From contig CALUHJ010000002.1 in assembly GCA_944320415.1 (NCBI GenBank), positions 62,001 to 126,000 of the forward strand: a DNA stretch of 64,000 nucleotides, given 5' to 3'. This DNA is from an uncultured Bacteroidales bacterium. Lineage in GTDB: Bacteria; Bacteroidota; Bacteroidia; Bacteroidales; P3. Position numbers and translations under genes: made by a program. The notes beneath the pieces are model-generated. The model ran no database searches. It was not told the DNA's origin and saw only the letters and a program-made list of their open reading frames with translations. Numbering within the stretch: position 1 is the first letter of the stretch; each line of letters opens with the position of its first letter. Below are positions 1-64,000 of this stretch, in pieces.

Positions 1-943
1 TTGACGGATCGTATACCAAAGGTTTTGTTTTCAACGTCTCCAAAACATTATCCTTTACCATATAGTACCTTCTATCCTTTGGTCTTATATAAGAGTCTGC
101 CGTATAGTTAACAAATCCAGACAAACGATATCCTATCACACTTCTTTTTACTCCCAAATCATTTGTTCTGGTATACAAAGGGCCAGTAAAATAGAAGTCA
201 CCTCTATGATAGCCACGAGTATCCAAAAACTCTGACGTTTGATATTGAAGGAATCCTTCCATTTTGTTTTGAGGTGGCTTAAGCGTAATATTAGTACTAC
301 CTCCTATAGCCTCTCCAATACTTGCCGGAGTACCACCCAAGGTAACCTGGATTTCAGAAATAGCCTGTTTTGGCAAATTTACACTTCCTTTCTTGGGAAC
401 TCCGTTCACATATGTCACCATGTTGGACTCTCCTCGCGCACTTCCGGCACCACCTTCGTTATCGGTTATACCTCCGACAGAAGCGATAATTCCATCCACG
501 GTATTGGCGGTCATGTTGTCAAGGTCCTCTGCAGAAATACGTTTTCCTGATTCTGAAGAACCTTGTTCTAGCAACGGTATAGCATACTCTTGTACCACCA
601 CAGGGGGCAACTCCTCACTCATGGTTTTCATTTCTATACTACCACCCATTGAAAAACCGCTTGCAACAACCTTTACACCCGTCTTGACAACAGTTTGATA
701 CCCCACACAAGAGGCCTCAATATCGTACTCTCCCGGCTGCAATGGTTTAATTTGATAGTCACCGTTAAAATCCGTTTGTGCACCGCCTTTCATTTCACCA
801 TTCTGTTTAACGATGACATTCACAAAAGGTAACGGTTCTTTAGTTTTTGCGTCCGTTATCGTACCTACAAGGACTCCTTGTGAGTACAACACCAGACTGG
901 TTGCCAACAACAACCCGACAGTAAAGAATAATTTTCTCAACAT
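1..943 (-). CDS. TonB-dependent receptor, N-terminal part (cut by window start)
   Basis: Outer-membrane active transporter energised by TonB; the substrate cannot be read from this fragment. The start ATG is at 943-941 and the frame stays open to base 1, so only about 314 N-terminal residues are visible. Order: signal peptide (MLRKLFFTVGLLLATSLVLY, then SQG), a carboxypeptidase-regulatory-like beta-sandwich (roughly residues 22-100, with GVLVGTITDAKTKEPLPFVN and DFNGDYQIKPLQPGEYDI), then a plug domain (about 115-215, with ISAEDLDNMTANTVDGIIAS and NGVPKKGSVNLPKQAISEI). The beta-barrel lies outside the window. The regulatory-like domain before the plug is typical of Bacteroidetes receptors, including SusC-like proteins, but no SusD partner is in view, so I do not call it SusC. 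Confidence 0.88.
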   Translation of the reverse strand, partial: MLRKLFFTVGLLLATSLVLYSQGVLVGTITDAKTKEPLPFVNVIVKQNGEMKGGAQTDFNGDYQIKPLQPGEYDIEASCVGYQTVVKTGVKVVASGFSMGGSIEMKTMSEELPPVVVQEYAIPLLEQGSSESGKRISAEDLDNMTANTVDGIIASVGGITDNEGGAGSARGESNMVTYVNGVPKKGSVNLPKQAISEIQVTLGGTPASIGEAIGGSTNITLKPPQNKMEGFLQYQTSEFLDTRGYHRGDFYFTGPLYTRTNDLGVKRSVIGYRLSGFVNYTADSYIRPKDRRYYMVKDNVLETLKTKPLVYDPS

Positions 944-991
944 ACCATTATATATTTCTTAGATTTATAATTCTCTTATCTTATAATTACT

Positions 992-1294
992 CTATTTATA
1001 TGGTCTCTCTATTATAGAACTGTAAATTATTGCATCTTTCAAAGAAAACTTCCTTTTTTTCTCATGTATATTATCTTCCTTTCTATACACATTTTCCTCA
1101 ACAGAAACATTATTCGCTTTTTCATATGTTTTTTCAACACTTACACTTTTCTCTTCGGTTACCTCATCGTCCATCTTGACAAAGTCGAAAATATCTTTCC
1201 ATTCATTTTCTTTTTCTTTTTCTTTCCTGTCTCCAATAAAAGCCCTAAATAGAAGAACAAGGCAAAATACACACAAAAAAACTATAATCCACAT
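992..1294 (-). CDS. Small single-span membrane protein of unknown function
   Basis: A 100-residue protein with one N-terminal transmembrane helix (MWIIVFLCVFCLVLLFRAFI) followed by a long, charged, Lys/Glu-rich cytoplasmic tail ending in AIIYSSIIERPYK. I recall small proteins with a similar ending near secDF in other Bacteroidales, but I cannot verify this. An in-frame GTG exists three codons upstream (1303). I prefer the ATG at 1294 because a well-formed promoter (boxes at 1317-1324 and 1344-1347) sits just upstream. That promoter, separate from the secDF terminator, supports the ORF being a real gene. Function unknown. Confidence 0.6.
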   Translation of the reverse strand: MWIIVFLCVFCLVLLFRAFIGDRKEKEKENEWKDIFDFVKMDDEVTEEKSVSVEKTYEKANNVSVEENVYRKEDNIHEKKRKFSLKDAIIYSSIIERPYK

Positions 1295-1316
1295 ACCAAA
1301 CACATATAACGAGTTG

Positions 1317-1347
1317 CAAATTTACAAGAAAAACGCAATCTCACAAA
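1317..1347 (-). promoter_or_regulatory. Bacteroidetes-type promoter of the small membrane protein
   Basis: On the minus strand a -33 TTTG (1347-1344) and a -7 TAAATTTG (1324-1317) are separated by 19 nt, matching the Bacteroides sigma-ABfr consensus. The -33 box overlaps the U-tract of the secDF terminator. Confidence 0.6.
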
Positions 1348-1394
1348 AAAAACAAATAAATTTGGTCAGGGGAAAGGTCTTCCTCTGACCAAAT
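1345..1394 (-). terminator. Rho-independent terminator of secDF
   Basis: On the minus strand a stem ATTTGGTCAG...CTGACCAAAT (arms 1385-1394 and 1360-1369), with extra pairs inside, is followed by a T-rich tract ending in eight Ts. It lies six bases past the secDF stop codon. Confidence 0.75.
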
Positions 1395-1400
1395 AATTAT

Positions 1401-4400
1401 TTACTTCTCCATTTTTTTCTTATTGGAACGTGTTATCAACGCATAAACCACAGGACAAGCAACACACAAAGACGCAAAACCTCCCACAGCTACACCTACC
1501 AATAAAGCAAAGGCAAAACCTCTCAACACCTCTCCTCCAAAAATAAACACTATCAACAAAACCAACAATGTAGTACCCAAAGTATTGAATGTTCTACTCA
1601 AAGTCTGATTCATTGCGTCATTCATTTCCTTGCCATAAGGCGATTTAGGATAGAGTCTAACATTCTCACGGACTCGATCAAATACTATCACAGTATCGTT
1701 TATGGAATAACCTATCACAGTAAGAATAGCCGCTATGAAATGTTGGTCAACCTCGAGGTTAAACGGCAATATACCGCTGAACAATGAGAAAATACCTATG
1801 GTTATCAATGTGTCGAAACTCAAAGACAAAAGACCAGCCAAACCATATTGCCACTTCTTAAACCTCACTCCTATGTAAACAAATATCAAAACCAATGAAA
1901 TCAAAACGGCTATGACTGCAGACCTCTGTATATCATCAGCCATAGTAGGTCCTACAATCTCCGAACTGATTATTCCCAACGGACTCTTCATTGTCGATTT
2001 AAATTGGTCTACCGTTATGCTCTTGTCCTTATAGAAATCTTTGGTACCCTTGTGCAATTTAGCTATAACTTCTTCCTTTACGGCTTCGCTATCATCCTCA
2101 ACCTTATAGTCGGTAGTTACTTTCACCTGATAAGCAGGACCAAATGTTTTGACTTCCGGAGCTGTTCCAAACTCTTGCTGTAATGAATGACGAACCTCAA
2201 CAGGATTGACATCTTGATCAAATCTTATGACATATGTACGTCCTCCAGAGAAATCTATACCATAATCCAAACCCTTGAATGCCAAAGAAGCAACGGATAT
2301 TATCACCAAAACTGTCGTTATTACAGTCTGCAATTTATGCGTTCCAACAAAATTAACTTTAGGGTTTTCCAAGAAATGCTTTGTAAGTTTTGTGTAAAAA
2401 GTAATATTTTTATGAGCATTCTTCCTACTCAACATTGCCTCAAATACCAATCTTGAAATAAAAATACTTGAGAACAACGACGTCAATATACCTATACACA
2501 ATGTTATGGCAAATCCTTGTATAGGACCACTTCCAAAATACGCCAGAACTATACCTGTCAACAATGTAGTTACGTTACCATCTATAATAGCAGAATAGGC
2601 TACCTTGTAACCGTCTGCTATTGCAGAACCCAAATTCTTTCCTGCCAGAAGTTCCTCCTTGATTCTTTCGTATATGATTACGTTTGCATCCACTGCCATA
2701 GCCATTGTAAGAACTATACCAGCTATACCAGGCAATGTAAGAACTGCACCTATCGAAGCAAGTATACCCAACAAGAAGAATATATTGACAAACAATGCCG
2801 AACAAGCCGCTATTCCCGCCATATTGTAGAAGAATATCATATAGGCGAAAACCAATATAAATGCAACTATAAATGATATAATACCTGTTCTTATTGATTC
2901 TGCTCCGAGAGAAGGCCCAACAACTGACTCTTGAACCATTTTTGCAGGAGCTGTCAATTTTCCCGATTTCAATATATTGGCCAAATCTTTGGCCTCATCA
3001 ACAGTAAAATTACCGCTTATCTCTGAACGACCTCCAGTTATCTCGCTTCCTACATTAGGAGCAGAATACACCAAATTATCCAGAACTATAGCTATACTGT
3101 TGCCTATGTTACTGCCTGTTATCTTTGCCCATTTATGCGCGGCCGCATCTTTCATGACCATATTGACAACAGGACGTCCATGCTGATCAAAATCACTTCC
3201 AGCGTCAGATATCACATCTCCATCCAACAAAGGAGTCTTTGCCTTATTTGTATATTGCAAAACATACAATTCATATTCATTCGTTTTATCTATCGGCTTT
3301 GCACCCCATAAAAAAGTAACATCCTGAGGCAACATCTTAGATGCTTTAGCCAACAGACGATCTATCTCATCCTTGTTGGCAGCCGTTGCCGTTCCTACAA
3401 CACATCTTTGCAAGTTACCATTGTTCAATCTGACAAATTTGGAAAACAAAGGATGCTCTTCCTTCTTTTTATTGTTTGCCGCTCCATTTACACTTTGTAA
3501 TATTGTAGAATCATTATTCTTTTGCAAAACAGTATCTATTTCCACAGAATCTGTTACAGACAAATCATCATCACCTACACTTGACAACCATTCATCTGCG
3601 GAAACCAAAGACTGAAATACATTTGCCGCATCACCCGCCAACCAAAACTGAAGTTGGGCAGTACCTTCGAGCAATTTACTCACCCTTTGAGGATCCTTTA
3701 CGCCGGGAAGCTCTATGGCAATTCTTTCTGTAGCTTCCAGTTTCTGAATTGTCGGCTGAGCAACACCAAATTTGTCTATACGTTTTGACAATACTTGGAA
3801 CGTTCTGTCATAAGCCTCCGTACACTCCTTGCGTATGGCAGCTATGACACTCGCATTCGAAGAATTAGCCGTTATTCCTTTTTCTTTCAACTTAACCCTG
3901 AAAAATGCAGAAAGATCTATCTTGGAAGACTCGTTCATTTCATTTACTTTTCTTTCGAAGCAATCAATGAATTTATCTCCCGTAGCTTTATGTTCGTTTT
4001 CTGCTTCCTGTATCAATTTCACCAGCGTGGGATCTTCAGGATTCGTTGCCAGATTCTTCAAGACATCCACAGTGGACACCTCCATCATGACATTCATACC
4101 ACCTTTCAAATCCAATCCCAAATTAACTTCTCTGGCCTTACACTCCTTGTAAGAAAACTTCCTTATCCAAAGGAAATTATAGACTGTTTTTTCAGAAACC
4201 GAATCCAAATAGAAATTTTCTCTCGCACTTGAAATGGAATCAAAGATTTCCTGCTCTCTCAAAGCATCTCCCTTCGCCAAGGTCTTAGCAAGATTAACCG
4301 CATATTGATTTGTTGCATACTCTTTGGCATTGTTCTCCACCCTCTTGGTAAAGTAAGTAAAAGACAACTGATACAAACAAATCAGTGCAAACACCACCGC

Positions 4401-4430
4401 TATGGCCTTAATAACACCCTTATTTTGCAT
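1401..4430 (-). CDS. secDF: Protein translocase SecDF fusion
   Basis: Membrane component of the Sec pathway that uses proton motive force to complete export through SecYEG. At 1009 residues it is a SecD-SecF fusion, the usual Bacteroidetes form. The SecD half (about 1-610) has an N-terminal helix, the conserved NLGLDLKGGMNVMMEV and ELPGVKDPQRVSKLL segments, a large periplasmic P1 region with an insertion at about 300-330 (DSVEIDTVLQKNNDSTILQS), and the membrane block containing AMAVDANVIIYERIKEEL. The SecF half (about 690-1009) has GIDFSGGRTYVIRF and a second membrane block containing GYSINDTVIVFDRVREN. Both halves keep the membrane Asp and Arg residues expected for proton coupling. It is monocistronic: own promoter upstream, terminator directly downstream. 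Confidence 0.96.
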   Translation of the reverse strand: MQNKGVIKAIAVVFALICLYQLSFTYFTKRVENNAKEYATNQYAVNLAKTLAKGDALREQEIFDSISSARENFYLDSVSEKTVYNFLWIRKFSYKECKAREVNLGLDLKGGMNVMMEVSTVDVLKNLATNPEDPTLVKLIQEAENEHKATGDKFIDCFERKVNEMNESSKIDLSAFFRVKLKEKGITANSSNASVIAAIRKECTEAYDRTFQVLSKRIDKFGVAQPTIQKLEATERIAIELPGVKDPQRVSKLLEGTAQLQFWLAGDAANVFQSLVSADEWLSSVGDDDLSVTDSVEIDTVLQKNNDSTILQSVNGAANNKKKEEHPLFSKFVRLNNGNLQRCVVGTATAANKDEIDRLLAKASKMLPQDVTFLWGAKPIDKTNEYELYVLQYTNKAKTPLLDGDVISDAGSDFDQHGRPVVNMVMKDAAAHKWAKITGSNIGNSIAIVLDNLVYSAPNVGSEITGGRSEISGNFTVDEAKDLANILKSGKLTAPAKMVQESVVGPSLGAESIRTGIISFIVAFILVFAYMIFFYNMAGIAACSALFVNIFFLLGILASIGAVLTLPGIAGIVLTMAMAVDANVIIYERIKEELLAGKNLGSAIADGYKVAYSAIIDGNVTTLLTGIVLAYFGSGPIQGFAITLCIGILTSLFSSIFISRLVFEAMLSRKNAHKNITFYTKLTKHFLENPKVNFVGTHKLQTVITTVLVIISVASLAFKGLDYGIDFSGGRTYVIRFDQDVNPVEVRHSLQQEFGTAPEVKTFGPAYQVKVTTDYKVEDDSEAVKEEVIAKLHKGTKDFYKDKSITVDQFKSTMKSPLGIISSEIVGPTMADDIQRSAVIAVLISLVLIFVYIGVRFKKWQYGLAGLLSLSFDTLITIGIFSLFSGILPFNLEVDQHFIAAILTVIGYSINDTVIVFDRVRENVRLYPKSPYGKEMNDAMNQTLSRTFNTLGTTLLVLLIVFIFGGEVLRGFAFALLVGVAVGGFASLCVACPVVYALITRSNKKKMEK

Positions 4431-4478
4431 ATCTCTACCTTATGTTATAATTTAAGTACATACAGTTTTTTGAACTTG

Positions 4479-4511
4479 CAAAGTTAGAATTTTATTTGAT
4501 AATTCGACAAA
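4479..4511 (-). promoter_or_regulatory. Probable secDF promoter
   Basis: Minus-strand -7 box TAACTTTG (4486-4479) with TTTG 21 nt upstream (4511-4508), about 50 nt before the secDF start. Confidence 0.5.
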
Positions 4512-4602
4512 TTATAGAGAAAAAAAATCGTTGAAGGCACAAAAAAGAACCTGCAAATAAAAAAACAACAACCATAAATACCGGTTTATGCAAAAAAAGT
4601 GA

Positions 4603-4610
4603 TAGTTTTG
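4603..4610 (+). promoter_or_regulatory. Probable -7 box of the MFS transporter gene
   Basis: TAGTTTTG matches TAnnTTTG and lies about 55 nt upstream of the MFS start. No clear -33 TTTG at the usual distance. Confidence 0.4.
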
Positions 4611-4664
4611 CATGTTCAATAAAAACAAGATTGATTGAATATAAATAACAAAAACAATAAAAAC

Positions 4665-6032
4665 ATGATGGAAAAAATTACAAAATTACTGAACGACAGT
4701 CCCGTAGCACGTTGGTCGGCTTTGATACTCATCTCATTGATGATGTTTTTTGCCTACATGTTTGTAGACGTGATGTCGCCTTTGAAAAGTCTTATAGAAA
4801 GTTCGAGAGGATGGGACAGCAGTGTATTCGGAACATATGCAGCTTCCGAGTACATACTTAATGTGTGCGGTTTTCTTATTTTGGCGGGTATAATACTTGA
4901 CAAAATGGGTATTCGTTTTACCGGTATACTTTCTGCTTCGCTGATGGTTATAGGAGCAGGTATTAAATATATAGGTATAAGCGACTGGTTTCAAACTACC
5001 GAATTCTGCACATGGCTGAATTCCTGGTACACTGACATGCCAGGAAGTGCCAAGATGGCTAGTTTGGGCTTCATGATATTCGGTTGTGGATGCGAAATGG
5101 CTGGAACAACGGTATCAAAATCAATAGCCAAATGGTTCAAAGGCAAAGAAATGGCATTGGCCATGGGTCTCGAAATGGCAATTGCAAGACTGGGTGTGTT
5201 CGCTGTAATGTGGATAGCTCCTATAATAGCAGAGCAGTTCAATCAATCAATAATGGCTCCAATTGCATTCTGCTCTTGTCTGTTGCTGATAGGACTCATA
5301 TTCTTCACAGTATTCAGCGTAATGGACAAAAAGTTTGACAAGCAACTTATCAAGGCAGGTCTTTCAACCGAAGAAAAATCTCCTGAAGACGAATTTCATT
5401 TGAGAGATCTCGGAAAAGTATTCGGCAGCAAAATGTTCTGGTTTGTAGCTTTGCTTTGCGTGTTGTATTATTCAGCAATCTTCCCATTCCAACGTTATGC
5501 ACCGGACTTCCTTTCAAAAACACTTGATGTGGACGCAACAGTGGGTGCACGATTGTTCAGTTTCTTCCCTATATTGGCAATGTGTCTTACTCCTGTATTG
5601 GGCATATTCCTTGACAGAAAAGGAAAGGGAGCATCAATGCTGATGGTGGGAGCCGTAATAATGATAGTATGTCACCTGAGCTTTGCATTAGTGCTTCCGA
5701 TATTCCCTCAAAAATGGTTTGCAGTACTTTTGATTGCAGTTCTTGGAGTAAGTTTTTCTTTGGTACCTGCGGCTTTGTGGCCAAGCGTTCCAAAAATAAT
5801 AGACGAAAAAATCCTCGGAAGTGCTTACTGTTTGATATTCTGGGTACAAAATCTTGGATTGTGTTTCGTACCTCTTTTAATAGGAAAGGTTCTTGACAAA
5901 ACAGGAGGTTATTTAATGCCTATGATAATATTCTCCAGTTTCGGAGTTCTTGCATTCATATTCAGTTTCTTCTTAAAAATGGAAGACCGCAAAAAAGGAT
6001 ATGGATTGGAAGAACCTAATATCAAGAAATAA
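4665..6032 (+). CDS. Major facilitator superfamily transporter
   Basis: A 455-residue inner-membrane transporter with about twelve hydrophobic helices. Visible family features: a first helix after a short cytoplasmic N-terminus (WSALILISLMMFFAYMFVDV), the helix 2-3 loop signature ILDKMGIRFTG (a relaxed form of the MFS GxLxDRxGRR motif), a charged central loop (about 225-250), and the equivalent C-half loop GIFLDRKGKGASM. The overall look is of the nitrate/MFSD1-like MFS branch, but nothing fixes the substrate. An in-frame TTG at 4635 would add ten low-complexity Asn/Lys residues; I chose the ATG at 4665 (another follows at 4668). It is transcribed alone, diverging from secDF, with a strong terminator 16 nt past the stop. 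Confidence 0.9.
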   Translation: MMEKITKLLNDSPVARWSALILISLMMFFAYMFVDVMSPLKSLIESSRGWDSSVFGTYAASEYILNVCGFLILAGIILDKMGIRFTGILSASLMVIGAGIKYIGISDWFQTTEFCTWLNSWYTDMPGSAKMASLGFMIFGCGCEMAGTTVSKSIAKWFKGKEMALAMGLEMAIARLGVFAVMWIAPIIAEQFNQSIMAPIAFCSCLLLIGLIFFTVFSVMDKKFDKQLIKAGLSTEEKSPEDEFHLRDLGKVFGSKMFWFVALLCVLYYSAIFPFQRYAPDFLSKTLDVDATVGARLFSFFPILAMCLTPVLGIFLDRKGKGASMLMVGAVIMIVCHLSFALVLPIFPQKWFAVLLIAVLGVSFSLVPAALWPSVPKIIDEKILGSAYCLIFWVQNLGLCFVPLLIGKVLDKTGGYLMPMIIFSSFGVLAFIFSFFLKMEDRKKGYGLEEPNIKK

Positions 6033-6047
6033 GACAAATCATTGCAA

Positions 6048-6085
6048 AATAAGGACTTGGGAGACCCAAGTCCTTATTTTTTTTC
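6048..6085 (+). terminator. Strong rho-independent terminator of the MFS gene
   Basis: A 14-bp perfect stem (AATAAGGACTTGGG, 6048-6061, with its complement 6065-6078), a 3-nt loop and a run of Ts. Confidence 0.9.
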
Positions 6086-6240
6086 AATGCTTATTCTTTA
6101 AAAAATCAACTAAAGTCCACAACATGAGTTCATATTTTTCAATTCTCAAGACATTAAAACATGGTTTTTCATCCATAAAGTCCTTGGTTGCAACTATTTA
6201 ATCATATTTTCCTTGTCATTCATTTTAACAATATTTAAAT

Positions 6241-6447
6241 TTACTCCCAGTCTTTTTCCTCCAAAACAAAGATATCATCAACCTTTTTATTGCAAACAGC
6301 GGCTATCTTCATCATCACTAATCCCGAAGGAATATACTTCCCCAATTCTATCGCATTTATTGTCTGACGACTCACACCAACCCTTTCAGCCAATTCCTGC
6401 TGCGAGATATTTAATATGGCACGCTGAACCCTTATATCATTCTTCAT
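6241..6447 (-). CDS. XRE-family helix-turn-helix regulator (YozG/Cro type)
   Basis: A 68-residue DNA-binding protein that is almost entirely one HTH_3 domain: MKNDIRVQRAILNISQQELA leads into helix 2, and RVGVSRQTINAIELGKYIPS covers the turn, recognition helix and the ExGKY motif. The tail DIFVLEEKDWE is typical of the small YozG-like XRE group that pairs with membrane proteins. Its start overlaps the end of the upstream membrane-protein gene by 11 nt, so the two are translationally coupled. Probably autoregulates the pair; the signal is unknown. Confidence 0.85.
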   Translation of the reverse strand: MKNDIRVQRAILNISQQELAERVGVSRQTINAIELGKYIPSGLVMMKIAAVCNKKVDDIFVLEEKDWE

Positions 6448-6895
6448 TTCTGTAAGTCTTTTTAAATTTGTACATCTTATAGTTGAATCTGCAGATAAAC
6501 ACTACAAGAAAAATATAGATATCATATAAAGAGAGATAAATATACATCGGTCCATATATGAAAAGAGTAATGAGAATCAAAAAAACATAACCTACAAACA
6601 TAGACCAAACAAATGCCTGTTCTCTTATCTTCACAATATATTCATCCTCAACCTTATTGCGTGAAAAGGCAATAAAAGACAAACCTATTATGAGAAGGAC
6701 CGGATAGACAGTGGTTACAAGAGATGTTTTAGTCTTGCAAAACCACTTGGCATTAAAAATATCAAAACCATCCCCAAAAAGCGAATAAGTATGATAACTA
6801 CAATCAAGATCAAAACAATAACACAATAGAACCAAGACTGTCAAAACCAAACCTATTTTCCTGAAATAAGTCGGCAATAAATAAGTTTTTTTCAT
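6437..6895 (-). CDS. Four-helix membrane protein paired with an XRE regulator
   Basis: A 152-residue integral membrane protein of unknown function. Hydrophobic stretches: about residues 12-30 (IGLVLTVLVLLCYCFDL), 60-78 (LVTTVYPVLLIIGLSFIAF), 92-115 (FVWSMFVGYVFLILITLFIY) and 118-138 (MYIYLSLYDIYIFLVVFICR), then a basic tail. Membrane protein plus small XRE regulator is a common two-gene unit in Firmicutes and Bacteroidetes, where the membrane partner is often a sensor or antiregulator; here that is inference. First gene of the pair, with a full promoter about 100 nt upstream. Confidence 0.75.
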   Translation of the reverse strand: MKKTYLLPTYFRKIGLVLTVLVLLCYCFDLDCSYHTYSLFGDGFDIFNAKWFCKTKTSLVTTVYPVLLIIGLSFIAFSRNKVEDEYIVKIREQAFVWSMFVGYVFLILITLFIYGPMYIYLSLYDIYIFLVVFICRFNYKMYKFKKTYRNEE

Positions 6896-6996
6896 CTCAA
6901 TTATTTTTTTTGTTCCAAGAGGTCTTTCATTAAAAAGAACCGCAATAAGACCCCTATTAAAATACGGCTCCCCGACATTCGGCCAAATATCAAATG

Positions 6997-7028
6997 CAAA
7001 AGTATAGTATATTTTTCAAACTGACAAA
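6997..7028 (-). promoter_or_regulatory. Promoter of the membrane protein/XRE pair
   Basis: Minus-strand -33 TTTG (7028-7025) and -7 TACTTTTG (7004-6997) with a 20-nt spacer. The predicted transcript has a leader of about 95 nt. The promoter lies inside an 87-codon open frame (6901-7164), one reason for not calling that frame a gene. Confidence 0.55.
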
Positions 7029-7446
7029 TATTTTTTACATTTAGTCCTATGAATTCGACAAAAATCAATAGAATAATCAAAATCACTACATTAGCAAATG
7101 ATATCATCAAACAAGAAAATAATCTTAAAAACAAGTTATTGTTTGCTTGTAGGTTTGAGTGCACAGCTCAAAAGAGCCATAAAAATCAAAATAGAAACAA
7201 GTACCGTCATTGAAGAAATGAAACAGAGCATGGATGGCGATTATTCCGATGTTTTTTCATCGGTTTGGAATGATACCTTGTTTTTTGTCCAATTCAATTA
7301 CGATTCATCGGTAAGTGTCATGCTTTTCATGTACGACATGAACATAAAAAACTATTCTTATTGAATCCTGTCTTCCCATATGACGGTAATTACCAACTAT
7401 ATGTACGATTCACAAGTAATATTACAAAAAACGTTTCCATTTAATC
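7029..7446. other. Gene-poor stretch between the XRE pair and aspS
   Basis: About 420 bases with no convincing gene. A plus-strand open frame (7098-7364, 88 codons; possible internal ATG at 7219 giving MKQSMDGDYSDVFSSVWND) has no recognisable domain and could be a tiny gene or a remnant. A small perfect hairpin CCGATG-T6-CATCGG lies at 7246-7263. The stretch ends at the aspS terminator. Confidence 0.4.
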
Positions 7447-7484
7447 AAAAAAAAGCAGGCATATTCCAAAGAAATATACCTGCC
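7447..7484 (-). terminator. Rho-independent terminator of aspS
   Basis: On the minus strand an 11-bp stem (GCAGGTATATT...AATATGCCTGC, one G-T pair) with a 7-nt loop is followed by eight Ts. It lies about 25 nt past the aspS stop. Confidence 0.85.
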
Positions 7485-7508
7485 TTGATTGCCAATGCAA
7501 TATTCGAT

Positions 7509-9263
7509 TTACTGTTCCTTGTGTATAAGGGCTATATTCAATTCCTCCAACTGTGCCTCGGATATAGGCGAAGGGCTTTCAGACATCACATCCCTTGCCT
7601 TGTTGTTTTTAGGAAACGCTATAAAATCCCTTATTGTTTCAACTCCTGCGAACATGGAGCACATACGGTCGAAACCAAAGGCCAGTCCGCCATGAGGAGG
7701 CGCACCATATTCAAACGCACCCAACAAGAAGCCGAATTGCTCCTGTGCTTCCTCTTCACTGAAACCCAAAGCCTTGAACATGTCGTTCTGCATTTTTCTG
7801 TCATGTATCCTTATCGAGCCTCCGCCTATCTCCGTTCCGTTGACCACAAGGTCATAAGCATTTGCCCTGACTTCTCCCGGAGAGGTGAACAGTTTCGGAT
7901 AATCCTCCGGCTTTGGAGATGTGAACGGATGATGCTTGGCATAATAACGCCCGGTTTCCTCATCCCACTCCAAAAGAGGGAAGTCCACAACCCACAAAGG
8001 TGAATAATTGAACGGATCCCTGAGTCCCAAACGCGAACCCATCTCCAGACGAAGACATGACAAAGAGGTCTGTGTTTTTTCTCTCTTTCCTGCCATGACA
8101 AGCATCAAGTCACCCGGTGAGGCTTTGAATCTCTCTGCCACAGCCTTCAGTTTGTCTGCCGTAAAAAACTTGTCCACAGAGGATTTGAACGTTCCGTCCT
8201 CATTGTATTTGATATAAACCAATCCGCTTGCACCAACCTGCGGACGCTTTACGAAATCCGTCAGTTCATCCAACTGTTTGCGGGTATAATTGGCACATCC
8301 TTCGGCGCATATTCCGACTACCAGTTCGGCAGAATCAAAAACCGCAAAGCCGTTTCCCTTGACAATATCGTCCAACTCCACAAACCTCATCCCGAATCTC
8401 GTATCCGGCTTGTCACTGCCGTAATAACGCATCGCGTCAGCATAAGTCATACGAGGGAAATCCTCCAACTGCAAACCCTTGACCTGCTTGAAAAGATATT
8501 TAATGAGCCCCTCAAAAGTCTGAAGTACGTCCTCCTGCTCCACAAAGCTCATTTCACAATCCACCTGCGTGAATTCAGGCTGACGGTCCGCCCTTAGGTC
8601 CTCATCCCTGAAACATCTTACAATCTGAAAATAACGGTCATATCCAGAAACCATTAAAAGTTGCTTAAAGGTTTGGGGTGACTGCGGAAGTGCATAAAAC
8701 TCGTTGGGGTTTACACGCGAAGGCACAACGAAATCCCTTGCCCCCTCGGGTGTGGAACGTATGAGATATGGCGTCTCTATCTCCATGAAACCCAAATCGT
8801 TCATATAGTTGCGTATCAGAATGGACAAACGATGCCTCAACTCCAGATTCTTCTTGACGCAATTGCGCCTAAGATCCAGATATCTGTACTTCATCCTCAA
8901 TTCCTCTCCCCCGTCCGTATTGTCTTCTATGGTAAAGGGAGGCGTTTTTGAAGGATTGAGGACGGTTATTCCGTCAACCAGTATTTCTATGTCTCCAGTA
9001 GGAAGATTCTTGTTTTTACTGCTCCTTTCGGAGACAACACCTTCAACCTGCAGGACATATTCCCTTGATAGTTTCCTCGCTTTTTCACAAAGTTCCGCAT
9101 TTATGTCCATGTTGAACACCAGTTGGGTTATTCCATAACGGTCTCTCAAGTCCACAAAGGTCATTCCCCCCAAATCCCTTGAACGTTGCAACCAACCGGC
9201 CAATTGAACTCTTTTGCCGCAATCCTCCATGCGCAACTCACCGCAAGTATGTGTACGTAACAT
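7509..9263 (-). CDS. aspS: Aspartate--tRNA ligase
   Basis: Class IIb aminoacyl-tRNA synthetase charging tRNA-Asp with aspartate. At 584 residues it has the full bacterial layout: N-terminal OB-fold anticodon-binding domain ([20 protein letters not shown]), the class II catalytic core split by the bacterial GAD insertion (about 290-420), motif 2 [18 protein letters not shown] and motif 3 [10 protein letters not shown]. The start [10 protein letters not shown] is the usual one for the family. Last gene of an apparent ackA-plsC-aspS transcript, 11 nt after the acyltransferase gene, with its own terminator. An all-Asp or dual Asp/Asn specificity cannot be settled here. Confidence 0.97.
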
Positions 9264-9274
9264 GTCTTATATTC

Positions 9275-9841
9275 CTATTTTTTGTTTTGATACTGTTTGC
9301 TGAGATTAAAATTCTCGGGATATTTGGCCACCTTGTCCTTGTAATACTCCTGAATTGTCTTCAGGTCTTCCTCATAATTACCAGTAGGGTAGAACTTTAT
9401 ACCGCTTCCTCCCTGTTTTTTCTCATAATCCAACCATGAAAGATATATGGGCTTTTCGGCTTTCATCGCTATGTAATAAAAACCTTTTTTCCATTTATCG
9501 TTGTATTTTCTCGTGCCTTCGGGAGTGATTATTACGGAAAAATTACTGTTCTCCTTCAAGTGCCTGACTGCCGTCTCCACCATGCCGCCTCCTTTTTTCC
9601 TGTCAACTGGAACTCCCCCCAAAGCCCTGAGAATCAAACCGAGAGGAAAGAAAAACATTTCCTTTTTTATAAAGAAATGAGCATTAACCCCAAGTTTCCA
9701 TAATCCGCAACGACCCCAGACGAAATCCCACATGGAGGTATGCGGTGCCTCTATGAAGACGCAGTTCTTCATGTCCTCTTCAGGCTCTCCTATCAGTTTC
9801 CAACCACCGAGAAACATTAAAAAATCAGCAAATCTTTTCAT
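9275..9841 (-). CDS. PlsC-like 1-acylglycerol-3-phosphate acyltransferase
   Basis: Acyltransferase of the LPLAT/PlsC superfamily, probably transferring a fatty acyl chain to lysophosphatidate or a related lipid at the inner membrane. The catalytic HX4D motif is HTSMWD near residue 34 and the substrate-binding motif is PEGTR near residue 108. At 188 residues it is shorter than classical PlsC and lacks a clear transmembrane anchor. Its ATG overlaps the ackA stop (TAATG), so the two are translationally coupled. The acceptor is not defined by sequence; an ornithine-lipid or other lysolipid acyltransferase is possible. Confidence 0.85.
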   Translation of the reverse strand: MKRFADFLMFLGGWKLIGEPEEDMKNCVFIEAPHTSMWDFVWGRCGLWKLGVNAHFFIKKEMFFFPLGLILRALGGVPVDRKKGGGMVETAVRHLKENSNFSVIITPEGTRKYNDKWKKGFYYIAMKAEKPIYLSWLDYEKKQGGSGIKFYPTGNYEEDLKTIQEYYKDKVAKYPENFNLSKQYQNKK

Positions 9842-11046
9842 TACAACTGCTTAACTATCGAATAAGTATCCTGTGCTATGACCAGTTCCTCGTCCGTTGT
9901 AACGGAAAGTATTTTCACCCTGCTATCAGGCTTGGATATTATGCCGTCCTGTCCTGCCATCTTCTCATTTGACTCCTTGTCCATTTCGGCTCCCAAAAAT
10001 TCGAGACCTTCGCATATCTCCTGTCTCTGCCACCATGCATTCTCTCCTATGCCTCCGGTAAACAGAATGATGTCAACTCCTCCCATTGCAGCGGCATAAG
10101 CACCTATGTACTTCTTTACCCTGTATGCAAACATGTCAAAGGCATAGGTTTCCCTTTGTTTTCCTTCACGCTTGCCTGCCATGATGTCGCGCATGTCCAC
10201 AACACCGCCTGTTATTCCCTTCAAACCGCAGTCCTTGTTGATGAAGTTGTTCATTTCCTTTATAGCCATTTTCTCCTTCTCGGCAATGTAAAGCAACACT
10301 CCCAAATCCAAATCACCGCATCTTGAACCCATTATCAATCCCTCGACAGGAGTGAATCCCATGGAGGTATCTACCGACTGTCCGTTCTTAACGGCACAAA
10401 TGGAGGCTCCCGAACCCAAATGACATGATATTATCTTGGAATTGTTTATGTCCATACCTGCCATCTTCGCTGCCTTGGGAGCGACAAAACGGTGTGAGGT
10501 ACCATGAAATCCGTAACGGCGTATCTTGTCCGTCTGATAATATTCATATGGAATGGCATACAGATATGCCTTCTCGGGCATGGTCTGATGGAAAGAGGTA
10601 TCGAACACCGCAACCTGTGGGACTCCCGGCAATATTGCCTCCATCGCCTCAATGCCCTGAAGGTTGGCAGGATTGTGCAAAGGAGCCAAAGCAAACAAAG
10701 CCCTTATCTGTTCCTTCTCCTTTTCACCTACAAGAACCGAGGACTTGAAAACCTCTCCCCCATGTGCCACCCTGTGACCGCAGGCGTTTATTTCTGTCAA
10801 TGACTTTATCACTCCTATCTTCTCATCAACCAAAGCATCCAACACCATCTTGATTCCTGCCTTATGATCAGCTATAGGCTGCTTTACATAGTACTTGTCC
10901 TTTCCGACAGGTTTATGAGTGAATTCCCCCATTTCCAATCCTATGCGCTCCAATAAACCCTTGGCCAAAAGGCTTGCACCTTTGTCCATGTCTATCAACT
11001 GATATTTGATAGAGCTGCTTCCGCAATTTAAAACTAATACTTTCAT
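9841..11046 (-). CDS. ackA: Acetate kinase
   Basis: Interconverts acetyl-phosphate and acetate with ATP formation, the substrate-level phosphorylation step of acetate fermentation. The 401-residue length is normal for the ASKHA-fold family. Visible: N-terminal MKVLVLNCGSSSIKYQL (phosphate-binding loop), the HRVAHGGE segment, the catalytic-Asp region VFDTSFHQTMP, RYGFHGTSHRFV and HLGSGASICA, and C-terminal LFTGGIGENAWWQR. Fits with the pyruvate:ferredoxin oxidoreductase at 27573-31118. No phosphotransacetylase gene (pta) is adjacent, although the two are often paired. Confidence 0.97.
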   Translation of the reverse strand: MKVLVLNCGSSSIKYQLIDMDKGASLLAKGLLERIGLEMGEFTHKPVGKDKYYVKQPIADHKAGIKMVLDALVDEKIGVIKSLTEINACGHRVAHGGEVFKSSVLVGEKEKEQIRALFALAPLHNPANLQGIEAMEAILPGVPQVAVFDTSFHQTMPEKAYLYAIPYEYYQTDKIRRYGFHGTSHRFVAPKAAKMAGMDINNSKIISCHLGSGASICAVKNGQSVDTSMGFTPVEGLIMGSRCGDLDLGVLLYIAEKEKMAIKEMNNFINKDCGLKGITGGVVDMRDIMAGKREGKQRETYAFDMFAYRVKKYIGAYAAAMGGVDIILFTGGIGENAWWQRQEICEGLEFLGAEMDKESNEKMAGQDGIISKPDSRVKILSVTTDEELVIAQDTYSIVKQL

Positions 11047-11110
11047 CTCTACTGTTATTATACTTTTGTAATATTATATCTCAACCATTCCGTCCGGCAA
11101 AACACCCGTC

Positions 11111-12607
11111 CTATTCCTTTCTTATTTTCAGAATGCCATAAACTTCCTGCAAGGACTTATCGTCATCCGTCATTATCAACAACTTATCCTTATTCCTCAA
11201 CACCGTCTTGCCCGTCGGAATAAAATATTTCTCGTCACGCTTGACCATTACGGCAAGAGTGTTTTCAGGCAGTTTAATGTCCATAAGCCTGCATCCTTTC
11301 TCAAAAGAAGCATCCGAAAGTTCCACCTCGGCCAATACCTTTTTGATGTCACTGGAAACATCTATGTCAAAATCCTTCAGCGAGATTTCATTCCTTGTCT
11401 CATCGGCCAAACCGAGCCAACGGGCGACAAGGGGCAAGGATGTACCCTGAACCAAAAGCGAAATCAACGTACAGAAAAACACTATATTGAAAATGATGCG
11501 CGCTTCGGGAATTCCTTCCGCCAAAGGTATTATCGCAAATATTATGGGTACCGCTCCCCTCAACCCTGTCCATGAAACATAGGTCCTGTCCTTAAACGTC
11601 ATGCCCTTGAATGGAAGCAGACATAGAAACACCGTCAGAGGACGGGCTATGAATATCATTGCAAAACTGATTATGAAAGCAGGCAACATTATCGGTACAA
11701 GTTCATGAGGATTCACAAGCAAACCCAAAGTCAAAAACATTACCAACTGAAACAGCCAGGCCAGTCCCTCAAAGAACTTCATCGAGGAACGCTTGTGGAC
11801 GAATTTGGAATTGCCTATGACCAGACCGCCTATATACACCGCCAGATAACCGTTGCCGTAGATGAAATAAGTAACTGAAAATATCGCTATGCAGAAAGTA
11901 AGAACCAAAATGGGGTACAACGCCTCATTGCCTATCTTTATCCTGTTGATAACCAAAACGGCCAACTTCCCGAAAAGATACCCAGCCAACGCTCCCACAA
12001 TCAACTGCAAAAAAAACTTTACCACAACAGACCAATAATCGGATACCTCTCCCACCTTCAAAATTTCCGTAAGAGTTATTACCAGCATGTATGCCATAGG
12101 ATCATTGCTTCCGCTTTCCAATTCGAGCATGGGACGCAGGTTATGCTTCAGATGCAAACCTTTGGAACGCAGTATGGAGAAAACGGATGCAGAATCAGTT
12201 GAAGACATTATGGAGGCCAACAGCAGGGATGTCAAAAAACCTATACCCGCACCAATAGCCGTTTGCCCCAGAACCAACCAGATGATTACCGCGGTGAGCA
12301 GGGCGGTAAGCAAAACCCCGAGGGTAGACAATATAATCCCTTGAAACAATACGGGTTTTATCTCCGATATCTTGGTGTCCATGCCTCCCGAAAACAGAAT
12401 GATGCATAAAGCCACCGTACCTACAGCCTGAGCAAGATGAATATTGTCGAACTGTATGCCCAAACCATCGGAGCCACAAAGCATGCCGACTCCCAAAAAT
12501 AACAACAAGGCCGGTATGCCGAATCTCGAACTTGCCTTTCCCGCAAAAACACTCAAAAAAAACATTGCGGACAGAACAAGCAGTACAACCTCTATCTTTA
12601 TCTCCAT
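11111..12607 (-). CDS. Potassium/proton antiporter, CPA1/NhaP2 (CvrA) type
   Basis: A 498-residue inner-membrane cation/proton antiporter. Residues about 1-400 form 12 or so helices with the family motifs SSTDSASVFSIL and ELESGSNDPMAYML (the conserved ND pair of the ion site) and the GLRGAVPIIFAIIP signature of NhaP-type exchangers. Residues about 405-498 form a cytoplasmic TrkA-C (RCK-C) regulatory domain (DIKLPENTLAVMVKRDEKYF, and LRNKDKLLIMTDDDKSL). That layout is typical of K+/H+ antiporters NhaP2/CvrA rather than Na+ exchangers, but ion choice is inference. Upstream of ackA on the same strand with a 64-nt gap, so it may be co-transcribed. Confidence 0.9.
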   Translation of the reverse strand: MEIKIEVVLLVLSAMFFLSVFAGKASSRFGIPALLLFLGVGMLCGSDGLGIQFDNIHLAQAVGTVALCIILFSGGMDTKISEIKPVLFQGIILSTLGVLLTALLTAVIIWLVLGQTAIGAGIGFLTSLLLASIMSSTDSASVFSILRSKGLHLKHNLRPMLELESGSNDPMAYMLVITLTEILKVGEVSDYWSVVVKFFLQLIVGALAGYLFGKLAVLVINRIKIGNEALYPILVLTFCIAIFSVTYFIYGNGYLAVYIGGLVIGNSKFVHKRSSMKFFEGLAWLFQLVMFLTLGLLVNPHELVPIMLPAFIISFAMIFIARPLTVFLCLLPFKGMTFKDRTYVSWTGLRGAVPIIFAIIPLAEGIPEARIIFNIVFFCTLISLLVQGTSLPLVARWLGLADETRNEISLKDFDIDVSSDIKKVLAEVELSDASFEKGCRLMDIKLPENTLAVMVKRDEKYFIPTGKTVLRNKDKLLIMTDDDKSLQEVYGILKIRKE

Positions 12608-12623
12608 AAACCGTTTTTTCGGG

Positions 12624-12631
12624 CAAAGTTA
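12624..12631 (-). promoter_or_regulatory. Probable -7 box of the antiporter gene
   Basis: Minus-strand TAACTTTG 17 nt upstream of the antiporter start; no good -33 box seen. Confidence 0.35.
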
Positions 12632-12658
12632 GTAAAAAAAATGACTTTTACCCAGAAA

Positions 12659-13444
12659 TCAACCCAGATAATTCATCAAACACTCCAAAAAACCTTCCGT
12701 ATTGTCAACAAAAACCCAATGACCGCTATCGGCAACGGTGACTATGCTACCGTTTTTGAATACAACACCGAAATCCCCGATATCTTCCTCGCGAGTAAAC
12801 TCGGATCTGTCGCCCCTTATAAGCAATGTGGGAAGATATATGCCAGACAAATCCAAGCCTCCGGCAACCTTAAACATGTTTTCGGCAAGCATACACGCAT
12901 TACTCCTCCATCTAAACACCGCCTTTCCTGTTTCGTCCGTTTCCATCCTTATGTTCTGCATAAGCAATGCCAACCAGCCATCCTCCACGGAGTTTTGCCG
13001 GAAATAGTCATACAACTGCCTTCTTGCAGAAAAGGATTCAAGATCGGTATTCAATATCACATCCGCCACCGATCCCTTTTCCATAAGCCAAGGATAGGCA
13101 CGGGGCAAAATATCCACAATTACCAGTCTGTCATATACGTCACCATACAAATCAACCATCTTCATGGCAATCTTACCTCCCATGGAATGCCCCACAAGTA
13201 TCGGTTTGCCAATGGTATGCGAGCGCAAGAAATCGTCCATGCAACGTGCCATGCCCTCATATGAAAAAAAATCCGTGTGAAAACTGCGTCCGTGATCGGG
13301 CAGATCCGGAACGACTACCCGGAATCCTTTTGTCGCCAGAAACCTTGCAATATTATGCCAATGCCCGCTCATGCCAAGCCAACCGTGAAGTATGACTACC
13401 GTTCTGCCCTGCAAAGTTCCGTATGTCCTGTAAAAAAGTTCCAT
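12659..13444 (-). CDS. Alpha/beta-hydrolase-fold protein (YbfF-like esterase)
   Basis: A 261-residue single-domain alpha/beta hydrolase. The nucleophile elbow is GHSMGG near residue 103, the oxyanion region is VVILHGWLGMSGHW at about 16-29, an early Asp-His motif is PDLPDHGRS, and the late catalytic His lies in VTVADSGHWVFVDNTEGF near the C-terminus. The pattern resembles the YbfF/esterase group acting on acyl esters or acyl-CoA; MenH-like activity is another possibility. Substrate not determinable. No signal peptide, so cytoplasmic. Transcribed alone, divergently from rnfA, with its own -7 box. Confidence 0.85.
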   Translation of the reverse strand: MELFYRTYGTLQGRTVVILHGWLGMSGHWHNIARFLATKGFRVVVPDLPDHGRSFHTDFFSYEGMARCMDDFLRSHTIGKPILVGHSMGGKIAMKMVDLYGDVYDRLVIVDILPRAYPWLMEKGSVADVILNTDLESFSARRQLYDYFRQNSVEDGWLALLMQNIRMETDETGKAVFRWRSNACMLAENMFKVAGGLDLSGIYLPTLLIRGDRSEFTREEDIGDFGVVFKNGSIVTVADSGHWVFVDNTEGFLECLMNYLG

Positions 13445-13468
13445 TATACCCCCTTTGCGATGTCATGG

Positions 13469-13476
13469 CAAAGATA
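13469..13476 (-). promoter_or_regulatory. Probable -7 box of the hydrolase gene
   Basis: Minus-strand TATCTTTG, 25 nt upstream of the hydrolase start codon. Confidence 0.4.
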
Positions 13477-13523
13477 CGAAAAAGCGTTTTACCGAAACTT
13501 CATTTTAGTTTTTTGGATCTTTG

Positions 13524-13586
13524 TTTCATTTTTTTCTTTCTTGATTTCATTTTCCCGGAATCAAGAAAGAAAAAAAGCTATCCTGA
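13524..13586. repeat. 21-nt-period intergenic repeat, site 1
   Basis: Two units beginning TTTCATTTT start at 13524 and 13545, exactly 21 nt apart. The second ends in CCCGGAATCAAG, shared with the repeat sites at 49340 and 57968. An imperfect palindrome with 11-bp arms, CTTTCTTGATT and AATCAAGAAAG, spans 13536-13569. It lies between the divergent hydrolase and rnfA genes, upstream of the rnfA -7 box. Confidence 0.5.
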
Positions 13587-13632
13587 AGACAAAAAACCTG
13601 AGGGAAAAGCACGGAATTCGAATAAAAAACAT

Positions 13633-13640
13633 TAGCTTTG
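13633..13640 (+). promoter_or_regulatory. Probable -7 box of rnfA
   Basis: TAGCTTTG 26 nt upstream of the rnfA start. The -33 region is poor. Confidence 0.4.
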
Positions 13641-13666
13641 CAAATTGAAAAAATATAGATTGGATT

Positions 13667-14245
13667 ATGGAATACTTAACGATTATCATTTTTGCGGTAT
13701 TTGTAAACAACGTCATACTGTCCCAGTTTCTGGGAATATGTCCGTTTTTGGGGGTATCCACAAAGGTAAGTACCGCTGCCGGAATGGGAGCTGCCGTCGT
13801 ATTCGTGATGACTCTTTCAACCATAGTGACATTTCTTTTGCAGTATTTTGTTCTGGTTCCCTTACATATAGAATTTTTGCAGACCATCGTTTTCATATTG
13901 GTAATAGCGGCTTTGGTACAGATGGTTGAAATCATCCTGAAAAAGATAAGTCCCGCCCTTTATCAGGCCTTGGGAGTATTTTTGCCGCTGATAACGACCA
14001 ACTGTGCGGTTTTGGGTATATCAATTCTGGTAATCCAGAAAGGATACAATCTTCTGGACGGCATAGTTTACACCATAGGCATCGCTTTGGGCTTTACGCT
14101 TGCCATGGTTATCTTTGCAGGTTTGCGTGAACAGTTGGAACTGGTAGAGGTTCCGAAAGGAGTGAGAGGCATTCCAATCGCATTGATTACGGCCGGCATT
14201 CTGGCAATGGCATTCATGGGTTTTGCGGGCTTGGTCAAGTTATAG
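13667..14245 (+). CDS. rnfA: Rnf electron transport complex subunit A (RnfA/RsxA)
   Basis: Integral membrane subunit of the Rnf complex, which moves electrons between ferredoxin and NAD+ while pumping Na+ or H+. At 192 residues with six helices it matches RnfA/RsxA rather than its paralogues RnfE or NqrE: SQFLGICPFLGVS near the start, the conserved half-channel segment PLITTNCAVLG, and the ending LITAGILAMAFMGFAGLVKL. The cysteines in FLGICPF and TTNCAVL are those that bind the membrane [2Fe-2S] cluster in Rnf/Nqr. Odd point: rnfB, C, D, G and E are absent; the gene upstream is on the other strand and the next plus-strand genes are unrelated. Usually rnfA is the last gene of rnfBCDGEA in Bacteroidetes. 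Confidence 0.93.
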   Translation: MEYLTIIIFAVFVNNVILSQFLGICPFLGVSTKVSTAAGMGAAVVFVMTLSTIVTFLLQYFVLVPLHIEFLQTIVFILVIAALVQMVEIILKKISPALYQALGVFLPLITTNCAVLGISILVIQKGYNLLDGIVYTIGIALGFTLAMVIFAGLREQLELVEVPKGVRGIPIALITAGILAMAFMGFAGLVKL

Positions 14246-14276
14246 AATCGTCGGAATCCAAATCGTTACAGTCGGA

Positions 14277-14639
14277 ATGATAGATAAAAAGACCAATAAC
14301 AAGCTGTCCAAGGTTTTTAACGAGAAAGAACGCAAGGCCGGCTGGTGGAGCAGAAACAGAAGAAAAAAACTGACAAGCGACATTGTCAAGGTATTGATGG
14401 AATTTGATGTACAATCTGCATGGGCTCACAAGGCATTTGTCTCCGCTCAGGAAAAAAGGCTGAAGAACATCACAGTGTACGTTGAGTTTGCAAAAGCGAA
14501 GGAAGAAGGTTTTGCAAACAAGGTTGACATGGCAATGGACAAGGCTTTTCCCCGCAAAAAAATAAACGTTATAGATGTAAAGAGCCTTTTACCTTCGGTT
14601 AAGGAATTTGCTTTCAGGGATGTAGACAAAATTCTTTAG
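14277..14639 (+). CDS. Hypothetical protein, possibly a degenerate nucleotidyltransferase (MNT-like) fold
   Basis: A 120-residue cytoplasmic protein, basic at the N-terminus (KERKAGWWSRNRRKKL). The later part resembles the MNT nucleotidyltransferase layout: MEFDVQSAWAHKAF at the position of the V-x-S-A-x-L-F-G-S strand, ITVYVEFAKAKEEGF at the DIDLLVEF strand, and a last part KINVIDVKSLLPSVKEFAF like the K-V-D-L-V helix-strand end. The catalytic GS and DxD residues are missing, so if the fold is right it is inactive. The start at ATG 14277 is chosen over an upstream TTG (14223) inside rnfA. It follows rnfA by 31 nt and precedes the GT2 gene by 5 nt. Confidence 0.55.
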   Translation: MIDKKTNNKLSKVFNEKERKAGWWSRNRRKKLTSDIVKVLMEFDVQSAWAHKAFVSAQEKRLKNITVYVEFAKAKEEGFANKVDMAMDKAFPRKKINVIDVKSLLPSVKEFAFRDVDKIL

Positions 14640-14644
14640 CGCAT

Positions 14645-15424
14645 ATGCGTATTTCCGCAGTAATAATAACGTTCAACGAACAGGACAACATAGCGAGGTG
14701 TTTAAATTCTCTGCATGAAGTTGCGGATGAGATTATTGTAGTTGACTCTTTTTCCAACGATAACACCAGGGAAATAGCCGAATCATTCGATAAAGTGAGA
14801 TTTTTTTCCAATGAGTGGCTCGGATATGCCGAACAGAAAAATTTCGGCAATGCATTGGCCTCTCATGATGTCATACTGTCGATAGATGCAGATGAATGCC
14901 TGTCGGATGAATTGAGCAGAAACATCAAAAAACTCAAGGAAGAGGAATATGACAGTCGGAAAGTTTACAGTCTGTCCCGTCTGACCAACTACTGCGGCAG
15001 TTGGATAAAACATTGCGGGTGGTATCCGGACATAAAGACAAGAATATTTGACAGACGCAAGGTTCGTTGGCAGGGAGAATTCGTACATGAAAGACTGGAA
15101 TTGCCGGAGGGTACGGAGACAATACGTTTGAAAGGGGACTTGCTACATTATTCCTACAACGACACCTCAAGTCATGTAAAACAAATAGAGAACTTCACCA
15201 ATCTTACTGCAAAACAGGCGCTTAAAGACGGCAAAAGGATAAGCGTATTAGGATTGTGGTTCAGACCTAAATGGAAATTTTTCAGGGACTACGTGATAAA
15301 AGGAGGCTTCATGGACGGATATGCCGGCTATCAGGTGTGCAAGTTATCTGCCATGGCAACATTTCTGAAATATGCGAAACTTAGAGAACAACGAACAAAG
15401 AACCTTTCTGATAAGCAGGACTGA
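14645..15424 (+). CDS. Family 2 glycosyltransferase, WaaE/KdtX-like
   Basis: A 259-residue GT-A-fold glycosyltransferase using a nucleotide-sugar donor, probably on lipopolysaccharide core. N-terminal nucleotide-binding strand ISAVIITFNEQDNIARCLNS, the VVDSFSNDNT acidic turn, the divalent-metal motif SIDADECLS (DxD) near residue 78, and a C-terminal segment with HERLEL and LLHYSYNDTSSHVKQIEN that is typical of the LPS core beta-glucosyltransferase WaaE/KdtX group. No transmembrane helix is evident. It overlaps the following GT9 gene by 53 nt, so the two likely work on the same glycan. The exact sugar is not readable. Confidence 0.87.
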   Translation: MRISAVIITFNEQDNIARCLNSLHEVADEIIVVDSFSNDNTREIAESFDKVRFFSNEWLGYAEQKNFGNALASHDVILSIDADECLSDELSRNIKKLKEEEYDSRKVYSLSRLTNYCGSWIKHCGWYPDIKTRIFDRRKVRWQGEFVHERLELPEGTETIRLKGDLLHYSYNDTSSHVKQIENFTNLTAKQALKDGKRISVLGLWFRPKWKFFRDYVIKGGFMDGYAGYQVCKLSAMATFLKYAKLREQRTKNLSDKQD

Positions 15425-16406
15425 CGGCATAGGTGATGTAGTACTTACGCTGCCGCTTGCAGGAATCATAAAATCGTATTTTCCTGATTCACAGGTAATC
15501 TTTCTATGCAGAAAATATACGAAAGCTATTGTGGAATGCTGTGCCGACGTAGACATGATTCTTGATTGGGATGAACTGTACAGACAAAGTGATCATGGCG
15601 TTAATATGCTGCAAACAAAAGAGATAGATGTCGTTTTGCATATATTTCCACGTAAAGAAACAGCACGTATATGCAAAAAAGCCGGCATAAAAAAGCGTAT
15701 AGGGACGTCTCACAGATTATTCAACTGGCTATTTTGCAACTATTTACCAAATTTCAGCAGAAAAAATTCCAACCTTCATGAATCAGTCCTCAATCTTTTC
15801 CTTTTGAAGCCTTTGGCTTCTTCCATTCTGAACATAGATTTTGAAAATATACAGAAGTATTTGCATTTCAGGGTTTTAAACAAATATGACAATTATGGTA
15901 GAACTTCTGTTGACAAAAACCTATTCAATTTGATTCTTCATCCGAAATCAAAAGGAAGCGCTAGAGAATGGGGACTTGAAAACTTTAAGAAGTTAATTGG
16001 TTTGCTTGACAAGAACAGATTCAGAATATTCATTTGCGGAACTGAAGAGGAAGGGAAGGGATTCAGAAAATATCTTATTGAAGATACACATGACAATGTT
16101 TTTGACCTTAGCGGCAAACTGTCACTGGAAGAATACATTGCACTGATAAACGAATCCGACGGACTGGTGGCTGCAAGTACCGGTCCTCTTCATATAGCCG
16201 GTGCTTTGAACAAACACACCATAGGATTGTTCCCTCCAATACGTCCAATGAATCCAGAACGTTGGAGACCTTTCGGGACAAACACACGGATATTTTGCAA
16301 ACAGACCGTTTGCAACAAATGCAGGAAAACTGCAATATGTGAATGTATGGAATCAATATCCGCAGAACAGATAGCGGAATATCTTTCCGGATGTTGCAGA
16401 TTATAA
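15372..16406 (+). CDS. Family 9 glycosyltransferase (heptosyltransferase family)
   Basis: A 344-residue GT-B enzyme of the LPS heptosyltransferase family (GT9, as WaaC/WaaF/WaaQ). N-terminal domain: FLISRTDGIGDVVLTLPLAG, the family glycine-rich turn with the general-base Asp. C-terminal domain: ILHPKSKGSAREWGLENF (phosphate/ADP-heptose binding region) and LVAASTGPLHIAGALN, the GT9 donor motif. A cluster of cysteines near the end (CKQTVCNKCRKTAICECM) is common in these enzymes. ADP-heptose as donor fits the hldD gene at 45430. The start at 15372 gives a 53-nt overlap with the GT2 gene; no other ATG precedes the conserved TFLISR strand. Confidence 0.87.
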   Translation: MRNLENNEQRTFLISRTDGIGDVVLTLPLAGIIKSYFPDSQVIFLCRKYTKAIVECCADVDMILDWDELYRQSDHGVNMLQTKEIDVVLHIFPRKETARICKKAGIKKRIGTSHRLFNWLFCNYLPNFSRKNSNLHESVLNLFLLKPLASSILNIDFENIQKYLHFRVLNKYDNYGRTSVDKNLFNLILHPKSKGSAREWGLENFKKLIGLLDKNRFRIFICGTEEEGKGFRKYLIEDTHDNVFDLSGKLSLEEYIALINESDGLVAASTGPLHIAGALNKHTIGLFPPIRPMNPERWRPFGTNTRIFCKQTVCNKCRKTAICECMESISAEQIAEYLSGCCRL

Positions 16407-16423
16407 GTCTTGCTTAGCTCGCC

Positions 16424-17005
16424 TTACTTGCCGTTGAAAGCGTTCATCGTTCTGTCCATACCTATCGTGGAAAAAGAAACAATGATATCGCTGCACATAT
16501 CCAATTTCCTATCCACTATGTCCTTGTCCTCTCCCGTGATTTTTCCAAGTACGAAATCAATCTGATGACCTCTGGCAAAGTTATTGCCTATGCCGAACCG
16601 AAGTCTGTTGAACTTATTGTGCCCCAATATATTTATTATGTCTTTCAACCCGTTATGCCCTCCGTCACTTCCTGACATCCTCAGTCGTATTGTACCCAAT
16701 TCCAAAGCCAGATCATCAACTATGACAAGCATATTTTCAACAGGAATCTTCTCTCTGTCCAACCAGTACTTCACCGCTTTTCCGCTAAGATTCATAAAGG
16801 TCGTAGGTTTTACCAACACCAACGTTCTGCCTTTTATCCTAACCTCTGCCACATAAGCATGACGGTCAACGGAAAAAGAATATTCTGTATTTTTTTCCTC
16901 ATTCAGTCTGTTCAGAAACCTGTCCAGAACCATGAAGCCTATATTGTGCCTCGTACCTTCATATTCCTTCCCGGGGTTTCCAAGACCAACTATCAAATAT
17001 TTCAT
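16424..17005 (-). CDS. pth: Peptidyl-tRNA hydrolase
   Basis: Releases peptides from peptidyl-tRNAs that drop off ribosomes. A 193-residue protein of the bacterial Pth family: start MKYLIVGLGNPGKEYEGTRH, catalytic His in GTRHNIGF, KPTTFMNLSGKAV, and VIVDDLALELGTIRLR followed by GGHNGLK. The open frame extends 12 codons upstream, but the ATG at 17005 fits the family start (KYLIVGLGNPG). It follows rplY by 66 nt with a terminator-like hairpin between; pth beside the L25 gene is common in bacteria. Confidence 0.96.
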   Translation of the reverse strand: MKYLIVGLGNPGKEYEGTRHNIGFMVLDRFLNRLNEEKNTEYSFSVDRHAYVAEVRIKGRTLVLVKPTTFMNLSGKAVKYWLDREKIPVENMLVIVDDLALELGTIRLRMSGSDGGHNGLKDIINILGHNKFNRLRFGIGNNFARGHQIDFVLGKITGEDKDIVDRKLDMCSDIIVSFSTIGMDRTMNAFNGK

Positions 17006-17014
17006 ACACACAAT

Positions 17015-17046
17015 TAAAAAAGGTTGCATCCAAAGACACAACCTTT
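17015..17046 (-). terminator. Terminator/attenuator hairpin between rplY and pth
   Basis: Minus strand: 8-bp stem AAAGGTTG...CAACCTTT with a 12-nt loop, followed by a short T tract. It lies past the rplY stop and 10 nt before the pth start, so it may lower read-through into pth. Confidence 0.6.
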
Positions 17047-17071
17047 GATATAAGATTTGATCTAAATACTC

Positions 17072-17629
17072 CTATTTTCCGGATGCACGCGTAGGTTTAA
17101 CCCAAACAACAACACTTGACTTAACATCCAAAAGTTCAACTTTCTCTATTTGAACCTGTTCAACTTTTATACCCTGACCTATCTCAAGACTATCCACATT
17201 TATATCCGCATACTGAGGTATATCATTAGGCAAACCCTTTACTTTCAACTTACGTATTTTAAGTGTAAGTTTTCCTCCCTGCAAAACCCCCGGTGCAGTA
17301 CCAGTCAACTTGACCGGAATGGTTATTGAAATAGGCTTATCATCAAATATCTGCAAAAAATCAGCATGAAGAACCTCATCCGTAACAGGATGATATTGTA
17401 TTTCCTGCAATATTGCACGATACTGCTTTCCATCTATATCCAAATCAACATAATGCGTATCAGGTGTAAACAACAATGGCTTAAACGCCTTCTGTTCCAA
17501 GGTAAAGCGAACTTGACCTTCCTTTCCACCATAAATAACACAAGGAACCAATCCTTGACTTCTCAAGTTTTTAGCATCTTTTTTCCCTACGTTCTCTCTT
17601 AGAGAACCACTCATAGATACTGTCTCCAT
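17072..17629 (-). CDS. rplY: 50S ribosomal protein L25/general stress protein Ctc
   Basis: Binds 5S rRNA in the large ribosomal subunit. The 185-residue length indicates the two-domain TL5/Ctc form: N-terminal L25 beta-barrel (LRENVGKKDAKNLRSQGLVP and CVIYGG) and a C-terminal extension (about 95-185) with GVLQGGKLTLKIRKLKVKGL and VQIEKVELLDVKSSVVVWVK. Located between prs and pth, on the same strand as both, a frequent bacterial order. Confidence 0.95.
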   Translation of the reverse strand: METVSMSGSLRENVGKKDAKNLRSQGLVPCVIYGGKEGQVRFTLEQKAFKPLLFTPDTHYVDLDIDGKQYRAILQEIQYHPVTDEVLHADFLQIFDDKPISITIPVKLTGTAPGVLQGGKLTLKIRKLKVKGLPNDIPQYADINVDSLEIGQGIKVEQVQIEKVELLDVKSSVVVWVKPTRASGK

Positions 17630-17689
17630 TTTCTTTAATTACTTTTTTTCGTTTATAAATCACTCAAACAACTATCCGAAACAAACGGA

Positions 17690-18676
17690 CTAAAATCTTT
17701 CTATCACTCCTTTTTGTTTGACGGCTATCTCATAAAAATCCGCTATGGATTCGTAGTTTTCAACCCTACGGATCGCTTCGGCAAATATGGAGGCAGTCGA
17801 AAGCACCTTTATCTTCGCACTATCCCTTTTCAAAGGTATGGTATCTGTAACGATAAGTTCCTCCATACATGAATTTTCTATTTTCTCTATCGCATCTCCA
17901 CTCAATACTGGATGCGTTATCATCGCTCTTACACTTTCAGCTCCACAAGATTTTATCAAGTCGGCCGCCTTGCAAAGTGTATTTCCAGTATCAATTATAT
18001 CATCAACCAGAATAATATGCTTTCCTTTGACATCACCTATCAACTGCATGGTACCTATTTCATTCGGTTTATTCCTTTGCTTATAACACATAACGAAACC
18101 TGTACCGAGAGTCTTGGCATACTGACTGGCTCTTTTCGTTCCTCCAACATCCGGAGATGCAAACAATAAATCATCCGTCGCTATATCCTGACCTCTTAGA
18201 TATGGAATAAATATGGATGATGCCAAAAGATGATCCAATGGAATATTAAAAAATCCTTGTATCTGGTCGGCATGAAGATCCATCGTTATGACTCTGCTCA
18301 CACCTGCTGCCTGCAACAAGTCTGCTATAAGCTTTGCAGCTATAGGCACTCTAGGTTTATCCTTTCTGTCCTGACGGGCAAATCCAAAATAAGGAATAAC
18401 AGCTATTATCCTTTTTGCCGAAGCTCTTTTTGCAGCATCCGCCAACATTAGAAGCTCCATAAGATTGTCCGAAGGTGCGAACGTAGACTGGATTATAAAA
18501 ACATCACAACCTCTGAGATTCTGTTCATAGGACGGTTGGAACTCTCCATCGGCATATTGTAAAACTATCGAATCTCCAAGCGGCTTTTGGTATATTTTGG
18601 ATATTTTTCTCGCCAAATAAGCCGTTGCTCTACCGGTAAACAGAGCCGTTGTATCTTTCTGACTTTTCTCTGCCAT
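17690..18676 (-). CDS. prs: Ribose-phosphate pyrophosphokinase (PRPP synthetase)
   Basis: Makes 5-phosphoribosyl-1-diphosphate from ribose-5-phosphate and ATP for purine, pyrimidine, histidine and NAD synthesis. A 328-residue class I enzyme: N-terminal ADGEFQPSYEQNLRG with FIIQS, the flexible-loop region RIIAVIPYFGFARQDRKD, the catalytic VITMDLHADQIQGFF, and the PRPP-binding loop LVDDIIDTGNTL. First gene of prs-rplY-pth, with a well-formed promoter diverging from tRNA-Leu. It supplies PRPP for the pathway that also uses purL (55638-57887). Confidence 0.96.
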   Translation of the reverse strand: MAEKSQKDTTALFTGRATAYLARKISKIYQKPLGDSIVLQYADGEFQPSYEQNLRGCDVFIIQSTFAPSDNLMELLMLADAAKRASAKRIIAVIPYFGFARQDRKDKPRVPIAAKLIADLLQAAGVSRVITMDLHADQIQGFFNIPLDHLLASSIFIPYLRGQDIATDDLLFASPDVGGTKRASQYAKTLGTGFVMCYKQRNKPNEIGTMQLIGDVKGKHIILVDDIIDTGNTLCKAADLIKSCGAESVRAMITHPVLSGDAIEKIENSCMEELIVTDTIPLKRDSAKIKVLSTASIFAEAIRRVENYESIADFYEIAVKQKGVIERF

Positions 18677-18698
18677 AAATCCTTTGTAATTATGTGTG

Positions 18699-18728
18699 CA
18701 AAGTTACATACATTTTCCCAATTACAAA
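18699..18728 (-). promoter_or_regulatory. prs promoter
   Basis: Minus-strand -33 TTTG (18728-18725) and -7 TAACTTTG (18706-18699), spacer 18 nt, about 23 nt upstream of the prs start. Confidence 0.55.
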
Positions 18729-18743
18729 AAAAAAGCATAATAA

Positions 18744-18774
18744 TTTGCCACATTCAAAAAAAGTAGTACTTTTG
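18744..18774 (+). promoter_or_regulatory. tRNA-Leu promoter
   Basis: TTTG (18744-18747) and TACTTTTG (18767-18774) with a 19-nt spacer; the tRNA starts 16 nt later. Best-formed promoter in the window together with the kor promoter. Confidence 0.7.
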
Positions 18775-18789
18775 CAATCGAAAAATCGC

Positions 18790-18873
18790 GCATCTGTGGC
18801 GGAACTGGTAGACGCGCTAGACTCAAAATCTAGTGGGGTAAAACCTGTGCCGGTTCGATTCCGGCCAGATGTA
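18790..18873 (+). tRNA. tRNA-Leu (anticodon CAA)
   Basis: An 84-nt class II tRNA. Acceptor arms GCATCTG (18790-18796) and CAGATGT (18866-18872) pair with one G-T at the end, followed by discriminator A. The D-loop has the GGTAGACGC leucine/serine pattern. Anticodon stem CTAGA/TCTAG closes the loop CTCAAAA, giving anticodon CAA. A long variable arm is present, and the T-arm is CCGGTTCGATTCCGG. CCA is not encoded. Confidence 0.97.
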
Positions 18874-18883
18874 CTGATAACAA

Positions 18884-18919
18884 AACGAGAGACAATGACC
18901 ATTGTCTCTCGTTGTTTTT
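18884..18919 (+). terminator. Strong rho-independent terminator after tRNA-Leu
   Basis: A 13-bp perfect stem (AACGAGAGACAAT with ATTGTCTCTCGTT), 4-nt loop GACC, then GTTTTT. It ends about 16 nt before the next start codon. Confidence 0.9.
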
Positions 18920-18934
18920 ATAGTCATTATTAAT

Positions 18935-19363
18935 ATGAAAATAAACATAGAAGAGAAAGTTGAATACGCACAAAAACTACATAAACAAGGATATACATGT
19001 GCGCAATCGGTCCTAATGGCTTTTTGTAATGAAATCGGCTTGGATTGTAATACGGCTGAAAGAATTGCATTCCCTTTCGGTAGTGGTGTAGCAAGAATGA
19101 GAGAAATATGCGGATGCGTATCTGCAATAGCAATGACAGGTAGTTTTGTAATCCCATATCAAGGAATTGACGATAAAGTCAACAATCAAAAAATCATATC
19201 GTGGATAAGAGATGCCGCAGAAGAATTCCGTAAAGAAAATGGGGACATAGTATGCAAACGTCTATTGGGAATAGAGCCAGGTTGCACCATGAAGAAAAAA
19301 CCTTGCAGCGAATATGTAGGTTCTGCTGTAAGGATAATAGGCAAAAAAATAAATGAAATATAG
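18935..19363 (+). CDS. C_GCAxxG_C_C family protein (putative redox protein)
   Basis: A 142-residue cytoplasmic protein of the C_GCAxxG_C_C family, known in anaerobes and often linked to redox or metal chemistry; the biochemical role is not established. Visible cysteine pattern: GYTCAQSVLMAFCNEIGLDC near residues 21-41, ICGCVSAIAMTG near 63-74, and the C-terminal pair region CKRLLG and GCTMKKKPCSEYVG. The ATG at 18935 is chosen over an upstream in-frame TTG at 18902 that lies inside the tRNA terminator. No room is left for an independent promoter downstream of that terminator, so expression may depend on read-through or on a promoter hidden in the tRNA. Confidence 0.85.
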   Translation: MKINIEEKVEYAQKLHKQGYTCAQSVLMAFCNEIGLDCNTAERIAFPFGSGVARMREICGCVSAIAMTGSFVIPYQGIDDKVNNQKIISWIRDAAEEFRKENGDIVCKRLLGIEPGCTMKKKPCSEYVGSAVRIIGKKINEI

Positions 19364-19370
19364 ACAAACT

Positions 19371-20780
19371 CTACTTACCTCGACCTTGTAATATTATCAC
19401 GAAAGTATAAAGCAATATTTTTATATCTGTGGCTAAAGACATATTTTCCAAATAAAGCAGATCATATTTCAATCTTTCTATCATTTGATCTACATTTTCC
19501 GCATAACCGAACTTAACCTGTCCCCATGAAGTAATTCCCGGTTTGACTCTGTGCAGCAACCTGTATTCAGGTGCTTTCTTGACTATCTGTTCTATGAAAT
19601 ATTGACGTTCCGGCCTTGGCCCTACAATACTCATAGTTCCTTTCAAAACATTATAGAACTGTGGTATTTCATCCAAACGAACTTTCCTCATGAAACGGCC
19701 AAAAGGAGTTATGCGTGTATCCTTATCCCCACTTGACAATTTAGGCCCACCTTTCTCCGCATCCATGTACATGGAACGAAACTTATGCATATAAAAAGGT
19801 TTACCTTGATAACCTATCCTCTCTTGTTTGTAGAATACCGTACCCTTACTTGTAGTATACACTATTACAGCCGTAATAAGATATACCGGAGAAAGAATCA
19901 CAATGGCAGACAAAGAAAAAAATATATCCAACATACGTTTGATTATTCCCTGCCAAGGCGGCATAAGGCCATGAGTTACCACCATAAGCGGTGTATGAAA
20001 TATAGCCGTAGTTTTAACATTACCCAACAATATATCTTTTCTATCTGCCGGTATTTTTATTTCAATATTCTGTCCTGCAAGAGAAATTATATCATATACT
20101 GCGTTTTCTTCATCCTTTTCCAGAGCGATTATTATTTCCTCTATTTTGTAATCCGAAATAATACGGGATATTTCCTTTAATGTTCCCAAATAATTCAAAG
20201 GCAAATCACTCACAGGCGTTCCGGATATATTGACAAAACCCTCTATCTTATTTCCTGAATATACCTCCTGTCCTTGCAAGTCATTGAAAATCTCTATAGC
20301 CTTCGCTTTATCTCCAACAATAATTGTTGGAAAGCCTATTGTACGGTTATGTATTGATCTAACCTTATGAGTTGTTATAATTAATCGTGGAATATATGTC
20401 AACAAAAAATGAATGGTCAAAAGTACAAGGAAAGAAAAATAATAATTGTCATAAGTTCTAACCTTGTCATCCAACAACAATGCAAAGAATATGATAATTA
20501 CTCCTATTACACAAGCCATTACTGTTTGACCCAATTCTTTTAATCTTGATTTACGGTATACATTACGATAACTGCCCTGAATATAATACAATCCTAACCA
20601 AAACAACGGAACAAAAACCAGACCCAGATAAAAATTTCTGTCCTCGAAAACAGCATTCACATCTCTGAATGTTCCTGCCTCTATTGATATTTTGCGGAAT
20701 ATGAAAAACAAACTCCACGCTATCGTAGCAGCAATAAAATCAGATACAACATATTTAGCAGTCTGTAATTTGATATTCAT
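19371..20780 (-). CDS. Undecaprenyl-phosphate sugar-phosphotransferase (WcaJ/WbaP type)
   Basis: Starts assembly of an exopolysaccharide, O-antigen or glycan by moving a hexose-1-phosphate to undecaprenyl phosphate. A 469-residue polyisoprenyl-phosphate hexose-1-phosphate transferase: N-terminal four transmembrane helices (about 10-125), a Rossmann-like CoA-binding region (about 140-250, FPTIIVGDKAKAIEIFNDL), a further helix (about 275-300), and the catalytic bacterial sugar-transferase domain with KRMLDIFFSLSAIVILSPVY, KFRSMYMDAEKGG, KVRLDEIPQFYNVLKGTMSI and VGPRPERQYF. The donor sugar (glucose, galactose or an amino sugar) is not decided by these motifs. Convergent with the upstream gene (7 nt between stops) and downstream of a lipoprotein gene (26 nt). 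Confidence 0.9.
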   Translation of the reverse strand: MNIKLQTAKYVVSDFIAATIAWSLFFIFRKISIEAGTFRDVNAVFEDRNFYLGLVFVPLFWLGLYYIQGSYRNVYRKSRLKELGQTVMACVIGVIIIFFALLLDDKVRTYDNYYFSFLVLLTIHFLLTYIPRLIITTHKVRSIHNRTIGFPTIIVGDKAKAIEIFNDLQGQEVYSGNKIEGFVNISGTPVSDLPLNYLGTLKEISRIISDYKIEEIIIALEKDEENAVYDIISLAGQNIEIKIPADRKDILLGNVKTTAIFHTPLMVVTHGLMPPWQGIIKRMLDIFFSLSAIVILSPVYLITAVIVYTTSKGTVFYKQERIGYQGKPFYMHKFRSMYMDAEKGGPKLSSGDKDTRITPFGRFMRKVRLDEIPQFYNVLKGTMSIVGPRPERQYFIEQIVKKAPEYRLLHRVKPGITSWGQVKFGYAENVDQMIERLKYDLLYLENMSLATDIKILLYTFVIILQGRGK

Positions 20781-20806
20781 TATTCCGTCTTATCCTTATT
20801 ATCTAA

Positions 20807-21709
20807 TTAATATTGATTTGGAAAATGTATCAATTTAACGTTATCTATATGTACATAAGCACCGGAAATCCCATTTTGATTTATAAGCTCTAAATAAAAT
20901 CTGAAATCCGAAGGATAACCTAACTGACCCCATACCTTGCCAAGTATAACGTACATTTTCTGCCATCCTTTAGAATGATTGGGAGTAATTCTCACAGCAC
21001 TCACATAACTATCCGTGGAAGAAGATCCTGACTTACCATATATACCGACTTCGAATGGCACATTACAATGATAATCCAATTCCAAAACGACACCATTGGT
21101 ATTAGTGCAATGAATAGAATCAACTGATATGTATTTGTTTTTACCATTTACATCATAATAAATCGCACCACACGAAGCTCCATATCTTACACTGTCATTA
21201 CTACTTATAACTATTATTTTCTCAGGATTGTCATTCGTAAAATCGGCTTGTTGAAATCCAATATAAGGATCCTCGAAAGATTCCAAAAAAGGAATCGTCA
21301 TCTTATCAGAATCATACATTATTTCGTTACGAGTAACTTCCACTTCCTTACCGGGAACTAAATCAAGAGTATCTATCACAGTAGTATAAAAAGGATATGC
21401 TTCCCTTGTGTTATTCATTCCATTGTATATAACTCCAGGTCTTAAATCAATCTTGTGTTTTCCTTCCTTCAAAACAGGTATCGAACATGGTAAAGGATAA
21501 GCACCTATGAATATATTATCCACATATAACCACACATCTCTTACGTCACTTGTCAGCATATCTTCTGTTTGCGACGGAGTCATGTCAGGATTATCAACCA
21601 TTTCAAATCCGTCAAATTTCACATAAGACGGAATTTCCTGCTCACCGTCAAAGTCATCACAAGAACAAAACAATATCGCAACAAATAAAAACAAAAATAC
21701 TTTATCCAT
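20807..21709 (-). CDS. Lipoprotein of unknown function
   Basis: A 300-residue exported lipoprotein: signal MDKVFLFLFVAILFCSC with the lipobox Cys followed by DDFDGEQEIPSY, an acidic motif after the Cys that in Bacteroidetes often marks surface export. The middle contains KEGKHKIDLRPGVIYNG, like small carbohydrate- or ligand-binding beta-sandwich lipoproteins, and the last part (about 160-300) has GFQQADFTND and YSYVHIDNVKL-like beta strands resembling a jelly-roll. I do not recognise the family. The ATG at 21709 is chosen over 21727 because it places the signal peptide directly after the start. Probably co-transcribed with the sugar-phosphotransferase gene. Confidence 0.75.
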   Translation of the reverse strand: MDKVFLFLFVAILFCSCDDFDGEQEIPSYVKFDGFEMVDNPDMTPSQTEDMLTSDVRDVWLYVDNIFIGAYPLPCSIPVLKEGKHKIDLRPGVIYNGMNNTREAYPFYTTVIDTLDLVPGKEVEVTRNEIMYDSDKMTIPFLESFEDPYIGFQQADFTNDNPEKIIVISSNDSVRYGASCGAIYYDVNGKNKYISVDSIHCTNTNGVVLELDYHCNVPFEVGIYGKSGSSSTDSYVSAVRITPNHSKGWQKMYVILGKVWGQLGYPSDFRFYLELINQNGISGAYVHIDNVKLIHFPNQY

Positions 21710-21776
21710 AACATCAAAAACTATCAAATCGTAAAATCAATATTCATTGTCATCTGTACAAAACGAATATCTATTG

Positions 21777-21784
21777 CAAATTTA
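21777..21784 (-). promoter_or_regulatory. Possible -7 box of the lipoprotein/sugar-transferase unit
   Basis: Minus-strand TAAATTTG about 70 nt upstream of the lipoprotein start; the -33 region is weak (CTTG at 17 nt). Confidence 0.3.
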
Positions 21785-21828
21785 CATGTTTTTTGCAAAC
21801 ACAAGTATTCAATATTTTAATTTCTTCG

Positions 21829-21836
21829 TACCTTCG
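21829..21836 (+). promoter_or_regulatory. Possible -7 box of pcm
   Basis: TACCTTCG, one mismatch to TAnnTTTG, 23 nt before the pcm start. Confidence 0.3.
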
Positions 21837-21859
21837 CAATCTAAAACCAAGGTACAATA

Positions 21860-22507
21860 ATGTATTTAGACAGTTTCAAACACAAGGGGATGAGAAGGAT
21901 GCTGGTAAATTATCTCAGAGAAAAAGGCATCTCCGACGAACATGTACTTGAAGCAATAAACAATGTCCCCAGACATTTTTTTTTAGATTCATCTTTAGAT
22001 GTGATAGCCTATGAAGACAGAGCCTTGGAGATTCTCTGCAACCAGACAATATCCCAACCGTCTACAGTAGCTTTTCAGACTCAATTGCTAAACGTTCAAA
22101 AGGGCGATAAAATTTTGGAAATAGGAACAGGCTCTGGATATCAAACATGCGTATTGTGTGAGATGAAAGCCAAAGTTTTTACAATCGAACGATTCAAACC
22201 TCTATTCGATTATGCAAAAAACATGTTTGAAATTCTCAAATATAAACCCAAAACTTCTTTTGGAGATGGTTATCTCGGCATGCCTGCTTACGCACCATTT
22301 GATAAAATCATAGTGACATGTGGTGTTCCGGATATTCCACAAAAATTAGTCGAACAGATGAAGACAGGTGGTATAATGGTTATACCCGTCGGTAAAAACG
22401 AACAGAAAATGTATAAAGTCACCAAAATCTCGAATACGGAAATAAGTATCAAAACGTTCGGAAACTTCAAGTTTGTTCCCATGTTGGAAGAACGTAAATT
22501 TTGTTAG
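21860..22507 (+). CDS. pcm: Protein-L-isoaspartate O-methyltransferase
   Basis: Repairs damaged proteins by methylating L-isoaspartyl residues with S-adenosylmethionine. A 215-residue class I methyltransferase of the PCMT family: N-terminal helices (LREKGISDEHVLEAINNVPR), the family signature NQTISQPSTVAFQTQLL, SAM-binding motif I ILEIGTGSGYQT, motif II near AKVFTIERF, and the loop FGDGYLGMPAYAPFDKIIVT. Length and order match bacterial Pcm. 41 nt upstream of the glycogen-synthase-like gene, which has its own promoter. Confidence 0.95.
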   Translation: MYLDSFKHKGMRRMLVNYLREKGISDEHVLEAINNVPRHFFLDSSLDVIAYEDRALEILCNQTISQPSTVAFQTQLLNVQKGDKILEIGTGSGYQTCVLCEMKAKVFTIERFKPLFDYAKNMFEILKYKPKTSFGDGYLGMPAYAPFDKIIVTCGVPDIPQKLVEQMKTGGIMVIPVGKNEQKMYKVTKISNTEISIKTFGNFKFVPMLEERKFC

Positions 22508-22530
22508 AAGCTTTATTTTGCGTAACTTTG
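22500..22530 (+). promoter_or_regulatory. Promoter of the glycogen-synthase-like/DUF4270 unit
   Basis: TTTG (22500-22503) and TAACTTTG (22523-22530) with a 19-nt spacer. It begins inside the last codons of pcm and ends 18 nt before the next start. Confidence 0.6.
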
Positions 22531-22548
22531 CAATAGATATCATTTAAT

Positions 22549-23373
22549 ATGAACAAAGCAAGAGTATTATTTGTAAATCAGGAAATAAAACCGTATTTAA
22601 ACGGTTCTGATATAGCGGAATTTGGCCGATACATACCACAAAACATTCAGGAAAAAGGAAAGGAAGTAAGAACTTTCATGCCTAAATTCGGTGACATAAA
22701 CGAACGAAAGAACCAATTACACGAAGTTATAAGACTCTCTGGCATGAATTTAATCATAAATGATGCCGATCACCAACTTATAATAAAGGTTGCTTCTATT
22801 CAACCGGCGAGAATGCAGATTTATTTCATTGACAATGAAGACTTTTTTCAAAGAAAAGCCAATATACTTGATGATAGCGGAAAGTTGTTTGATGACAATG
22901 ATGAAAGAGCCATTTTTTTCGTTAGGGGAGTATTGGAAACAATCAAAAAGTTAAGTTGGGATCCTAACGTCATACATTGTTCCGGATGGTTCGCAGCATT
23001 ATTGCCTTTTTATCTAAAAAGAACCGAATATGGTAACAATCCTTTGTTTTCAGACAGTAAAATCGTAATAAGCCTGTTTGGAGACGATTTCGAGGGAGTA
23101 TTATGCGAAGATATGCATAAAAAACTGAAAATGGACGGTGGTACTCCTAAAGATTGGAAATTATACAAAGATCCAAACTACATAAATATCATGAAAGCCG
23201 CCATTTCTTATGCGGATGCTATTGTAATAGCCTCCGACAAGGTAAATCCAGAATTGATGGAATTTGTCAAAGATTCCAAAAAACCTTTTGTCGAGTATAA
23301 CGATTCGCTGAAAGAATTATCCGAAAATATAAATAATCTATATAATTCCATTATTGTTCCAGATGAAGATTAA
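22549..23373 (+). CDS. Glycogen/starch synthase N-terminal-domain protein (GT5)
   Basis: A 274-residue protein equal to the N-terminal catalytic half of glycogen synthase GlgA (usually about 480 residues). Visible: strand and turn MNKARVLFVNQEIKPYLNGS (KTGGL loop replaced by NGSDI), the GRYIPQNIQEKGKEVRTFMP helix, and the acceptor-domain landmark NVIHCSGWFAALLPFYL (DWHTA counterpart reads CSGWF). The C-terminal ADP-glucose-binding domain is absent, so it is unlikely to be a working synthase on its own. Such half-length proteins are known in Bacteroidetes next to DUF4270 lipoprotein genes; their role is unknown. It overlaps the DUF4270 gene by 11 nt. Confidence 0.83.
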   Translation: MNKARVLFVNQEIKPYLNGSDIAEFGRYIPQNIQEKGKEVRTFMPKFGDINERKNQLHEVIRLSGMNLIINDADHQLIIKVASIQPARMQIYFIDNEDFFQRKANILDDSGKLFDDNDERAIFFVRGVLETIKKLSWDPNVIHCSGWFAALLPFYLKRTEYGNNPLFSDSKIVISLFGDDFEGVLCEDMHKKLKMDGGTPKDWKLYKDPNYINIMKAAISYADAIVIASDKVNPELMEFVKDSKKPFVEYNDSLKELSENINNLYNSIIVPDED

Positions 23374-24691
23374 TATATGCCATTTACGCAATGCGAAAGG
23401 TTTATTATTGCTTTTATTGCCATTCCTTTTTACTTCCTGTATAGACGAGGATGAAACGCTAGGATTGGACTTGGTCAACGGAGAAGATTTGGTCAACGTC
23501 AACGTTTATAATCCTTCTGGAATAATGGACGCTTCTTTCTTCAAGGAAGATTCCATTGAAACGGCCAATTACCGTTACAATGTTGTGGGAGAATATTACG
23601 ATAACAAATTCGGATTGATTTCTTCCGATATATATACCCAACTCAATCTTTCTACTTCTTCAGTAGATTTTTCATCTTATTCCATAGACTCAGTATTACT
23701 CAATCTGGCCTATATAGGCGGATTTACAGGAGATACATTGGTAAAATCAAAAGAAATGGATGTTTACATATATGAAGTATCTGAAGAAATAGACTCTACG
23801 AAAAAATACGGATTCTGCAGCGTGGCTACAAACAGTGAACCTATATTCAACGGAACAAAGGAAATAAGATATGATTCAGACAATGACAGCATAGACCCTC
23901 ATTTGTCACTAAAACTAAACGATGCATTCGTCAACAAAATAAAAACATTCAATGGAACCAATGATGATTTCTGCAGACTTTTCAAAGGTATAAAAATACA
24001 GTTCAGGAAAAGAAGCGCAACTGGAGGCATGATTGCATACGTGGACATGACTACCTCTCTTTCAGGTATAGCCGTATATTACAAACAAAACAACAAAAAT
24101 CAAAAATACCTTATAAATTTCCCCGCAAATGGACACAGGTTCATGCATTATGGTTATGACTTTTCCTCATCACAAATATCGGGTCTGAACATATCGGACA
24201 CATTGAATGGAAACACCGAAATATATTTGGGCAGCATGGGTATAAGCATGGCTAAAATAAACATGGATGAACTGTTGTTCAGACAAAAATGGCAAGAAAA
24301 CGTAAACGGAGGTCTTTCTTTCAATAATACGGCAATAAATTCAGCCATTCTGGAAATACCTGTTTCTGGTTCAAACAAATATTCGTTGAACACGTCCACC
24401 AGAATTCTATGTTACAGAAAATATGTAAGCAATGGCAAAGTCAATCTTATACTCATACACGATGCACAACTTTCCGATGCATTCTATGGAGGATATTACG
24501 ACAATAAATCCAACTCCTTCAAAATGAACATAGGAATGCATTTGGCCAACTACCTAAACGGTAACATTGAAGACGCGGATATATATCTTGTCCTTGACTC
24601 AAGACGGTCTACCGCAACAAGAATCATTCTTAACGGACCTGCGCATCCTACCAAACCAGCATCAATAAGAATAACATACTCCAAACAATAA
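23363..24691 (+). CDS. DUF4270 family lipoprotein
   Basis: A 442-residue exported lipoprotein typical of Bacteroidetes: signal (KGLLLLLLPFLFTSC) with lipobox Cys near residue 24 followed by IDEDETLGLDLV. The body repeats the DUF4270 pattern: a long beta-rich domain with SVDFSSYSIDSVLLNLAY early, VDMTTSLSGIAVYYKQ in the middle and a C-terminal end RIILNGPAHPTKPASIRITY. Function unknown. The ATG at 23363 is chosen over an in-frame TTG at 23354; it overlaps the preceding gene by 11 nt, so the two are coupled. It precedes the YwqK-repeat gene by 6 nt and may be co-transcribed with it. Confidence 0.88.
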   Translation: MKINICHLRNAKGLLLLLLPFLFTSCIDEDETLGLDLVNGEDLVNVNVYNPSGIMDASFFKEDSIETANYRYNVVGEYYDNKFGLISSDIYTQLNLSTSSVDFSSYSIDSVLLNLAYIGGFTGDTLVKSKEMDVYIYEVSEEIDSTKKYGFCSVATNSEPIFNGTKEIRYDSDNDSIDPHLSLKLNDAFVNKIKTFNGTNDDFCRLFKGIKIQFRKRSATGGMIAYVDMTTSLSGIAVYYKQNNKNQKYLINFPANGHRFMHYGYDFSSSQISGLNISDTLNGNTEIYLGSMGISMAKINMDELLFRQKWQENVNGGLSFNNTAINSAILEIPVSGSNKYSLNTSTRILCYRKYVSNGKVNLILIHDAQLSDAFYGGYYDNKSNSFKMNIGMHLANYLNGNIEDADIYLVLDSRRSTATRIILNGPAHPTKPASIRITYSKQ

Positions 24692-24697
24692 GAAATA

Positions 24698-25945
24698 ATG
24701 ATGAAGAAAAAAATCGCTGCTTTTGCAGCTGCTTTTTTGTTCGTGTCTGTTCATATCCATTCTCAAACACCATACACGGAATATTGGAACAATGGAGCTG
24801 TGGCAACAAAAGGATTTCTAAGCGACAACAAAACAAGAACGGGACAATGGCAATGGTTCTACGATAACGGGAAACTGCAGATAAAGGGGGAATATGACAA
24901 AAACGGCCGAAAAACAGGTCAATGGATTTACTACTATGAAAACGACTCCATACAAAAAGTGGAAATAGCCACAGGGAACGGCACCATGAAAGCTTTTTAT
25001 CGCAACGGACAACTGCATTACAGTTGCATGGTTTCAGACGGTAAAAAACAAGGACCTTACAAAGAGTTCTTTCCTGACGGAAAAGTCAAATTTGAATCTT
25101 CATACAAAAACGACTCTCTTGACGGCAAAGCAACATGGTGGTATGAATCCGGAAGGAAAGACATGGAAGGATTTCTCAAAAACGGCAAAAGAGACAGTTT
25201 GTGGACCTATTATTACAAAAGCAACGGGAAAAAAGGCAGTGAAGGTCGGTACTTCAACGACAAAGAAACAGGACACTGGGTTTATTTCTATGAAACCGGT
25301 GAAAAATGGAGAGAAGGCGAATATTTGGAAGGGAAAAGAATAGGCCTTTGGAAAACATATTACGAAAACGGCAAACTACATCACAAAGGCAGCTATGTCA
25401 ACGGAGAAGAAGAGGGAATGTGGGAAAGTTGGTTCGAAAACGGCAACATCATTTCAAGAGGTTCTTTTTCCAATGGGGAGATGAACGGAAAATGGGAGTT
25501 GTTTTACGAAGACGGTACTAAAAAAACAGAAGTCTCATACAAAAACGGAATGAAAGACGGCATTGAAATATTGTATGACGAGAAAGGCGACTTGTTTCAG
25601 AAAGCCAGCTACAATACCGGTATCCTGAACGGACGATGGGAAAAATACCTTTCCGGCATCCTTATCGAGCAAGGCATGTATTCCAAAGGACGCAAAGAAG
25701 GTAAATGGACTTTCTTCTCAAACAACGGCAGCAAACAAAGAGAACAGAACTTCAAGGACGGACGCCCTGACGGAAAATGGATTGAATATTACAGTTCTGA
25801 CAAACCCTCAAGCGAAGGCGAATACAAAAACGGGTTGAGAACGGGGGTATGGAAGAACTACGACAAAAAAGGGAACATAATATCAAGAACGGTATTCGAC
25901 AAGGGAAAGAAAGTCAAGGAAGAAATTAAAACACGAAATGATTAA
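24698..25945 (+). CDS. Secreted YwqK/MORN-repeat protein
   Basis: A 415-residue exported protein built almost wholly of about sixteen repeats of some 23 residues with the pattern G-x-W-x-x-Y-Y-x-x-G-x-x-x-x-x-G-x-Y-x-x-G-x-x-x. Examples: GQWQWFYDNGKLQIKGEYDK and GLWKTYYENGKLHHKGSY. Signal peptide: MMKKKIAAFAAAFLFVSVHI, with cleavage likely after HSQ. The repeats form a MORN-like elongated beta structure, often a lipid or protein surface in other families; here the partner is unknown. It overlaps the UbiA-like gene by 8 nt. Related YwqK-family proteins are sometimes named antitoxins, but nothing here supports a toxin pair. Confidence 0.85.
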   Translation: MMKKKIAAFAAAFLFVSVHIHSQTPYTEYWNNGAVATKGFLSDNKTRTGQWQWFYDNGKLQIKGEYDKNGRKTGQWIYYYENDSIQKVEIATGNGTMKAFYRNGQLHYSCMVSDGKKQGPYKEFFPDGKVKFESSYKNDSLDGKATWWYESGRKDMEGFLKNGKRDSLWTYYYKSNGKKGSEGRYFNDKETGHWVYFYETGEKWREGEYLEGKRIGLWKTYYENGKLHHKGSYVNGEEEGMWESWFENGNIISRGSFSNGEMNGKWELFYEDGTKKTEVSYKNGMKDGIEILYDEKGDLFQKASYNTGILNGRWEKYLSGILIEQGMYSKGRKEGKWTFFSNNGSKQREQNFKDGRPDGKWIEYYSSDKPSSEGEYKNGLRTGVWKNYDKKGNIISRTVFDKGKKVKEEIKTRND

Positions 25946-26822
25946 AGACATATTAAACGCTACACGATGGCAAAACATGCTTATGGCTTTGGCATGTATG
26001 ATCATCGTAAAAATCTTCGTAATAAACTATTTCTACAATGCGTTGGGATTCAGTTCTCTAGTCTCTATTGGAGAGTTTGTATTGTTTTGCCTGGCTGTCC
26101 TGCTTATAATGTTCGGTTCGAATATGATGAATCTGTATTATTCCGAAAACAAATGCCATCAGAACAAATCCCTTATCGTCAGTTCATTTGTCATTCCAGA
26201 TGCAATTTCTGTCCTTATAGGTTATATCATAGGTCATGCAAACGGATTCGTTCATTTGGGGTCCGTAATGCTCCTGTTTGCCTTTTCATCCTATTTTTAT
26301 GCAATAAGATACAAAAACCTTAGTATATACGGTGGCATAATAGTTTCCCTATTTTGTGCAATGCTCGTACTGCTTCCCGGTCTGTTCGAACTGTTCTCAC
26401 TCATATCAAAGCCGGATTTATTCAGAATAATAATTCCGGAAATAAAGGAAATATCAATTGTCATTCTGTTTTTCACAGCATTTATATTCTTGTTGGCCTT
26501 GACAAACACTCTATTGAACCATCAATGGGAGGCACAGGATTTCGGGCAAAACCGAAAAATGCCCATATATATTCTAAGTCTCATACTGATGTTTACAGTG
26601 ACTTGTTTCCAATACAGATATTATTCGGCTTCTCCTATGAGAATATTGGGACTGGTAAGTTTACTCATACACTTGCCCCTTGTTTATTTCATTTATGAAT
26701 TACGCAAGGCACTGTCTGAAGAAGACTATGTGTTCCTGTCCTCTTTATTGAAAATATTGTTTGTTTCCATTTTGTTCACAATGACAACGGTCAAATACAT
26801 AATAGTCAGTGGAATTGAGTAA
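25938..26822 (+). CDS. UbiA-family membrane protein with lost catalytic aspartates
   Basis: A 294-residue protein with eight or nine helices. By memory it aligns end to end with the Bacteroidetes UbiA prenyltransferase usually encoded next to maf (geranylgeranylglycerol-phosphate geranylgeranyltransferase type): RWQNMLMA at the start, FSSYFYAIRYKNLSIYGGII in the middle, QNRKMPIYIL near motif II and SLLKILFVSILFTMTTVKYI at the end. The two Mg2+-binding motifs are changed: motif I NDxxDxxxD reads MNLYYSENK, and motif II DxxDxxGD reads NHQWEAQD, keeping only the final Asp. It is probably not an active prenyltransferase, yet the frame is intact and overlaps maf by 14 nt. Confidence 0.72.
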   Translation: MIKDILNATRWQNMLMALACMIIVKIFVINYFYNALGFSSLVSIGEFVLFCLAVLLIMFGSNMMNLYYSENKCHQNKSLIVSSFVIPDAISVLIGYIIGHANGFVHLGSVMLLFAFSSYFYAIRYKNLSIYGGIIVSLFCAMLVLLPGLFELFSLISKPDLFRIIIPEIKEISIVILFFTAFIFLLALTNTLLNHQWEAQDFGQNRKMPIYILSLILMFTVTCFQYRYYSASPMRILGLVSLLIHLPLVYFIYELRKALSEEDYVFLSSLLKILFVSILFTMTTVKYIIVSGIE

Positions 26823-27402
26823 TATTCTTCACAGGGAGATAATCCTTGCCTCACAATCGCCAAGACGAAGACAACTCCTGAAACAAATGGGGTTTAACAA
26901 TGTAAATACAATAAACATAAATGCGGATGAAAGTCTCGATTGTGACATAAAGCCTGAAGAAACCGCAGAATTTCTTGCGAGAAAAAAATCAGAATCGTAT
27001 ACTGAACCCTTGTCCGAAGGCGCAATTCTTATAACAGCCGATACAACGGTCGTTATGGGAAATGTCGTTTTAAACAAACCAGAAAACGAAATCAAAGCAA
27101 GAGAAACCTTAAACATATTGAGTGGAAAGACTCACAAAGTCATAACCGCATGTTGCCTGCGTACAAATAAAGCAATAAAAAGTTTCAGTCAGACAAGCAC
27201 TGTAAAGTTCAAGAATCTTACTGAAGAGGAAATATCATACTATATACAAAACTACGCACCTTATGACAAAGCAGGAGCCTACGGCATTCAGGAATGGATA
27301 GGCTTGACAGGCATAGAAAAAATAGAGGGCGACTATTATACGATAATGGGATTGCCTTGCCAAAGGCTGTTCGATGAAATAAAAAACATAATATCAGACT
27401 GA
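26809..27402 (+). CDS. maf: Maf-family nucleoside triphosphate pyrophosphatase
   Basis: Hydrolyses non-canonical or pyrimidine nucleoside triphosphates to monophosphates (dTTP/UTP class). A 197-residue protein with the family P-loop-like start IILASQSPRRRQLLKQMGF, the catalytic Asp in ITADTTVV, LSGKTHKVITA, and YDKAGAYGIQEW near residue 152, the YAGKAGAY-type motif. The first start (GTG 26809, MELSNILHREI) overlaps the UbiA-like gene by 14 nt; a TTG at 26815 is also possible. End of the plus-strand block; the next gene is convergent. Confidence 0.94.
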   Translation: MELSNILHREIILASQSPRRRQLLKQMGFNNVNTININADESLDCDIKPEETAEFLARKKSESYTEPLSEGAILITADTTVVMGNVVLNKPENEIKARETLNILSGKTHKVITACCLRTNKAIKSFSQTSTVKFKNLTEEEISYYIQNYAPYDKAGAYGIQEWIGLTGIEKIEGDYYTIMGLPCQRLFDEIKNIISD

Positions 27403-27413
27403 TATAATAACGG

Positions 27414-27476
27414 TTTCTGAAAAGAAAAAAACCTTTTCTGAAAAGGAAAAAACGGATTCAGAATCCGATTTCCCAC
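27414..27476. repeat. 21-nt-period intergenic repeat, site 2
   Basis: Three consecutive 21-nt units start at 27414, 27435 and 27456. The first two begin TTTCTGAAAAG and differ by few bases; the third begins ATTCAGAATCC. A perfect palindrome CGGATTCAGAATCCG lies at 27453-27467. Unit 1 shares the 14 bases TTCTGAAAAGAAAA with site 3 (49376). Located between the convergent maf and nifJ genes. Confidence 0.6.
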
Positions 27477-27514
27477 TTTAAAGTTTGGTTGGCACTGATT
27501 TATAATCCATATAA

Positions 27515-27552
27515 AATTATACGGAGTCTGCTTTCGCAAACTCCGTATAATT
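27515..27552 (-). terminator. Terminator of nifJ (possibly bidirectional)
   Basis: A 13-bp perfect stem AATTATACGGAGT/ACTCCGTATAATT (27515-27527, 27540-27552) with a 12-nt loop; T-rich on the minus-strand exit. It sits 20 nt past the nifJ stop and can also serve maf. Confidence 0.75.
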
Positions 27553-27572
27553 GTCTGTCAAACAGCCTTATC

Positions 27573-30500
27573 TTACCTGTTCCAGTTCATTGACGCCATA
27601 CGTTTGTATGAATCGTATCTCCATTTTGCATTCTCTTCAGCGGCTGCAAACAATTCAGCAGCTTCTTCCGGAAATGCTTTCTTCAATGAATTATAACGTA
27701 CTTCTCCATCTATGAATGCCTGGAATTTTGACCAGTCAGGTTCCTTGGAATCCAAAGAGAACGGATTCTCTCCCTTGGCTGCAAGTTCAGGATTGTATCT
27801 CCACAAATGCCAATAACCGCATTCTACGGCACGTCTTCCCTCTTCCTGAGTCTTACCCATGCCTATCTTTATGCCATGGTTGATACAAGGTGCATAAGCT
27901 ATGATTAAGGAAGGTCCATGATATGCTTCCGCTTCCTTCAATACCTTAAGATATTGTGCAGGATCTGCTCCGATTGAAACCTGAGCCACATAAACATAAC
28001 CGTATGTGGTTGCTATCATACCAAGGTCTTTCTTGCGTATTCTCTTTCCGGAAGCTGCGAACTTGGCTATTGCTCCCACAGGTGTAGCCTTCGAAGCCTG
28101 TCCGCCGGTATTGGAATACACTTCGGTATCGACAACCAATATGTTGACATCCTCACCTGAAGCTATCACATGATCCAATCCGCCATAACCTATATCATAA
28201 CCCCAGCCATCGCCACCGAATATCCATTGCGATTTCTTGACTATGTACTGCTTGTTTTCTTCAAGAGACTTGCATATGTCACAACCGCACTCAGACAAGG
28301 TAGGTACCAACGCATCATATACCTTTTGAGTAATCTCTGCATTTTCCCTGTTGTCTATCCACAACTGATACAACGCCTTTTGTTCATCCGTACAACAAGT
28401 ACACTGCAAGCCTTTGCGCATCAAATCCTCAACCCTGTCTCTCATCTTTCGCGTAGCCGTTGCCATACCAAGACCGAACTCCGCATTGTCCTCAAACAAG
28501 GAATTGGCCCATGCAGGACCTCTGCCCTTGGCATTTGCAGTATAAGGCATGGAAGGACAAGAACCTCCATAAATGGAAGAACATCCCGTAGCATTGGCAA
28601 CCATCATCCTTTCACCGAACAATTGCGTAATCAGTTTGATATAAGGAGTTTCGCCACAACCTGCACAAGCTCCCGAAAATTCAAACAACGGCTGTGCAAA
28701 TTGAGAATTCTTAACATTCTTCGATATGTCAACCAAATCGGACTTGTAGCTTACATTCTTTGTAACCTTGTCCCATGTCTCTGCCTCGGACATTTGCGAC
28801 ATCAAGGACTCCATCGTAAGAGCCTTGGTCTTTGCAGGACATACGTCAACACAGTTGCCGCAACCCGTACAATCCAAAGGAGATATCTGTACACGGAACT
28901 GCATTCCTTCAAATTCCTTGCCTATAGCCTTTATCGTGGTTATCTCTCCCGCCTTCGCAAGTTCATCCTTTGTAAACACGAACGGACGTATGGCTGCATG
29001 AGGGCAAACCAAGGAGCATTTGTTACACTGTATACAGTTTTCGGAATGCCATTGTGGAACATGGGAAGCTATACCTCTCTTTTCATATTTGGATGTTCCT
29101 GCAGGGAACGTTCCATCTGCCATGTCCTTAAACGCGGACACAGGCAAAGAGTCTCCTTCCTGAGCATTGATTACATCAACAATGTTCCTTATGAACTCAG
29201 GTCTGTCAGCCTTATCGTCTGCCGAACATCCGCAAGCGCAGGCCTCAGCCCATTCCTTTTTAACATCCACCTTTATAACTTCACCGCCCTTGTCAACTGC
29301 GGCATAGTTCATTTTGACAACATTCTCTCCTTTTTTGCCATAAGACTTGTCTATGGCTTTCTTCATGGCTGTGACAGCCAAATCATAAGGAATTACTCCT
29401 GAAATCTTGAAGAAAGCTGACTGCAATATAGTGTTCGTCCTGTTTCCAAGACCTATCTCTTCTGCTATTTTGGTAGCGTTTATGATATAAAAGCTTATGT
29501 TCTTTTCCGCCAATTCCTTCTTTACTTTTGCAGGCAGTCTTTTTACCGTCTCTTCCGCGTCAAACATGGAATTCAACAAGAACGTTCCGTTAGGTTTTAT
29601 TCCCTTAAGAACCTCGTACATATTCATGTAGTTGAAAACATGACATGCAACGAAATCCGGAGTAGTAACCAAATAAGGAGAACGTATCACATTGTCTCCG
29701 AAACGCAAGTGTGAACAGGTAAATCCGCCCGACTTCTTGCTGTCATACGAGAAATAAGCCTGACAATATTTGTTGGTGTTATCTCCTATTATCTTTATGG
29801 AGTTCTTGTTTGCGCCGACCGTACCGTCCGCACCCAATCCGTAGAACTTGGCCTCGAACGTTCCTTCCGTAGCCATGGAGACTTCCTCAAGCATAGGCAA
29901 AGAACGGTAAGTAAGGTCATCAACTATACCTACCGTAAACTGATTCTTAGGCTCGGAAGACTTCAGGTTTTCAACGACCGAAAGTATCTGCGCAGGTGTA
30001 GTATCTTTGGAAGACAGACCGTATCTTCCGCCTATTATCAAAGGCTTGTCATTGCATGAACATGAAGCAAACGCTTCAACCACATCCAAATACAAAGGAT
30101 CTCCGCTCGCTCCGGCCTCTTTCGTACGGTCCAAAACACATATTCTCTTGCGTGTCTTAGGCATTGCCGCAAAGAAATACTTCTTTGAGAAAGGCCTGTA
30201 CAAATGTACCGTTATCAATCCGAGTTTTTCTCCCTTGTTTGCAAGATAATCTATAACTTCCTTGATTGTGTCGGAAACACTGCCCATTGCAACTATGATG
30301 TTCTCGGCATCGGCAGCACCGTAATAGTTGAACGGCTTGTATTCTCTTGATGTCAACGCGGATATCTTTTCCATATAATCCGCAACTATGTCGGGAACGG
30401 CTTCATAGTATGTGTTAGAAGCCTCTCTTGCCTGGAAGAACACATCAGGGTTCTGTGCCGTACCTCTTGTTACCGGATGTTCAGGATTCAAGGCATTGTC

Positions 30501-31118
30501 CCTGTATCTTTTCAATGCGTCTTTATCTATCAATGCCGCCATATCCTCCGTATCAAGCGCCTCTATCTTCTGTATTTCATGAGAAGTACGGAATCCGTCG
30601 AAGAAATGCAAGAAAGGCACCCTTGACTTTATTGCGGAAAGATGTGCAACACCTGCCAAGTCCATGGCCTGCTGAACAGAAGCCGAAGAAAGCATTGCAA
30701 AACCCGTCTGACGGCAAGCATAAACATCGGAATGATCTCCGAAAATGGACAAAGCCTGTGCCGCAATCGTACGAGCTGTAACGTGCAACACTCCCGGCAA
30801 CAATTCGCCCGCTATCTTGTACATGTTCGGAATCATCAACAACAATCCCTGTGATGCGGTAAAGGTTGTCGACAACGCTCCCGCCTGTAATGAACCGTGC
30901 AACGCTCCCGCAGCTCCAGCCTCGGACTGCATCTCTATCAACTTGACGGTTTCTCCAAAAATATTCTTACGTCCGTTTGCAGACCATTCATCAACATATT
31001 CCGCCATTGGTGATGAAGGGGTAATAGGATAAATCGCAGCAACCTCACTGAACATGTAGGCCACATGCGCACAAGCCTGATTACCATCGCATGTCAAAAA
31101 TTTCTTTTCTTTCGCCAT
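27573..31118 (-). CDS. nifJ: Pyruvate:ferredoxin (flavodoxin) oxidoreductase
   Basis: Homodimeric, oxygen-sensitive enzyme that oxidises pyruvate to acetyl-CoA and CO2 and reduces ferredoxin; a central fermentation step feeding acetate kinase and Rnf. At 1181 residues it has all PFOR domains: N-terminal pyruvate/TPP domains I-II (VAAIYPITPSSPMAEYVDEW), domain III, domain V with two [4Fe-4S] motifs (CIQCNKCSLVCPHAAIRPFV and CTGCGNCVDVCPAKTKALTM), and domain VI with TPP binding (GDGWGYDIGYGGLDHVI) plus the Cys residues GACAGCGETP of the proximal cluster. The antisense frames through it (up to 410 codons) are codon-usage shadows. Monocistronic, with its own -7 box and terminator. Confidence 0.97.
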   Translation of the reverse strand: MAKEKKFLTCDGNQACAHVAYMFSEVAAIYPITPSSPMAEYVDEWSANGRKNIFGETVKLIEMQSEAGAAGALHGSLQAGALSTTFTASQGLLLMIPNMYKIAGELLPGVLHVTARTIAAQALSIFGDHSDVYACRQTGFAMLSSASVQQAMDLAGVAHLSAIKSRVPFLHFFDGFRTSHEIQKIEALDTEDMAALIDKDALKRYRDNALNPEHPVTRGTAQNPDVFFQAREASNTYYEAVPDIVADYMEKISALTSREYKPFNYYGAADAENIIVAMGSVSDTIKEVIDYLANKGEKLGLITVHLYRPFSKKYFFAAMPKTRKRICVLDRTKEAGASGDPLYLDVVEAFASCSCNDKPLIIGGRYGLSSKDTTPAQILSVVENLKSSEPKNQFTVGIVDDLTYRSLPMLEEVSMATEGTFEAKFYGLGADGTVGANKNSIKIIGDNTNKYCQAYFSYDSKKSGGFTCSHLRFGDNVIRSPYLVTTPDFVACHVFNYMNMYEVLKGIKPNGTFLLNSMFDAEETVKRLPAKVKKELAEKNISFYIINATKIAEEIGLGNRTNTILQSAFFKISGVIPYDLAVTAMKKAIDKSYGKKGENVVKMNYAAVDKGGEVIKVDVKKEWAEACACGCSADDKADRPEFIRNIVDVINAQEGDSLPVSAFKDMADGTFPAGTSKYEKRGIASHVPQWHSENCIQCNKCSLVCPHAAIRPFVFTKDELAKAGEITTIKAIGKEFEGMQFRVQISPLDCTGCGNCVDVCPAKTKALTMESLMSQMSEAETWDKVTKNVSYKSDLVDISKNVKNSQFAQPLFEFSGACAGCGETPYIKLITQLFGERMMVANATGCSSIYGGSCPSMPYTANAKGRGPAWANSLFEDNAEFGLGMATATRKMRDRVEDLMRKGLQCTCCTDEQKALYQLWIDNRENAEITQKVYDALVPTLSECGCDICKSLEENKQYIVKKSQWIFGGDGWGYDIGYGGLDHVIASGEDVNILVVDTEVYSNTGGQASKATPVGAIAKFAASGKRIRKKDLGMIATTYGYVYVAQVSIGADPAQYLKVLKEAEAYHGPSLIIAYAPCINHGIKIGMGKTQEEGRRAVECGYWHLWRYNPELAAKGENPFSLDSKEPDWSKFQAFIDGEVRYNSLKKAFPEEAAELFAAAEENAKWRYDSYKRMASMNWNR

Positions 31119-31176
31119 TGCCTTAAATTATAAATTATTCCTAATTGTTACTTCTTGTTTACTTGTTTATAAGATG

Positions 31177-31184
31177 CAAAGGTA
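31177..31184 (-). promoter_or_regulatory. Probable -7 box of nifJ
   Basis: Minus-strand TACCTTTG about 60 nt upstream of the nifJ start; TTTA lies at 31207-31204, 19 nt upstream. Confidence 0.45.
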
Positions 31185-31271
31185 TGTCAAAAAATTGGAT
31201 TGATAAAGCATTTGAAGAACTAAAATAAACCCCCGTATGACAAACAAAAATCCCGACTGCATCACACACGT

Positions 31272-31316
31272 AAAAACAAAACGGCTTCCGTGTACAAGAC
31301 GTAGCACGAAAGCCGT
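31272..31316 (-). terminator. Terminator of sodB
   Basis: Minus strand: 12-bp stem ACGGCTTTCGTG...CACGGAAGCCGT (one mismatch) with a 12-nt loop, followed by TTTGTTTTT. It lies 56 nt past the sodB stop. Confidence 0.8.
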
Positions 31317-31371
31317 AAAACCATGAAACACAAATATCTTTCCTGTTTGTCAATCAAACCGATGACGAAAC

Positions 31372-31962
31372 CTATCTTCCACCTTCCATCCTCAAGGAAA
31401 CCCTGTTCCAATCGACTATTTTCCAGAAATCCTCCACATACGCGGCACGACGATTCTGTTTGTCAAGATAATAGGCATGTTCCCACACATCGCATGTGAG
31501 CAAAGGAATCCTGCCTGTCCTCAAAGGATTGTCTGCATTGGATGTCTGCAATATCTCAAGAGTTCCCTTGTCATCCTTTGCAAGCCATACCCAACCGCTG
31601 CCGAAAAGGGTCAAGGCCGCCTGCGTGAATTTCTGTCTGAAATCCTCAAAGCTGCCGAACTGTCTGTCAATTTCAGCTGCCAGAACACCCTGAGGCACGC
31701 CGGTGGAACCAGGTGTAAGCGATTCCCAATAAAAAGTGTGATTCCACACCTGGGCCGCATTGTTGAATATTCCTCCGGTGGAACGTTTTATCATCTCTTC
31801 CAGAGAAGAGTTCTCAAATTCCGTTCCCTCAATCAACTTGTTCAGATTGTCCACATAGGTCTGATGATGCTTCCCGTAATGAAATTCTATCGTCTGTTTC
31901 GATATAAAAGGTTGCAATGCGTCCATTGCGTACGGCAATTGCGGTAATTCTATCTTTTTCAT
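31372..31962 (-). CDS. sodB: Superoxide dismutase (Fe/Mn type)
   Basis: Converts superoxide to hydrogen peroxide and oxygen using Fe or Mn. A 196-residue family member: ligand His in TIEFHYGKHHQTYVDNLNKL (near residues 26-32), second His in VWNHTFYWESL, Asp and His in CDVWEHAYYLDKQNRRAAYV, and the LFGSGWVWLA segment. A Gln (FNNAAQVWNH) at the position that separates Fe from Mn enzymes is common in iron or cambialistic Bacteroidetes SODs, so metal choice is unresolved. Placed between two oxygen-labile 2-oxoacid:ferredoxin oxidoreductase loci. Confidence 0.96.
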   Translation of the reverse strand: MKKIELPQLPYAMDALQPFISKQTIEFHYGKHHQTYVDNLNKLIEGTEFENSSLEEMIKRSTGGIFNNAAQVWNHTFYWESLTPGSTGVPQGVLAAEIDRQFGSFEDFRQKFTQAALTLFGSGWVWLAKDDKGTLEILQTSNADNPLRTGRIPLLTCDVWEHAYYLDKQNRRAAYVEDFWKIVDWNRVSLRMEGGR

Positions 31963-32054
31963 AACACTTTTTCTATTTATAACGAATTAATCCAACAATT
32001 ATTTTGCATGAAAATCCGTTTAGTCCAAAGAAGGCTTAAATGGATTTTGATTTG

Positions 32055-32112
32055 ACAAAATCATAATCAAGGAAAAAAAACGGATTCAGAAAAGAGAAAA
32101 TCGAAACGGCGT
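32055..32112. repeat. Related intergenic repeat sequence, site B
   Basis: Contains AATCAAGG (from 32065) and ATTCAGAAAAGAG (from 32084), cores shared with sites 2 and 3, but the spacing is 19 nt, not 21. It sits between the divergent sodB and kor genes, upstream of the kor promoter. Confidence 0.4.
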
Positions 32113-32142
32113 TTTGATTTTGACCTTTCAAGACACATTTAT

Positions 32143-32173
32143 TTTGCAGTTACGAAATAAAGTTATAATTTTG
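32143..32173 (+). promoter_or_regulatory. Promoter of the kor operon
   Basis: TTTG (32143-32146) and TAATTTTG (32166-32173) with a 19-nt spacer, about 57 nt before korD. Confidence 0.65.
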
Positions 32174-32229
32174 GGGTTCAAATAAGGAATCAAAACAAAT
32201 AGTATTTATTCATTAAAACTTAAAGAGCA

Positions 32230-32448
32230 ATGGCAATAAAAGGAGCAATTGTAATTGATACGGAGCGTTGCAAGGGTTGTTCGGTATGTGTCGGAGCATG
32301 CCCCAACCAGGTTATCGCCCTATCGAAGAATGTAAATGGCAAGGGTTACAACTATGCCGAAGCAACAAAGGATGATTGCATTGGCTGTGCAAGTTGTGCC
32401 ATGGTTTGTCCGGATGGTGTCATCACCGTGTACAAAGCTAAGTTATAA
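32230..32448 (+). CDS. korD: 2-oxoacid:ferredoxin oxidoreductase, delta (ferredoxin) subunit
   Basis: A 72-residue 2[4Fe-4S] ferredoxin-like subunit that carries electrons out of the oxidoreductase. Two cluster motifs: CKGCSVCVGACP (from residue 16) and CIGCASCAMVCP (from residue 54). First gene of the four-gene korDABC unit, followed 20 nt later by the alpha subunit. The operon could act on 2-oxoglutarate (KorABCD) or branched 2-oxoacids (Vor); the order delta-alpha-beta-gamma is the usual one in Bacteroidales. Confidence 0.92.
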   Translation: MAIKGAIVIDTERCKGCSVCVGACPNQVIALSKNVNGKGYNYAEATKDDCIGCASCAMVCPDGVITVYKAKL

Positions 32449-32468
32449 ACGATTAAACTAAAATAGAA

Positions 32469-33554
32469 ATGGCAAAAGAGCTAAAATTAATGAAGGGTAA
32501 CGAAGCGATTGCAGAGGCAGCGATTCGTTCAGGCTGTGACGGATACTTTGGTTATCCCATCACTCCGCAATCCGAAGTTATGGAGCACCTTATGTTGGAA
32601 AAGCCTTGGGAAAAGACTGGTATGGTGGTTTTGCAGGCCGAAAGTGAGATTGCATCCATCAACATGGTTTACGGAGGCGCAGGTACCGGAAAGAAGGTTA
32701 TGACATCCTCTTCTTCACCGGGAATAAGTTTGATGCAGGAAGGTCTTACATATCTTGCGGGAGCTGAACTCCCATGTTTGGTTGTAAACGTTGTCAGGGG
32801 AGGTCCAGGATTGGGAACCATACAGCCTTCACAGGCCGACTACTTCCAGGCAACCAAGGGAGGCGGACACGGAGACTACCAGATGTATGTATTGGCACCG
32901 GCTTCGGTTCAGGAAATGTATGATTTCGTTTTCGATGCATGGGACATAGCATTCAAATATCGTACTCCGGTAATGATTTTGTCTGACGGAGCAATAGGAC
33001 AGGTTATGGAGAAGCTTTATGTAGGCGACTACGTTCCTCGTTGGACTGACGAACAGATAGCAGAAAAGGCTCCTTGGGCAGCATTCGGAAAACCTGCATA
33101 CAGAGATCACAACATAATCACATCATTGGAATTGGATTCAGCAAAGCAGGAGGCTCACAACCATCATCTTCAGGCAAAGTACAGACAGATGGAAAGAGAG
33201 GATGTACGTTTTGAAGCATTGGACACTGAAGATGCGGATTATTTGTTGGTTGCTTACGGTTCATCGGCACGTATAGCGCAAAAGGCCATGCAGTTGGGAA
33301 AAGAGAAAGGCTACAAGATAGGTTTGTTGAGACCTATAACACTGTTCCCTTTCCCTACGAAACAGATAGCTGAACTTGCATCCAAGGTAAAAGGCATATT
33401 GTCTGTGGAGATGAGTGCAGGACAAATGGTCATGGACGTAAAATTGGCAGCTGAAAACAAGTGTAAGGTGGAACACTTCGGACGTTACGGTGGAATAATA
33501 CCTACACCTCATGAAGTGTTGGAAGCATTGGAAAATCAAATCATTAAAGGTTAA
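32469..33554 (+). CDS. korA: 2-oxoacid:ferredoxin oxidoreductase, alpha subunit (KorA/VorB)
   Basis: Pyrimidine-side TPP-binding subunit of a four-subunit 2-oxoacid:ferredoxin oxidoreductase that makes acyl-CoA and reduced ferredoxin. A 361-residue protein covering PFOR domains I-II: GNEAIAEAAIRSGCDGYFGY followed by PITPQSEVMEHLM, the Glu region VVLQAESEIASINMVYG, and the C-terminal transketolase-like part KGYKIGLLRPITLFPFPTKQ. It is often annotated as 3-methyl-2-oxobutanoate dehydrogenase subunit VorB or as KorA; the substrate cannot be chosen from sequence alone. 5 nt before the beta subunit. Confidence 0.92.
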   Translation: MAKELKLMKGNEAIAEAAIRSGCDGYFGYPITPQSEVMEHLMLEKPWEKTGMVVLQAESEIASINMVYGGAGTGKKVMTSSSSPGISLMQEGLTYLAGAELPCLVVNVVRGGPGLGTIQPSQADYFQATKGGGHGDYQMYVLAPASVQEMYDFVFDAWDIAFKYRTPVMILSDGAIGQVMEKLYVGDYVPRWTDEQIAEKAPWAAFGKPAYRDHNIITSLELDSAKQEAHNHHLQAKYRQMEREDVRFEALDTEDADYLLVAYGSSARIAQKAMQLGKEKGYKIGLLRPITLFPFPTKQIAELASKVKGILSVEMSAGQMVMDVKLAAENKCKVEHFGRYGGIIPTPHEVLEALENQIIKG

Positions 33555-33559
33555 GAGTT

Positions 33560-34336
33560 ATGTTTAATCCAGATATAATAAAGCCAGAGAATCTGGTTTA
33601 CAAGAGAACAAACGTGCTTACGGATGCGGTGATGCACTATTGTCCTGGTTGCGGACACGGAACGATTCACCGTATCATAGCCGAAGTTATAGAAGAAATG
33701 GGCATACAGGACAAGGCGATATGCATAGCACCTGTCGGATGTTCGGTATTGGCCTACAATTATTTCAATGTCGATTCGTTGGGAGCGGCTCACGGAAGGG
33801 CTCCTGCGATTGCCTCTGCGATACAACGTCTTCATCCAAATCATCACACGTTCACGTATCAGGGAGACGGAGACTTGGCGGCAATAGGAACAGGTGAGAC
33901 GATACATGCCTGCAACCGTGGAGAGAACATTGTCATCATATTCGTCAACAACGGTATTTACGGTATGACCGGAGGACAGATGGCTCCTACCACGCTGTTG
34001 GGTATGAAGACTGCAACTACTCCATACGGAAGATGTGTGGAATTGAACGGATATCCTTTGCAGATAACCGAATTGTTGGCCGATTTGCCGGGAACTTATT
34101 ATGTTACTCGTCAGTCTGTTCAGACTCCAGCCGCTGTAAGAAAAGCCAAGAAAGCAATCCGTCAGGCATTTGAGAACCAGAAGAATCACAAGGGAACATC
34201 ATTTGTGGAGATTCTTTCCAACTGCAACTCGGGATGGAAGAAAACCCCTGTTGAAGCCAACAAGTGGATGGAAGAGAACATGATGGCCAAGTATGTTCCG
34301 GGCGACATAAAGGTTGACGGAGTAAAGGTAAGATAG
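33560..34336 (+). CDS. korB: 2-oxoacid:ferredoxin oxidoreductase, beta (TPP) subunit
   Basis: Carries thiamine diphosphate and the proximal [4Fe-4S] cluster. A 258-residue protein: cluster Cys in YCPGCGHGTIHRII, TPP-binding motif GDGDLAAIGTGETIHACNRG with the closing NN in FVNNGIYGMTGGQM, and a late conserved Cys in FVEILSNCNSGWKK. Counterpart of PFOR domain VI. The gene sits between the alpha and gamma subunit genes. Confidence 0.94.
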   Translation: MFNPDIIKPENLVYKRTNVLTDAVMHYCPGCGHGTIHRIIAEVIEEMGIQDKAICIAPVGCSVLAYNYFNVDSLGAAHGRAPAIASAIQRLHPNHHTFTYQGDGDLAAIGTGETIHACNRGENIVIIFVNNGIYGMTGGQMAPTTLLGMKTATTPYGRCVELNGYPLQITELLADLPGTYYVTRQSVQTPAAVRKAKKAIRQAFENQKNHKGTSFVEILSNCNSGWKKTPVEANKWMEENMMAKYVPGDIKVDGVKVR

Positions 34337-34361
34337 TACAAACCTATAAAGAGTAAAGAAA

Positions 34362-34913
34362 ATGACAGAAGAAATAATCATAGCGGGCTTTGGAGGACAG
34401 GGCGTTTTGTCAATGGGCAAGATATTGGCCTATTCCGGAGCGATGCAAGACAAGGAGGTAAGCTGGATGCCGTCTTACGGACCTGAAATGCGTGGTGGTA
34501 CTGCGAATGTGTCTGTTATCATCTCGGATGAGAGAATATCCTCTCCTATCATCAGCCAGTTCGACACGGCAATAATACTTAACCAGCAATCATTGGACAA
34601 GTTTGAACATTCGGTTAAGCCGGGCGGTGTTCTATTGTACGACCCTAACGGAATAATACACCCTCCTACAAGGACGGACATAAACATCTACAAGGTTGCG
34701 GCAACAGAAAAGAGTGCGGAACTTGGAATGTCCAAAGTATTCAACATGATTGTATTGGGAGCGTTCTTGAAGGTAAAACCGGTAGTAACCGAGGAGTTCA
34801 TAGAAAAGGGACTTCAAAAGTCTTTGCCTGAAAGACATCACAAGTTGATACCTGCCAACCTTGAAGCGGTTCAAACAGGTAAGAGTCTGGTTGAAACTGT
34901 TCACAAGTTGTAA
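34362..34913 (+). CDS. korC: 2-oxoacid:ferredoxin oxidoreductase, gamma subunit
   Basis: A 183-residue subunit corresponding to PFOR domain III, thought to help CoA binding and complex assembly. Start MTEEIIIAGFGGQGVLSMGK is the family signature; SWMPSYGPEMRGGTANVSVI and FDTAIILNQQSLDKFEHSVK follow. Last gene of korDABC and directly followed by a terminator. Confidence 0.93.
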   Translation: MTEEIIIAGFGGQGVLSMGKILAYSGAMQDKEVSWMPSYGPEMRGGTANVSVIISDERISSPIISQFDTAIILNQQSLDKFEHSVKPGGVLLYDPNGIIHPPTRTDINIYKVAATEKSAELGMSKVFNMIVLGAFLKVKPVVTEEFIEKGLQKSLPERHHKLIPANLEAVQTGKSLVETVHKL

Positions 34914-34940
34914 GATATAAACTTCAACAAACGATAAGAA

Positions 34941-34975
34941 AAGCATAAGTTCAAATTGGACTTATGCTTTTTTTG
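34941..34975 (+). terminator. Terminator of the kor operon
   Basis: A 10-bp stem AAGCATAAGT/ACTTATGCTT (34941-34950, 34960-34969) with a 9-nt loop, then a run of Ts. Confidence 0.88.
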
Positions 34976-35048
34976 TGTCCTGCCCGGCGATGAAAAAAAG
35001 CCTGAGACAATCTCCGTAAACCGGCCGCTGAAATATCTGAAAAAGGTT

Positions 35049-35056
35049 TACCTTTG
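35049..35056 (+). promoter_or_regulatory. Probable -7 box of the helicase gene
   Basis: TACCTTTG 37 nt upstream of the helicase start; the -33 position reads GCTG. Confidence 0.4.
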
Positions 35057-35093
35057 CACTACGTTATGACAGAATTGATGTAAACGTTCCATT

Positions 35094-37415
35094 ATGAATC
35101 CTCGTCAATATATGATTGTAGACCTGGAAAGACAGGACAAAAGAAGGATGTTTGTCACCGAACAGGTCTCCTTTATCAACAAAAACACAAACGGCCTTCT
35201 GAGCGTACGCTTTTCGTCATCGCCCCGCGTGTTCAACTACAACCCGTCCCGACTGCTTTGTCTGAAAAATCCCGAGACAATTGATCTTGGGCAGAAAGGA
35301 CTGTACATTGACAACAGACGCATTCATAATGTGGCCGAACTGCTGCGGTTTACGGATGGACATTACACATTCTATCATGTCACCTATGCCGACGGGCAAC
35401 ATGAGAATCTTGAGGGAAAAAATGTCTACATCACCCGCACACCGATTGACATAAACGGCGGCTCTACATGGGAATATCTCTGCAAGCTGGCTGCCGAAAC
35501 GGGACTGCTGAGCGAGCAGGACGAGAACATCCTGTCCAAACAGTATGAAATGGTGGATTTGAAGCGTGACAATGTTCCCCTGGCCCAATATCTGGGTGAG
35601 AAGACGAAGCTCGCCACTTGTCTTATGCCACGCCAAGTGTATTATCCTTTCGGATGCAATTCGAGTCAGAAAACGGCCGTTGAAGCCGCCCTGACTCATC
35701 AAGTAAGTATTATTCAGGGGCCTCCCGGAACCGGCAAAACGCAGACGATTCTGAACATCGTCGCCAATCTGCTCATGAATGGCAAAACAGTACTGGTGGT
35801 ATCAAACAACAATTCTGCCGTGGACAATGTGGCAGAGAAACTTTCAGGCGAAGGACTTGATTTCATTGTTGCCAAGTTGGGCAGTGTGGAGAATAAGAAA
35901 GCGTTCATTGACAGTCAGAAGGAATGTCCCGAGATGTCCGCTTGGGTTCTCGAGCATGAGTCCTGCGTGAGAAAGCTGGCAAAAGATGCACTTCAATGCG
36001 TCTCTAAGGGATTTGATGTGCAGTTGCGGCAGGCCCGACTGAAAGCCGAACTTGATGCGCTATTGATTGAATCTAAATATAACCAGTTTCTGGAATCCAG
36101 ACATAGGGAAGACAAACGTTTGAAGGGTAAACCGTCTGCCAGGCTCATGAAATTACTGTACGCCTACAAGATTATGTCAGAGAACGGACATAAGCCGGGC
36201 TTACTCTTCAGATTGAGATGGGCTTTTGCGTTAGGCATAAAGATGCTGAGCTTTTTGAGCAAGGAGACCTCTAATGTCATATCCGAATTGGAATACGCTT
36301 ATTACTGCTCCAAGAAGGATGAAATGGAAAAGGAACTGAAAGCGATAGAATCGGAATTGCAAGAAGCAGATATATCCAAAAGCGTTGAAACTCTGCGTTC
36401 CTCTTCATTGATGATATTGAAGAACCATATGGCCCGGCGATATGGCAAAGGTACGAGAAAGAAGTTTGATATCTATGATATAAAGTACCGGACGCAAGCC
36501 TTCCTGAAGGAATATCCGCTTGTGCTCAGCACTACCTACTGCGCTAAAAGCTGTATCAGCGAGGATATGGTGTTTGACTATGCCATCATGGACGAGGCTT
36601 CACAGGTGGACATAAAAACAGGCGCCCTGGCTCTTTCCTGCGCGATGAATGCGGTAATTGTCGGCGACGACAAACAGTTGGCTAATGTGATAAGCCGTGA
36701 AGAGGCTCTTGCACTGAATGCAATACGAACAAGCTGTCAGGTGGATGAGCGATATGATGCCGCAAGTCACAGTTTCCTGCAATCGTGTTTGGAAGTCTTC
36801 AGGGATGCACCGGTGACATTGCTTCGGGAGCATTACCGTTGCCATCCCAAAATCATCGAATTCTGCAACCGACGTTTCTACAACGGCGAACTTATTGCCA
36901 TGACCAAAGACAAACACGAAGATAAGGTATTGCAGCTTATTCAGACGATGCCCGGCAATCACGCACGAGAACATTTCAACCAGAGGGAAATAGATGTAAT
37001 AGTCCGGGAGGTACTTCCGCAATGCTCCGAAACGGAAACTATAGGCATTATCACGCCATACCGTTTGCAGGCAGAGGCCATCAACCGGACTTTAGGCAAA
37101 AACATGGCCAGCACGGTGCATAAGTATCAGGGGCGTGAGTGCGATACTATCATTATGAGCATGGTAGATAACAGTCTCACAGAATTTTCGGATGATGCCA
37201 ATCTGCTCAATGTAGCCATTTCCCGTGCCAAGAAACATCTTTATGTGGTTGCAAACGGGAATGAAATGCCGGAGGATTCCAACCTCAGTCAGCTAATAAA
37301 TTATATACGGTTTAACAACTTCGAAGTAAAAAGAGTAAACTGCATTCGGTTTTCGATTTGTTATACAAACAATACACTGCTGAAAGACTGGCTTATCAGT
37401 CCAAACATCAGATGA
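35094..37415 (+). CDS. Superfamily 1 DNA/RNA helicase (Upf1/Dna2-like), frame-shifted near its end
   Basis: A 773-codon frame encoding an ATP-dependent helicase. An unassigned N-terminal region (about 1-190) is followed by Walker A GPPGTGKTQTILN, motif Ia VLVVSNNNSAVDNVAEKL, an insertion with helices (about 300-450), motif II DYAIMDEASQVD, motif III VGDDKQLANV, motif IV LREHYRCHPKIIEFCNRRFY, motif V VHKYQGRECDTIIM and motif VI NVAISRAKKHLYVVANG. The tail after EVKR (about residue 747) departs from the expected sequence: the natural continuation, a nuclease domain, lies in the -1 frame (37331-37807). The gene is more GC-rich than its neighbours (roughly 45-58% in lines counted), which suggests transfer. 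Such helicase-nuclease proteins are often DNA repair or defence factors; no defence partner is adjacent. Confidence 0.82.
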   Translation: MNPRQYMIVDLERQDKRRMFVTEQVSFINKNTNGLLSVRFSSSPRVFNYNPSRLLCLKNPETIDLGQKGLYIDNRRIHNVAELLRFTDGHYTFYHVTYADGQHENLEGKNVYITRTPIDINGGSTWEYLCKLAAETGLLSEQDENILSKQYEMVDLKRDNVPLAQYLGEKTKLATCLMPRQVYYPFGCNSSQKTAVEAALTHQVSIIQGPPGTGKTQTILNIVANLLMNGKTVLVVSNNNSAVDNVAEKLSGEGLDFIVAKLGSVENKKAFIDSQKECPEMSAWVLEHESCVRKLAKDALQCVSKGFDVQLRQARLKAELDALLIESKYNQFLESRHREDKRLKGKPSARLMKLLYAYKIMSENGHKPGLLFRLRWAFALGIKMLSFLSKETSNVISELEYAYYCSKKDEMEKELKAIESELQEADISKSVETLRSSSLMILKNHMARRYGKGTRKKFDIYDIKYRTQAFLKEYPLVLSTTYCAKSCISEDMVFDYAIMDEASQVDIKTGALALSCAMNAVIVGDDKQLANVISREEALALNAIRTSCQVDERYDAASHSFLQSCLEVFRDAPVTLLREHYRCHPKIIEFCNRRFYNGELIAMTKDKHEDKVLQLIQTMPGNHAREHFNQREIDVIVREVLPQCSETETIGIITPYRLQAEAINRTLGKNMASTVHKYQGRECDTIIMSMVDNSLTEFSDDANLLNVAISRAKKHLYVVANGNEMPEDSNLSQLINYIRFNNFEVKRVNCIRFSICYTNNTLLKDWLISPNIR

Positions 37416-37807
37416 TATCGGAGTACCTGTCCGAAAACCTGATTTATGATACCCTGCAAAAGGCAATCAATGATTCAGGATATACAAATACAGGCGTATT
37501 GTGTCATTATCCGCTATCACGACTTGTCGGCGACTGGACTCTGCTGGAGAACAATGAGAAATATTTTGCCAGAAGTCCTTTCTCTCATGTAGATTTTCTT
37601 ATCTATAACACTCTTACAAAACAGCCTAAATGTGCAATAGAAGTTGACGGTTGGCATTTTCACAAGGATAGCGACGCGCAGCAATCACGCGATACACTCA
37701 AGAACCGAATCCTGGAAAAATTGGGGCTTCATTTAATTCGTATTTCTACCACAGATATAGTGAATGAAGAAATGATGATGAATCAAATTTTTGACACAAA
37801 TAGCTGA
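37358..37807 (+). pseudogene. C-terminal PD-(D/E)XK-type nuclease domain of the helicase, out of frame
   Basis: A 149-codon frame starting at a TTG, with no sign of an independent start. It continues the helicase in the -1 frame: reading back to 37334 gives SKLHSVFDLLYKQYTAERLA, the usual link in this family. The domain looks like a DUF2726/DUF559-type Vsr-like nuclease: FARSPFSHVDFLIYNTLTKQ supplies the Asp, CAIEVDGWHFHKD the E-x-D and H, and NRILEKLGLHLIRISTTD the end. The break lies at the five-A run 37328-37332; one extra A, or a -1 ribosomal slip there, restores V-K-K-S-K-L. A true deletion, a homopolymer sequencing error or programmed slippage cannot be told apart here. Confidence 0.7.
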
Positions 37808-37913
37808 AAAGAAATATGATTTGATCAACAACAGACCAAACATTTGCAAGTTGAATGATTGATTAGGGAAAGAAGCATTCCCGGCAAAGTCAAGAAAACA
37901 CAATCACTGAAAT

Positions 37914-37946
37914 ATTAAAAAAGAGAGAAATCATCAGACTTCTCTC
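37914..37946 (-). terminator. Terminator of the type IX secretion operon
   Basis: Minus strand: 7-bp stem GAGAGAA/TTCTCTC (37940-37946, 37923-37929) followed by a T tract, 28 nt past the gldN stop. Confidence 0.7.
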
Positions 37947-37973
37947 CCTCTCAAAAACATGAAAACAAAATGT

Positions 37974-38843
37974 TTAATATTCCCACATATCTTCTTCCAT
38001 ATTGAACAAATAGTCCTCTATTCTTGCAGACTCTGCCAAAGCATCGGCTCCTGCTGCATATTCCTCTATTCTTCTGCCAAATACAGTCGTTTCTCTGATG
38101 ACATAACTTGAAAAGATTCTCTTTCTGAATACATCATCATAAGAAGGACGCATTCTGTCGTTTTTGAAGTTGTACACTTCACTATTTGCCAACAATTCTC
38201 TAACCTCTGGGTCATTATATCTTATCCAGCACAAAGGCATAGGCATAGGAGTAGAACCGTCACCCTTATCAAGATAATAAATCAAGGCGAATCCTATTAT
38301 TCTAACATCCTCAACCGTCCTGTTCTTGTCCAAGAACCAGTCTTCCTTTATTCTCAACTGTTTTATATCCTCGGGAGCCAAAGACAAATATATCGTGGTA
38401 TCTTTTTCCTGTTCCATACCGTCCTGATCGTAAACTATCAATGTCTCCTGTCTAGGAGGAATAAGACTTGCCTTCTGTTCCGCCCAATTTATTTCATTCT
38501 CAAACATGTCGTTGTCAAATGCTCTTATACGACCTTCCAACAATGCCTCATCCAATATCGTATAAAGATTCTTTCTGCCTTGATCCGGAGTAACAGGATA
38601 ATAAAATACCTGATTCATCTTTTCCCTGAAATCTATAACTCTCCAAACTCTGTGAGCCCAGATAACATCAGCTTCTCTTATATAAGGGTATTCAAAAGGT
38701 TTTTTACCGTTTTCATACATTTCCGATTCCTTGACATAGAAGCCGTCCAAAGAGCCTTCCTCGTCATCCTCCATAACCTGAGCATAAGACACAACGCTTA
38801 AACTCATATACAAAGCAAATGCTATAAAACCTATTTTTTTCAT
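37974..38843 (-). CDS. gldN: Type IX secretion protein PorN/GldN
   Basis: Periplasmic partner of the outer-membrane lipoprotein PorK/GldK; together they form the large ring of the type IX secretion system. A 289-residue exported protein: signal MKKIGFIAFALYMSLSVVSY then AQ, an acidic linker, and the family core with PFEYPYIREADVIWAHRVWR followed by VIDFREKMNQVFYYP, plus LRIKEDWFLDKNRTVEDVRI. Length and position (last gene after gldM) match the conserved gldKLMN order. Followed by the operon terminator. Confidence 0.95.
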   Translation of the reverse strand: MKKIGFIAFALYMSLSVVSYAQVMEDDEEGSLDGFYVKESEMYENGKKPFEYPYIREADVIWAHRVWRVIDFREKMNQVFYYPVTPDQGRKNLYTILDEALLEGRIRAFDNDMFENEINWAEQKASLIPPRQETLIVYDQDGMEQEKDTTIYLSLAPEDIKQLRIKEDWFLDKNRTVEDVRIIGFALIYYLDKGDGSTPMPMPLCWIRYNDPEVRELLANSEVYNFKNDRMRPSYDDVFRKRIFSSYVIRETTVFGRRIEEYAAGADALAESARIEDYLFNMEEDMWEY

Positions 38844-38858
38844 ATGACTTTGTTTTTT

Positions 38859-40448
38859 CTATTGTATGGTAAATATCATCTGAGAATTACTTACATTTTT
38901 CTCTCCATCAGGTCCTTTGGCTCTGATGTTTTCTATATATATCTTGTTACCTCTTCTCAACTTCTGAATCTTAGCCAACATTTCCGGAGTAAAACGGCTA
39001 CTGTTGGATTGAATAGGAGCTTCAGCATCTCCACCTGTATTGAATGACATTACAAACGATGTAACGGTGTAACGAACAGGAAAATCAAATCCCTCCATCG
39101 AAACTCTTAATCCTCCCTGAGCCAACAACGATTCCTTAGGTATTCTACCACCTTCGTAATTACCTACTTTCGCGGTAGGTTTAGGTATTGTTTTTACACG
39201 ATAATCCATAGAGCCCATATTCATCTTCTTGCCACCAACAACTGCAGCAACGCTTATAACTGATTTACCAGGTTTAGTTACGGTAGCAATGTATTCACCG
39301 TCCTTTACCTTTTTCAAGGTTCCATTAGTCATACTTGCCTCTATATCCTTGGAATTGGCACCAGGAACAGAAATAGATATAGGATTATCAACACCTATAT
39401 ACAAAACGTTCATCTGTGTTGCAGATATCGTTGCAGAAGGAGCTGCCACAAAATATTCCCCTTCAAATTCGTAAGGTACCTCACCTGATTCTTTTTTAAC
39501 AAACAATGTACCTTTGTATTTCTGAGGACCCAATGCATTAGCGCCGAACTTCAATTTCAACATGCCGGAATCTCCAACCATACTATTACCTCTAACCTCT
39601 CCTCTCAACTCACTTCTTGAGTCATAAGCAGCGACAATAACATCAGCTTCATACTGTCCACCCTGTATTATGTAATTAGATTTTGGAATAACCTTTGCGA
39701 CAACCGTATTGAATTTAAAGTCTTCGGCAGATACTGCAGAATACAAATGATTGATTATGTCTATTTCTGCATTTTGTATCTCTGACTTGAACTTGTTAAG
39801 CAATACCAAATCTGCTAATGTAATAGTCTGATAGAAATTATACATTTGCCAGTTAACTTCCTGTCCTGCCTTGTTCTTAAACGGTCCTTTCGTGTTTATC
39901 TGAATATTTTTCAACTGCTTGGACGCAGGACCTGAAACATAAGTCAACATATCTGCCTGATAAGCATCTATTTTCTTTTTCAATTCTATTGCCTTACCTG
40001 CAGAACCATCCTCTGATTGACCTATGAAAAATCGTGTTGGTGAAGAATATTCGTCTTTCTTTTGAACTGCATCAAAACCCAATGAGTCCAATAATCTTTT
40101 AGCTTCTTTGACTCCACCTGGAGTACCTTCAACTGCTACGAACAGTTCATACTTCATGTTATCTATATAGTCTACTATCTCTTTCGTCTTGATCCTAACC
40201 TCCTGTGCCTTTGCCCAATTCTCCCCAACTTTACCCGGATCCTGTTTATAAGCATTTTCAAAAACATTGTAGGTACTCTCAGCCTTACCTTTAAGCAATT
40301 TATTCGTTACCTCAATACTGTCGCCCACCGTGACAAACGCCTGCAAAATTTCCGCTGACACATTCAATGCCAACATCGCAGTGTACACCAAGTACATCAT
40401 GGAAATCATTCGTTGCCGCGGCGTTTCAGGACAATTTGTAGCACCCAT
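38859..40448 (-). CDS. gldM: Type IX secretion motor protein PorM/GldM
   Basis: Inner-membrane-anchored protein whose periplasmic part spans to the PorKN ring; with GldL it forms the proton-driven motor of type IX secretion. A 529-residue protein: cytoplasmic start GATNCPETPRQRM, one transmembrane helix MYLVYTAMLALNVSAEILQA with the conserved Glu used in proton coupling, then a long periplasmic region with helical (about 40-220) and Ig-like beta domains (AKVGNYEGGRIPKESLLAQG in the last). 42 nt after gldL and 15 nt before gldN. Confidence 0.96.
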   Translation of the reverse strand: MGATNCPETPRQRMISMMYLVYTAMLALNVSAEILQAFVTVGDSIEVTNKLLKGKAESTYNVFENAYKQDPGKVGENWAKAQEVRIKTKEIVDYIDNMKYELFVAVEGTPGGVKEAKRLLDSLGFDAVQKKDEYSSPTRFFIGQSEDGSAGKAIELKKKIDAYQADMLTYVSGPASKQLKNIQINTKGPFKNKAGQEVNWQMYNFYQTITLADLVLLNKFKSEIQNAEIDIINHLYSAVSAEDFKFNTVVAKVIPKSNYIIQGGQYEADVIVAAYDSRSELRGEVRGNSMVGDSGMLKLKFGANALGPQKYKGTLFVKKESGEVPYEFEGEYFVAAPSATISATQMNVLYIGVDNPISISVPGANSKDIEASMTNGTLKKVKDGEYIATVTKPGKSVISVAAVVGGKKMNMGSMDYRVKTIPKPTAKVGNYEGGRIPKESLLAQGGLRVSMEGFDFPVRYTVTSFVMSFNTGGDAEAPIQSNSSRFTPEMLAKIQKLRRGNKIYIENIRAKGPDGEKNVSNSQMIFTIQ

Positions 40449-40489
40449 AGTCTTTATATCTTTAAATCTTTTCCTATTTCTTTTACTTA

Positions 40490-41425
40490 TTATATTTTAG
40501 TCTGCATTGCCGTAAGCATATTGCCGTATATGTCATTCAACGCACCGACCTTCTTGGACAAAGCATTAACTTGCTCCTTATATTTCAATACATTTTCAGC
40601 TGTATCCGCAAAATTCACAACCAAAGTGTCTATTCTTTCCTGCACTGCCTTACTTGCCTCCAATTGCGAAGATGAATTTTGTATTTGCATTTCATATAAA
40701 GCATTGATTGACGAAAGGCTCGAAGCCATTTTTTTCAATTCATCCAAATACGATGCATCTCCAACTGAAAGCGTATTAGCTGTCTCCTTATAAATATTTG
40801 CTAAGGTAGAAACCGCAGAGGTAGCCTCCTGAACAGATGACAAATATTCTCCAGAAACCAATAAATCTTTATTTAGATTTGTAGCTGTTTTTTTGTAAGC
40901 AGAAGCCAATTCAACAACGGAATCAGAAGCTGTATTAATATTCTGCACAAACTTCTCTGAAGCCGCCGCTGCCCCAGCAACATTACCCAATTGAGATGTT
41001 GTATTGGACAAATTATGCAATCCTTTACCTAAACTTTCTATCAATTCAGGCCCTATTTTTGCATCTTCCAACATTTTGTCTAATGCTTGCGTAGAAGAAC
41101 TTCCTCCTACAAATATTTCCTTTACCTCTTTTCTATCTTTTTTTGATTTTTCTTTTACTTCCGAATGAGCATGTTCTCCATCCATACCAGCCAATTCCGG
41201 ATAAACCAGACTCCAATCATATGTCACATGTAATGGCTCAAAAGCGGAAACAAAAAATATCAACGCCTCTATACCCATACCAATAATAAGCATTATAGTA
41301 GCACCAGGCCAGTGATTTATCTTAAACAATGCACCAATAATAACCACAGATGCACCCAAACCATATAACTTCGCTGAAGTTTCCTTATAAGCTTTACTTC
41401 TTACTACATTATCTATAAAACCCAT
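40490..41425 (-). CDS. gldL: Type IX secretion motor protein PorL/GldL
   Basis: Cytoplasmic-membrane motor subunit that forms a pentameric channel around GldM. A 311-residue protein: two N-terminal transmembrane helices with the family motif KLYGLGASVVIIGALFKINH then WPGATIMLIIGMGIEALIFF (conserved Lys-Glu pair), FEPLHVTYDWSLVYPEL, and a long cytoplasmic tail rich in Ala, Ser and Glu predicted to be coiled-coil (about 110-311). Confidence 0.95.
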   Translation of the reverse strand: MGFIDNVVRSKAYKETSAKLYGLGASVVIIGALFKINHWPGATIMLIIGMGIEALIFFVSAFEPLHVTYDWSLVYPELAGMDGEHAHSEVKEKSKKDRKEVKEIFVGGSSSTQALDKMLEDAKIGPELIESLGKGLHNLSNTTSQLGNVAGAAAASEKFVQNINTASDSVVELASAYKKTATNLNKDLLVSGEYLSSVQEATSAVSTLANIYKETANTLSVGDASYLDELKKMASSLSSINALYEMQIQNSSSQLEASKAVQERIDTLVVNFADTAENVLKYKEQVNALSKKVGALNDIYGNMLTAMQTKI

Positions 41426-41500
41426 GACAACTCTTTTTTACTGTTTATTAATTCAATTGTGTACTTAGTATTTTCTTTTCGTTCATGTAATAAATTTTCA

Positions 41501-42877
41501 CTACTCTCTGTAAACATTAGATGAAGTTTTAGGATTATCTCCCCTTACTCTTCCAAGATAAGACTGAACACAACGGAAGCCTATATAACTCTTACCGGAA
41601 TCCTGATATTCATATGAACGAGTAGCTGTTTGTATAAAATATCTTTGATCCTTCCATGAGCCTCCTCTTACAGTTTTTCTCTTCATAACAGGAGCATCAT
41701 CTTCTGCCGCATTATATATGTTCACCTGATTCAAATCATGCGCGTATTCATAAGCAGCTTCATTATAAGCATCCTCACACCATTCTGCAACATTACCCGC
41801 CATATCGTACAATCCAAAACCATTTGGAGCATAATGGGCTACCAATATAGGAGTAACACCACCATCATCTCCATAATTACCTCTCAATGGCTTATAATTA
41901 GCAATGAAACATCCGTTACTGTTACGCACATAAGGTCCTCCCCAAGGATAAGGTGCTCCATCTACACCTCCCCTCGCAGCATATTCCCATTCCGCTTCTG
42001 TAGGCAGGCGGAAATCTTCCATTCTCGCATATTCTTGTTTGGATAAATAATTATTCATCATCAATGTTCTCCATACAGCAAATGCCTTAGCCTGTTTGTA
42101 GGAAACTCCGACAACAGGATAATTATCATAACGAGGATGACTAAAGTAAGATCTCGTTGCCGCATCATTGTACGAATATGCATAATCATGCATCCAACAC
42201 AAAGTATCAGGATATACGTTTATAACCTCTCTTTTGTAAAATTTATTACTGTTCTTCAGGCCTTCAGGTCTAGAAGCAAAAGAAGAACCTCTATACTCCT
42301 CCGCAACAGGCGAATCCGATTCAAAATCTTTTTTACTAGCCGCTCTCAAATCAATCCAATAATACTCATAATTAAGCTTTCGAGTATCTATACTCATATT
42401 ATTATAAAACCTCTCTTCCGCAGGAACAAACAATTCAGCCAACGCTTCCCTTTCGTCTGCATTTTCCAAAGACCAATCTATCTTGGCCTTCCAGTTAATC
42501 ATATAAGTTTCCAATTCTTCTCCCCACTGATCAGTTTCTATCAAATAAGTTTCAGGAGATACCTCCCCCAAAAGTCTGTAAGCAATAGAATCCCTAACCC
42601 AATATACGAATTGACGATATTCATTATTCGTTATTTCTGTTTCATCCATCCAAAAAGATTGAACTTGAACAGTTTTTGGCTGGAATTGATACAATTTGTA
42701 AATATCCTCATCCGAAGACCCCATCACAAAACTACCCTGAGGAATATCAACCATACCATAAGGTTGCATATCCAAGAAATCCGGTCTATCTTGAACGCCT
42801 ATTAATTCTCCTTTATCAGAACTGCCACAACTTATTGCAAATATCGCAGCCGAAATCAACAAAACTACTTTTTTCAT
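41501..42877 (-). CDS. gldK: Type IX secretion lipoprotein PorK/GldK
   Basis: Outer-membrane lipoprotein forming the ring with PorN. A 458-residue protein: lipobox signal VVLLISAAIFAISC with the acylated Cys followed by GSSDKG, then a formylglycine-generating-enzyme-like (sulfatase-modifying) fold: MVDIPQGSFVMGSSDEDIYK, FWMDETEITNNEYRQFVYWV, WEYAARGGVDGAPYPWGG, MAGNVAEWCEDAYN and GGSWKDQRYFIQTATR. The sulfatase-activating cysteines are not conserved in the GldK branch, so the fold is structural. Second gene of the operon, 67 nt after porP. Confidence 0.95.
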   Translation of the reverse strand: MKKVVLLISAAIFAISCGSSDKGELIGVQDRPDFLDMQPYGMVDIPQGSFVMGSSDEDIYKLYQFQPKTVQVQSFWMDETEITNNEYRQFVYWVRDSIAYRLLGEVSPETYLIETDQWGEELETYMINWKAKIDWSLENADEREALAELFVPAEERFYNNMSIDTRKLNYEYYWIDLRAASKKDFESDSPVAEEYRGSSFASRPEGLKNSNKFYKREVINVYPDTLCWMHDYAYSYNDAATRSYFSHPRYDNYPVVGVSYKQAKAFAVWRTLMMNNYLSKQEYARMEDFRLPTEAEWEYAARGGVDGAPYPWGGPYVRNSNGCFIANYKPLRGNYGDDGGVTPILVAHYAPNGFGLYDMAGNVAEWCEDAYNEAAYEYAHDLNQVNIYNAAEDDAPVMKRKTVRGGSWKDQRYFIQTATRSYEYQDSGKSYIGFRCVQSYLGRVRGDNPKTSSNVYRE

Positions 42878-42944
42878 ACAAAAAAATATTGCACCGTTAG
42901 ACTATTGGTTTCTTACGCAAAAAATATCATAATGTTTCAACTCT

Positions 42945-43991
42945 CTACATCCTTCGTGTATTTCTATACATAGTAGGTGGCTTAGGAGGATTCTCTATTT
43001 TGAAACAAAATCTTGCAAATATCTCCAAAGAACCTGCTGATTGCGTAGATATCCTAGAAGTAGGAATATCGTAAGATACACCCAATTTAAAATCGCCAAA
43101 AGCAATACCACCCAACAAAACAACAGCATCTTGTACTCTATAAGTAACCCCTCCCCAGAACTTATGTTCCCACTCTATTAATGTCGTTGCATCCAACTGA
43201 TAGGCAGACGCAGACATAAGATCTGTCTTTAATAATGCGGAAGGCAAAATTCTCAAAGATGGATAAGACGGAACAGTCCATTCATATCCCGCCAAAATAT
43301 AATAAAACCTTCTATTGTCCCATTTCAATTTTTCGCTTTCAGTCTCCAATATCTTGGACGTAGAAATACCAACATAAAATCTACCAGGTATCTGATAATA
43401 AATTCCTGCTCCCAAATCAAAAAGAAAATCATCCTGTTTGGTAGGATCACTCAAAACAGGGTCTGATGTTGTTCCAATCTGGTCATCTTCCGTAAATTGA
43501 TCTCCACCTATCAATTTAGACATATCCAAAGTCGCATTGAACAACTGAGCCTCAATACCTATTGCCAAATTTCCTTTTGGTAACTGAAATCTAAAAGCAT
43601 AGTCTATTTTTGCATGAATATTGTTCCAAAAACCTATCTTATCGGATATTATAGTAGCACCTATACCTCCATGCAAAAATCTGACAGGCATGTCAAATGA
43701 CAAATTCATCGTTTCTCCAGAAGAAGCACCGGTACTCTGGCCAGAAACATCTGTCAAACCCATACCCATCCATTGACTTCTGAAAAACCCAGTTACACAA
43801 ATAGCACCATTACTACCGGCATAAGCAGGATTATAAGACAATCTGTTAAACATGTATTGAGAAAACTGTGGTTCTTGCTGCGCGAACAATCTGCTGTGAG
43901 AACACAACACAAATACCGCCAACAAAAAGCAAAAAATGCCAAGTCCCCTCGCTCGTTTATATACCAATTGTAAAAATATACGCATTAGCAA
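42945..43991 (-). CDS. porP: PorP/SprF-family type IX secretion outer-membrane protein
   Basis: A 348-residue outer-membrane beta-barrel-like protein of the PorP/SprF family, needed for type IX secretion and often linked to an adhesin-like partner. Signal LGIFCFLLAVFVLCSHSRLF then AQQ; the family start QEPQFSQYMFNRLSYNPAYA then GS follows directly. Further landmarks are SFDMPVRFLHGGIGATIISD, GIYYQIPGRFYVGISTSKIL and SYDIPTSRISTQSAGSLEIF. Two ATGs six bases apart (43991 and 43985) are both possible. First gene of the porP-K-L-M-N unit. Confidence 0.93.
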   Translation of the reverse strand: MLMRIFLQLVYKRARGLGIFCFLLAVFVLCSHSRLFAQQEPQFSQYMFNRLSYNPAYAGSNGAICVTGFFRSQWMGMGLTDVSGQSTGASSGETMNLSFDMPVRFLHGGIGATIISDKIGFWNNIHAKIDYAFRFQLPKGNLAIGIEAQLFNATLDMSKLIGGDQFTEDDQIGTTSDPVLSDPTKQDDFLFDLGAGIYYQIPGRFYVGISTSKILETESEKLKWDNRRFYYILAGYEWTVPSYPSLRILPSALLKTDLMSASAYQLDATTLIEWEHKFWGGVTYRVQDAVVLLGGIAFGDFKLGVSYDIPTSRISTQSAGSLEIFARFCFKIENPPKPPTMYRNTRRM

Positions 43992-44048
43992 CCATATTTA
44001 ACCACAACGCTCCTGAAACAAATATAAATCTGATTCAAAATCCATACT

Positions 44049-44056
44049 GCAAAGGT
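44049..44056 (-). promoter_or_regulatory. Probable -7 box of the type IX secretion operon
   Basis: Minus-strand TACCTTTG, 58 nt upstream of porP; the -33 region is only T-rich. Confidence 0.45.
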
Positions 44057-44160
44057 ATGTAAATTCTTTCTAAAAAAAGAAACCCGAACTACATTTATCT
44101 ATAAAAAAAATAAACCGTTATATCCTTTATCATTGATTTTCAACTATTTATCTCATATCT

Positions 44161-44913
44161 TCATTTCTCTTTCTTTTTGATTAAATGAGCTAGAGGATAT
44201 CTTTCTTTCAATTTATCTATCACCGATTCAGCAGATTTCCTTGAAATAAAAGGACCTATATTTATATAATAAAACTTCTCGTTATACACTTTTACAGCTT
44301 TGGAAAGTTTCTGATATTCCTTAGGTAATTGATGTATTATGATTTTTGCTTCCTCTCTATCTGACGCCGTAGCCAAACGTATATAATATGCGAATAGAAA
44401 TGTCCTCTCATATTTGTTGTCATGGGCAAAAATCAACGAATCCAAATATTTGTTCCTTACACTGTCATTCATTTCTACTCTATCGAACATTTCAAACAAT
44501 TCATCTTGTTTTTCCCACAAATCAAAATATTCATTACCAAGTATTTCAACCCTAACCTTTGCTGTACCTTCCCTATGCAGCAATATTCGTTTTGCCGCTA
44601 ACAAAGACAAATCTATAACTCCGGATTTCGGACATCTGTCATTTACCTTAAGCAGAACGGAACGTCCGTTTTCCAAATGAGTAACCCTTACCAATGTATT
44701 CAACGGCAAAGTTTTATGCGCCGCCGTATATTTTTTCTGTGAAAAAATCTCACCGGAAGAAGTCTTCCTGTTCTCAAACCTGTTATGATAATATGTGGCA
44801 TTGCATACAAAACCCTTACTCCTGACTTTTGAGGACTCCTGAGAAAAAACGTCACTCCATAACAAAAGAAAGAGAACACAAAAAAACAAATATATAACTT
44901 TATCTTTTACCAC
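44161..44913 (-). CDS. rlpA: RlpA-like protein with a SPOR domain
   Basis: A 250-residue exported protein. Signal VIYLFFCVLFLLLWSDVFSQ, then a double-psi beta-barrel RlpA domain (about 33-120): SKGFVCNATYYHNRFENRKT, FSQKKYTAAHKTLPLNTLVR, VNDRCPKSGVIDLSLLAAKR. In some bacteria such domains are septal lytic transglycosylases; the catalytic Asp-His-type pair looks present, but activity is not proven. The C-terminal end (about 180-250) is a SPOR-like domain (FYYINIGPFISRKSAESVID) that binds denuded peptidoglycan. Overlaps the kdsC gene by 7 nt; last gene of the lptB unit. Confidence 0.83.
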   Translation of the reverse strand: MVKDKVIYLFFCVLFLLLWSDVFSQESSKVRSKGFVCNATYYHNRFENRKTSSGEIFSQKKYTAAHKTLPLNTLVRVTHLENGRSVLLKVNDRCPKSGVIDLSLLAAKRILLHREGTAKVRVEILGNEYFDLWEKQDELFEMFDRVEMNDSVRNKYLDSLIFAHDNKYERTFLFAYYIRLATASDREEAKIIIHQLPKEYQKLSKAVKVYNEKFYYINIGPFISRKSAESVIDKLKERYPLAHLIKKKEK

Positions 44914-45425
44914 GCTCTTGCATCTTGGTCAAACCATTCTCCCTGCAATCTGAGGACCTGTTCTATAACATCCCGTACGCACCCGCACCCTCCAGCACGA
45001 TGAGATATATAATCTGCAACGGATTTTATTTCCTCGGCAGCATCAGAAGGACAGGCAGAAACACCTGCTTCCAACATAACGTCATAGTCTGGTATATCAT
45101 CCCCCATGTAGAGCACTTCTTCCGAACTTATATTCTTATCCTTGAGAAACTTCTCGAAAATCTCTTTTTTCTTATGCGAACCCAAATATACATCAGTAAC
45201 ACCCAACATTTTCATCCTTGATTCTATGCTAGCTCCGCTCCCTCCTGACAAAACGGCAATTATATATCCGTGCCTCAGTGCATACTGTATTGCATACCCG
45301 TCTTTCACATTGCCGCTTCTGACTATCAAGGCATCCCCGGCAGACCATATATTTCCATCACTGATAACTCCATCGTAATCAAAAACAAAAGCCTTGATTC
45401 TATGCAACTTGGTTTTATAATTCAT
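44907..45425 (-). CDS. kdsC: 3-deoxy-D-manno-octulosonate 8-phosphate phosphatase (KdsC-like)
   Basis: HAD-superfamily phosphatase releasing Kdo for LPS inner core. A 172-residue protein: nucleophile motif FDYDGVISDG, motif II with Ser/Thr in VLSGGSGASIESRM, motif III Lys in KKKEIFEKFL, and motif IV Asp pair in LYMGDDIPDYDVMLEAGVSA. The ATG at 45425 (MNYKTKLHRIKAFVFDYDG) is preferred over an upstream start at 45479 because it sits 4 nt from the hldD stop. Part of the lptB-hldD-kdsC-rlpA unit. Confidence 0.9.
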   Translation of the reverse strand: MNYKTKLHRIKAFVFDYDGVISDGNIWSAGDALIVRSGNVKDGYAIQYALRHGYIIAVLSGGSGASIESRMKMLGVTDVYLGSHKKKEIFEKFLKDKNISSEEVLYMGDDIPDYDVMLEAGVSACPSDAAEEIKSVADYISHRAGGCGCVRDVIEQVLRLQGEWFDQDARAW

Positions 45426-45429
45426 ATAA

Positions 45430-46395
45430 TCAATAATATTTATTCGGAATAAGATAGTTACATACGTAATCCCGCACACCTTCTTCTAACGAAAAGAAAT
45501 CATCATTATATCCTACACTTCTCAATTTAGATATTTTAGCTTCAGTAAAATATTGATACTTGTCCCTTATATCCTCAGGCATATCTATAAATTTTATGTT
45601 TTCCTTCCTGTCCATTGCGTCAAAAGTCGCCACAGCCAAATCATAAAAACTCCGTGCCTTACCTGTTCCAAGATTGTAAATATCCGACTTGGGCCTATGA
45701 GTCATCAAATAATACATGACATTAACCACATCCTTGACATATACAAAGTCTCTCATCTGCCATCCATCCCTGTAACCTTCCTTATATGAACGGAACAATC
45801 TTGCCTCGGAGGAATCATTGATTTGGTTGAAAGAATGATAAATCACAGACGCCATCCTGCCTTTATGATATTCGTTAGGACCATAAACATTGAAAAATTT
45901 AAGCCCCGCCCAAAAAACAGGTTTCTCATCACAAGAAAGAGCCCACAAATCGAATTCCTGTTTAGAACGGCCATAAGGATTCAAAGGTTTGAGATTTTCT
46001 ATAAGGTCGGTATTATCATCATATCCAAATTCTCCCGCTCCGTATGTCGCAGCCGAAGAAGCATAAACCAAAGGAATGGAATGCTTGGAACATATTGTCC
46101 AAAGACTCTTTGTGTACTCAAGGTTAAGATGTTCGAACACATTCCAGTCAAACTCCGTCGTATCGGTTCTCGCTCCCAAGTGAAATACACCTTCTATCTC
46201 GGAAGCATTATTTGAAAACCAATCTATAAATTCCTCTCTGTCTATTTTCCTGCAATATGCCGCATGAACATAATTTTTCTCTTTTTCAATTTTTGAAAAA
46301 TCATCCACTATCAATACATCTTTCCTTCCTTCTCTGTTCAACTTGCCAAGCATACAACTGCCTATAAATCCGGCAGCACCCGTTACTACTATCAT
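45430..46395 (-). CDS. hldD: ADP-L-glycero-D-manno-heptose 6-epimerase
   Basis: Forms the L-glycero form of ADP-heptose used by heptosyltransferases. A 321-residue short-chain dehydrogenase/epimerase: NADP-binding start MIVVTGAAGFIGSCML, catalytic YGRSK in LNPYGRSKQEFDLWALS, FNVYGPNEYHKGRMASVIYH and YNLGTGKARSFYDLA. A member of a Rossmann epimerase branch close to UDP-glucose 4-epimerases, but GRMAS and the start match HldD. It links to the GT9 gene at 15372. Confidence 0.92.
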   Translation of the reverse strand: MIVVTGAAGFIGSCMLGKLNREGRKDVLIVDDFSKIEKEKNYVHAAYCRKIDREEFIDWFSNNASEIEGVFHLGARTDTTEFDWNVFEHLNLEYTKSLWTICSKHSIPLVYASSAATYGAGEFGYDDNTDLIENLKPLNPYGRSKQEFDLWALSCDEKPVFWAGLKFFNVYGPNEYHKGRMASVIYHSFNQINDSSEARLFRSYKEGYRDGWQMRDFVYVKDVVNVMYYLMTHRPKSDIYNLGTGKARSFYDLAVATFDAMDRKENIKFIDMPEDIRDKYQYFTEAKISKLRSVGYNDDFFSLEEGVRDYVCNYLIPNKYY

Positions 46396-46407
46396 ATCAT
46401 ATTTGTT

Positions 46408-47739
46408 TTAACGCGAATAAGGCACCTTGTCTATCATGGACGCATAATCAAGCGCTTTTTCATAGACAGCACGCCATCCCTTCCATTCAAATTCATCGGA
46501 CAAACTCTCATTATGCCAAATGCTTATCATTTCTCCATTCACCATAACCACCTCATCCGTCAGTTTTTGTATTGTCTCCCAGGCCGACTGACACGAAAGA
46601 TTCAATCCATTCTTCAACGCAACATCCATATATGCAAACGGATAAACCTTCAATTTAGTCTCAACATCAAGAGCAAGATCATAAAAATTAAAACTACTAC
46701 ATATGCCGGCCCTGAAACCCACATTGCTGGAATATCCCATGGAAAAATCCATCTCTATATTATTGTCTATCAAATGTCTGTAAGTTTCAGGCAAACGAAA
46801 TCTCAGATAATGGAATCTCGAACGATGTATAGGCTTATGCAATATGGAGCTCAACATCTTCACCTGTTCTTTTAACGCTTCCGAATCCAGAAAACTCTCA
46901 TACGAAGGATGTATTCCAACCTTTGCATAATCGCAAAGAGATTTTACAAGCATCTGAAAACGACGGTTATATGGACTTATGTTCTTGTCAAACTTGCCAT
47001 ATAGTCCGAAAAGCACAAAAAACACCGTCCTTACTCTCAATGCCTTTATCAGAGAAATTATATAGTCAAAGTTATCGAACGGATCGGAATCTTTACCCAT
47101 CAGAACCTTCAGACGTTTCCAACACAAATGAGCATCGCCCCTGAACAAATCTCTGAAAAAACCTCCTGTTCCACGCATAAAACCCTTTCCTATATAAGAA
47201 AAAGCAGAATCCACATCTATGGTGTTGACAAACGAAAAATAACGGTCTCTGAATGTCAGTTCGGGATAACGTTCAACAAGCTTATGTTTCAACTTCTCCG
47301 CCCATATGTTTACCACCGGCTTCTGCAAGAAGCCCTTCTTATATGCCAAACTGTCCTCGGCCTTGAATCTTGAATGTTCATCCTGAATGAACGGCAAATA
47401 TTCCTCATAACGTGAGACAAGATAGAAAGAAGAAGCCAGAACATCATGCGTAAAAACGGAATCCTTGGAATATACCCTGAAAAAATAAGGCAGTCCGTCC
47501 TGCTCCATGTAATCTATTTCCAGAAACTCTATCGCCGTTTGGAAAAGCAAAGGGGAAGATGCCAAAAAAACCTCATCGCAAAGCTTTTGCTGACAATAGG
47601 AAAACTTGGGTCCGCAATACTGCAAGAACTCATCCCTGCTGGTGGTTATCGTAAAATCAACTCCTATCAGGTCCCTGAAAACCAGATTCAGCGTATAACC
47701 AGCCCTGTTGGTTATCTTGTCAAGATATATAAGCAACAT
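46408..47739 (-). CDS. Polysaccharide-deacetylase-family protein (DUF7033 type)
   Basis: A 443-residue cytoplasmic-looking protein without a signal peptide. N-terminal region (about 1-150; MLLIYLDKITNRAGYTLNLV then FRDLIG) matches the DUF7033 pattern seen before polysaccharide-deacetylase-like domains in Bacteroidetes. The later domain has FSFVNTIDVDSAFSY (Asp pair at the metal-site position) and VGIHPSYES (His), like NodB-fold motifs 1 and 2, and ends SIWHNESLSDEFEWKGWR (His). Which sugar it acts on is unknown; position between lptB and hldD suggests an envelope glycan. The ATG at 47739 is chosen because it lies 4 nt after lptB. Confidence 0.72.
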   Translation of the reverse strand: MLLIYLDKITNRAGYTLNLVFRDLIGVDFTITTSRDEFLQYCGPKFSYCQQKLCDEVFLASSPLLFQTAIEFLEIDYMEQDGLPYFFRVYSKDSVFTHDVLASSFYLVSRYEEYLPFIQDEHSRFKAEDSLAYKKGFLQKPVVNIWAEKLKHKLVERYPELTFRDRYFSFVNTIDVDSAFSYIGKGFMRGTGGFFRDLFRGDAHLCWKRLKVLMGKDSDPFDNFDYIISLIKALRVRTVFFVLFGLYGKFDKNISPYNRRFQMLVKSLCDYAKVGIHPSYESFLDSEALKEQVKMLSSILHKPIHRSRFHYLRFRLPETYRHLIDNNIEMDFSMGYSSNVGFRAGICSSFNFYDLALDVETKLKVYPFAYMDVALKNGLNLSCQSAWETIQKLTDEVVMVNGEMISIWHNESLSDEFEWKGWRAVYEKALDYASMIDKVPYSR

Positions 47740-47743
47740 AAAA

Positions 47744-48466
47744 CTATCTAAGTTCAAAATTATCCCCCAAATACTTTTTTCTGACCTGCTCATCACCCGC
47801 CAGCTGTTCAGGAGTGCCGTATTTGAAAACACTACCCTCTATCAGCAAATACGCCCTGTTGGTAATGGAAAGAGTCTCATGAACATTATGGTCCGTAATC
47901 AGAACACCTATATTTCTGTCTTTCAACCCTCTCACTATTTGCTGAATATCCTGCACCGCTATTGGGTCAACACCCGCAAAGGGCTCGTCCAGCAAAATGA
48001 ATTTGGGATTCGAAGCCAACGCCCTCGCTATCTCTGTCCTTCTTCTCTCACCTCCAGAAAGCTGGTTTCCCTTGTTCTTGCGTATATGCGTCAGACTGAA
48101 CTCCTCAAGCAGGGATTCCATCGTATCCCTTCTTTCAGTCTGTGTCATATTTCTGAATTCCAGAATGGACATGATGTTGTCCTCAACCGACAAATTACGG
48201 AAAACGGAAGCCTCCTGAGCAAGATAGCCGACTCCGAGTTGGGCACGCTTGTACATGGGCATGTGGGTAATTTCCTGACTGTCGAGGAAAATCTTGCCGG
48301 AAAAAGGTCTGATCAACCCTGTCATCATATAAAACGTGGTTGTCTTGCCCGCTCCGTTCGGACCAAGCAATCCGACTATCTCTCCCTGCGAAACCTCTAT
48401 AGACACACCTTTTACAACAACCCTTTTCCTGTATTTCTTCACTACATTTTCCGTATACAACCTCAT
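47744..48466 (-). CDS. lptB: LPS export ABC transporter ATP-binding protein LptB
   Basis: Cytoplasmic ATPase of the LptBFGC complex, which pulls lipopolysaccharide out of the inner membrane. A 240-residue ABC protein: Walker [17 protein letters not shown]-loop [20 protein letters not shown], signature [17 protein letters not shown], Walker [21 protein letters not shown] and H-loop [12 protein letters not shown]. The LptB type is supported by [18 protein letters not shown]. The ATG at 48466 ([12 protein letters not shown]) is preferred to 48490. First gene of the envelope unit. Confidence 0.95.
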
Positions 48467-48487
48467 CTGTTCCGAATCTTTATATTG

Positions 48488-48495
48488 CAAAGATA
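48488..48495 (-). promoter_or_regulatory. Probable -7 box of the lptB operon
   Basis: Minus-strand TATCTTTG, 22 nt upstream of the lptB start. Confidence 0.4.
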
Positions 48496-48575
48496 TGAAT
48501 AATTACTTAAAAACCAATCCGACAACAAAGCCTTTGCGATACGGCAAGTCATGTAGTGGAGATAATATATTTTCG

Positions 48576-48583
48576 TACTTTTG
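48576..48583 (+). promoter_or_regulatory. Probable -7 box of the methyltransferase-like gene
   Basis: TACTTTTG 24 nt before the start at 48607; -33 not clear. Confidence 0.4.
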
Positions 48584-48606
48584 CAGCCCGAACGAAAACG
48601 ATATCG

Positions 48607-49326
48607 ATGAACAGAAAACTCCTTTCAAAAGACCGCATCCATCATCTGCTTCTTGCAAAAGACGAATATTCTCTGCACTCCCCCCTAATGTTCGACTTTT
48701 TCACGAAAGGATTGAAACCGGGGCTCGACAAAACAAACTACAGGTGCATAATGAATTTTGAAAAGGAAATAACAAAAAAATATAATGACGGAAAAATATC
48801 GTGTTCACGTTCAAACAACATGTTCTTATGCAAACTCGTCAGATATTTCGCCCCGGAAAACATACTGGAAGTAGGAACGGAGTTCGGCATAAGCACACAA
48901 TACATGGCAAGGACAAACCATAATGCCACCGTATTCAGCATTGGAAACAGCGAAGAGAAAACATCCGTCGCCGACAAAGGATTCAGGGAAAACGGAATAA
49001 ACAACGTGAAACTGTTTTCGGGCCTTTATGACCAACTGTTGCCAGAATGCCTTGAAAAAATGAGGCGTGTGGACTTTGCCTGCATAAACAAGGCCGATAA
49101 TGACGACAAAATAATGCGCTATATCGAACTCATATTGCCTTATTGCAGTAAAGAATGTCCGATAGTCATAAAGGGAATATACGAAAACGAGGAAATGAAA
49201 AAGACATGGCAAGAAATATGCGAGGACAAAAGGTTCATGATTTGTGCGGACTTTTTTTCCTTCGGACTTATTCTTTTGAGTGACAAGCCTTTGCAAAAGC
49301 AGAACTACCGACTTAAGATGCGGTGA
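48607..49326 (+). CDS. Class I SAM-dependent methyltransferase-like protein
   Basis: A 239-residue protein with a methyltransferase-like Rossmann core: motif I NILEVGTEFGISTQYMART (the E-x-G-x-x-x-G form seen in catechol O-methyltransferase-like enzymes), motif II around HNATVFSIGNSEEK, motif IV KMRRVDFACINKADNDDKI, where the usual Asp-for-metal or Asp-x-Pro-Tyr is absent. N-terminal helices (about 1-75) are unassigned. No metal-binding set is clear, so activity is uncertain. The ATG at 48607 is chosen over 48556. Stands alone between the lptB unit and the lptC run. Confidence 0.65.
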   Translation: MNRKLLSKDRIHHLLLAKDEYSLHSPLMFDFFTKGLKPGLDKTNYRCIMNFEKEITKKYNDGKISCSRSNNMFLCKLVRYFAPENILEVGTEFGISTQYMARTNHNATVFSIGNSEEKTSVADKGFRENGINNVKLFSGLYDQLLPECLEKMRRVDFACINKADNDDKIMRYIELILPYCSKECPIVIKGIYENEEMKKTWQEICEDKRFMICADFFSFGLILLSDKPLQKQNYRLKMR

Positions 49327-49339
49327 AAACCAAACGAAG

Positions 49340-49416
49340 ATTCAGAAAAATGAATTCAGAAAAGAAAAAAATGTCTTCTGAAAAGAAAATCACGGAATCA
49401 AGATTCGATAAACCGC
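49340..49416. repeat. 21-nt-period intergenic repeat, site 3
   Basis: Related units start at 49340, 49354, 49375 and 49396, that is 14, 21 and 21 nt apart. They begin ATTCAGAAAAA, ATTCAGAAAAGAAAA, CTTCTGAAAAGAAAA and AATCAAGATTCG. Located between convergent genes (methyltransferase-like and lptC). It combines the TTCWGAAAAG core (site 2) with the CGGAATCAAG core (sites 1 and 4). Confidence 0.6.
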
Positions 49417-49450
49417 TATCAAATTACGTACACAACGGTTCCGGATGGAA

Positions 49451-50011
49451 TCAATCCTGTTCCTCTTCCACGGTCTGTGTTCCGTAAGGGTTCATAATCA
49501 TTATGCTGTCGAAATTGTCCCTTGCCCTCAGTCCGCTGCCGAAATCGATTCCCGAGGCGGAATGGTGACGTATCGGCAAATCCGTCCTCAACAATGCCGA
49601 ATCCTTTATCCAAAACAAATCCCTGCAATAAAACGTATCCTGTTGACGATAGTCTATTATTACCACACTGTCCCTTATGTAATAAACCTCTGACCATTTG
49701 TAGTTAACGGCATAGTCAGCCCTTAGCATGGCCTTTGTAGACAAATCCTGATTCAGGAAAATCAGGTTTATTCCTTTGGGAAAACACATTTTTGCACTGT
49801 CACCCGAATACACCTGTATAAGGTCGGAAAACAGTTCGACGTCAACCACACCGTTCACACTTCTGAGAAGATGTGCCTCCTTTACGATTTGGGACGGTTT
49901 TCCTTTCATACTGTCTTCTGTTGTCTTATTCACATCCCGACCGCACGAAATACAAAGAATACAAAAAGCGAATATGCCTGTATAAAAAAGGCATATCCGC
50001 TTGTAATTCAT
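49451..50011 (-). CDS. lptC: LPS export protein LptC (lipoprotein form)
   Basis: Periplasmic bridge of the Lpt system that receives LPS from LptBFG. A 186-residue protein with a lipoprotein signal ICLFYTGIFAFCILCISC followed by GRDVNKTTED, then an OstA/LptC beta-jellyroll: QIVKEAHLLRSVNGVVDVEL, GINLIFLNQDLSTKAMLRAD and WIKDSALLRTDLPIRHHSAS. The lipid anchor replaces the transmembrane helix of the E. coli protein, as in other Bacteroidetes. The ATG at 50011 is chosen by the signal peptide. Last gene of a long minus run; it follows a TPR protein as in related genomes. Confidence 0.88.
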   Translation of the reverse strand: MNYKRICLFYTGIFAFCILCISCGRDVNKTTEDSMKGKPSQIVKEAHLLRSVNGVVDVELFSDLIQVYSGDSAKMCFPKGINLIFLNQDLSTKAMLRADYAVNYKWSEVYYIRDSVVIIDYRQQDTFYCRDLFWIKDSALLRTDLPIRHHSASGIDFGSGLRARDNFDSIMIMNPYGTQTVEEEQD

Positions 50012-50037
50012 TATGTTCCTTATGTTCGACACCTGTT

Positions 50038-51417
50038 TTAGTCTCTTGATCTGGCCGTTGTACCCTTTCCTATCCAACATCCGACGGTAAATCCCTGACC
50101 GGGCTGTATGGAATTGAAGAACATGTCGGCTTTAAGCGGCCATTGACCACGAGCGGAATTCATCACCTTCTGAGCCTCATCGGCAAGAGACGGATCTATC
50201 GACTTGGCTCTTGCAGCCTCGTCATAAGCCACCCATGCGGCTCCCCTTATCTTTCCTTCGTGTGACGCACAACTTACCGCACTTCTCAAATACATATTTG
50301 CAACCAACAAAACAGCCTTGCCTTCCAAAGACTTGTCATACTGCGGAATTTGATTTGCAACATTTCTTGCCGCAGCATACTGTCCGGAATTCATCAATGC
50401 CTGAGCCCAAACAAAAGCGGCCTTGGCCTTTGCATCGTTATCCTCCAATTTGTTTACGGCTTCCTCCAAATAAACGGCAGCTTCCTTACTCTGATCTCTT
50501 GACATCAACATCGTTCCCATAAGGAATGCGGACTTGCCGGTAGGTTCCAACTTGTGCAGATTCTCGGTTGCAGCAAAGAAAAGCTCCGAATCCGTACATC
50601 CTTTACGTTCAAGATTGGTTGTAATCTTCTTCAACAATGCCAAATCATTTGGATTTGTCTTGAATTTAGGCTCATAGATAGGTATTATCTTCTCGCAAGA
50701 TGCGTAAGGGGCAATGATTTCTTCGGTTATGGCCAAATAGCTTGTGGCATTCTTCATATCGGTCTCAACCTTCTTTATTTCCTTGGCATTTCCGGAAGCC
50801 TTGAGTTGTTCCAAAAGTTTCTTGTCATTGCTGATGATTGATTCCAATGTTGAAGTTGCATAATCATAGGCGGTAAACAGCATGTCCATCTGTTCGTTGT
50901 TCGCCTTTATATAGGCAAGATATTGTATTGTTGCCGTTACATACAAAGGACAATACTGGGCATCCAGTTTATCTCCGCCTTTCTCGCTTGCCTCTTTGTA
51001 AAGCTTGTAGATCTGTTCCTTGGAATCAGGTCTGTATTCGGACAATATCTTTGCCTTCTGTGCTATATTGTTATATTCTTCACCAAAAGCCATGGTTCTT
51101 GCGTCCTGCATGGCCAAATATTCATCTATATACTTGTCTCTTTCCGCAGGAGTCGCCGCATTGGCTATCATATATTTAAGAATGTTCGCGCCCCTTATAT
51201 AGGTATTGACGTGATAGTTAGGACAATGCTTCAACACTTTTGACCAAGGCTGATAAGCATCCTTGTAATTCTTTTGCTTGTAAAATTCCTGGTATAAGGA
51301 ATTGTTGATCAAACATGCACTGCTGTCTTCAGGCGTCTTGCCGTACTTTTGTGCATTTACATTTACCGCACCCAACACCATAGCTGCAAATGCAGTAAAA
51401 AAAACTACTTTCCTCAT
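50038..51417 (-). CDS. Exported tetratricopeptide-repeat protein
   Basis: A 459-residue periplasmic protein: signal MRKVVFFTAFAAMVLGAVNV, then TPR-like helical repeats over most of the chain, for example NSLYQEFYKQKNYKDAYQPW and SKEAAVYLEEAVNKLEDNDA, SGQYAAARNVANQIP. The C-terminal end FNSIQPGQGFTVGCWIGKGT is conserved in Bacteroidales homologues by my memory, not verified here. Role unknown; it is regularly placed between an outer-membrane protein and lptC. The ATG at 51417 is chosen by the signal peptide. Confidence 0.8.
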   Translation of the reverse strand: MRKVVFFTAFAAMVLGAVNVNAQKYGKTPEDSSACLINNSLYQEFYKQKNYKDAYQPWSKVLKHCPNYHVNTYIRGANILKYMIANAATPAERDKYIDEYLAMQDARTMAFGEEYNNIAQKAKILSEYRPDSKEQIYKLYKEASEKGGDKLDAQYCPLYVTATIQYLAYIKANNEQMDMLFTAYDYATSTLESIISNDKKLLEQLKASGNAKEIKKVETDMKNATSYLAITEEIIAPYASCEKIIPIYEPKFKTNPNDLALLKKITTNLERKGCTDSELFFAATENLHKLEPTGKSAFLMGTMLMSRDQSKEAAVYLEEAVNKLEDNDAKAKAAFVWAQALMNSGQYAAARNVANQIPQYDKSLEGKAVLLVANMYLRSAVSCASHEGKIRGAAWVAYDEAARAKSIDPSLADEAQKVMNSARGQWPLKADMFFNSIQPGQGFTVGCWIGKGTTARSRD

Positions 51418-51459
51418 TTTGTTACTTCCTTGTTTTATTATTGTTTGTATCATTAAATG

Positions 51460-52764
51460 CTATTGATATTTTCTTTTAAAGAACCATAGATCCTTTGCAG
51501 AGAAAGACACTCCTATACCAAAATAATCTTTCTGTATCAAACCGTTTTCAATCGTACCCTGACGTCCGTATTCAAAACTTATGTTTATTCTCGTTCCCTG
51601 TTTCCTTATAGGAAGACCAAAACCCAAAGAAACGCCTATGCGTGATATCCGTCTGTCTCTTAAATAGAGCGAACCGTTTTCATAATTGGCACCTATACGA
51701 TAGTTTATTTTTTCAAGATAATTACCGTATATGTCGGGAGTGTATTCCGCTCCCACATTGAATCTATAGGAATCCTTTAGTATATCAAAATATGTTACGT
51801 TCTGAAGGGAAAAACCGGACCACTCCGTATAAGTAAAATCCACTCCTACAAACAACTTATTCAACTTTTCATAGGAAAGGCCCGCGCCAAAAGACTGAGG
51901 CAGTTTTATATTGCCGTCAGAATCTAGGAACAATACGGAATCCCTTATAATTTCAGCCCCAGCACTTTCAGTAAAAGTGTATTGTCTGTATTCGTTCTTG
52001 GTAGGCAGATATGCAGGTAACACATAGGTCAAGCCGAAACCTATCCTATTGTCATTTTTCAAGGTTTTAAAATACTGCAATCCCAAATCAGCATTAAAAG
52101 CGGATATTCTGTAATTACTTTCTATTCTCGAGTTAAGCTTTTGTGCATCATCAGGAAATACAACCGTAGCACTCTTATAATAATTCCCGAATATATACTG
52201 CACATTAAGTCCTAAAGAAAAATCATGCAACCAACCTAATTTTTCAGACGGTTGATATGCAAAACCCAGTATTGCCTTGTTAAGTCCACCATCTCCTTCA
52301 TATATCGCATTATAATTTCCCGTTTCAGAATTAGATAAATTAGTTTCAGAAGCAGTAAAATCTATAATTGACAAAGGCAAAAGTCCACCTGCTATCTTAA
52401 GGGTTTTATGCAATGGAAACGAAAACAATATATGAGAAACACCTCCTGTATTGCCGGAAGATTCTGCATTGTCGGATTTCAAAAAAACATTATTGGAACA
52501 AAAACCTATGTCGAACACGAAAGACAAGGTATCAACCCCTGAATAGGACGCCGGATTTTTATAATTTACAAAATTATTCCTTCGCAAAGCATAAGATATT
52601 CCTCCCATTGCAGAATTAACAGAATTCGTGAACAACTCTGTCTCACCTATTCCATATTTTGAATACGGAGAACTTATGGTATTCTGGGACTTTACCTGTT
52701 CTGCAAATACCAAAAGCAACAAAAAAAGCAACGATATATCAAACCTTTTTCTTAGCATTAACAT
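51460..52764 (-). CDS. Outer-membrane beta-barrel protein (FadL/TodX-like)
   Basis: A 434-residue exported outer-membrane protein. Signal FDISLLFLLLLVFAEQVKSQ, then NTISSPYSKYGIGETELFTN and SVNSAMGGISYALR, a start shared with FadL-like transporters of Bacteroidetes, and a barrel of about 14 strands ending in aromatic-rich FGIGVSFSAKDLWFFKRKYQ. Likely moves hydrophobic molecules; the substrate is unknown. Two start codons (52764 and 52758) are possible; both overlap the coaX end by 20-26 nt, so translation is coupled. Confidence 0.8.
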   Translation of the reverse strand: MLMLRKRFDISLLFLLLLVFAEQVKSQNTISSPYSKYGIGETELFTNSVNSAMGGISYALRRNNFVNYKNPASYSGVDTLSFVFDIGFCSNNVFLKSDNAESSGNTGGVSHILFSFPLHKTLKIAGGLLPLSIIDFTASETNLSNSETGNYNAIYEGDGGLNKAILGFAYQPSEKLGWLHDFSLGLNVQYIFGNYYKSATVVFPDDAQKLNSRIESNYRISAFNADLGLQYFKTLKNDNRIGFGLTYVLPAYLPTKNEYRQYTFTESAGAEIIRDSVLFLDSDGNIKLPQSFGAGLSYEKLNKLFVGVDFTYTEWSGFSLQNVTYFDILKDSYRFNVGAEYTPDIYGNYLEKINYRIGANYENGSLYLRDRRISRIGVSLGFGLPIRKQGTRINISFEYGRQGTIENGLIQKDYFGIGVSFSAKDLWFFKRKYQ

Positions 52765-53476
52765 TCAATATAATATTTAATCCTTTCAATACCAGCTTAT
52801 CCTCCACAATTACATTACAATTCAATCGTTCTGCTATAAAACCCGCATCTCCTCCGGTCAAAACGACTTTAATGTTGTCATTTTCTTTCAAATACCAATT
52901 AATCATTGATTCTATCTCTGCCACTGTACCGTTAAGCACTCCCGATTTTATACATCCAATTGTACTTTTTTCACACAATCTTACGTTTTCATGTTCAATT
53001 TCTATCAACGGCAAATCAGTAGTAAAATTATGTAAGGCCTTATATTTCATTTCAATACCGGTAGTTATACTTCCTCCTCTGTAAACCTTGTTTTCATCAA
53101 CAAAATCAAAACAGACGCAACTGCCGGCATCTATCACCAATACTGCATCACCGCTATAAAGAACACTTGCCGCAACAACGGCAGCTATTCGATCCTTTCC
53201 AAGTGTGGACGGCGTGGAATAATCAATTCTTATCGGCAGATACAACTCATCCGTCATGGAAAACAATTCCGTATTGTCCATCAAATAATTCATCACCTGT
53301 TCTTCTTCCTCCCCTGCAACAGAACTGACAATTGCCTGTTGTAAATCGAACTTACAAAACAGATTTTCAAGAATTCCGACCGACAAAGTTTGAAAAGAAG
53401 AAAAATATACCATATCATCTTTTTCAAAAACAGCCAGCTTATATCTTGTATTACCTCTGTCTATGACAAGTTTCAT
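52739..53476 (-). CDS. coaX: Type III pantothenate kinase
   Basis: First step of coenzyme A synthesis, phosphorylating pantothenate. A 245-residue ASKHA-fold enzyme: start MKLVIDRGNTRYKLAVFEKD (Asp-x-Gly-Asn-Thr phosphate loop), STLGKDRIAAVVAAS (Gly-x-Asp-Arg), AVLVIDAGSCVCFDFVDENK, then YRGGSITTGIEMKYKALHNF and TGGDAGFIAERLN. Type III enzymes need a monovalent cation and resist CoA feedback, as known for the family. In a run with an outer-membrane protein, TPR protein and lptC, a common order in Bacteroidales. Confidence 0.95.
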   Translation of the reverse strand: MKLVIDRGNTRYKLAVFEKDDMVYFSSFQTLSVGILENLFCKFDLQQAIVSSVAGEEEEQVMNYLMDNTELFSMTDELYLPIRIDYSTPSTLGKDRIAAVVAASVLYSGDAVLVIDAGSCVCFDFVDENKVYRGGSITTGIEMKYKALHNFTTDLPLIEIEHENVRLCEKSTIGCIKSGVLNGTVAEIESMINWYLKENDNIKVVLTGGDAGFIAERLNCNVIVEDKLVLKGLNIILNVNAKKKV

Positions 53477-53489
53477 AATCTCTGTTGCG

Positions 53490-54206
53490 CTATTCCGGAT
53501 TATTATTCAAAGGAAGAGGATAAACCGACAAGAAAGTGTTTTTATCCATTATCTTGTCATAAAATTCCCTGTCCATGATACAGTCCTGTTCTTCCAAAGG
53601 CTGATTGTTGGAATCGTATATTTCATAAGTTTTCTTTATAAGTTTACCTTCTTTATTCCAGAAATACTCCGAACGTTCAAAGGCAACCTCTGCACAACCT
53701 GAATTATAAGTATTGTACCTTCTTGCAAAATATATCAGATTACCGTCATTATTGTACAGTCTCTCATATATGTAATCCCATGCCTTATTTTGATTATATA
53801 CCACTTCTTCACAATAAAAGAAAGTATCCTTCGCATTTTGTTCTATCACATCGAACCTTCGTTCCAAACCCTGCAAGGATTCAACATTGCCAAAATAGTC
53901 AGTTATCTGACTGTCTCCTTCGTATTTTGCGAACCGAACAACCAGGCTGTCTATTTCCATAAGGTATCGTACATAAGCTATCAAATCCTCAGCAAACAGA
54001 ACTTCCTCTCTCACCTCGTCCGATTCGTCCTGCATTTCCATAGTCTCCTCGGACATTTCGTAAACCTGACCGGAATCCAACCCCACCTCATCGTGATACC
54101 CGTAATTGTCCGAAAAAACACTGTCAATCTCATCCACCTCCTGCGAAAAAGCTGCAAATGGAATAAAAACAAACAAAAAACAAACGTACTTAACAGTCAA
54201 ATTCAT
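53490..54206 (-). CDS. Exported hypothetical protein
   Basis: A 238-residue protein with a signal peptide (MNLTVKYVCFLFVFIPFAAF then SQ) and a strongly acidic stretch (about 20-70, with MSEETMEMQDESDEVREEV) before a mixed domain with AYVRYLMEIDSLVVRFAKYE and AWDYIYERLYNNDGNLIYFA. I do not recognise a family. The ATG at 54206 is preferred over an in-frame GTG at 54215. 3 nt after the C1-peptidase gene and 13 nt before coaX, so surely part of the same run. Confidence 0.7.
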   Translation of the reverse strand: MNLTVKYVCFLFVFIPFAAFSQEVDEIDSVFSDNYGYHDEVGLDSGQVYEMSEETMEMQDESDEVREEVLFAEDLIAYVRYLMEIDSLVVRFAKYEGDSQITDYFGNVESLQGLERRFDVIEQNAKDTFFYCEEVVYNQNKAWDYIYERLYNNDGNLIYFARRYNTYNSGCAEVAFERSEYFWNKEGKLIKKTYEIYDSNNQPLEEQDCIMDREFYDKIMDKNTFLSVYPLPLNNNPE

Positions 54207-54218
54207 ATCTTTCACCGT

Positions 54219-55619
54219 TTAATCCACATCTTCACTGAACATAGGATCCCAAGGTGGCAACATAACAGGCTCCTGCTCAAGATATTTCAATATTGATTCA
54301 GGAACATATTTCTTGTCCACCACAAGTCTGAACATATATTCCTCAAACCACTCGTCAGTCATTATCAAATGTCCCTGCCATCCATGAGAAGCTCCCCAAC
54401 TGTTCTCAACAAGCCATTTCTTAGGCTTTCCATCCTTATCCAAATCAACACCGCAAAGTGTCATAGCATGAGAAGAACCGCTCGCAAAGGTCTGTATTCT
54501 CTCCTTTTTATCCATTCCAAAAGTCGTTCCCATCAAAGAACCGTAGTCATAAGTATTAACATCAAGCAATCCTTTCGAAGAATACAGGAATTTGCCTACA
54601 TCACAAGAGAAATACATCATAACGGAATCCTTTATCGACGCTATGGCTATATTCTTTATGTCTTCTATCGGAAGATTTATATATTTCCAGTTTGCCCCGT
54701 CTGCAACGTGTCTGTCATTCTCTATTTCATACACTTTATTGTATTCTCTCGACGGATCATTCATCAACATGACATAGGAATTCTTTAAATCCTTGCCTAT
54801 AAACTTGTCATAAAATGACTTCGGTGTATAAGTATCCGTAACTATTTCCTTACCGTTTACGTCCCTTAAGGTATATGTAAACTCTTGAACAGGTTCCCCG
54901 TAAGCCAAAACCAGCATTCGATAAATCTGGGACAACATTTCCACCTTGCGTGTCTGCAACTGATCGTTTTTCGCTTTCTTTACGGTTTTCATCTCTCTCA
55001 GTTCCAAAGCATATTCCTTCAACTTGAGAATAATCAACTCATCAATCTTACCCGTATTGTCCGAATTGTAAGTCTCAGGCTGAACGGTTGAAGGAACAAC
55101 TCCGTATTTGCTTACCAAATCAGATACTCCCGTAAACTGCCCACCGTCAGACAAAGTATTCTTTAAAAGCCATTCGTTATATTTGCTGTCCAAAGGCTCG
55201 TCTATATGTTTGATTATTTCCGACAAAAACAAATTGCTCTTTTCCAACTGGTCGTAAAAGAACAAATAATTCTGACTAAATTCAAATGCTCCAAGATTAT
55301 ATTTGGATATCATCTCGGAACGCATGACATTGAAACCGGAAAACAACCAACAACGGCCGGATGATTTCTGATCTGTTATACCGCGACTGTTTACCCTGTG
55401 CGAAAAATAAGTGTCGTATTTATTCTGATTGTCAAGGTTCAATGCCAAAGACTGTATTTTGTTGTTGGCAACAGCATTTCTCAAAGCCTTGTCCGAAGCA
55501 GTAGCCTTATACGAACTCCTTATCTTATTCATCATTTCCGGAGTTATGCCGTCACCTTTCTGGGCAAAACTTCCGCAAACACACCCAACAAACAAAATCA
55601 ATACAACTAATTTCTTCAT
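54219..55619 (-). CDS. Secreted C1-family aminopeptidase (bleomycin hydrolase/PepC-like)
   Basis: A papain-fold cysteine peptidase of the C1B group, which trims peptides from the N-terminus. 466 residues: signal MKKLVVLILFVGCVCGSFAQ, catalytic Cys in DQKSSGRCWLFSGFNVMRSE near residue 88, His in FASGSSHAMTLCGVDLDKDG, and Asn in WLVENSWGASHGWQGHLIMT. The signal peptide separates it from cytoplasmic PepC; a periplasmic role in peptide use is likely for a Bacteroidales. The family usually forms hexamers. Confidence 0.92.
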   Translation of the reverse strand: MKKLVVLILFVGCVCGSFAQKGDGITPEMMNKIRSSYKATASDKALRNAVANNKIQSLALNLDNQNKYDTYFSHRVNSRGITDQKSSGRCWLFSGFNVMRSEMISKYNLGAFEFSQNYLFFYDQLEKSNLFLSEIIKHIDEPLDSKYNEWLLKNTLSDGGQFTGVSDLVSKYGVVPSTVQPETYNSDNTGKIDELIILKLKEYALELREMKTVKKAKNDQLQTRKVEMLSQIYRMLVLAYGEPVQEFTYTLRDVNGKEIVTDTYTPKSFYDKFIGKDLKNSYVMLMNDPSREYNKVYEIENDRHVADGANWKYINLPIEDIKNIAIASIKDSVMMYFSCDVGKFLYSSKGLLDVNTYDYGSLMGTTFGMDKKERIQTFASGSSHAMTLCGVDLDKDGKPKKWLVENSWGASHGWQGHLIMTDEWFEEYMFRLVVDKKYVPESILKYLEQEPVMLPPWDPMFSEDVD

Positions 55620-55637
55620 ATCCCGATTTTTATTTCA

Positions 55638-57887
55638 TTATTTGTTTTTATTCTCCAAAACATTCTCCAAAGCAGTATCATAAGACTGTTTGTAATCCGC
55701 AATCTTTCCAAACACTTCCTCATCCACGCAGACCATGCCGTCCTCTCTCACCATTCCCACTGCACAACAAGCAATGCCATGTTTATTCAAACGCGAAAGC
55801 ATTTCATCCTCACAACCATTATTTACGGTTACTATAACCCTTGACTGAGCTTCTCCAAACAAGAAAGAATCCAACCTTACATCTCCACTCGTATATATAT
55901 CAAAACCGAAATTTCTCCACATGGCAGACTCCAACATGGCTATGAACAATCCCCCCTCGCTTAAATCATGGGCGGACTCAATAATACCGTCTCTTATCAA
56001 TTCCAACAAAGCCTTCTGCAAGTCAGCCTCCTTGTCCAAATCAAAATAAGGAGCCGGAGACAACTTTATTCCCCTGTAAGAGTAGAGATATTCCGAACAG
56101 TTTATGTCATCAACTATGTCACCCAACAAGTAAACGGTAGCTCCACCGGTCTTGAAATCCATAGTCATTTGATTATCCTTGGCAACAGTACCTATCATTC
56201 CTATCACAGGCGAAGGATAAACCGCCTCAACCTTACCGTTCATCGAAGCCTGATTGTAGAAACTTACATTGCCACCCGTTACTGGCGTATTGAACTTCCT
56301 GCATGCAACGCCCATGCCCTCTATCGCCTTTACAAACTGCCAATACGTCTCCTTGTTGTAAGGGTTGCCGAAATTCAGACAATTGGTTATTGCCAAAGGC
56401 TCTCCACCTGCACAGACTATGTTGCGGGCTGCTTCCGACACTGCTATCTGAGTGCCTTTCAACGGATCGGAATAAACATATCTCGAATTGCAGTCACAAG
56501 TCATGGCTATGGCATTGTCCGTTCCCTTCACGTTTGCCACACCTGCATCAGACGGTCTGTTGGTAGACATGTTGCACGTTCCTACCATTGAATCATATTG
56601 TTCGTACACCCAACGTTTCGAAGCGATATTAGGAGCAGATGCCAAAAACATGCTTATCTTCTTGGCTTCCTGAAGGTTCGGTTCGGAAACACGCTCTTTC
56701 TCAAACTCAAACGTCCTGGCGTAATACTCCGGTTCTTTGTATTCACGGCTGTAAACTGGCGCTCCACCGCCTAAAACCAAGGATGCCGCAGGAACCTGTG
56801 CAACCAACTCACCTCTGTATCTGAAATAAAGCATGTCCTCGTCTATCACTTCCCCTATCCTGGCACAATTCAAGTCCCATTTGGCAAATATATCCTCAAC
56901 TTCCTTTTCCCTTCCCTTGGCAACACAAACCAACATTCTTTCCTGACTCTCGGAAAGCAATATCTCCCATGCCTCCATATTCTTCTGACGCAAAGGCACC
57001 TTGTCCAAATCTATAACCATGCCGGAAGAACCTTTCTCACTCATTTCCGAAGTGGAACAAATGATGCCCGCAGCACCCATATCCTGCATTCCCACAACTG
57101 CTCCACTCTTTCGCAACTCCAATGTAGCCTCCAACAAAAGTTTTTCCTGGAAAGGATCACCGACCTGTATCGAAGGTATGTCATCCGCAGTATTTTCCGT
57201 AACGTCGGCCGAAGCAAAAGTCGCTCCGTGTATACCGTCCTTGCCGGTAGCAGAGCCCACTATATAAACAGGGTTACCCTTGCCCTTTGCAACGGCAGAT
57301 ATCAAATCCTCCTTTTTCATTATTCCAACGCTCATGGCATTGACAAGAGGATTGTGTTCAAAACAGTCGTCAAAAAATACCTCACCTCCCAAAACAGGCA
57401 CACCGAACGAATTACCGTAATGTGAAATACCCTTGACCACACCCTTGACCAACCATTGCGTATGAGGATTGTTCAAGTTTCCGAACCTCAACGAATTGAG
57501 TTGTGCGATGGGACGTGCTCCCATAGTAAATATATCCCTGTTTATACCGCCTACTCCCGTAGCCGCTCCCTGAAAAGGTTCAACCGCACAAGGATGATTA
57601 TGCGACTCTATCTTGAAAACGCAAGCTTTTCCGCCTCCCACGTCAACCATGCCCGCATTCTCCTCGCCAGGCTTGACCAACAACTGTTTTCCCTCGCGTG
57701 GAAGGGTTTTGAGATACTTTATCGAATTTTTGTAAGAAGCATGTTCGCTCCACATAACCGAGTATATGCTCAGCTCTGTATAATTCGGGGTCCGTCCACC
57801 CAAATATTCCTTTATCTTTTCAAACTCTTCGGGCAAAAGACCCAACTCTCTAGCGGTTTCAACCGTTACAGTTTGCGTGTTATCCAT
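55638..57887 (-). CDS. purL: Phosphoribosylformylglycinamidine synthase, PurL (small type)
   Basis: Fourth step of purine synthesis, converting FGAR to FGAM with ATP. At 749 residues it is the small PurL that needs PurQ and PurS, not the long (about 1,200-residue) fused enzyme. Landmarks: YSVMWSEHASYKNSIKYLKT, VKPGEENAGMVDVGGGKACV then FKIESHNHPCAVEPFQGAAT, GGINRDIFTMGARPIA, and the C-half SGDVRLDSFLFGEAQSRVIV. No purQ or purS is nearby. First gene of the long minus run, with its own -7 box, diverging from GSCFA. Confidence 0.95.
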   Translation of the reverse strand: MDNTQTVTVETARELGLLPEEFEKIKEYLGGRTPNYTELSIYSVMWSEHASYKNSIKYLKTLPREGKQLLVKPGEENAGMVDVGGGKACVFKIESHNHPCAVEPFQGAATGVGGINRDIFTMGARPIAQLNSLRFGNLNNPHTQWLVKGVVKGISHYGNSFGVPVLGGEVFFDDCFEHNPLVNAMSVGIMKKEDLISAVAKGKGNPVYIVGSATGKDGIHGATFASADVTENTADDIPSIQVGDPFQEKLLLEATLELRKSGAVVGMQDMGAAGIICSTSEMSEKGSSGMVIDLDKVPLRQKNMEAWEILLSESQERMLVCVAKGREKEVEDIFAKWDLNCARIGEVIDEDMLYFRYRGELVAQVPAASLVLGGGAPVYSREYKEPEYYARTFEFEKERVSEPNLQEAKKISMFLASAPNIASKRWVYEQYDSMVGTCNMSTNRPSDAGVANVKGTDNAIAMTCDCNSRYVYSDPLKGTQIAVSEAARNIVCAGGEPLAITNCLNFGNPYNKETYWQFVKAIEGMGVACRKFNTPVTGGNVSFYNQASMNGKVEAVYPSPVIGMIGTVAKDNQMTMDFKTGGATVYLLGDIVDDINCSEYLYSYRGIKLSPAPYFDLDKEADLQKALLELIRDGIIESAHDLSEGGLFIAMLESAMWRNFGFDIYTSGDVRLDSFLFGEAQSRVIVTVNNGCEDEMLSRLNKHGIACCAVGMVREDGMVCVDEEVFGKIADYKQSYDTALENVLENKNK

Positions 57888-57906
57888 ACAACAAATATTT
57901 ATACTG

Positions 57907-57914
57907 CAAAGGTA
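57907..57914 (-). promoter_or_regulatory. Probable -7 box of purL
   Basis: Minus-strand TACCTTTG, 20 nt upstream of purL; the -33 position reads CTTG at 19 nt. Confidence 0.45.
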
Positions 57915-57946
57915 GCATTTTTTCCTTTAACACCAAGCATTTATCC

Positions 57947-58030
57947 TTTCTTGATTCCGTCGCGACAGAATCAAGTTCCATTTTCACGGAATCAAATTCT
58001 ATTTTTTTCAAATCAAATTCCATTACAACC
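57947..58030. repeat. 21-nt-period intergenic repeat, site 4
   Basis: Units start at 57968 (GAATCAAGTTCC), 57989 (GAATCAAATTC) and 58010 (AAATCAAATTCC), exactly 21 nt apart. At the left end a near-palindrome with 8-bp arms CTTGATTC/GAATCAAG (57950-57975) encloses TCGCGA. Located between the divergent purL and GSCFA genes. Confidence 0.6.
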
Positions 58031-58041
58031 GGTATTTGACA

Positions 58042-58081
58042 ACAAAAATACGGAGATGTAAAAAACATTCCGTATTTTTGT
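58042..58081. repeat. Long near-perfect hairpin upstream of the GSCFA gene
   Basis: A 13-bp perfect inverted repeat (ACAAAAATACGGA, 58042-58054, with its complement 58069-58081) encloses a second 4-bp pair (ATGT/ACAT). The right arm contains the -7-like TATTTTTG. It could be a terminator-like structure for antisense transcription or a regulator site. Confidence 0.6.
58073..58080 (+). promoter_or_regulatory. Possible -7 box of the GSCFA/cutC unit
   Basis: TATTTTTG 27 nt before the GSCFA start, inside the 3' arm of the hairpin at 58042-58081; no clear -33. Confidence 0.4.
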
Positions 58082-58106
58082 CGTCAGTTAACATGTCGGA
58101 AAGATC

Positions 58107-59051
58107 ATGAAATTCTACACGGAAGTCATTGTAAAGGAAACTGAAAACAAGATATCGCACAAAGACAGAATAATGTTGAACGGCTCATGTTTTACGGAAA
58201 ACATAGGCAACAAATTCATCTGCAGCGGATTTGAAACCCGTATAAATCCGTTCGGCATACTTTACAATCCCGTTTCGATATGCGAGAGTATGAACAGAAT
58301 CTGTACTTTGGAATACATGCAAGAGGAAGACCTGGTAAATGTGGACGGATTCTGGAAGTCCTTTTCCCACCACGGCAGTTTCCGTTCGGAAAACAAGGAC
58401 GAACTGCTACTGATGACAAATGAGGGGATAAGGGAAAACCACGATTTTCTGGCAAATGCAAGTGTAGTGATAATTACCCTCGGCACCGCATGGATATATA
58501 CTCTAAAGGAAAGCGACAGAGTTCTGGGTAACTGCCACAAGTTGAATTCCAACCTTATCCAACGCAGTCTCCTTACCGTAGAACAGGTAAGAGAAAACCT
58601 TTGCAAGACCTTGGAGCTGGTTCGCGGACTGAATCCGAAAATACGATTTATAATGACGATAAGTCCCGTCCGCCATTGGAAAGAGGGATACAGGGACAAC
58701 ATGTTGAGCAAATCCACTCTGCATCTCGGTGTGGAGGCTTTCTGCAAATGCACCACAAGCGATTATTTCCCCTCTTATGAAATAGTCATGGACCAATTGA
58801 GGGATTACCGTTTTTATGCCGAAGACATGTTGCATCCCAGTCAGACAGCGGTGAATTATATTTGGGATGTGTTTTCCGAAACATACATAAGCAGGGAAAG
58901 CCTCGCCCTTGCAAACGACTTCCAACGTCTGTTTGCCATGAAACAACACAGAGCCTTCAATCCTGAAAGCGAAGGTTACAGGAATCATCTGAAGAAAACG
59001 GAAACATTTGAAAAGGAACTTTATGAGAGAAGAGAGAAAATGCACGCTTGA
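58107..59051 (+). CDS. GSCFA-domain protein
   Basis: A 314-residue cytoplasmic protein of the GSCFA family, named for the motif seen here as LNGSCFTENIGNKF near residue 27. The fold is SGNH-hydrolase-like: the Ser in GSCF could be the nucleophile, with Asp/His in the last part EDMLHPSQTAVNYIWDVFSE (D-x-x-H-P pattern). RFIMTISPVRHWKEGYRDNM is a second family landmark. Substrate unknown; acyl-ester or glycan-ester hydrolysis is likely by fold. It overlaps cutC by 29 nt, so they are translationally coupled. Confidence 0.9.
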   Translation: MKFYTEVIVKETENKISHKDRIMLNGSCFTENIGNKFICSGFETRINPFGILYNPVSICESMNRICTLEYMQEEDLVNVDGFWKSFSHHGSFRSENKDELLLMTNEGIRENHDFLANASVVIITLGTAWIYTLKESDRVLGNCHKLNSNLIQRSLLTVEQVRENLCKTLELVRGLNPKIRFIMTISPVRHWKEGYRDNMLSKSTLHLGVEAFCKCTTSDYFPSYEIVMDQLRDYRFYAEDMLHPSQTAVNYIWDVFSETYISRESLALANDFQRLFAMKQHRAFNPESEGYRNHLKKTETFEKELYERREKMHA

Positions 59052-59775
59052 GGCCTGCGTAGGCACAATTGAATCGGCTCTTGAGGCCGAAAAAGGCGGA
59101 GCGGACAGAATAGAATTGTGTGATGACCTTATTGAAGGAGGAACGACCCCCTCTTTTGGCATGATATGTATGGCCAAAGACCTGCTGAAAATAGATACTG
59201 CGGTAATGATACGCCCTCGTCACGGTGATTTTCTGTATTCGGACAATGAATTCGAAATTATGAAAAAAGACATAGAACTTTGTCGCAAAATAGGGGTGAA
59301 AGCGGTTGTGTTCGGCATTCTCCTTCCGGAAGGAGAGGTTGACATGACAAGGACAAAACAACTCGTAGAAATTGCAGGAAAAATGCAGGTATGCTTTCAC
59401 AGGGCCGTGGACTTGTGCAAAGACATGAGCAAAGCTGTCTGTGACATAATAGAATGCGGATGCGACAGGATACTTACCTCAGGTGGCAAGAACAAGGCCA
59501 TTGACGGCATTGGGCAAATAGAATTGATACATTCCCTTTACTCGGAACAAATAGAAATAATGGTGGGTAGCGGTATCGATAAGGTAAATGCCGAGCGTTT
59601 CAAGCAAATTGGAATAAGGCATTTTCATCTTTCAGGTAAAGGAGAAAAGGAAAGTGGCATGACATTCCGCAAACCATATGTATCTATGGGCGGAATATCC
59701 CCTGAAAAGGAATATGTAATAACCCAAACCGACTGTGCAAAGATAGCTCTGGTTAAAAAAGTTCTGCAAAATTAA
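59023..59775 (+). CDS. cutC: CutC-family protein (copper homeostasis/PF03932)
   Basis: A 250-residue TIM-barrel protein of the CutC family. Start MREERKCTLEACVGTIESAL, EKGGADRIELCDDLIEGGTT, MIRPRHGDFLYSDNEFEIM, VCFHRAVDLCKDMSKAV, CDRILTSGGKNKAIDGI and the end FRKPYVSMGGISPEKEYVIT. The copper role was proposed from E. coli mutants and is disputed; no copper gene is adjacent. The ATG at 59023 is preferred over 59008. Confidence 0.93.
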   Translation: MREERKCTLEACVGTIESALEAEKGGADRIELCDDLIEGGTTPSFGMICMAKDLLKIDTAVMIRPRHGDFLYSDNEFEIMKKDIELCRKIGVKAVVFGILLPEGEVDMTRTKQLVEIAGKMQVCFHRAVDLCKDMSKAVCDIIECGCDRILTSGGKNKAIDGIGQIELIHSLYSEQIEIMVGSGIDKVNAERFKQIGIRHFHLSGKGEKESGMTFRKPYVSMGGISPEKEYVITQTDCAKIALVKKVLQN

Positions 59776-59802
59776 ACCAGATGAAAATCAATAATCATAT
59801 TA

Positions 59803-60882
59803 TTACTCCTGTTCCTTTCTGAATACGGAGGGGGAAACGCTATGTTTCTTCACGAATGCTCTTCTAAATGTTGAATAGGAATTGAAACCGGAACGGATTG
59901 CGACATCTTCGAGATTAATATTTGAATTGTCTGTTTTCAATATTTCTTCTGCTTTCTCCAGTCTCATGTTGTTTATGTAATCGCAAAAATTGGAATTATG
60001 GTTTTTATTGATATATGCGCTTAAATAGGACCGATTCATTCCCAACTCCCGTGCCAATACGGTCAACGTAATGCCGTTATTGAGATAATAGCCTTTTTCA
60101 CGTATTATGTAATCTATATCCAAACCATGAATACCTATACGGTTTTCTTCGTCAAATACTTCATCAACCTCTTGTTCATTCACCTCTGCCACTTCCTGTT
60201 TGTAAGTTTTGGTAAACAGATAGTATGCAAGCAATACAACGGAAAGATTATAAAAAGAACTTGCTGCAAGAGAGCCTTTCGAAGATATATAGGTGTTGAA
60301 ATTTCTTCCCTGTGAAAAACTTTCAGGTATCCATATAACAATCCATACAAGCAATACTCTCAAGACAAATGCAACCCATTTTATGTCCAAATTCTCTATG
60401 GAAGAATAATTATTTCGCAAACGTTTCATTTGTCTGCTTATACTTATTTCAAACTTTACATACATGAACGAACAGCATAAAATGGTAAAAATTTGCTCCA
60501 TTCGATAAAACAACTCATTTCGGGAAATGATATAAAGCAGGGTAAAAGTGAGAAAAGGAGACAGATAAACGAACAAATATTTTAATTTCAGCCTGTCAGG
60601 ATTTATTATTTCATGTAGAAACATAAGAAAACCGCCTATAGACAAATAATCCAAGAGTAAAAGAAGTATGTTGACGTATTGTTTGTTCCCATAATCAATA
60701 AACAGCAACATAACAACGTTGTTCAGAAACAGAAAAGACATAAAGACGAACAAAACACCTAGAATGGTTTGAAATCTGTATTTGTTCCGTTTTTTGAGAA
60801 GTATAATTCCAAAAAACATCATTATGGTTGCAGAAATAGTCGAAGTAACTACAAAAAGCAAGAAATATTCAATCTCTTTCAT
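59803..60882 (-). CDS. Membrane-spanning AraC-family regulator
   Basis: A 359-residue protein with an integral-membrane sensor and a DNA-binding domain. About seven hydrophobic helices cover residues 5-225 (LLFVVTSTISATIMMFFGII first, FYNLSVVLLAYYLFTKTY last). An acidic linker follows (EVAEVNEQEVDEVFDEENR), then a C-terminal AraC/HTH_18 domain (about 262-355): LTVLARELGMNRSYLSAYIN (first HTH), LEKAEEILKTDNSNINLEDV and the signature AIRSGFNSYSTFRRAFVKKH then SVSPSVFRKE. It may sense a signal in the membrane and switch the divergent genes at 61108. Transcribed alone with its own promoter. Confidence 0.9.
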   Translation of the reverse strand: MKEIEYFLLFVVTSTISATIMMFFGIILLKKRNKYRFQTILGVLFVFMSFLFLNNVVMLLFIDYGNKQYVNILLLLLDYLSIGGFLMFLHEIINPDRLKLKYLFVYLSPFLTFTLLYIISRNELFYRMEQIFTILCCSFMYVKFEISISRQMKRLRNNYSSIENLDIKWVAFVLRVLLVWIVIWIPESFSQGRNFNTYISSKGSLAASSFYNLSVVLLAYYLFTKTYKQEVAEVNEQEVDEVFDEENRIGIHGLDIDYIIREKGYYLNNGITLTVLARELGMNRSYLSAYINKNHNSNFCDYINNMRLEKAEEILKTDNSNINLEDVAIRSGFNSYSTFRRAFVKKHSVSPSVFRKEQE

Positions 60883-60917
60883 AAACTGGAATTAATATTT
60901 ATTCCATTAAGCGTTCG

Positions 60918-60950
60918 CAAAGTTAGCAAATAATCAGCATTTCCCACAAA
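60918..60950 (-). promoter_or_regulatory. Promoter of the AraC-type regulator
   Basis: Minus-strand -33 TTTG (60950-60947) and -7 TAACTTTG (60925-60918), spacer 21 nt, about 36 nt before the start codon. Confidence 0.55.
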
Positions 60951-61017
60951 AAACACATTCAAAAAAACTCTTATATATCATTTTCCAATGAATTAATTAT
61001 CAGTAGAGAACAAAATA

Positions 61018-61054
61018 TTTACAAATTGAACAATTGAAATTTACGAATTGAACA
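61018..61054 (+). promoter_or_regulatory. Possible operator: 15-nt direct repeat 22 nt apart
   Basis: TTTACAAATTGAACA (61018-61032) and TTTACGAATTGAACA (61040-61054) differ in one base; starts are 22 nt apart. A third AATTGAA (61032-61038) lies between. Two helical turns of spacing is typical of AraC-family half-sites. It sits between the regulator gene and the gene at 61108, upstream of its -7 box. Confidence 0.5.
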
Positions 61055-61076
61055 CCATATCATTTGCCGTGTAAAT

Positions 61077-61084
61077 TACATTTG
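61077..61084 (+). promoter_or_regulatory. Probable -7 box of the 61108 gene
   Basis: TACATTTG, 23 nt before the start; the -33 region is poor, as expected for an activator-dependent promoter. Confidence 0.45.
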
Positions 61085-61107
61085 CACAAACAAAAAACGG
61101 TATAACT

Positions 61108-62118
61108 ATGAAAAAAATCATCTTATTGTTTTTAGCAACGGCAATGACTTTCACACTCTTTGGTCAAAGTCAGCAAGAAAAAAAAGAGGTTAAAAAAGAA
61201 AAGACTTCCAAATTCGGCAAATTCATACGAAAGGTTGGAGAGTCTGCAACTGGAATAAACATGAGTAATGAAACTTATGTGAAAGCTCCAGCAAACATAA
61301 ACAAAATATTGAAATTTACTCCGCAAAGTTGTTGCGGCACTCTGGAAAGTGGAGAAGTGGTATTTAATTTAAGTCTCGGGCTTTTGGACGATTTCAGAAC
61401 ACTTACCCTAGGTAAAAGACTTGGTGGAGGCAGGTTCAAGGTAGAATGTTACGATGTGAATGGGAATAAATACAATGGACAGATTATAGGTCATTACAAA
61501 ACGACCGATTTATTGTCAAGTGTACCGCTTAACATTACAATGGTTTTTCAGAAACTTCCCACTAATCTAAAACAGATAGAAGTAATACAGATTTCTGATT
61601 ATTATCTAAGAACAAATGATGAACTCGTAACTAGTGGAAACACTCATGAATCCATTCAAATCAGAAATATAAACATAGATTGGAAATCCGGAAAAAATAC
61701 AAACAATTCCTATATAGTATTGGACTACGAACTTGGAAAACTGCTGAATATAGAAAATATAAAATGCACCGCTAGGAAAGGAGATAATTTTGCGACATTA
61801 AGTTTTAACGTTGTCCCTTCTGACAATATAAGGAACATAGAATTAGCAACAAATGCCGGAGGCAGATCAACAGGCGGTTTGACCGCATACGATGAGAGCA
61901 ATAACAAGTTTAAAGGTTCTTACAATAAGGAAAATCCCGGCGAAATGAATGAAGGCATAAAATATAATCTGTCATTCTCAATAGAGAATATTACAGAGAA
62001 CACGAGACTGTTCCCTATAATACAGTTAGGTTATTACGTAAACTGGGAAAATGGAATATTCCGTGCGGACAATACGCGACCTTTATTCATACATGATTTG
62101 CCTGTTGAATGGGAATAA
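61108..62118 (+). CDS. Exported hypothetical protein
   Basis: A 336-residue protein with a signal peptide (MKKIILLFLATAMTFTLFGQ) and a Lys/Glu-rich linker (SQQEKKEVKKEKTSKFGKF), followed by two similar-looking beta-rich parts (about 60-175 and 190-336). In both, a series of strands is followed by NxDW or PVEW-like ends (IRNINIDWKSG and FIHDLPVEWE). I do not recognise a family. It is paired with the lipoprotein gene 42 nt downstream and diverges from the membrane AraC-type regulator. Confidence 0.75.
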   Translation: MKKIILLFLATAMTFTLFGQSQQEKKEVKKEKTSKFGKFIRKVGESATGINMSNETYVKAPANINKILKFTPQSCCGTLESGEVVFNLSLGLLDDFRTLTLGKRLGGGRFKVECYDVNGNKYNGQIIGHYKTTDLLSSVPLNITMVFQKLPTNLKQIEVIQISDYYLRTNDELVTSGNTHESIQIRNINIDWKSGKNTNNSYIVLDYELGKLLNIENIKCTARKGDNFATLSFNVVPSDNIRNIELATNAGGRSTGGLTAYDESNNKFKGSYNKENPGEMNEGIKYNLSFSIENITENTRLFPIIQLGYYVNWENGIFRADNTRPLFIHDLPVEWE

Positions 62119-62160
62119 ACTTATAAAATCAATAAAGTACTAATTTAAAATTTATTCATC

Positions 62161-62847
62161 ATGAAAAAAATCTTTAATTGTTTAACTATTGCCCTTGTCG
62201 GGCTTATGATTGCGGCTTGTTCTGGAAGCGGCAACGAATTTATCAAAGAAGCGGAAAACAAAGTAGAAATCAAAGAAGATGCTTTATGGGGTCAATTGCC
62301 AAGCATTGCAGATCAATATAAAGCTGCAAAAGATGCCATGGAAACTGCGATGGAAAAAGACAGGGAAGAAATTCTTAAATCAGCCAAGGACCTTGGAGAT
62401 GCCATGAAACAGGGAGAAGAAAAACTCTCAAAGTACGAAGCAAAAGAAGCAGAAATTGATACGTTTTACAGCAAGAAGTTCATGGAAGCAGCTGCAAAGT
62501 TGAAAGACAAGGAAGTCCCTTGCAGTTTTGACGCAAGTTTGTTCTCATCCGCAAAAATAACAATCATAGGGGCAGAGGAAACAGACAAAAGCGTGCCAAG
62601 CAGGTTGGTATTGAAGGCAGAACTCGTTTTAGCCGCCGATATGACATCTCCGTACATAACATTCGACTATTTAAACAGCACGGGTGAAAAAGGAAAAGCA
62701 AGTGGCGCCGCATACTTGGATAAAGGGAAAAAATACAAGGCTGGAGATAAGATATTATTGGAAAAAGGACAAAACGGAGGTCCTTTGATGGTATCTTTTG
62801 AATCACTTAAAGATTTCAACAAGATGCACTTTGGCGGGAAGAAATAA
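62161..62847 (+). CDS. Lipoprotein of unknown function
   Basis: A 228-residue exported lipoprotein: signal IALVGLMIAACSGSGNEF with lipobox AAC near residue 20. A long helical, Lys/Glu/Ala-rich region (about 25-115, likely coiled-coil: KAAKDAMETAMEKDREEILK) precedes a beta-rich C-terminal domain (about 120-228) with ITIIGAEETDKSVPSRLVLK and KGQNGGPLMVSFESLKDFNK. Family not recognised. Likely co-transcribed with the gene upstream; a terminator follows. Confidence 0.75.
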   Translation: MKKIFNCLTIALVGLMIAACSGSGNEFIKEAENKVEIKEDALWGQLPSIADQYKAAKDAMETAMEKDREEILKSAKDLGDAMKQGEEKLSKYEAKEAEIDTFYSKKFMEAAAKLKDKEVPCSFDASLFSSAKITIIGAEETDKSVPSRLVLKAELVLAADMTSPYITFDYLNSTGEKGKASGAAYLDKGKKYKAGDKILLEKGQNGGPLMVSFESLKDFNKMHFGGKK

Positions 62848-62866
62848 TTCCCAAAATTGCAATAAT

Positions 62867-62914
62867 AAAGGAAATCATTCAATACGTTTGATGTTAAATG
62901 ATTTCCTTTTTTGT
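62867..62914. terminator. Bidirectional terminator between the lipoprotein and the sulfatase-type gene
   Basis: A 13-bp perfect stem (AAAGGAAATCATT, 62867-62879, with its complement 62897-62909) and a 17-nt loop, then Ts. The stop codon of the opposite gene (62877-62875) lies inside the stem. The plus-strand exit has the better T-run. Confidence 0.8.
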
Positions 62915-64000
62915 TTTTGTTCAAGTATATATTGAGAATATTGTATCATTGAGAAAGCATATTCACGCATTTTACCGGCCAAATGTTTCTGTTCCTTTAT
63001 ACAATTATTCGCATTATCATCTGTTAAACGATATAAATTCTCCATACCGTTGATATGATACACATAGAAATAATTTTCACTTAAAACACCTATTTTGTCA
63101 TCTGCGGAAAAATAAGCGTAAGGTCTTTTTTCTCTTTTCAAATCTATTCCAAGGGTATTATTCTGATAATTCTCAAATAGCATTGAAAGCAATGTAGGAC
63201 CCAAATCAATCTGCAAGGCAAACGATCCGACAGATTCAGGTTTTATTTGACTCGGAGAAAAAAACAACATAGGCGTATGATGATAAGACAAAGGCATTTC
63301 ATATTTAGATCCCGGTTTTGCATAACCATGATCTGCAACAAAGACAAAAACTGTATTATTGTACCAATCCGTCTTCTTCGCATCTTCCATAAAACGACCT
63401 ATCGCCCAATCTGCATATTCTACAATCTGATTCTTTATCCCATTGCTATGAGGTCTAAAATCAATATCCTCCGGCAGTACATAAGGGCCATGATCGCTTG
63501 AACTCATAAGACAGACAAAAAACGGTTTGTCCGAACTTAACGAATTCAGAATCTTTATTGCTTTTTCGTACATTACATGATCCGGTACTCCGAGAGTGCT
63601 TTTAACCTGAGAAACGGGATAATCTTTCTGCGATATTATCCTTTCAATTCCGTTGGCATAAAGAAATCCGGCTATATTGTCAAATTGTTCATCATGAGTT
63701 GTAAAATAAAGGGTTTGATAGCCTTTATCTTTTAATACATTCGGTAATCCATCCATTGTAGGAATCAATACTTTGTTCATTGAATGCTGAGAAAGTATTG
63801 CGGGATGAGAAAACAAGGTTGAATACACTCCATTGTAAGTATGTATACCTGCAGTATAGGCATTGTCATAGGAAAGAGACTGTCTTATTATACCGTCCAG
63901 ACAAGGCGTCAGATTGCTTTCCTCATTAAAATAACCCACTTTATCTGCAGACATGGACTCCATTATAATAAGAACAACATTCGTTCCCTCAGCCAGATGA
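62875..64000 (-). CDS. LTA-synthase/sulfatase-family phosphotransferase (N-terminus cut by window end)
   Basis: Membrane enzyme of the alkaline-phosphatase superfamily, LtaS/phosphoglycerol-transferase branch. Only the C-terminal catalytic domain is visible, about 375 residues; the N-terminal membrane helices lie outside. The metal Glu is in NVVLIIMESMSADK, the likely nucleophile Thr in AGIHTYNGVYSTLFSHPAIL, and the Asp-His pair in VFVFVADHGYAKPG; YHHTPMLFFSPS supplies a further His. The substrate (phosphoethanolamine, phosphoglycerol or other) is unclear. The open frame runs through 64000; an internal ATG at 63963 is not the true start because the metal motif begins upstream. Confidence 0.88.
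   Translation of the reverse strand, partial: HLAEGTNVVLIIMESMSADKVGYFNEESNLTPCLDGIIRQSLSYDNAYTAGIHTYNGVYSTLFSHPAILSQHSMNKVLIPTMDGLPNVLKDKGYQTLYFTTHDEQFDNIAGFLYANGIERIISQKDYPVSQVKSTLGVPDHVMYEKAIKILNSLSSDKPFFVCLMSSSDHGPYVLPEDIDFRPHSNGIKNQIVEYADWAIGRFMEDAKKTDWYNNTVFVFVADHGYAKPGSKYEMPLSYHHTPMLFFSPSQIKPESVGSFALQIDLGPTLLSMLFENYQNNTLGIDLKREKRPYAYFSADDKIGVLSENYFYVYHINGMENLYRLTDDNANNCIKEQKHLAGKMREYAFSMIQYSQYILEQKQKRKSFNIKRIE

Follow-up and report, generated by a model that had tools for sequence, protein, structure and literature searches.

The window, a 64,000-nucleotide stretch of a single contig, belongs to a gut bacterium with a 2.0-Mb genome (G000), which shares its genus with G001 (“Candidatus Onthomorpha intestinigallinarum,” Bacteroidales). 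It contains a helicase gene and a nuclease reading frame that overlap in different phases, with the following features.

35094 to 37415, + strand: helicase frame, UPF1/IGHMBP2-like superfamily 1, 773 residues including an out-of-family tail of about 27 residues past the break (open reading frame list, Pfam, 96% protein identity to G001 over residues 1 to 750)
36681 to 36683, + strand: helicase codon 530, a window-derived Pro-to-Ala change in helicase motif III (GDDKQLPN in G001)
37328 to 37332, + strand: run of five As, the site where one base has been deleted compared with the six As of the intact relative (sequence reading, G001 comparison)
37332 to 37415, + strand: out-of-frame tail of the helicase, ending with TGA at 37413 to 37415 (sequence reading)
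37358 to 37807, + strand: nuclease frame, DUF2726, with an E-x-D motif in IEVDGWHFH, −1 relative to the helicase (open reading frame list, Pfam)
37412 to 37415, + strand: ATGA, the nuclease-frame ATG overlapping the helicase stop, a candidate restart for a 131-residue nuclease (sequence, with a chance level from simulated deletions)

The helicase codons across the break are GTA (37326 to 37328), AAA (37329 to 37331), and AGA (37332 to 37334). The −1 frame is open from 37316 to 37804, i.e., for 163 codons, and its stop codon follows directly. Pfam searches find AAA_11/AAA_12 in the helicase frame and DUF2726 in the segment 37358 to 37804 (E value, 8.4e-17). The run and its reading frame lie exactly where the earlier note had placed them, and its descriptions of an out-of-family helicase tail and of a complete PD-(D/E)XK-like nuclease domain in the −1 frame agree with these results. 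Both domains score above the Pfam cut-offs, and the window copy is homologous over its full length to intact helicase-DUF2726 proteins, but its domains are divided between two frames; the G001 copy has AAA_11/AAA_12 followed by DUF2726 in one polypeptide.

The G001 locus is 97.7% identical to that in the window at the DNA level over 5.25 kb and retains six As within one uninterrupted frame of 909 codons. One extra A does join the two frames, as the earlier note had claimed, and the comparison of run lengths that it proposed gives six As in this same-genus copy versus five in the window. Sixteen homologue loci were inspected: G001, G030, twelve from a 393-genome sample of the order, and two of the seven matching plasmid records. 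All 16 cross the helicase-to-nuclease junction in one frame; the ancestral gene was therefore a fusion, and the copy in the window, with its two separate frames, carries a one-base deletion relative to an intact congener. A single frame of at least 898 codons is found in 14 of the 16. The other two, from among the 15 loci besides G001, are also broken: the distant homologue in G333 has an independent frameshift inside the helicase (at about 3611 to 3671 of locus L157), and the one in G306 is a C-terminal fragment. An annotated AAA domain-containing protein from a Parabacteroides distasonis plasmid (WP_154395897.1; 906-codon frame; 67% identity to the intact G001 copy) aligns with the same length and architecture, an SF1 helicase with a C-terminal DUF2726, whereas the window copy is split. 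As a candidate frameshift pseudogene, the locus has an unbroken counterpart in a close relative and an indel that disrupts the gene.

The most likely explanation, to which we assign a probability of about 0.68, is that the helicase-nuclease gene lost one A in a recent ordinary gene-breaking mutation that cut off the nuclease. The parent was a patchily distributed single gene whose product joins an SF1 UPF1-like helicase to a DUF2726 nuclease of the PD-(D/E)XK type at its C terminus. A genuine replication slip probably removed one A from the six-A run at the domain junction in the recent past. Translation would now stop at 37415, leaving a helicase without its nuclease, so that the fused activity would be lost.

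The substitutions in the helicase speak for this explanation, as do the two other broken loci. Compared with G001, the helicase has 26 nonsynonymous and 23 synonymous differences among 744 codons; the two genes upstream have 0 and 16 among 248 codons and 0 and 2 among 183 codons, respectively. When polarized by a simple majority over ten homologues, without a tree, the 26 amino acid differences comprise 8 window-derived changes, 11 G001-derived changes, and 7 without a clear direction. One of the window-derived changes, P530A, replaces a proline that all ten homologues share. None of the 4 differences in the nuclease is window derived; hence the break, if real, is recent. A very recent break would leave such a pattern, but so would an error in the sequence or continued production of the nuclease.

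An isolated assembly or consensus error at this A, or a minority variant in an organism whose gene is intact, appears unlikely, although the difference is a single base in a homopolymer, the same-genus copy is intact, and the nuclease frame is free of window-derived amino acid changes. In 58,312 aligned bases of the window and G001, the five-A site is the sole indel inside a likely gene. The comparison yields 63 indels in total; 27 rows fall in stop-to-stop open reading frames, 21 of them not multiples of three, some being counted twice from overlapping alignments or frames. All of these except 37328 were set aside as lying upstream of a likely start codon or in a frame without an ATG (1026 to 1385); 8 frames were checked in this way, and for 17050 and 51437, as well as for the gene of 38862 to 40496 (ATG at 40448), the start was assessed by eye from the translation. 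Coding homopolymers of at least 5 bases were counted in hand-listed coding stretches (44,939 bases in all, shortened at the edges wherever the start was uncertain). Of 215 such runs, 214 are equally long in G001, including all 56 runs of 6 to 9. A general homopolymer error is therefore unlikely, and an error-prone assembly was rejected. This agreement argues against an inaccurate assembly and not against a single error; the shortness of a five-A run and P530A, which hints at weakened constraint on the helicase itself, speak against the latter. The earlier note had offered one-base loss, programmed −1 frameshifting, and homopolymer error side by side. Loss relative to an intact parent is upheld by G001 and 15 further homologues, the homopolymer counts and the lack of other gene-internal indels make the error less likely, and frameshifting is not supported (see below).

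The split gene might also work as two polypeptides, with termination at the TGA (37413 to 37415) and a coupled restart at the ATG (37412 to 37414) releasing a free nuclease of 131 residues. The overlap is in the correct frame, the nuclease frame is undamaged, and the DUF2726 match, whose first residue is number 25 in the 37358 frame, six codons past the ATG, would be kept whole. Such an arrangement seems improbable, given that 324 of 2,652 simulated single-base deletions of the intact gene (12%) create the same overlap, which makes it weak evidence. In addition, this Met is found only in G001 among the aligned sequences, and there is no purine-rich stretch just upstream of the ATG. In Hachiman, the helicase and the nuclease are on separate chains. 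That the deletion created a translationally coupled helicase/nuclease pair in one step, so that gene fission leading to two-gene systems of this kind would be caught in progress, is more doubtful still.

A programmed −1 shift of the ribosome on the A run, which would yield both the helicase and the fused helicase-nuclease, is hardly credible and was rejected after tests of heptamer, fold, and conservation. A slip of tRNA-Lys from AAA at 37329 to 37331 back to AAA at 37328 to 37330 would restore the ancestral sequence, but the window site (GTA AAA AGA) contains no X_XXY_YYZ heptamer, and the tRNA that reads AGA would pair poorly with AAG after the slip, in line with the poor A-site re-pairing noted earlier. 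The 70 nucleotides downstream show no significant pseudoknot-free structure in the window (z = −1.10) or in G001 (z = −0.18). The intact G001 copy reads GTA AAA AAG AGT AAA (L002, 3733 to 3752), i.e., an A_AAA_AAG that is in phase and directly precedes a stop in the −1 frame (GAG TAA). No in-phase A_AAA_AAG is found in 17 coding stretches of the window (26,716 bases); the G001 heptamer is therefore not commonplace. This arrangement resembles that of Escherichia coli dnaX, from which it differs in being unconserved, absent from the window, and devoid of a significant downstream stem-loop. Among 15 aligned homologues, only G001 has the heptamer. Since the other 14 all lack it while encoding the fusion in a single frame, its presence in G001 is taken as chance, without family support.

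The gene sits between korC-like and gldN-like genes (34910 to 37974), where it marks a rearrangement junction. The korC, gldN, and Rnf names are assignments from the sequences. In two congeners, the two flanking genes lie on one contig at a distance of about 66 kb (G004) and 71 kb (G003) from each other, with Rnf-like genes after korC, so no simple empty site can be read. Elsewhere, the window contains A-rich interspersed repeats, probably intergenic, at 13481 to 13596, 27408 to 27471, 32054 to 32107, 49320 to 49415, and 57967 to 58028. These are built on the words TTCAGAAAAG / GAATCAAG and match many G001 contigs on both strands; the segment 13500 to 13600 is predicted to form a long hairpin (−31.1 kcal/mol). 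The only hit in an Rfam scan is a tRNA at 18790 to 18873.

Searches with the intact copy as the query place the helicase core nearest to MkoA (E value, 2.7e-59) and MkoC (E value, 6.7e-53) in PADLOC, and the nearest solved structures are those of DNA2, SMUBP-2, and UPF1. In Mokosh type I, MkoA has an adjacent kinase partner, MkoB; the neighbors here, named by reading their translations, are presumably 2-oxoacid:ferredoxin oxidoreductase genes and the gldN-like gene. The likeness to Mokosh MkoC and MkoA lies in a related SF1 helicase core, whereas the nuclease is DUF2726 and not PLD-like. A table in PMC10952713 assigns a PLD-like domain to Mokosh types I and II; searching the intact copy against Pfam at an E value of 0.01 finds no PLD domain, in contrast to Mokosh type II. 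DUF2726 itself is described in PMC3710099 as an REase-fold DNase found fused to an AbiJ N-terminal domain.

The family is found in 2 of 6 genomes of the genus and in 13 of 393 genomes of the order (E value, 1e-40), the window's own genome counted. Searches of the plasmid collection match 7 records, of which 2 were inspected, and one homologue there has genes for an N-6 DNA methylase and a TIR protein in its vicinity; the phage collection gives one half-length match (34% identity), and the G001 record is the sole match in the genome collection. The patchy occurrence, the methylase and TIR genes near the plasmid homologue, and the rearranged neighborhood are compatible with a mobile defense gene, and the helicase-nuclease is probably a defense protein against phages or plasmids.

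Were the ATGA restart functional, this locus would illustrate how a fused helicase-nuclease can naturally become two chains in a single step. The correct annotation of this copy is a frameshifted helicase-nuclease, neither two genes nor a recoding site. Beyond annotation, the significance is small: accessory, probably defensive genes are expected to turn over by single-base slips.
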